DNA of 20,404 bases from a virus. The position numbers and the translations under genes were made by a program. Positions 1-20,404 of the stretch are shown here, in pieces. Where the stretch lies: positions 1-20,404 of the IMG/VR virus record IMGVR_UViG_3300009149_000370. One strand, written 5' to 3'. The notes beneath the pieces were generated by a model that saw only the letters and a list, made by a program, of their open reading frames with translations, did no database searches and had not been told where the DNA came from. Numbering within the stretch: position 1 is the first letter of the stretch; each line of letters begins with the position of its first letter.

Positions 1-185
1 TGGTATCGATGGCCATGTTGTAAGGAATGCGCCAGAGTCCATCTTTTTATGTGTTGGCTAAGTATTCTGTTGGATTGAGTTATTATCCAAAAGCCAACTG
101 TCACAGGACTTATCTCAGCATCGTCTATGGTCTGCTTTAGGTCAACTATGATCTCGTCAATTAAATACCTTAGTTTGGTTGCCAT
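1..185 (-). CDS. Partial structural-region protein, N-terminal 61 codons, possible frameshift
   Basis: The ATG at 185-183 overlaps the stop of the preceding gene as TAATG, which implies translational coupling. The gene runs leftward out of the window. The visible protein begins MATKLRYLIDEIIVDLKQ and is helical and amphipathic up to about residue 46. In the starting frame it then continues with rare codons such as GCG and CGA. The frame reached by stepping back one base in the A-run near 47-51 gives a peptide beginning KKMDSGAFLTTWPSIP, which looks more protein-like and uses the codons typical of its neighbours. Its position downstream of capsid genes suggests a virion or head-completion protein, but I do not recognise the family. 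The frame change could be a homopolymer sequencing error, a mutation or programmed slippage. Confidence 0.6.
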   Translation of the reverse strand, partial: MATKLRYLIDEIIVDLKQTIDDAEISPVTVGFWIITQSNRILSQHIKRWTLAHSLQHGHRY

Positions 186-949
186 TAGATTAGGTTTCCT
201 ATTAATACTTGAATGTCTCTCTCTGTAACAGAGTATAGTGTTGTTTGGTCACCCTGCTTCCAAGATATCCACTGTAAAGCTTTCTCCACTATCATGTCAG
301 TTACGGAGTCTGGGAACTGTATTGAGTCCGTTATGAGCTGTGGCATATCAGGGTACTTTAGGTATCTTATACCTATAATTGACCTTGATACCGTTGGCCT
401 TATCTCTACCTCGTATGTCCCTGGTGGGTTGTAGTTGTTTGATACGTATGAGGAGAAGTCAAGGTATGAATACCTCTTGAGCTCACCTGATACTATTGTG
501 TTGCCAGGAAGGAATATATTCTTTTGGTTTTGGTTGAACTGCTCAAATGTGAGACGCTCTGCAGAGTATTCGCTTCCTCTGAATGTTAGATCTAGTCTAA
601 CCTTTGACGTAGCCCCTGTTATTGTAGGATCTATCGTTGGTGGCTCTATTGTTGTTGCCTCTGGGTGTATGCTCAGTAGCGTCCACAGCTTTTCTCCGCT
701 TAGGTCTGCTGGGTTAAATGCAACCCTTGAGTAGTTGTTGGCCTGGTATACCCTTGTGTTTATAAGCTCTCTGAGTGACTCTGCTGGTCCCTTGGTTTGT
801 GAGAACACGTTGTTCAGTGCCACCACCATCCACCTCATAGAGTACTGAATAGCTGGCCTGTAGTCAAGGTCAAACAGGTACCTGTCGGAGCCTTCTGCAT
901 CAAGAGCTGAGGCACACTGAGTCACTACATTCTGTACAAGTATTGCCAT
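185..949 (-). CDS. Putative virion structural protein, 254 aa, unrecognised
   Basis: I chose the ATG at 949 (protein begins MAILVQNVVTQCASAL). The longer reading frame starts from a TTG at 973 that lies inside a terminator hairpin. A perfect TATATTTG promoter-like element at 961-954 ends four bases before this ATG, so the message may be leaderless. The protein has an alpha-helical N-terminal half and a beta-rich, proline-containing C-terminal half, with no catalytic motif and no membrane segment that I can identify. It follows the 280-aa gene and is coupled by TAATG to the next gene. Position after portal, scaffold and capsid genes suggests a head-tail connector, adaptor or tail component. 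That is inference from gene order only. Confidence 0.75.
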   Translation of the reverse strand: MAILVQNVVTQCASALDAEGSDRYLFDLDYRPAIQYSMRWMVVALNNVFSQTKGPAESLRELINTRVYQANNYSRVAFNPADLSGEKLWTLLSIHPEATTIEPPTIDPTITGATSKVRLDLTFRGSEYSAERLTFEQFNQNQKNIFLPGNTIVSGELKRYSYLDFSSYVSNNYNPPGTYEVEIRPTVSRSIIGIRYLKYPDMPQLITDSIQFPDSVTDMIVEKALQWISWKQGDQTTLYSVTERDIQVLIGNLI

Positions 950-953
950 GCCC

Positions 954-961
954 CAAATATA
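954..961 (-). promoter_or_regulatory. Bacteroidota-type -7 promoter element, possibly leaderless
   Basis: TATATTTG on the minus strand matches the TAnnTTTG -7 consensus of Bacteroidota primary sigma factor promoters. It ends four bases before the ATG at 949. No TTG -33 element is seen at the usual distance, so the call rests on the -7 box alone. Its position directly after a leftward terminator would restart transcription for the genes to the left. Confidence 0.45.
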
Positions 962-964
962 CTT

Positions 965-991
965 AAAAAGCAAGGAATATCCCTGCTTTTT
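965..991 (-). terminator. Intrinsic terminator hairpin after the 280-aa gene
   Basis: An inverted repeat pairs AAAAAGCA (965-972) with TGCTTTTT (984-991). A GG/CC extension and a short AT loop complete it. Read leftward, the stem ends in five T residues, as expected for a terminator of the gene ending at 1008. Read rightward it is followed by an even longer T-rich tract, so it could work in both directions. Confidence 0.65.
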
Positions 992-1007
992 ATTTTTTTT
1001 CTCTTTA

Positions 1008-1850
1008 TTAAGCTATAGGATTCACAGATTCAAGTAGGCTCTCTCTGGAGTTCTCTTGAAATATCTTTTGGGCTCTGTTTGTTTCCTCGTCAATTTCTTT
1101 GTTTACTAAATGGTCTGCAAGCATACCTCTCATCATCTCTAGGTCCTCTAATAGTGGGATGCTGTTTTCTTTGCAACGTTGTATGACCACGTTGATTGGC
1201 AGTACGCTTATGTGGTTTACGTGCTTTGCCGCTCTTGTTGCCTTCATCACCTGGTTGTGTGTTATGTCCTTGTTGAACTTTTCAGATATAATACCAGCCT
1301 TAAACTCTGTGTGGTTCTTGATCCATTCAATCTCCTTCTTGGAGTGACTTGTGAAACCACAGATGTTGATGATGTTTGTTTCCTTGCCTTCTTTTTTTGT
1401 TAATCCAACCTTGTATTCAAAGATGATTGGACCGTTTGGAGGCATTGTCTCGTAACCCTTTCTTCTGTCTGACGCTAGAACTGTCATTACTCGATACGAG
1501 AAGAAGTCTACACCCTTTTCGTCCCAGTCATTTTCGTCAAAGACGTTGTTGCCTTGCGTCTCGTTTGATGGTATTGATACCACCTCTCGGAGTGCCGCTG
1601 CAATGTCCTGTGCGGATGATCCCTTGTCCTTTTGAGCAGTCTCAAGCTGGGACCGTAGGTCGTTAATTGTTTTTGTGTTTTCTGCTTGCTGCTTCATAAA
1701 CTCAGCGAACATCTCTTCAGTAGATAGGGGTTTTTTAACCTCCTCGGCTACTGGTTGCATTGTTGTAAGATTTTGTGATAAAGGCTTTAGTTTGCCTTCC
1801 TCAACAGATCCTAAAGCCTTTGGGCTCTTGTCTTTACCTTGGTTTTCCAT
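1008..1850 (-). CDS. Hypothetical head-region protein with N-terminal coiled coil, 280 aa
   Basis: The ATG at 1850 is preceded by an A-rich leader without a Shine-Dalgarno motif. Residues 1-95 are low-complexity, charged and glutamine/lysine/glutamate rich, with a probable coiled coil around residues 40-85. The rest (about 100-280) looks like a compact mixed domain with no motif I recognise. It is separated from the capsid gene by a strong terminator and is followed by another, so it probably forms its own low-level unit fed by readthrough. I saw no convincing promoter in front of it. A role in head assembly, such as an internal or accessory scaffold protein, is possible because of its place next to the capsid gene. 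The function is unknown. Confidence 0.75.
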   Translation of the reverse strand: MENQGKDKSPKALGSVEEGKLKPLSQNLTTMQPVAEEVKKPLSTEEMFAEFMKQQAENTKTINDLRSQLETAQKDKGSSAQDIAAALREVVSIPSNETQGNNVFDENDWDEKGVDFFSYRVMTVLASDRRKGYETMPPNGPIIFEYKVGLTKKEGKETNIINICGFTSHSKKEIEWIKNHTEFKAGIISEKFNKDITHNQVMKATRAAKHVNHISVLPINVVIQRCKENSIPLLEDLEMMRGMLADHLVNKEIDEETNRAQKIFQENSRESLLESVNPIA

Positions 1851-1870
1851 TTTAATCGTATTTATTTAAA

Positions 1871-1897
1871 AACTACCCCGAACAGTTCGGGGTAGTT
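1871..1897 (-). terminator. Strong intrinsic terminator downstream of the major capsid gene
   Basis: A perfect 12-bp inverted repeat (AACTACCCCGAA at 1871-1882, TTCGGGGTAGTT at 1886-1897) with a three-base loop. On the minus strand it is followed by a T run, giving a classic Rho-independent terminator 25 bases beyond the capsid stop codon. It would separate abundant capsid message from the genes to the left. Confidence 0.85.
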
Positions 1898-1921
1898 TGT
1901 TGGTTACTATTCTACGTCTTA

Positions 1922-3214
1922 TTAAAGAACGTCAATACTGAATGAAGATAATGGGTTGTCCATTATAAGACTCATGTGAGCTTCAACGTATAAATCTTTG
2001 AATTGCTCACGTGATCCGTTTGGACCTTCCATCATCAATGTTCCGCCCATATTGAATGAAGGGATTCCTTTCATTTGACATGGTTTGATTGTCTCAAGAT
2101 CCAAGACGAAAATTTTGGAAGAGAAAGACAATGGGAACAATGAAGGCTCCTGAAGCAACATACAAGGAACGAATACAAAGCGAAGTCCACCGAAACGTAA
2201 CTCATCAAGTTCAAGATCAGCGATCTTATCACTTGGAGTGTAGCGTGTCAATACTTGCTTGTATAATTTGTTCACTTCGTTGATCAAGCGTGGAACCGCT
2301 ACGATGAAACGTACTCCGCCTTCTGACTTGTAGTCTGTAGCGAAAGCAAGTGCCTCAAGTGTAGCTCGTAGTCCAGCAGTTGTGGTTGTTGCAGAAGCAG
2401 AACCAGCAGCTTGCATGGTAGGCCAAAATCCGCCCATTGTTTTTCCAGGCTCGCCAACAGCTGTGCGGAACTCGCCACGTGTACCGTTTACGAATGTAGC
2501 AAAGACATCCAAACGAAGTTGTTTCATCAACTCGTCACGATCTTTGTCAAGGTAGTTTGTTACTGCACGGTTTTCGAACTTCTTCATTTCGATAACACCC
2601 CAACGTCTAGCTCTCAAGAAACCTTGAAGGTAGTTGTAGCGTTCGATTGTCTGAACACGCTGGTATGTTTGAAACAAAGACTGTCCGTCTGTACGGAATG
2701 TAGACATTGGGATAAGGATATCTCCAACTGCTGCTGCTGGAAGTCCCATTGATGTGTTTGACTCGATTGAAAGCACGTTACCTACGATAGCTCGAACGAT
2801 ACCCTTTAGGTTTTGTGCGTCATTGAATCCAACAACCATGTCCAATGTGATGTTTGTGATAGTAGCTGCAGTTACTGTGTAACTACCTGTTACTGTGTTA
2901 CCAACTACGCCTGCCTGTGCTGCTGTGATAGCGTTTGCAACAAGTGGTGAGCGGCCGAATGTTTGTTCACGGTAATAAACTTCATCTGTATCAACTGTTT
3001 CGAAAGGCTGCTCGAAAAGCAACTTTAAGATGTTGTATTTCGCTGGAGCAGCATCGAAGATTGCTTCACGTACTGAGCGAGAGATAAGGTCTGTTGTTGA
3101 TGCGCCATAAGCTGAGTTAAGTGCATAGTCCGAACCAAGGGCGTTTGCCTGAAGGTTACCGAATGGTGCTCCTCCGATTCCTGGTACGTATGTGGTATTT
3201 GGTGTGTTTGCCAT
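1922..3214 (-). CDS. Major capsid protein (probable), 430 aa
   Basis: The identification rests on position, size and composition: it follows the portal and a scaffold-like gene, has a length usual for HK97-fold capsid proteins, and lacks catalytic motifs. The N-terminal ~45 residues are Gly/Ala/Asn rich. A predicted beta-rich segment follows around residues 100-175. The C-terminal half contains alternating helices and strands, including MGGFWPTMQAAG and FDLETIKP-like stretches expected of a shell-forming fold. Arginine is coded mainly by CGT/CGC, whereas the portal and terminase rely on AGA/AGG, which indicates selection for high expression. The start ATG is preceded by a run of A residues with no Shine-Dalgarno motif. 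A dedicated promoter lies upstream of the scaffold gene and a strong terminator follows. Assignment to the exact capsid family needs structure-based comparison. Confidence 0.82.
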   Translation of the reverse strand: MANTPNTTYVPGIGGAPFGNLQANALGSDYALNSAYGASTTDLISRSVREAIFDAAPAKYNILKLLFEQPFETVDTDEVYYREQTFGRSPLVANAITAAQAGVVGNTVTGSYTVTAATITNITLDMVVGFNDAQNLKGIVRAIVGNVLSIESNTSMGLPAAAVGDILIPMSTFRTDGQSLFQTYQRVQTIERYNYLQGFLRARRWGVIEMKKFENRAVTNYLDKDRDELMKQLRLDVFATFVNGTRGEFRTAVGEPGKTMGGFWPTMQAAGSASATTTTAGLRATLEALAFATDYKSEGGVRFIVAVPRLINEVNKLYKQVLTRYTPSDKIADLELDELRFGGLRFVFVPCMLLQEPSLFPLSFSSKIFVLDLETIKPCQMKGIPSFNMGGTLMMEGPNGSREQFKDLYVEAHMSLIMDNPLSSFSIDVL

Positions 3215-3232
3215 TTTTTTTTAGTATAATGT

Positions 3233-4510
3233 TTAGTAAACTGATTTTTTCTTTGGAAGCATATTCAGAACTCTCTGAACCTCTTCTGGTAATTTGTTAC
3301 CGTTGTTAACATTATGACCAGCCGATGATGATGGAGTATCGGCACCTCTTGACACTATCTGCTCTGTTGCTTTGGAGGCGGCTTTCTGGTTCTCTCTGTC
3401 GACAATAGCCGATATGATTGATTGTCCGTCTCTTAGCATCGCCATTCTTGCTGCAGCACCTGGTAGAACTGTTCCGTCAGCATTCAAAAAGTATTTCTCA
3501 AGTACAGTGCCACGAAGCGTATGAAGCTGTGCTGTGTCTGCTTTGATTGCAGGTATAGCGGCTTTATCCGTGTAGTAGGGCAGTTCCTCTGTGATTCGGG
3601 ATACGGCAGATGCTACTGATGCGTCAAAAGATTCTATATATCTCTTTTGGGTTTCAATAGCATTCTTGGCAGCCAATTCACGTTGACCTTTGATTGTGTT
3701 GAACTTATCTAGTGATGCTTGCGTTGCAATCTCTAACGCTGAGTTATTAGTGTATTCGTGTTCTTCAAAGTCTTCCTCTGTAAACTTTCCTGGAAAGAAA
3801 CTGTTTACGAGTGATTTCATGTCTTGTTTTTCTGATGACTTGGAGTAGTCTATCCCGTTGCTGTTTATGATAGCCTCCTTGTAGTCCTCGCCATTTGCCC
3901 AGGCAGAGAATGCCTCTAATAGTGGTGCTGGCATATTTTCAAACGACTTGTTTATGTCGTTGATTTTGTTTTCTAGTTCACCAGCTTTTTGAGCTTGCGC
4001 TCTGTGTCCGTTGAATGCCTTTGTAGCTTTCTCGACAAATTCTGATGGTGTACTTGCCTGAACACCGAACGATGTCTTCATCGCTTCGAATGCCTCTTCG
4101 GGTGTCTTACATTCTGCCTTTTGGGCACTCTTTTGTTTTGATCCTGGTAGTGTTATCTTCAGTCCTCCCTCTACCTCTATCTCGTCAGTTTCGATTACGC
4201 TATCTGTAGGTGTTGTTACGACATTCTCTACAGGCTTCTCTACAGGCTTCTCTACAGGCTTCTCTACAGACTTCTCTACAACACTCTCCTGCTTCTTTAC
4301 GTTGCTGAGGTGTTCTCGTACGTCCTTGTTGATCTTTTGAGCTGTTTCGGACTTGTCACCAAGCACAGAGCTTAGTACAGCTAGGTGACTCATGTCATTC
4401 TCTGCTGATGTGTTTGTCTGGTTGTTGACAATAGCTTTATTTTCAGCAGCGATGTTGTTCGTTGTTGATTCCGTTGATACGTTTTCTTGAGTTGTTACCG
4501 TGTTTTCCAT
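3233..4510 (-). CDS. Capsid scaffold-like protein, 425 aa
   Basis: The ATG at 4510 (MENTVTTQEN) is preferred over an in-frame GTG at 4534, because that GTG lies within a promoter element. Residues 1-150 are acidic, Asn/Thr/Glu rich and probably disordered, with tandem VEKP repeats around residues 78-93. The middle and C-terminal parts are strongly helical (about 160-370), and the end is a basic helix (PEEVQRVLNMLPKKKSVY). An acidic, disordered N-terminus, a helical rod and a basic C-terminal helix are the usual architecture of phage scaffolding proteins, whose basic C-terminus binds the coat protein. Its position directly between portal and capsid genes fits. No protease motif was seen. The role is therefore inferred, not proven by homology. 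Confidence 0.75.
   Translation of the reverse strand: MENTVTTQENVSTESTTNNIAAENKAIVNNQTNTSAENDMSHLAVLSSVLGDKSETAQKINKDVREHLSNVKKQESVVEKSVEKPVEKPVEKPVENVVTTPTDSVIETDEIEVEGGLKITLPGSKQKSAQKAECKTPEEAFEAMKTSFGVQASTPSEFVEKATKAFNGHRAQAQKAGELENKINDINKSFENMPAPLLEAFSAWANGEDYKEAIINSNGIDYSKSSEKQDMKSLVNSFFPGKFTEEDFEEHEYTNNSALEIATQASLDKFNTIKGQRELAAKNAIETQKRYIESFDASVASAVSRITEELPYYTDKAAIPAIKADTAQLHTLRGTVLEKYFLNADGTVLPGAAARMAMLRDGQSIISAIVDRENQKAASKATEQIVSRGADTPSSSAGHNVNNGNKLPEEVQRVLNMLPKKKSVY
4224..4283. repeat. 12-bp tandem repeat coding for VEKP units
   Basis: Three perfect copies of TTCTCTACAGGC (4224-4235, 4236-4247, 4248-4259) are followed by two degenerate copies. In the scaffold-like protein they encode a VEKP repeat, an extended charged linker. 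Such perfect repeats readily change copy number by slippage. Confidence 0.9.
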
Positions 4511-4533
4511 GTTTATCAGTTTTTTTGTTGGCA

Positions 4534-4563
4534 CAAATATGAGAATAAAAATTTAATTAACAA
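4534..4563 (-). promoter_or_regulatory. Leftward promoter for the scaffold and capsid genes
   Basis: On the minus strand TTG at 4563-4561 is separated by 19 bases from CATATTTG at 4541-4534. This matches the TTG / TAnnTTTG promoter layout of Bacteroidota with one mismatch. It lies in the short gap between the portal stop (4578) and the scaffold start (4510) and would give an untranslated leader of roughly 20 bases. It probably boosts scaffold and capsid expression over that of the upstream packaging genes. Confidence 0.6.
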
Positions 4564-4577
4564 AATATTCACTTGCA

Positions 4578-6797
4578 TTACTTCTGTTTAGGGTTATAGG
4601 TTGCCTTTGCCTGCTCCTTTGTTACTATCTGTTGAAGCTTTGCGTTTAGCTTTTTGTCTGTCTCTATGTTCTTTTGTTCTTGTATGCCGACCTGTTGCTG
4701 TTCCTCTTTGTCGGATATGGCCTGCATGGTCTGGTCCTCTTGTTCTGCGTTCATCTGCTCTTGTTCTGCCTGCATCCTTCCCATCTCGGCCTCTGTCTTG
4801 ACCATCTTTCTTAGTGATGTTGCTATCCTGTCTGCTGTTGCTCTTCCGTACAGATCTGCAAATGTTGCCTTGTCTATTATCTGTCTAGCGTACAGGTCGT
4901 TTAGTATGACATTGCCAGACTCTACTAACATATCGTACGAGTTAGACCTTCTAACAAATACCCTGAAGTCTTCTAGGTTCATGTCCTTTGAAAGGGATAT
5001 AAACCTTGCCTGCTCGTCTCCCACTGCTAGCACTAACTTTCTTTGGTTCTCTATGTATATTCTTTTTCCTCTTGTTGCTATAGCTTGGTAGCACTGTAGC
5101 ATTACCTTTTCTAGGGCATAGTAGAACGGTTGTTGTACTATTGATCCTCTTTGTATCATTAGCTCGGTTACACCTACGGCCTGTTTCTGTCCCATAGACT
5201 CTCCCTGCATTGCCTCGTTTTGTCCTGTTGATGTTCTTATAACTCCCTTTACTGCGTCTATTAGGTTAAACATACCAAGTGATCCGTTCTTTATTGTTGT
5301 GTCGTACTGACCAACCATATTCTGAACGCCCCTTCCCTTCATGTCCACAAACACTGGCTTGCTTGAGTTCATGGACTGTGTTGCGTCCCTCTCCTCGTCC
5401 TTTGTTGTGAATGCTGAGCTGTCTATGATCGGACCTGCTCCTCCAGAGTTGTTTATCTGTTGCTCTATGACGGACATGATCCTGTTTATGAATCGCTGTG
5501 GGTTTATGGCATCGTCAATTGGAGAGAACGCCTCTCCGTTTATATATGACCAACAACCAACCTTGTATGGAGGGAGTGATGAGTTGTAGTCCTCCACGTT
5601 TGTTTCTTGGTATGGAAGAAGTCCCCACTTTAATACTGTGTCTGGGATCATCTTTCTGTTTGTTCTTGTGTCTGGTGCTGACTGCCAGGGAATGAACTGC
5701 ACGTATCTAATAACGTCAGGGAACCTCTTGCATATGTTACCCTTTGCGTTTCCCATTAGTTTTTTTGCCTCTGGTGTGTTTGGGGGTGTTATTGCGTCCT
5801 TTGATGTGTACTTCGGTTTCTCTTCGTTATCAAATTTGAAGTCTAGTCTTGAAAATATTGTGTCACCGTACTCGTTTATTACATAGCCATATTTCATTGG
5901 CTCTGTGTCTCTCCAGCACACTGTTGGCACTGGTATGCCTGTCCTTGTTCCGTTTTGAAATGCAAAGTTTGTTCCCGTTGCAGACATTCTTTTGTCGTAT
6001 GATTCTATCATCTCCCTCTGATCGTCTGTCAGGTCTGGGCAGGTCTCGTACACCTGTGTCGGTGACCAGTAGTCTATATTGCCCCATCCCTGTGCGTCAC
6101 TGTGGTCGTACTTCCTTGCGTTTCTATCCCAGAAGTAGTCCTTTGATTGCACCACCTCAAATCTCTGGTGTCCTGCGTACTCAAAGTTGTTTGTCACAGC
6201 CACTCCAGAGAATCCAAGCTGCTCTGCTAGTCGTGGTAACATATCTGGAAAGTCGTTAAGCTTGGCACAGTATGTAAGCAGGTCGTTCATGGCTACTGTG
6301 AGTCCGTCAACGTACAGGTTTTCGTGTATCTGTTCTGTCTCCTTGTTTGTGTCCCCTATTGCGTTGTCTTCCTTTATTACGTGTGAAAATTCGGGCATCT
6401 TCTGTGCCATCTCTGTGTGGAACATGGCCTCCTGTAGTGACTCCTCTTTTCTTGTTATTGATTGTGGGGAGATGCTCTCTGCCGTTGCTCCAACAACCAT
6501 AGCGATGGAGTTTCCTCTGTATGTGTCTATCAGTCCTCTGATCATGTTTATTGTTATCATGATCCTGTTTCTGGTCTCTCCGCTTTCGTCCTGTAAAAAT
6601 GTCTCTATATCTTCCTGCATCCACCACTGTTTGTTCTGGTAGAACAGTTCGTTGCGTGTTGTTCTGTCAAGCCACTCCTGGTGGATTGCTATGTTATACC
6701 AGGCTCCAATGCCATATCGTCCCCACCTGTTGTGGTAGTCTTCGTCTTTTTCGTCTGTGATTCTGTTTGGACGTATGTCCGATATTGCTGTTAGCAT
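4578..6797 (-). CDS. Portal protein, 739 aa
   Basis: This is the dodecameric head-vertex channel through which DNA enters and leaves. The length and layout fit large P22-type portals. Residues 1-100 form a helical N-terminal region with WW/WMQEDIETFL and a conserved-looking NRIMITINMIRGLIDTYRG segment. A wing and stem region follows, with the INGEAFSPIDDAINPQRFINR stretch (about 440-460) typical of portals. A glutamine/glutamate-rich coiled-coil tail lies at about 670-735, resembling a barrel. The order terminase, small gene, portal, scaffold, capsid is classical for a packaging/head module. The start ATG overlaps nothing but sits one base beyond the previous stop. Arginine codons are mostly AGA/AGG, unlike the capsid gene. 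Confidence 0.88.
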   Translation of the reverse strand: MLTAISDIRPNRITDEKDEDYHNRWGRYGIGAWYNIAIHQEWLDRTTRNELFYQNKQWWMQEDIETFLQDESGETRNRIMITINMIRGLIDTYRGNSIAMVVGATAESISPQSITRKEESLQEAMFHTEMAQKMPEFSHVIKEDNAIGDTNKETEQIHENLYVDGLTVAMNDLLTYCAKLNDFPDMLPRLAEQLGFSGVAVTNNFEYAGHQRFEVVQSKDYFWDRNARKYDHSDAQGWGNIDYWSPTQVYETCPDLTDDQREMIESYDKRMSATGTNFAFQNGTRTGIPVPTVCWRDTEPMKYGYVINEYGDTIFSRLDFKFDNEEKPKYTSKDAITPPNTPEAKKLMGNAKGNICKRFPDVIRYVQFIPWQSAPDTRTNRKMIPDTVLKWGLLPYQETNVEDYNSSLPPYKVGCWSYINGEAFSPIDDAINPQRFINRIMSVIEQQINNSGGAGPIIDSSAFTTKDEERDATQSMNSSKPVFVDMKGRGVQNMVGQYDTTIKNGSLGMFNLIDAVKGVIRTSTGQNEAMQGESMGQKQAVGVTELMIQRGSIVQQPFYYALEKVMLQCYQAIATRGKRIYIENQRKLVLAVGDEQARFISLSKDMNLEDFRVFVRRSNSYDMLVESGNVILNDLYARQIIDKATFADLYGRATADRIATSLRKMVKTEAEMGRMQAEQEQMNAEQEDQTMQAISDKEEQQQVGIQEQKNIETDKKLNAKLQQIVTKEQAKATYNPKQK

Positions 6798-6798
6798 T

Positions 6799-7386
6799 TT
6801 ATTTGTTTTTTTGTCGTTCCATGAATATTTGATGTGGTGACTTGCCAGATGCTAAGTCTACCGATACGCTTGATGATATACCAAACCCGTCCTCCTGCAT
6901 CTTTATTATAGATGGGAGTTCATCACGGACCTTTTGCATTGCTGTTGTGTAGTTATTTATTGCTGTAGCGTCCAACACTCTGACAGCGTTCTCGTCTGTC
7001 TTGAACATGAAGTCATTTATGTTTATTGATGCTATTGCCATTAGGTTGTTAAACATCTGATCTACGGCTATCTTAGCCCTTGTTCTTATTTCTGGATTAA
7101 ACTTCCTCATAACCTCCATAGCAGCCTTTATCTTCTCTGGAAATTGTAGGCTAAGATACTTAGATCTATCTACATCCTTTATTTTATTTTTCTCGGACAT
7201 CATCTCGCAGGCCTTTTGTATCCTTAGGTATGGATCCTTTATCTCTGATATTGGTGATGACTGGCATGAGTATAACCAAACGAGCATTTCGTCCTGTTGG
7301 CTTAGGTCCTTGAACTCTTGTACAGAGTTTAGCTCAGGGTACTGTTGCTTAAGTGTTTTTTTATCGTCTACTGGATAGAATAACAT
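6799..7386 (-). CDS. Hypothetical protein between terminase and portal, 195 aa
   Basis: Its ATG at 7386 shares a base with the terminase stop (TAATG) and its own stop is one base before the portal start, so it is translated together with both. The protein is mostly helical, with a long segment at about 90-180 and a short basic C-terminus (HQIFMERQKNK). No enzymatic motif, signal peptide or membrane segment is visible. Its strict placement between large terminase and portal suggests a packaging or portal-associated role, possibly a small packaging accessory. It does not show the clear N-terminal DNA-binding helix-turn-helix expected of a typical small terminase, and I cannot name a family. Confidence 0.8.
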   Translation of the reverse strand: MLFYPVDDKKTLKQQYPELNSVQEFKDLSQQDEMLVWLYSCQSSPISEIKDPYLRIQKACEMMSEKNKIKDVDRSKYLSLQFPEKIKAAMEVMRKFNPEIRTRAKIAVDQMFNNLMAIASININDFMFKTDENAVRVLDATAINNYTTAMQKVRDELPSIIKMQEDGFGISSSVSVDLASGKSPHQIFMERQKNK

Positions 7387-9752
7387 TATCTTGATTTTAT
7401 TCTGTTATATTCGTTCTTTGTGATATACTTTAAATTTCCTTGGCGGTCCCTTGTGAGCTTGTGTTCTGCTATGTTATTCTTTGATGCTGTCGGGCCTTCA
7501 AGTTCCTCTGGATTCTTTCTTGAGTAGCATTCTGCACAAAGATAAGAATATACTAGAGCAAACAAAGTATCGTCCCAGTTATACCTCTTATCCATAGGCT
7601 CCCACGTCTCTCCATTTCCTTTTTGTTTGCAGGTAAATGTCTTTAGTTGGTTAAAGAATACTGGCAGCCACATCCTTTCTCCGAACGTCTCAAACACGTT
7701 CCTTAGTGTTCCTATTATGATTGGGTTTCTTAGTCCCTTATTATCCACCCCTATTAGTACAGTGCCTCCTTTTGTTTGTAAGATCTGTGGAAGTTCTGAT
7801 GAGTAAACAAATGTGTTTCCTAGTCCCTTGTTGTCCTTGTATTCTCTGTACGCTGTTCCTATGTTACTTTCTATAAGTTCTGGCACTGCCCCTTTTACTT
7901 TTTCTGCGTCATAGTATATACCTAATAAAACTGTCTGTTGGAACACGTACCTGTAGTTGTCTGTTCTAAAGTTAAGGCAGGCCACTGGTGTTCCGAAGTG
8001 TTTGTCCCATATGACGCTTGACATCTTGGAGTGTCCGTTGTCTGATGCTATTGGATCGGTTCCTTGGTAGTATCTGTTCTTCCACTTTTTTGGGTGTAGA
8101 AATATCATTGTTGTTACCCTGTCATCTCCTATGCTACAGGGCACCCAGTTTGATCCAATTATTTTGTATGGAACGTCACTGCCCTCGTGTGCTGGTGATC
8201 CTATGTCGTATATTGGTTCAAAGTATCCATAGTACGGGCTAACCTTTCCTGCTTCACCTGATATTCTGTCAAGGTTTTTTTGTATAAACTCTCCGTCTAG
8301 TAGTGTCTTTCCTCCCTGTAGGAATACGTCCTCTATTGTTATTGGGAATCCCTGGTGGAATCTTATTCTTCCAGCCACTGCTGTTGGTCCCTCTGCTGCG
8401 TATGCCTCCTTCTTTAGTCGTTCGTATATTGCCTTTGTCATTCCTGGCTTCCACCAGTTGTTAAAGAATATAGGTATGATTCCAGAGTCAAAGTTTTTTT
8501 CGTTCCATGACTCTAGGTGTGCCATGAATACGGCCTTGAAAGCTACTCCAGCTTTCTCCATGTATCCTCCCGTTCCCCATATTATTATTTGTCTAAGCAG
8601 CTCAAGATCTCCCGTGTCTGGGTTGTATCCGTACTGAGTTGGTAGGTTGTCGCTGAGGATGTCGCTGAGGATGTCTATGTTTCCAGCCTCGTCTATAAGT
8701 GTAGCGTCTGGCGTTGTTGATGCGATTGCTGTCTTTCCTGGTGGCAGTACCTCCACGCTTGAGTTCAGTCCCTCTCTTTCTCCTTTCTCTCCCTTCTCTC
8801 CGAATACTATCCTTTGTATTCTGTCGTTCCTTGCCTCTGGCTGTAACCATATTGGGAACTTTGAGTGGGCGTATTTTATTTTATTTTCTAGTGTATCCTC
8901 TGCCTTGATTTTATTTTCTGATAGATACTTTGCGTTAAAGTTGAAGTTGAACATTGCCTTTATAAGTACCCAGAACGCTATCGTTGTGGTGAACGCTATC
9001 TGCCTGGCCTTGATGATGTCCATGCTGTATCCGCAGTCCAAAAGATACAGTAGTACCTTGTGTGCCTTTGCAGATATGTACTTGTGCATACCCTTGCTTG
9101 ATGCCTCCTTTAGTTCGCCATATTTATCAACAGCGTATAGTGAGTTCTCCTTGCACCTTGATGCCTCTGTTATTCTGTAGTTGAATAGTTCTTCCTCGTC
9201 CTTTATTTCTGGTGGTGGTTCCTGTAGCCACTGCTCCGACTGCCTGCAGTAGAGCTCGTATGGTTTGTAGAATTTGGAGTTCCAGAATCCGTCTGGCCTG
9301 CTGACGCTGTCTATCCATTCGGTGAACTGTTTTGAGTGTTTCACCTTTGATTCTGGCCTCCACATCTGCTCTGTTATTGTCTGTTCCTCGCCAGAGTATA
9401 TTGCCGATCCAGCTATCTCTTTCTTAAATATTTTTTCTGATACGGACCTCTCTCTCTCTAGAAATATTGTATTTTTTTCTTTGTCTGTGTATACTATTGT
9501 TATGTGCTTGTCTGCCTCGGTCTGCTTCTTTGATGTTACTATCTTCTGCCTGGTGAATAGCTTTAAAGAAACACGAATAGCCTCACCGTTATCCAGTGGG
9601 GCTATTGTGTCTTTTTCATTGTTTTGCTGGATAAGTCCAGCTTCAATAAGTTTGGCTACGGTTTCGTTGCCAATGTTCACGCCCTGGTTATGGAGCTGTA
9701 ACATTAATTCAAGCTTGGCCTTTTCGCCTTCGCTGACACTTCTTTTAGCCAT
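7386..9752 (-). CDS. terL: Terminase large subunit, 788 aa
   Basis: This is the DNA-packaging motor ATPase and headful/cos nuclease. An unusual variant Walker A (KARQIAFTTT, residues 248-257) has a leading lysine and lacks the usual G-K pair, somewhat like the lambda-type motif. Walker B is TLIDEAG (351-357), with the catalytic glutamate at 355. A coupling-type IIWGTGG follows at about 390-396. The RNase H-like nuclease begins with YYQGTDP (D566) and ends with a WDDTLFALVYSYL stretch near residue 740. About 240 residues precede the ATPase core, far longer than in most large terminases, and this extension shows no motif I recognise. A weak AGG precedes the ATG. The gene is 17 bases downstream of the 173-aa gene and overlaps the next start. 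Confidence 0.92.
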   Translation of the reverse strand: MAKRSVSEGEKAKLELMLQLHNQGVNIGNETVAKLIEAGLIQQNNEKDTIAPLDNGEAIRVSLKLFTRQKIVTSKKQTEADKHITIVYTDKEKNTIFLERERSVSEKIFKKEIAGSAIYSGEEQTITEQMWRPESKVKHSKQFTEWIDSVSRPDGFWNSKFYKPYELYCRQSEQWLQEPPPEIKDEEELFNYRITEASRCKENSLYAVDKYGELKEASSKGMHKYISAKAHKVLLYLLDCGYSMDIIKARQIAFTTTIAFWVLIKAMFNFNFNAKYLSENKIKAEDTLENKIKYAHSKFPIWLQPEARNDRIQRIVFGEKGEKGEREGLNSSVEVLPPGKTAIASTTPDATLIDEAGNIDILSDILSDNLPTQYGYNPDTGDLELLRQIIIWGTGGYMEKAGVAFKAVFMAHLESWNEKNFDSGIIPIFFNNWWKPGMTKAIYERLKKEAYAAEGPTAVAGRIRFHQGFPITIEDVFLQGGKTLLDGEFIQKNLDRISGEAGKVSPYYGYFEPIYDIGSPAHEGSDVPYKIIGSNWVPCSIGDDRVTTMIFLHPKKWKNRYYQGTDPIASDNGHSKMSSVIWDKHFGTPVACLNFRTDNYRYVFQQTVLLGIYYDAEKVKGAVPELIESNIGTAYREYKDNKGLGNTFVYSSELPQILQTKGGTVLIGVDNKGLRNPIIIGTLRNVFETFGERMWLPVFFNQLKTFTCKQKGNGETWEPMDKRYNWDDTLFALVYSYLCAECYSRKNPEELEGPTASKNNIAEHKLTRDRQGNLKYITKNEYNRIKSR

Positions 9753-9769
9753 AGTAACCTATTTTTTTT

Positions 9770-10291
9770 TTACAATGCTGCTACAGTTGCATATAAAGCA
9801 TATGCTGCTGCGATTGTTGTTGCACGCATTGTACGTGTGTTTGCTGTGTACCCGTATGGTGTTAGTGACTGTGGGTTCACAAAGCTCTTGAACAATGTTG
9901 GTGGCTGTGTTGTTGGTGATGTTAAGTTCGCCAATGATGATACAGATGTTGTTGTAGCAACCCACTGAGCTGTTTGATCAACCTCAACGCCTGTTGAGAA
10001 TGGTACAGATGCTTCAATAGTGTCGATTAGGTTTTTGCAAATCCAACGAAGTTTTCCGCCATCGTTAGCTGTTCCGTTAACTACAGACACAACCGTTACG
10101 TCAACGATTCCGTCAGCTAATAGTGTGTGTACGTTGTTACGTTCAGCGATGATAGCTACGTCTAATACGTTAAGCGCAGCTGTTGCAGGTGCGTTGTTGG
10201 AGTACAAAGCCATTCTGTTACGAAGGATGTCTAAGTATCCACCAGCGTTCAGGGTGAAGTCTGTGTTCTGTAAAAAGTTTGATGTTGTCAT
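9770..10291 (-). CDS. Hypothetical abundant protein opening the packaging operon, 173 aa
   Basis: This is the first gene of the leftward unit, reading from the divergent promoter. Its ATG is preceded by an A-tract ending in AAGGACC, one of the few Shine-Dalgarno-like leaders here. The protein is rich in Ala, Thr and Val, has no cysteine cluster or catalytic motif, and contains a segment beginning GGYLDILRNRMALYSNN near the N-terminus. Arginine codons include several CGT, as in the capsid gene, which suggests strong expression. Its place before the large terminase is where small terminases usually sit, but no DNA-binding helix-turn-helix is apparent and the composition looks more like a decoration or other virion protein. 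Function unknown. Confidence 0.78.
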   Translation of the reverse strand: MTTSNFLQNTDFTLNAGGYLDILRNRMALYSNNAPATAALNVLDVAIIAERNNVHTLLADGIVDVTVVSVVNGTANDGGKLRWICKNLIDTIEASVPFSTGVEVDQTAQWVATTTSVSSLANLTSPTTQPPTLFKSFVNPQSLTPYGYTANTRTMRATTIAAAYALYATVAAL

Positions 10292-10321
10292 GGTCCTTTT
10301 TTTTAGTTAAAATTAGTTTAG

Positions 10322-10353
10322 TTGCCAAAGTTATAAAAAATAACTTATATTTG
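10322..10353 (+). promoter_or_regulatory. Rightward promoter of the 81-aa gene
   Basis: TTG at 10322-10324 and TATATTTG at 10346-10353 with a 21-base spacer match the Bacteroidota promoter consensus. The -33 element overlaps the -7 element of the leftward promoter, so both cannot easily be occupied at once. Confidence 0.6.
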
Positions 10354-10358
10354 TACAA
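10326..10358 (-). promoter_or_regulatory. Leftward promoter of the packaging and head operon
   Basis: Minus-strand TTG at 10358-10356 and TAACTTTG at 10333-10326 are separated by 22 bases, a perfect -7 match to the Bacteroidota consensus. The expected start is near 10320, about 30 bases before the ATG at 10291. It overlaps the rightward promoter. Confidence 0.6.
10328..10346. promoter_or_regulatory. Perfect 7-bp dyad between divergent promoters, candidate operator
   Basis: AAGTTAT and ATAACTT flank five A residues. The arms partly coincide with both -7 elements. A dimeric regulator bound here would block both promoters. No regulator gene is recognised in the window, and the symmetry may simply reflect two similar promoters facing each other. 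Confidence 0.4.
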
Positions 10359-10388
10359 CTAATTTAAATTAACTAAAAACTAATTACT

Positions 10389-10634
10389 ATGTCAGCTATC
10401 GCAAAACCTATGGCCCATTCAACCACATCAACAAACGGATACAACCTTATCCCTGTTGAGATGGTAACTGATATGACAGATCTTTCTGTCCCAGCCATTG
10501 CTAACTACGGTCCTAAATTTGTTCTTTCCTTTACTTTATCTAACGGAACAAACAAGCAGATCACCTATGCAACTTCAGCTCTTTTGGCTACTGCTAAGGC
10601 GGCTTACAGAACAGCGTACTCTGCAAACTTCTAG
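10389..10634 (+). CDS. Small hypothetical protein, 81 aa
   Basis: The protein begins MSAIAKPMAHSTTSTNGYN and is neutral, Ala/Thr/Ser rich, with a predicted beta region (KFVLSFTLSNGTNKQITY) and a C-terminal Ala-rich helix ending ANF. It is the only gene between the divergent promoter and the strong terminator at 10672-10702, so it forms a monocistronic unit with its own promoter, a possible 3-prime protecting hairpin and terminator. This looks like an abundantly expressed single-gene transcript. Candidate roles are a virion decoration protein or an early host-takeover protein. I do not recognise it and the choice is open. Confidence 0.75.
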   Translation: MSAIAKPMAHSTTSTNGYNLIPVEMVTDMTDLSVPAIANYGPKFVLSFTLSNGTNKQITYATSALLATAKAAYRTAYSANF

Positions 10635-10658
10635 TATAGTACCTTACCGTACTGTATA
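10633..10658 (+). other. Hairpin directly after the 81-aa gene
   Basis: AGTAC and GTACT flank a six-base loop (CTTACC), and the stem extends with A-T and wobble pairs to about nine base pairs. It begins at the stop codon and precedes the true terminator. It may protect the message from exonucleases. Confidence 0.45.
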
Positions 10659-10671
10659 AAGGCGAACGACA

Positions 10672-10702
10672 CCCTACCGAATAGATTCGGTGGGGGTTTT
10701 TT
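10672..10702 (+). terminator. Intrinsic terminator of the 81-aa gene
   Basis: ACCGAAT (10676-10682) pairs with ATTCGGT (10685-10691), extended by CCCT with GGGG, and is followed by six T residues and GCTTT. This is a strong Rho-independent terminator. Its right arm and T-tract mark the beginning of the first copy of the duplicated segment. Confidence 0.85.
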
Positions 10703-10807
10703 GCTTTATTAACAATACCTGTTACTTGTTAATATTTTACTTTTTTGTAAAATTGTTTGTATCTTGCAACCGTAAAATAAGATGTAATCTAAAATACATT
10801 AAGAAAA
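10685..10807 (+). repeat. Duplicated regulatory segment, copy 1
   Basis: This segment matches 11096-11219 with about ten substitutions and one inserted T over ~124 bases. It contains the right arm of a terminator with its T-tract, an AT-rich spacer, a promoter-like TATCTTG box (10760-10766) and a short hairpin with ATGTA and TACAT arms near 10782-10799. It precedes the 83-aa gene. Confidence 0.9.
10745..10766 (+). promoter_or_regulatory. Possible promoter in repeat copy 1
   Basis: TATCTTG (10760-10766) resembles the TAnnTTTG -7 box with one T missing. The nearest upstream TTG (10745-10747) is closer than usual. The same box is kept in copy 2 although bases around it differ, which supports function. 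It would drive the 83-aa gene. Confidence 0.35.
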
Positions 10808-10830
10808 TAAATAAAATAAATAAAATAAAT
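10804..10830 (+). repeat. Three tandem 9-bp repeats in the leader of the 83-aa gene
   Basis: Three exact copies of AAAATAAAT end four bases before the ATG at 10835. The unstructured A-rich leader fits the Shine-Dalgarno-independent initiation usual in Bacteroidota. Copy number could vary and tune translation. Confidence 0.85.
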
Positions 10831-10834
10831 AGTT

Positions 10835-11086
10835 ATGGAAAAAAATAGAAAAGTTTCATCAATATCTAGAGATTTTGATGGAAAAGAAATTCAAGGAAAA
10901 CTTATTGAAAGATCAGGTTTGTTTGGTAGTAATGTTTCTAAAGAAGTTTATAACATGCCTGGAGGTGGTAAGCATGTTGAAAAAACTAAAACTAATAAAA
11001 ACGGTGATGTAGTTTCTAGATCATCAAAAGATACAAAAGTAAATCCATATAAAGGTGGTGACCAGTTTTTGAAACACCTTCCTTAG
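10835..11086 (+). CDS. Small basic hypothetical protein, 83 aa, moron-like
   Basis: The protein begins MEKNRKVSSISRDFDGKEI and is Lys/Ser/Gly rich with alternating short strands, a central MPGGGKHVEKTKTNKNGD stretch and a basic C-terminus. No known motif was identified. The codons are much more A/T-rich than those of neighbouring genes (AAA, GAA, AAT, TCA). The gene is bracketed by the two copies of a ~124-bp regulatory segment, each with a promoter-like box, and has a repeated A-rich leader. Foreign base composition plus its own regulatory elements suggest an acquired, independently expressed cargo gene (moron). Function unknown. Confidence 0.72.
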   Translation: MEKNRKVSSISRDFDGKEIQGKLIERSGLFGSNVSKEVYNMPGGGKHVEKTKTNKNGDVVSRSSKDTKVNPYKGGDQFLKHLP

Positions 11087-11095
11087 TATATATCT

Positions 11096-11219
11096 ATTCG
11101 GTGGGGGTTTTTTGCTTTATTAACAATACCTGTTACTTATTAACATTTTACTTTTTTTGTGAAATTGTGTATATCTTGCGCCCGTAAAAGAAGATGTAAT
11201 CTAAAGTACATTGAGAAAA
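11096..11219 (+). repeat. Duplicated regulatory segment, copy 2
   Basis: Second copy of the segment at 10685-10807. It keeps the terminator right arm and T-tract, the TATCTTG box (11172-11178) and the small hairpin, whose substitution falls in the loop and leaves the ATGTA/TACAT arms intact. The matching left arm of the terminator is missing here, so this copy probably does not terminate transcription well. It precedes the structured non-coding region. Confidence 0.9.
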
Positions 11220-11224
11220 AAAAT

Positions 11225-11605
11225 TAAGGAACTTTGTATTAGCTTCCTAAAAATCTCCTCAACGATGACTTTAGACGTCTTAGAGGGTTAGAAAACATCC
11301 CTCAAGATCCTGCGATCGACAGGGATTTTTCTTTTATAGGGTTTTAGTCCAGGATTACTCCCTGTTCGGTAAGAGCAAAATAATTCAGATGTAACGGTTG
11401 TTGCGCTACTGTAAAATGTTCTGCTCTGTCCTAAAATGACAACAGACAACTGCCAAGGGAAACCCACAGCAGTAGCACCCTGACGCAGGTTGAGGGAAAC
11501 TTGACAATAGGTTGCTGGTACCCTTACAAAGTAAGGGTTACTTTGAAAGGAAGGGCTAGCTCCCCCTCTTGGCAGGGAAAAATTTTCTTTAACAACAACT
11601 TAACT
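11225..11605 (+). ncRNA. Candidate structured RNA or long leader upstream of the HNH gene
   Basis: About 380 bases carry no credible gene on either strand but are dense in hairpins. These include 11226-11249, GAGGG/CCCTC at 11283-11303, ATCCTG/CAGGGAT at 11307-11326, AGAGCA/TGCTCT at 11372-11377 and 11422-11427, and TCTGT/ACAGA at 11425-11446. A nested ACTGC/GCAGT stem around GGGAAACCC lies at 11449-11473, and AGCACCCT/AGGTTGCT (11474-11516) encloses CAGGTT/AACTTG. Two overlapping perfect 8-bp hairpins follow at 11520-11545. The promoter-like box in repeat copy 2 would produce an RNA beginning near 11184. I do not recognise a known riboswitch, RNase P, tmRNA, tRNA or a complete group I intron core. 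It could be a free RNA, a regulatory leader, or a decayed intron. Confidence 0.5.
11283..11335 (+). promoter_or_regulatory. Attenuator-like competing hairpins with T-tract
   Basis: ATCCTG (11307-11312) or alternatively ATCCCT (11297-11302) can pair with CAGGGAT/AGGGAT (11320-11326), which is followed by TTTTTCTTTT. The ATCCCT strand can instead take part in the GAGGG/CCCTC stem (11283-11287 with 11299-11303). A terminator-like and an alternative fold are therefore mutually exclusive. An eight-codon frame MTLDVLEG (11265-11291) overlaps the first arm and might act as a leader peptide. Confidence 0.4.
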
Positions 11606-12148
11606 ATGGCAAAGGGAAGAAAGAAAACAATAGCAGACGCAAGCTGCCCATCCTACGGTGGTGAGACGGAGCTCAAGCACATACGCACAGCTAGGAGAAA
11701 GATGTTCCGTTACCTTTCCTCGTGCGGACATATTATTAACGCTGCAGATACTGACGAAAAATCAATAACTTTGTTTGCCCTACTTCAGGGAATAGAGATA
11801 GAGGAGGGTGAAGACTTAAAGGCGTGGCTTATGAACTTATATCACTCTGGTGCAAGCAAGGTTATCCACAAGGAGGACTACGCATTCTACTCCACAACTC
11901 AGTGGAGGGAGCTTCGTTCATGGGCCCTCGATCATTACGGAAGAAGGTGTATGAAGTGTGGTGACGATACCTGTATAGACAGGGACCTTCATATAGACCA
12001 CATAAAGCCGAAGGCAAGGCATCCAGAGTTGGCACACGACAAAAACAATGTGCAGGTGTTGTGCTGGCTGTGTAACAGAACCAAGTCGGACAGGGGAGAG
12101 ATGGACTACAGACCAAAAGCTCTTGACGATGAAGGTAGGGATTTGTGA
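11606..12148 (+). CDS. HNH endonuclease, 180 aa
   Basis: The chosen start is ATG 11606 (MAKGRKKTIADASCPSYGG), after an A/T-rich leader. A longer reading frame from 11501 would run through the hairpins and is unlikely. Residues 115-160 hold a complete HNH module: zinc cysteines C115 and C118, the LHIDHIKPK segment with H132, a NNVQVLCWLCN stretch with N148, C153, C156 and N157, then KSD. This is a metal-dependent DNA nuclease. The N-terminal ~90 residues are helical and may bind DNA. Free-standing HNH enzymes in phages serve as homing endonucleases or packaging and replication nucleases. Its place after a structured non-coding region favours a mobile homing type, but this is inference. A downstream gene overlaps its last 20 bases. 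Confidence 0.88.
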   Translation: MAKGRKKTIADASCPSYGGETELKHIRTARRKMFRYLSSCGHIINAADTDEKSITLFALLQGIEIEEGEDLKAWLMNLYHSGASKVIHKEDYAFYSTTQWRELRSWALDHYGRRCMKCGDDTCIDRDLHIDHIKPKARHPELAHDKNNVQVLCWLCNRTKSDRGEMDYRPKALDDEGRDL

Positions 12149-12302
12149 CGTTCATAGTCTGGCAAAGGGTGACAACAGAAAGAGGCTTGTCTCCTACTGT
12201 AAGGTCTGCGATTCGTGGATCTGCGAGTCTTGTAGGCCAGACACGTTACTAAGAGCAAGGGCAATGATAATAAAAGCAAAAAACAAGTTAACTGGTAAAT
12301 AG
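12129..12302 (+). CDS. Cys-rich zinc-binding miniprotein, 57 aa
   Basis: The ATG at 12129 lies inside the end of the HNH gene (20-base overlap). A longer frame from 12048 is probably a shadow of the HNH gene. The protein has C6-x2-H9 followed by C24-x2-C27-x4-C32-x2-C35, spaced like a small zinc-binding domain, then a basic helix rich in Arg and Lys (LRARAMIIKAKNKLTGK). It may bind nucleic acid or a host protein. Translational coupling to the HNH gene suggests co-expression. Comparable Cys-rich small proteins are common in Bacteroidota phages, but the function is unknown. Confidence 0.78.
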   Translation: MKVGICDVHSLAKGDNRKRLVSYCKVCDSWICESCRPDTLLRARAMIIKAKNKLTGK

Positions 12303-12303
12303 T

Positions 12304-12873
12304 ATGTATCACAAGTCATTAAATAATTTCAGGTCGTATTACAACGGCTATCCGTTCGGCTCGAACTCTATAAAAGAGGATCTGTTTGTGTGTGACGATT
12401 CCATCTTGGTGGACGCTGCCATTGAGCAGATAGACTCTATCATGACGCTCAAGCCGTTCGATCCAGAAGACTTTGGATTCAAACCACACAAGAACTCTGT
12501 GGAGTTCCTTGAGGAGTGGGTTATCCTTAATGATAATGTGGACTGCTTTATAAAGAGGGACGCATCGATGTCAAAGGACTATTGGCTGTTTGCCTTTAAG
12601 GTTAGAAGGACTCACCTTGGCGAGGATCCTTTTGAGGAACTCATTACTAACGTGTGTCATATGTTCATACCAAACGACATGGCAGGAAGGATAATCTTAA
12701 CTGGCCTTGGCATAATAAAGAGAAGGGACATCGATGACGATAAGGTCTCTTGTGTTAACGACAAGGACTTTGATGGAATATGTTCTCTTTGTGAGGATAT
12801 GGGGTGTTGTATGGAGGATATAACCATTATAAATAAGGAAACTATTGACGCAGAATGCGTGAATATAAGATAA
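12304..12873 (+). CDS. Hypothetical protein, 189 aa
   Basis: The ATG is one base after the stop of the Cys-rich miniprotein, so the two are probably translated together. The protein is acidic, with mixed helices and strands, and has a C-terminal cysteine cluster (CSLCEDMGCCMED near residues 158-170) that could bind metal. No signal peptide or membrane segment is evident. It sits immediately before the tail-fibre gene. I do not recognise a family. Confidence 0.78.
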   Translation: MYHKSLNNFRSYYNGYPFGSNSIKEDLFVCDDSILVDAAIEQIDSIMTLKPFDPEDFGFKPHKNSVEFLEEWVILNDNVDCFIKRDASMSKDYWLFAFKVRRTHLGEDPFEELITNVCHMFIPNDMAGRIILTGLGIIKRRDIDDDKVSCVNDKDFDGICSLCEDMGCCMEDITIINKETIDAECVNIR

Positions 12874-12879
12874 ATTTCG

Positions 12880-12887
12880 CACCTTTA
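12880..12887 (+). promoter_or_regulatory. Degenerate -7 element before the tail-fibre gene
   Basis: CACCTTTA differs from TAnnTTTG at two positions and ends four bases before the ATG at 12892, the same spacing as the two perfect boxes before the genes starting at 949 and 17659. It is a weak call. Confidence 0.25.
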
Positions 12888-12891
12888 CACG

Positions 12892-14745
12892 ATGCCATAT
12901 ATTGTAGATAACTTAATACAACTAGTAGCAGAGTCCGATGCAACCTTTACTTTAAGGGTTCAGACATATATAAACGACCAGCACTTTTATTGGAATACTG
13001 TTGGAGGATCCTTCACTGCAACCGTTGGAACCCCAGCGTTCATTGGCTACCCTCCAATATCTCCCACCTCGGACACCTTTGAGTGGGACTCCGTTAACCT
13101 ACAATTTATAAGAAATGTGACGTTCTCTTATGAGAACACATACTACTACAAGTACCTTGGCATATCCCCAGCCCCACCATCGCCACCTCCGTTCCCCATT
13201 GTTGGTGACATGGTTATCTTTGGTAGTGGAGGTACTCTTGTTGACTCTGGACTAGCCTTCGATATGACGGCAATGAACTGGACCAACCTGGCACCAGCGA
13301 CAGTTGCAGGGCAGGCCGTTGAGTTCTCTCAGTTATCTGGAGTAGGAACGGTTACTAACGTAGCAACAGCTGGATTAATTTCTGGCGGTCCTATTACAAC
13401 TACTGGAACCATTACTACCTCAATGAATACAAACAGGTTAGTGGGTAGGGGTACGGCAGGTGCAGGTATAATGGAAGAAATTATTCTTGGCACTAACCTT
13501 TCGCTTACAGGAACTACACTTAATGCAACGGGCGGAGGTGTAACATCTGTTACTGGCACATCGCCAATAATATCTAGTGGTGGTACAACGCCTGCTATCT
13601 CTATGACAGCAGCAGCTGCTGGAACTAATGGTTATTTATCTGGCACAGATTGGATAATATTTAATTCAAAACAAGGAGCAATAACATTAACCACTGTTGG
13701 TACTACTGGAGCTTCTACTTTTATAGCCAATACTTTAAATATACCTAGTTATGTAGATCAGTTTGTAGGTACGGTAACTTCTGTAGGATTAACAGCACCA
13801 AGTGCATTTAGTGTTACAGGATCTCCTATTACTACTTCAGGTACCTTAGCTATTACAGGTGCAGGTCTTGTTTCACAATACATAGATGGAACAGGAGCAT
13901 TACAAACATTTCCTGCACTTAGTAGTGGAACTGTTACAAGTGTAGCAGCAACAGTCCCTACATTCTTATCAGTATCAGGGAGTCCAATCACCACAAGTGG
14001 TACATTATCGGTGACTTTAAGTGGTACTGCATTGCCTGTTCTTAATGGTGGCACAGGAGTAACAACATCAACAGGAAGTGGAGATACTGTTTTATCAACA
14101 TCTCCTACATTAGTCACACCTATTCTTGGTAGTGCGAGTGCAACTGCATTGACATTCACATCTACTGCTGTGAGTGGCTCAACAATAAATAAATTAACAA
14201 CTGCACAGCGACAAGCATTGACACCTGTAATTGGGGATGTAGTTTATGATACTACAATAGGAACTACTTGCACCTATACGGGAACATTTTGGCAATACAC
14301 AAAAGAGTTTTATGTAACTTCCAATGTAACCACAACAGTTATTGCAGCATCAACAATTACGGGACTGACTACATTTATATTGGAAGCAAATTCAACTTAC
14401 AGTATTAATGGTCAATTTTTAATTGCATGCAATCTTTCGGGTGGTGTAAAATTTGGAAATACTTTACCCGTAGGAGGAGCATCTTATATTAATTATTCGG
14501 GAGCAGGAACGGGAAGAACAACATATACACAACAACCAAGCACCTATGGTACGTTAACTGCTATTGCAATTAATAGATTTAATGGTTCTTCATATTTGAT
14601 ATTTGGAGGTTTAATAACAACGGTAGCAACTGCTGGAAGTATAGATATAAACTTTGCAAGTGCTCTTAACGGACATTTATCAACTATCTATGGTGATTTT
14701 TCACTTGGGCGTCAATCAAAAATAACATTAACAAAAATAGCATAA
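12892..14745 (+). CDS. Tail fibre or receptor-binding protein, 617 aa
   Basis: The protein is beta-rich, Gly/Ser/Thr rich and poor in charge and cysteine. Four related units beginning GTVTNV, GGVTSV, GTVTSV and GTVTSV occur near residues 151, 214, 292 and 345. The last two are followed by SGSPITTSGT-like segments and then TALPVLNGGTGVTT. These are typical of trimeric phage and prophage tail fibres in Bacteroidota. The N-terminal ~130 residues differ and probably attach to the tail. The C-terminal ~150 residues (from about 465) lack repeats and are probably the receptor-binding head. From about base 13600 onward third positions become strongly A/T-rich, suggesting that the distal part was acquired by recombination. 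The stop overlaps the next start (TAATG). Confidence 0.85.
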   Translation: MPYIVDNLIQLVAESDATFTLRVQTYINDQHFYWNTVGGSFTATVGTPAFIGYPPISPTSDTFEWDSVNLQFIRNVTFSYENTYYYKYLGISPAPPSPPPFPIVGDMVIFGSGGTLVDSGLAFDMTAMNWTNLAPATVAGQAVEFSQLSGVGTVTNVATAGLISGGPITTTGTITTSMNTNRLVGRGTAGAGIMEEIILGTNLSLTGTTLNATGGGVTSVTGTSPIISSGGTTPAISMTAAAAGTNGYLSGTDWIIFNSKQGAITLTTVGTTGASTFIANTLNIPSYVDQFVGTVTSVGLTAPSAFSVTGSPITTSGTLAITGAGLVSQYIDGTGALQTFPALSSGTVTSVAATVPTFLSVSGSPITTSGTLSVTLSGTALPVLNGGTGVTTSTGSGDTVLSTSPTLVTPILGSASATALTFTSTAVSGSTINKLTTAQRQALTPVIGDVVYDTTIGTTCTYTGTFWQYTKEFYVTSNVTTTVIAASTITGLTTFILEANSTYSINGQFLIACNLSGGVKFGNTLPVGGASYINYSGAGTGRTTYTQQPSTYGTLTAIAINRFNGSSYLIFGGLITTVATAGSIDINFASALNGHLSTIYGDFSLGRQSKITLTKIA

Positions 14746-14996
14746 TGAAGATTATTAAATACGAAAACTACAACACCACACCGCTACCATCTGAATTTAT
14801 CAGAGTGCATTGTGATGGCATCAATTACTTCTTTGCAGAGAATGAAGACGATGTTGCAGAGATAGAGGCATCATTGCCAGTTGCTATAATAGAGGAAGCT
14901 GTGATAGAAAAGGTTGACCTTTCGAACATTGATATATTAAGTTTGACTGACGAGCAGTTGCTACAATTAAAGGACAGGTTGAACAATCTAAAATAA
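14745..14996 (+). CDS. Small acidic protein coupled to the tail fibre, 83 aa
   Basis: The ATG shares a base with the tail-fibre stop (TAATG). The N-terminal half has short strands (FIRVHCDGINYFFA) and the C-terminal half is an acidic helix ending LKDRLNNLK. Small proteins placed directly after tail fibres are often fibre chaperones or tip proteins, and the coupling supports such a partnership here. No sequence family is recognised. Confidence 0.75.
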   Translation: MKIIKYENYNTTPLPSEFIRVHCDGINYFFAENEDDVAEIEASLPVAIIEEAVIEKVDLSNIDILSLTDEQLLQLKDRLNNLK

Positions 14997-15008
14997 TATT
15001 TCTATATT

Positions 15009-15467
15009 ATGGTATACGGATCTAAAATAGTAGAGTTGGCGAGTAGGGAGGTGGGATACAGCGAGAGTCCAGCAGGCACCAACAAGAACAAGTATGGTAA
15101 GTGGTTTGGCTTTGACGGTGTTGCTTGGTGTGCTATATTCGTCTCTTGGGTGTACGACAAGGCTGGTTCAAAGCTTGGAAACATTGGCTTTAAAAATGGT
15201 TTTGCAGGGTGTCAGAGTGGACACGCCTACTTCAAAAAGAAGGGATGGATAACAGAGACTCCTGTGGAGGGTGACATAGTACTCTTCGACTGGAATGCTG
15301 ACGGAAGGTTTGACCATACTGGCATCTTCGTTAGGCATATAGAGAGCGAGAAATTGTTTGAAACCATTGAGGGAAACACTTCCAGCGGCAATAACAGCAA
15401 TGGTGGTCAGGTTCAGGTAAGAAAAAGAAATTATGTTAATGTTGTGTTTGTTCATCCTATAGTCTAA
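15009..15467 (+). CDS. Endolysin with CHAP amidase/endopeptidase domain, 152 aa
   Basis: A single CHAP domain spans almost the whole protein. The catalytic cysteine is C41 in VAWCAIFVSWVYDKAG, the histidine is H103 in FDHTGIFV, and E121/N123 in IEGNTSSGNN supply the third polar residue. Between them the GDIVLFDW segment is a conserved strand of the fold. Such enzymes cut amide or peptide bonds of peptidoglycan to lyse the host at the end of infection. No cell-wall-binding domain or signal peptide is present, which suits a Gram-negative host and a holin-dependent route. No holin is recognised in the window. Twelve bases separate it from the fibre partner gene. Confidence 0.88.
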   Translation: MVYGSKIVELASREVGYSESPAGTNKNKYGKWFGFDGVAWCAIFVSWVYDKAGSKLGNIGFKNGFAGCQSGHAYFKKKGWITETPVEGDIVLFDWNADGRFDHTGIFVRHIESEKLFETIEGNTSSGNNSNGGQVQVRKRNYVNVVFVHPIV

Positions 15468-15499
15468 TAGTATTAATAAGTTTAAAAAGGTAAACAGTT

Positions 15500-16498
15500 A
15501 TGCGTAACGAAAAAACAATTGCAGGTAAGGTCGTAATATCTTACCTGAAAAAGTTTCCCGATGTTCCAAGTCTTACACTGGCGAAAAAGGTCTATAAAGA
15601 GAATCCGCTTTTGTTTAAAGATTTGGAAAATTGCAGAGGTTTAATTAGATACAATCGAGGTCAGAGAGGTAAGACAAATCGTGAAAACATAAAAGACAAG
15701 TCTCTGTTTAAAGAGGCTGGTGAGAGGAATCCATTCAACCTTCCTGTATCTCACGCAGAGGACTACACTCCCTATGTGATTGATCAGTCACGCACACTTA
15801 TAATGAGCGATATGCATTTCCCATATCAAGACAACGAAGCGATAGAGCTTGCTTTAAATTATGGTTTAGAGAAGGATGTAAATTGCATTTTACTAAACGG
15901 GGACGTAATTGATTTCGCAACTGTATCGAGATTCGAAAAGGACTGGAGGTCACGAAGCTTGAAGGAGGAGTTCGATGCGGTACGAATGTTTTTCAAGTCA
16001 CTACGAGAACACTTTCCAAAGTGTAAGATAGTTTACAAGCTTGGAAACCACGATGAGCGTTTTGCTAAGTATCTATTTGCAAAGGCACCAGAGATCTTCG
16101 ACTGCACAGAGTTTCAATTAGAAATTTTATTACAACTGGGAGATTTTAAGATTGACATGGTAAAGGATAAGAGGCCGATTTCTATTGGTAAGCTAAACGT
16201 CCTTCACGGGCACGAGCTCGTTGGCCAAGGTGGAGTCAACCCCTCTCGTGCTACGTTTACTAAGACTCTTGACAACACAGTGGTGGGACACTACCATCGC
16301 ACGTCCGAGACCACGGAGACAACCTTTGGAGGTAATGTAATTAATGTAAAGTCGGTAGGATGTCTTTGTGGACTTCATCCAATGTTCATGCCTATCAACA
16401 AATGGAATCTTGGTTTCGCATTTTGCGAATTGAATTTAAAGACGGGGGAGTACGAGCTTAAGAACCTAAAGATCATTAATGGAAAGATATATAAATAA
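15500..16498 (+). CDS. Calcineurin-like metallophosphoesterase, 332 aa
   Basis: All metal-binding motifs of the family are present: D104-M-H106, G134-D135-V-I-D138, G182-N-H-D185, H236-G-H238-E and G263-H264-Y-H266. The enzyme should hydrolyse phosphoester bonds with two metal ions. The N-terminal ~90 residues are a separate basic region resembling a small helical nucleic-acid-binding module (RGLIRYNRGQRGKTNREN), so a nucleic acid or nucleotide substrate is likely, but the substrate cannot be read from sequence. The leader is A-rich without a clear Shine-Dalgarno motif. It lies just before a cluster of DnaA-box-like sites, which fits a role in DNA metabolism. It could alternatively act in nucleotide scavenging or host shut-off. 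Confidence 0.85.
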   Translation: MRNEKTIAGKVVISYLKKFPDVPSLTLAKKVYKENPLLFKDLENCRGLIRYNRGQRGKTNRENIKDKSLFKEAGERNPFNLPVSHAEDYTPYVIDQSRTLIMSDMHFPYQDNEAIELALNYGLEKDVNCILLNGDVIDFATVSRFEKDWRSRSLKEEFDAVRMFFKSLREHFPKCKIVYKLGNHDERFAKYLFAKAPEIFDCTEFQLEILLQLGDFKIDMVKDKRPISIGKLNVLHGHELVGQGGVNPSRATFTKTLDNTVVGHYHRTSETTETTFGGNVINVKSVGCLCGLHPMFMPINKWNLGFAFCELNLKTGEYELKNLKIINGKIYK

Positions 16499-16504
16499 AA
16501 TATT

Positions 16505-16522
16505 TGTGGATTTATATCCACA
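16505..16522. other. Hairpin formed by two DnaA-box-like sites
   Basis: TGTGGAT and ATCCACA form a perfect 7-bp inverted repeat with a four-base loop (TTAT), extended by flanking A/T pairs. No T-run follows, so it is unlikely to be an ordinary terminator. Confidence 0.6.
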
Positions 16523-16544
16523 TATTTAAGGCAAATGTGGATAA
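16505..16544. promoter_or_regulatory. Cluster of three DnaA-box-like sites, candidate origin
   Basis: TGTGGATAA at 16536-16544 is the exact complement of the consensus DnaA box TTATCCACA. ATATCCACA at 16514-16522 and TGTGGATTT at 16505-16513 (complement AAATCCACA) are near matches. All lie in a short AT-rich gap between the phosphoesterase gene and the next gene. A DnaA domain-IV-like protein is encoded 1.1 kb downstream. Together these suggest a replication origin or an autoregulatory site. Confidence 0.45.
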
Positions 16545-16556
16545 TACACAACAGAT

Positions 16557-16910
16557 ATGACAGAATTATGGTTTAAGATACAGTGCATCTACCCTATCAC
16601 CTCCTCTCTGAATCAGTTTGAGGATGAAAAGGAGGATGAGGAGGACGAGGTTCTCAAGCGTATCCGTATGAAGGATATGGATATTACCGATGGCTATGAG
16701 ATTGACTTCGCCTATCTGAACCTGGTAATTGATCCTATTGTTAGTATTTTGCCTTGCTGTATGCTTCCTAAGAACGCAAAATATAAAAAATATTATTCGG
16801 AGGTTGTTCTTGAGTCAGGAAATATTATATTTGCTGTAGGAAAGCCAGAGTCGGTAATGAAGCTGCTTATGGAGTACCTAAACGTATCAATACAGTCAGG
16901 TCAGTCCTGA
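16557..16910 (+). CDS. Hypothetical acidic protein, 117 aa
   Basis: The protein has a strongly acidic stretch (DEKEDEEDEVLKR, about residues 23-35), a hydrophobic segment with paired cysteines (SILPCCML, around 63-70) and a helical C-terminus. It is the first gene after the DnaA-box cluster. It does not look like a typical membrane protein. Unrecognised. Confidence 0.72.
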   Translation: MTELWFKIQCIYPITSSLNQFEDEKEDEEDEVLKRIRMKDMDITDGYEIDFAYLNLVIDPIVSILPCCMLPKNAKYKKYYSEVVLESGNIIFAVGKPESVMKLLMEYLNVSIQSGQS

Positions 16911-16920
16911 CAGGAGAACT

Positions 16921-17043
16921 ATGAAGGCAGTAAAGGCAGTTAATACAAAGAAAAACTTTGGTGTAAAGAAGAGGGGTGTGGCAAAGAAGTGTAAGAACAA
17001 ACACCATCGCAAGAGCAGTCCATACGTTGGGCAGGGAAGATAA
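16921..17043 (+). CDS. Tiny Lys/Arg-rich basic protein, 40 aa
   Basis: ATG 16921 is preceded by AGGAG at a good distance, one of the clear Shine-Dalgarno sequences here. The stop overlaps the next start as TAATG. The peptide (MKAVKAVNTKKNFGVKKR to SPYVGQGR) carries about fifteen basic residues among forty and a C-terminal YVGQGR tail. Such a peptide may bind nucleic acid or a ribosome. Similar very short basic proteins occur in other Bacteroidota phages as far as I recall. Its function is unknown, but the ribosome-binding site and coupling make it a real gene. Confidence 0.72.
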   Translation: MKAVKAVNTKKNFGVKKRGVAKKCKNKHHRKSSPYVGQGR

Positions 17044-17600
17044 TGAAACAACGAACAATATTAGAGCTAAAGGAATCGTTCAAGGCACTTGGGTATGTGT
17101 GGCCATCGTTCCATATTATAGGCGTTCGTTCTAGAGAGAACAAGCCAAACTCTTTCGATGACCTCATCTACGTAATAGATAAAGAGAAGGTCTCCTGCTA
17201 CCCATGCACGACAGATCCTGGATCGTACTGGCTTAGGCACCCGATGAATGTCGAGGGCACGGCCGTGCTTGTTCCTAACCAGTATATAGACACCTGGGCT
17301 ATCGGCCTACACAGGGGCAAGTACAAGGCTTTGCGACAGCTAAGGGATGTATCCGTATACCGTGACAACGACAGGGACAATATAGCAGAGAAGGGAGAGA
17401 TTCAGAAAGGTCTCTTTGGTATAAACATACACAGGGCAAACGAGCTTTCTACCTCGGTTCTCGTTGATAAATGGAGTGCAGGCTGCCAGGTTATTAGCAG
17501 TCCAAAGGATTTCAAGGAGTTCCTCTCTAGTTGTATATCCTCGAAGCTGCCGATGTTCACCTACACCTTGCTTGAGGAGTCTTATTTAGAATCGTTATAA
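17043..17600 (+). CDS. L,D-transpeptidase-like (YkuD-type motif) protein, 185 aa
   Basis: The striking part is FGINIHRA with H130, fourteen residues, then S145-A-G-C148-QVI. This follows the H...S-x-G-C catalytic pattern of YkuD-type L,D-transpeptidases, with C148 as likely nucleophile. The N-terminal part contains GVRSRENKPNSFDDLIYV, and a WLRHPMNVEGTAVLVPNQY segment precedes the motif. There is no signal peptide. The protein may modify or cleave peptidoglycan cross-links in the cytoplasmic-to-periplasmic lysis pathway, or use the fold for another purpose. It is coupled to the tiny basic protein (TAATG). The assignment rests on motif spacing and not on an alignment. Confidence 0.6.
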   Translation: MKQRTILELKESFKALGYVWPSFHIIGVRSRENKPNSFDDLIYVIDKEKVSCYPCTTDPGSYWLRHPMNVEGTAVLVPNQYIDTWAIGLHRGKYKALRQLRDVSVYRDNDRDNIAEKGEIQKGLFGINIHRANELSTSVLVDKWSAGCQVISSPKDFKEFLSSCISSKLPMFTYTLLEESYLESL

Positions 17601-17646
17601 ATTACATTATTTTTATCCATTAATGTTTTTTGGGTAACATTGTTAA

Positions 17647-17654
17647 TATCTTTG
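17647..17654 (+). promoter_or_regulatory. Perfect -7 promoter element, probably giving a leaderless message
   Basis: TATCTTTG matches TAnnTTTG exactly and ends four bases before the ATG at 17659, so transcription should begin at or next to the start codon. A TTG at 17630-17632 is closer (14 bases) than an ideal -33 element. Confidence 0.55.
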
Positions 17655-17658
17655 CGTC

Positions 17659-18189
17659 ATGGTAAAACTGGTAAAAGAAAATAAATCAGATTTTTTGTCT
17701 GACTTTCCCTTGAAGGGAAACCACATTATTTCGGGTGAAAACATATTTGCTTTGGAGAGGGCTGTTGAGTACGTCTGTGAGTCCTTCGGTGTCACCGACA
17801 AGGAGCTTGTTGGTCGCAGCAGGGAGCGCAGGATAGTTCTTGCCCGTCATGCCTTCTGTTCTCTTATTATAAATGTTTACAACGTGTACCTGAACTCGAT
17901 GGCCTACAAGGGTGTCTCGTTGAAGGTTGTTGGCTGGAGGATCAAGAAGCATCACTCCTCGGTATTTCATTCTTGTGGTGATAAGTGTCACGTTGCCTTC
18001 ATGTACTCACACGATGATCTGTACGAGCCCTTTTACAAGGTTGCCCTTCACAAGTTCATGCTCTCTGGTGCCTTCGAGGTTGGCATTAAGAGGTCCCAGT
18101 TCAGGGTTGATGAGATAAACCGTATAATATCCACTCTCTCTAGTGAGAAGGCAAGGCTTCTTGAGAGGATCAATGGAGAAAGACTTTAA
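17659..18189 (+). CDS. DnaA domain-IV-like DNA-binding protein, 176 aa
   Basis: Residues about 35-106 follow the C-terminal DNA-binding domain of the bacterial initiator DnaA. VCESFGVTDKELVGRSRERR matches the first helix and basic loop, IVLARHAFCSLI the central helix, and KKHHSSVFHSC the signature corresponding to DHTTVLHAC. The AAA+ ATPase domains of true DnaA are absent. The remaining C-terminal ~70 residues include a helix ending SEKARLLERINGE. The protein probably binds DnaA boxes, either in a phage origin or in the host origin, and could recruit or block the host initiator. The gene has its own promoter box directly at the start codon and lies 1.1 kb from three DnaA-box-like sites. Confidence 0.72.
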   Translation: MVKLVKENKSDFLSDFPLKGNHIISGENIFALERAVEYVCESFGVTDKELVGRSRERRIVLARHAFCSLIINVYNVYLNSMAYKGVSLKVVGWRIKKHHSSVFHSCGDKCHVAFMYSHDDLYEPFYKVALHKFMLSGAFEVGIKRSQFRVDEINRIISTLSSEKARLLERINGERL

Positions 18190-18206
18190 CTAAAAATAAA
18201 TAAAAA

Positions 18207-18623
18207 ATGACAAAAGTAAGCAAAACGATTACCCAGATTATCGCCTTTAACCAGGCCGCAAGCGTCTACCTATCTACTAGAAAGGATGACGATTCCTCAC
18301 TTTGTAAGAGCCTTCGTCTGGTTCAGCGCAAGCAGATCCCTCCGATCTTTGAGTCGTTCAATGACGAGATCTCGGAGGCTAAGAGAGCTAACTGTGCCAC
18401 AGAGCCAGGATCGGGGCGTATCCTGCGTGAGTCCAACGGCAACTACTCCTACACCAAGGACGGTGAGAGGGACATGAACATCGCTGTGAAGAACCTTGCC
18501 CACAAGGAGTACGATATCCACCAGCGTCTCTGTGAGGTTAACGTGGACGATCTGTCCGTTGACGATATGTTTGCCTTCTCTGGATTTGTTATCGATGAGA
18601 TCAAGGAGGAGGACTATCTATGA
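18207..18623 (+). CDS. Hypothetical helical protein, 138 aa
   Basis: The ATG follows an A-rich leader (AATAAATAAAAA). The protein is mostly helical and charged. A RESNGNYSYTKDGERD segment near residue 74-90 could be a beta hairpin, and the C-terminus is acidic (IDEIKEEDYL). Its stop overlaps the next start (ATGA). Its placement between the DnaA-like and NinG genes suggests DNA metabolism, but the sequence itself gives no function. Confidence 0.75.
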   Translation: MTKVSKTITQIIAFNQAASVYLSTRKDDDSSLCKSLRLVQRKQIPPIFESFNDEISEAKRANCATEPGSGRILRESNGNYSYTKDGERDMNIAVKNLAHKEYDIHQRLCEVNVDDLSVDDMFAFSGFVIDEIKEEDYL

Positions 18624-18874
18624 ACATGAGTCAGTTCCTTAAAAAGGTTTACGGAAAGATTGACGAGCTCGGTAAGTTATCGGTTCCACGCTACAGCCCC
18701 ATATATGCGGTTGTTATGCAGGAGTCGGCCGACAAGCAGGGTGAGACTGTGAGGGTTGCCATCTGGAGCAGGCGCAGGCCTGTCAAGGGGCAGAAGCACG
18801 AGACGTTCTACACTATGGATGCGCTCGATAATTTCTGTGCCCTTAACAAGCTTCATAAGAGGGAGTCGCTATGA
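18620..18874 (+). CDS. Small basic hypothetical protein, 84 aa
   Basis: The start overlaps the previous stop as ATGA, with GGAGGAGG just upstream that can act as a ribosome-binding site. A second ATG two codons on is an alternative. The protein has a strand-rich centre (PIYAVVMQES, VRVAIWSRRRP) and ends in a short helix. Its stop overlaps the NinG start. Unrecognised, but tightly coupled in the recombination cluster. Confidence 0.72.
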   Translation: MNMSQFLKKVYGKIDELGKLSVPRYSPIYAVVMQESADKQGETVRVAIWSRRRPVKGQKHETFYTMDALDNFCALNKLHKRESL

Positions 18875-19413
18875 GGATCGGTGACTGTGGCCAGTGTGAA
18901 TCAAGGCAGGTAAAGATTGCCAAGAGTCTTCCGTCCTCTGGTCTGTGGTGTTATAAGTGCAACACCGAGAGGCTTAAAAATGCAAAGATAAAGACATCGG
19001 CTCCTAGGCCACTTCGCACCTCCTCGGCACTGCAGGCACTGGTGAAGCAGCTAGACAAGATATTCTCTATATATACCAGGACGAGGGACGCAAACGAACA
19101 CGGCTTCACCGCCTGTGTGACCTGTGGCATAGAGTCTCACTGGGTTGATATGGACTGTGGCCACTGTTTTTCACGTGGTAACTTTGCCATTCGCTGGGAC
19201 GAGAGGAACGTGCACGCACAGTGCAGGACCTGTAACAGGATGAAGGACGGCTGCTTCGAGGATTTTGAGGCGCACGTAAAGAGAGCTCACGGACTTTCTG
19301 CACACGCAGAGCTCCTTTCGCTGAAGAACTCGGTGAGGAAGCTTGAGAGGCAGGAGCTGGAGTCCATGATAGACAAGTACAGAAACTTAAACCAACAGAA
19401 CATAAGCATATGA
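18871..19413 (+). CDS. ninG: NinG-like (Rap) recombination nuclease, 180 aa
   Basis: An N-terminal zinc ribbon uses C6, C9, C27 and C30. The C-terminal HNH-like module has C82-x2-C85, then CGHCFSRGNFAIRW (C96, H98), the characteristic DERNVHAQCRTCN (C118, C121, N122) and a helical end. This matches the NinG/Rap family, structure-specific endonucleases that cut D-loops and Holliday-like junctions during phage recombination. Its length is close to the lambda protein's. It overlaps both neighbours by four bases (ATGA), so the cluster is one translational unit. The second nuclease of the window, the HNH enzyme at 11606, is unrelated in layout. Confidence 0.88.
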   Translation: MRIGDCGQCESRQVKIAKSLPSSGLWCYKCNTERLKNAKIKTSAPRPLRTSSALQALVKQLDKIFSIYTRTRDANEHGFTACVTCGIESHWVDMDCGHCFSRGNFAIRWDERNVHAQCRTCNRMKDGCFEDFEAHVKRAHGLSAHAELLSLKNSVRKLERQELESMIDKYRNLNQQNISI

Positions 19414-19931
19414 ACACAGGAGAAAAGATCCACGAGGAAGAGAACGAGGCCCTGAAGAGGGAGCTTGAGTCGTCACCTCAAAAGAAAGAAGCAATGGTAT
19501 GTACGATAGAGTCAAAGGATGTCGAGGCCCTAGGATTCAAGATGGAGCCAAGGGACAAGCCCACGGATCCTTTTATATTCTACAAGGCTATAATGATCGA
19601 TCCCTCGCCAGACAGAAACTGGGAGGACCACGGATACTTTGTCCGTCTGATCCTACTCTACCCAGAGGGCACCTGTATTATACACGTGCTCGATCCATCG
19701 GACAGGTACAAGGTGGTAAAGAAGAGCAAGGAGTTCCACCAGGACAGGGAGGCCAAGCTGCCCTGTCACTTCCACGGAACGCTCTTCAACAAGTACGAGC
19801 TGGAGAGGATTATAGAGATGAGCTTCCTCAGAGATGAGATGTTCGACTTCAACCCACAGACTCCAGAGCCGCACCAGAACTTCTGGGTGGACCTGGTAAT
19901 AAAGCTAAACAACCAGCCAGCAATAAACTGA
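19410..19931 (+). CDS. Hypothetical protein, 173 aa
   Basis: The start overlaps the NinG stop (ATGA) and the stop overlaps the next start (TGATG). A charged helix (residues 1-27) precedes a predicted mixed domain containing FIFYKAIMIDPSPDRNWEDH and a strand-rich YFVRLILLYPEGTCIIHV. An internal ATG at 19494 is a possible alternative start. The function is unknown. Coupling places it in the recombination unit. Confidence 0.76.
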   Translation: MNTGEKIHEEENEALKRELESSPQKKEAMVCTIESKDVEALGFKMEPRDKPTDPFIFYKAIMIDPSPDRNWEDHGYFVRLILLYPEGTCIIHVLDPSDRYKVVKKSKEFHQDREAKLPCHFHGTLFNKYELERIIEMSFLRDEMFDFNPQTPEPHQNFWVDLVIKLNNQPAIN

Positions 19932-20077
19932 TGAAGAAGGAAAAGAAGCCAGCGAAGGTAGAGCCAGACTACATGACTCTATTCAAAAAGAGACCAGGTG
20001 TGGTCTACTTTGACGTAAAGGAGTGGCACGCATTCCCCTTCTCCACAAACACAAACAGGATCGTAAAGGAGAAGTAG
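19931..20077 (+). CDS. Small basic protein closing the rightward operon, 48 aa
   Basis: The ATG shares a base with the previous stop (TGATG). The peptide begins MKKEKKPAKVEPDYMTLFKK and ends RIVKEK, with an aromatic centre (VVYFDVKEWHAFPF). It is the last credible rightward gene. Codon use matches its neighbours. No function can be assigned. Confidence 0.68.
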   Translation: MKKEKKPAKVEPDYMTLFKKRPGVVYFDVKEWHAFPFSTNTNRIVKEK

Positions 20078-20186
20078 TGTGTGTGGGGCATAATAACAGG
20101 GTACAAGAACCCCTCCGCCATACAAAAAAAGGGGGAAACGCAATACGCTGGACATCATATATCCTATGGTACCTTTAATATAAAAA

Positions 20187-20222
20187 AACAGTCCCCTAAC
20201 CTACAGAGATTAGGGGACTGTT
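20187..20222 (-). terminator. Strong hairpin terminator between convergent units
   Basis: A perfect 13-bp inverted repeat (AACAGTCCCCTAA at 20187-20199, TTAGGGGACTGTT at 20210-20222) encloses a ten-base loop. Read leftward it is followed by seven T residues, a classic terminator for the gene ending at 20237. Read rightward it has no T-run but may still stall the rightward operon. Confidence 0.82.
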
Positions 20223-20236
20223 CACGAATACGTGAA

Positions 20237-20401
20237 CTACTGACTTATATCGTCAACACACTCGCCAAGGCAGTCTGGACAACAGTTACAGTATAACATA
20301 TCGTCCTGGTCAATGCTCTGACGAAAGGGACAGGCGTGAAGCTCGCTGGTGCCTCCAACGCCCTCACAGGTATAACACCTGGTAATGCATAGTACTTCCA
20401 T
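20237..20401 (-). CDS. Leftward Cys-rich miniprotein, 54 aa (start may lie outside)
   Basis: The minus-strand frame from ATG 20401 to TAG 20237 encodes MEVLCITRCYTCEGVGG and later CNCCPDCLGECVDDISQ. Nine cysteines occur as C5, C9-x2-C12, C24, C38, C40-C41-x2-C44-x3-C48, spaced for zinc binding. The frame stays open to the window edge, so the true start could be further right. The strong terminator just downstream supports a real leftward transcript. This small zinc-ribbon type is familiar from Bacteroidota phages as far as I recall. It may act as an adaptor or regulator, but its function is unknown. Confidence 0.68.
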   Translation of the reverse strand: MEVLCITRCYTCEGVGGTSELHACPFRQSIDQDDMLYCNCCPDCLGECVDDISQ

Positions 20402-20404
20402 ACA

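Follow-up and report, generated by a model that had tools for sequence, protein, structure and literature searches.

What does a long gene-free stretch do in front of an HNH endonuclease gene in an otherwise densely coding virus? The window analysed here, the whole 20,404-nucleotide stretch of IMG/VR record IMGVR_UViG_3300009149_000370, contains such a segment. A sequence-only reading had marked it as a candidate structured RNA of no known family, without a plausible gene, and had offered three roles for it: a free-standing RNA, a riboregulator of the HNH gene or a degenerate self-splicing intron. Both premises were borne out. Our survey of open reading frames found no credible gene between 11087 and 11605; the largest frame inside the segment is a 59-aa GTG frame on the minus strand, and the HNH frame could be extended upstream from a TTG alone, while its relatives begin near the ATG at 11606. 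Rfam searches of 11080-11700 gave no meaningful match, either at the gathering cut-off or up to E 10, and ARAGORN detected no tRNA or tmRNA in the segment. BLAST of the RNA against phage and plasmid records found no match outside its own species, and nhmmer with the whole RNA returned nothing significant (a weak match, L110, has E 2.2). The roughly 420 bases without a gene very probably give rise to a real RNA with an intricate fold that belongs to no named family, and a structured leader RNA on the plus strand is, in our judgement, likely.

Table 1. Features of the leader region in window coordinates, followed by related RNAs given as locus:positions.
Feature	Positions	Strand	Basis or remark
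Intrinsic terminator, CCCTACCGAAT/ATTCGGTGGGG followed by T6	10672-10702	+	terminator scan: 10 pairs, 6 GC
128-bp direct repeat, copy 1	10685-10812		90.7% identical to copy 2
128-bp direct repeat, copy 2	11097-11224	+	carries promoter-like TATCTTGC (11172-11179) and putative leader 5' end
Gene-free segment	11225-11605	+	before HNH gene at 11606
Stem A, UCUAAAGU.ACAUUG.AGA (11200-11217) with UCUCCUCAACGAUGACUUUAGA (11254-11275)	11200-11275	+	encloses hairpin AGGAA/UUCCU
Candidate antiterminator, GAGGG (11283-11287)/CCCTC (11299-11303)	11283-11303	+	computed pair probability
Candidate intrinsic terminator, AGAAAA.AUCCCU (AGAAAACAUCCCU)/AGGGAUUUUUCU, then TTTTA	11290-11336	+	-16.2 kcal/mol, z -4.3
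Hairpin Pd, AGAGCA (11372-11377)/TGCTCT (11422-11427) with inner stems	11372-11427	+	probability 0.94
Hairpin Pe, ACTGC (11449-11453)/GCAGT (11469-11473) around GGG-AAA-CCC	11449-11473	+	probability 0.97; invariant
Hairpin Pf, AGCA (11474-11477)/TGCT (11513-11516) with CAGGTT (11486-11491)/AACTTG (11498-11503)	11474-11516	+	invariant
Hairpin Pg, ACCCTTAC-AAA-GTAAGGGT	11520-11538	+	L002 version: ACCTCTAC-AAT-GTGGGGGT
A-rich ribosome approach, largely unpaired, without Shine-Dalgarno	11591-11605	+	ensemble folding
HNH endonuclease gene, 180 aa	11606-12148	+	PF01844 E 7.5e-10; phrog_144 E 2.6e-19
R2 RNA, loci 1-5	L103:2331-2417, L092:2179-2267, L083:2177-2264, L078:2109-2196, L125:1632-1718		directly 5' of HNH ATG
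R2 RNA, loci 6-10	L060:2182-2270, L122:2177-2264, L087:2180-2270, L072:2193-2282, L059:1236-1325		directly 5' of HNH ATG
RF02932 before HNH	L111:2296-2417, L068:2187-2302, L086:124-249, L108:1276-1401		between terminator-like (or pseudoknotted) hairpin and HNH

Folding, a check proposed in that first reading, gave the segment a minimum free energy of -109.9 kcal/mol (z -2.79), and none of 100 shuffled sequences did as well. The strand cannot be read from the fold energy, because the reverse strand is equally stable (z -2.81). In shuffle tests, z for individual hairpins lay between -2.3 and -2.7, and that for the terminator hairpin was -4.3; the first 157 nt of the leader alone gave z -3.0, and the second domain as a whole is weakly better than shuffles (z -1.7). 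The four stems picked out earlier from the letters are all present at or near their original positions. However, the fourth, TCTGT/ACAGA (11425-11429/11442-11446), shares bases with the AGAGCA/TGCTCT stem and is absent from the minimum-energy fold. The left border at 11225 also needs revision: it cuts off the 5' strand of stem A, the first long stem, and the unit probably starts about 40 bases upstream.

The region upstream bears on how such a leader could be made. The strong terminator at 10672-10702 closes the preceding gene (10389-10634), and the leader would therefore be transcribed separately; the scan that listed this terminator found 3 sites against 1.7 in shuffles, barely an excess. 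The promoter-like TATCTTGC lies in the second copy of a 128-bp direct repeat, which is single copy in L002 and L003, the two closest relatives. Since a -33 box was not found at the usual spacing from it, we treat the promoter as putative, and we infer that transcription of the leader starts near 11184. The repeat copies flank an 83-aa gene (10813-11096) that is missing from these relatives. Proteins 77-85% identical to its product occur in six other viral contigs (L004-L009), which share the upstream DNA too, and the gene is a recent acquisition, perhaps with a leader of its own. The preceding gene, of 81 aa, is nearly unchanged in the relatives, with 0 or 1 substitutions over its 246 bases, although its flanks differ by 3-6%.

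We propose that the segment forms the bulk of a structured 5' leader of about 420 nt (about 11184-11605, plus strand), which would be made from its own promoter ahead of the HNH gene and those that follow it, and whose promoter-proximal part (11200-11336) would act as a transcription attenuator. Of the mechanisms considered, attenuation of the HNH operon has the best support, and we advance it tentatively from predicted helices. Among the three original options we favour a riboregulator of the HNH gene, given the promoter-like repeat, attenuator-type helices and terminator hairpin that precede that gene. The antiterminator and the terminator hairpin overlap in CCCT, a third helix, UCCUC/GAGGG, was also computed, and the three helices in the first 150 or so bases are mutually exclusive. 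When stem A holds the UCUCCUC strand, GAGGG would be free to pair with CCCUC as an antiterminator, and transcription would read through. If stem A were unformed, or if a phage or host factor displaced it, UCCUC would take GAGGG, a pairing that would free the CCCU strand and with it the terminator hairpin; transcription would then stop at the T tract and leave an RNA of about 150 nt. The second domain (11336-11590) would be present only in read-through transcripts, in which it would most likely stabilise the mRNA or bind a regulator.

Computed folding thus places a mutually exclusive terminator and antiterminator upstream of the gene, and it gives the two known versions of the leader different balances. 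The 8-bp core of stem A, TCTAAAGT/ACTTTAGA, has a mean pair probability of 0.96 in the window leader and 0.54 in that of L002. For the GAGGG/CCCTC pairing the probability is 0.84 when the 11184-11336 transcript is folded and 0.55 for the full leader, against 0.21 in L002, while the terminator hairpin has 0.02 in the full leader of the window and 0.59 in that of L002. The full-leader ensemble accordingly prefers the antiterminator in the window and the terminator in L002. These opposite preferences would suit a poised switch, though noise in the energy model may also account for them. A kissing loop of TCTAAAGT/ACTTTAGA, of a kind present in 18 of 3000 shuffles, was considered and rejected, as the pairing continues into a longer uninterrupted stem.

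Relatives were sought in IMG/VR with the HNH, MCP, TerL and 189-aa proteins, and the same two contigs (L002 and L003) were recovered each time; their RNAs are identical to each other, and their aligned flanks share about 95-97% identity with the window. A DNA pattern of Pe matched 10 viral contigs, of which only the two known relatives are relevant; the other eight have seemingly unrelated flanks. The RNA segment differs from the relatives by 9 substitutions in 381 bases (2.4%), compared with 4.1% in the HNH gene, 5.3% in the 189-aa gene that follows it, 8.7% in the tail gene and 3.0% in the TerL part. Five of the nine substitutions fall in Pg, one in the triloop and four in the stem, where U-A becomes C-G on both sides, C-G becomes U-G and U-A becomes U-G. 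Because these G-U changes pair only in plus-strand RNA, the Pg helix exists in RNA of that strand. Pd, Pe, Pf, Pg and the terminator stem all remain intact under these substitutions (the A to G change at 11393 keeps its pair in Pd as G-U), and stem A, the antiterminator and the terminator are invariant between the two distinct sequences known. The compensatory changes looked for in relatives amount to one double change, in Pg, within a single pairwise comparison. Such pairing-preserving changes are good but thin evidence for the structure.

Within the second domain, Pf is less firmly predicted in the window (0.50) than in L002 (0.69-0.71). The string GGGCTAGCTCC at 11553-11563 resembles the UGGCUCCG motif of other leaders, a likeness too weak for homology. 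The HNH gene is the first gene after the leader, which reaches to 15 nt from its start, and no terminator was found between the second domain and the gene. In the A-rich approach, most positions are unpaired with probabilities of 0.7-1.0; 11599-11601 and 11604-11605 reach just 0.35-0.52. An 84-aa frame (12048-12302) overlaps the end of the HNH gene and has a weak B-box zinc-finger match just below the Pfam cut-off.

Is the arrangement peculiar to this virus? A tblastn search with the HNH protein led to phages whose HNH gene follows a gap of about 470-550 nt (Sulfitobacter phiGT1, Vibrio 2.095.A and 1.276.O, Xanthomonas Kintu), with fold z values of -2.9 to -4.8. Viral and bacterial contigs then supplied 160 HNH loci. 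Gaps of at least 300 nt precede 17 of 73 viral HNH genes and 7 of 154 other ORFs (Fisher p 4.6e-5, an approximate value, given near duplicates among the loci and a crude ORF measure). The earlier argument that phages rarely keep such non-coding stretches must therefore be qualified, since long gaps are common before this HNH family. The gaps are also folded: z falls below -2 in 18 of 38 pre-HNH gaps against 4 of 36 coding controls, with means of -2.4 and -0.8, respectively.

Ten of these loci carry, directly before the HNH ATG, a pseudoknotted terminator-like RNA of about 90 nt, which we call R2. In R2 the loop of one hairpin pairs over 7 bp with a bulge of a long terminator hairpin, creating a pseudoknot, and a T tract follows the terminator hairpin. 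In the alignment of the ten loci, 99.4% of cells pair and both sides change in 18 of 36 pairs, a result reached in 0 of 500 shuffles; 4 of the 7 pseudoknot pairs covary. None of the six R2 loci searched (L103, L092, L083, L072, L059 and L087) has a match at the Rfam gathering cut-off, and the RNA is apparently undescribed. The R2 model recruits further HNH loci, including L068, where R2 directly precedes RF02932. The recurrence of a promoter and a folded, terminator-like leader before related HNH genes counts in favour of the attenuator proposal.

RF02932 (Betaproteobacteria-1 RNA) itself was found by Rfam in four gaps other than these ten. In phage contigs, a GGCTCC(G/A) motif stands just past its Rfam 3' end, a hint that the model does not span the whole RNA. 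Vibrio phages (L031:1010-1476, L036:2501-2959, L037, L038, L039, L041, L042 and L043) have a promoter and a pseudoknot/terminator RNA in common at one site for accessory genes ahead of the capsid genes. What follows this RNA differs: an HNH gene, a calcineurin phosphoesterase, a DNA methylase or an Orf172-type gene. Parts of the RNA match 317 phage records. Leader RNAs of this kind are not strictly tied to HNH genes: the Vibrio phage stretches precede other genes, and RF02932 lies at six Burkholderiales loci without this HNH.

These observations bear on the first rival of the attenuator, a free-standing phage non-coding RNA acting in trans, either as the product of about 150 nt that ends in the T tract or as the whole RNA of about 400 nt, with the HNH gene as a mere neighbour. 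A promoter-like region of its own and an internal terminator would suit such an RNA. So would the pre-HNH position shared by RF02932, an sRNA gene in Rfam, its occurrence without this HNH at all six flanking Burkholderiales loci, and the phosphoesterase and other genes that follow the Vibrio phage stretches. However, the computed default in the window is antitermination, the leader runs to within 15 nt of the HNH start with no intervening terminator, and the window matches neither RF02932 nor R2. We consider a free-standing RNA unlikely, if far from negligible.

Alternatively, the leader could control translation of the HNH gene. Hairpins that mask the ribosome site have been documented in the early transcripts of the T4-type genes I-TevI, I-TevII, I-TevIII, segB and mobE, and phage HNH genes are often of homing type (PMC2988022). 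The window resembles these leaders in having RNA structure upstream of a phage nuclease gene, but theirs mask the ribosome site (PMC2988022), whereas its structure sits upstream and does not cover the start. Simple masking is disfavoured because the HNH start codon lies in an A-rich, mostly open stretch without a Shine-Dalgarno sequence, and we regard translational control as improbable.

We give little credence to a DNA element, such as a cos or packaging site or an origin, in place of an RNA. HNH genes are often near terminase genes, and TerL is encoded on the other strand at a distance of 1.3 kb; the equal fold energy of both strands also counts in favour of this reading. On the other hand, the G-U-compatible changes in Pg keep pairing in plus-strand RNA only. 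A degenerate group I or II intron carrying the HNH frame is highly improbable: HNH nucleases are often intron-encoded and the RNA has a suitable size, but no intron family model in Rfam matches even at E 10, no gene is interrupted, and a terminator and a promoter-like repeat stand directly upstream of the RNA, with a complete HNH gene downstream.

The preferred reading, an attenuated leader, gives this RNA a readable, switch-like anatomy, and the RNA is better conserved than the genes downstream. On its own the window is of moderate interest. More broadly, one phage HNH family often stands behind long folded leaders, including an apparently unnamed RNA with overwhelming covariation, which may outweigh the window itself as a lead. 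To our knowledge, large structured phage RNAs are mostly undescribed. The leaders offer a testable route to the control of HNH nucleases by phages, and perhaps a function for the orphan RF02932.

The HEARO RNA of IsrB (OMEGA) systems, about 300 nt long, likewise lies 5' of an HNH protein gene. It is disfavoured as a model, since Rfam found no HEARO match and Pfam finds an HNH domain alone, without RuvC, in a protein of 180 aa. In the four phage loci with RF02932 the arrangement is that of the second domain of the window, but this family is also found apart from HNH, and its model does not match 11080-11700 up to E 10. R2 shares with the window a promoter, a short 5' strand, a long hairpin with a T tract and the HNH gene, but in R2 the 5' loop pairs with the 3' bulge of the terminator hairpin, whereas in the window the 5' strand forms the continuous stem A, and the best plus-strand score of the R2 model on the window is 3.7 bits. 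A covariance model of the window's second domain (R1) matched none of 165 HNH loci. The common layout of a promoter-like region, a terminator-like first domain, a second folded domain and an HNH gene fits, but the RF02932, R2, R1 and nhmmer searches were all negative, and we therefore claim analogy and not membership. With layouts alike and no model match, common ancestry of the window RNA and the other HNH leaders is unproven. It would be a long shot to place the window RNA, as a divergent member, in a wide and undescribed superfamily of phage RNAs with two domains, which would recur before HNH and other accessory genes and consist of a promoter, a pseudoknotted terminator domain and a multi-branched second domain. 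In that case the RNA of the HNH-linked branch could also work jointly with the nuclease, for instance bound to it as a cofactor. Transcription attenuators in general consist of mutually exclusive helices that end in a terminator hairpin and a T tract. The window differs from them in its long second structured domain; it resembles them in its three predicted, mutually exclusive helices and in a candidate terminator hairpin followed by a T tract.
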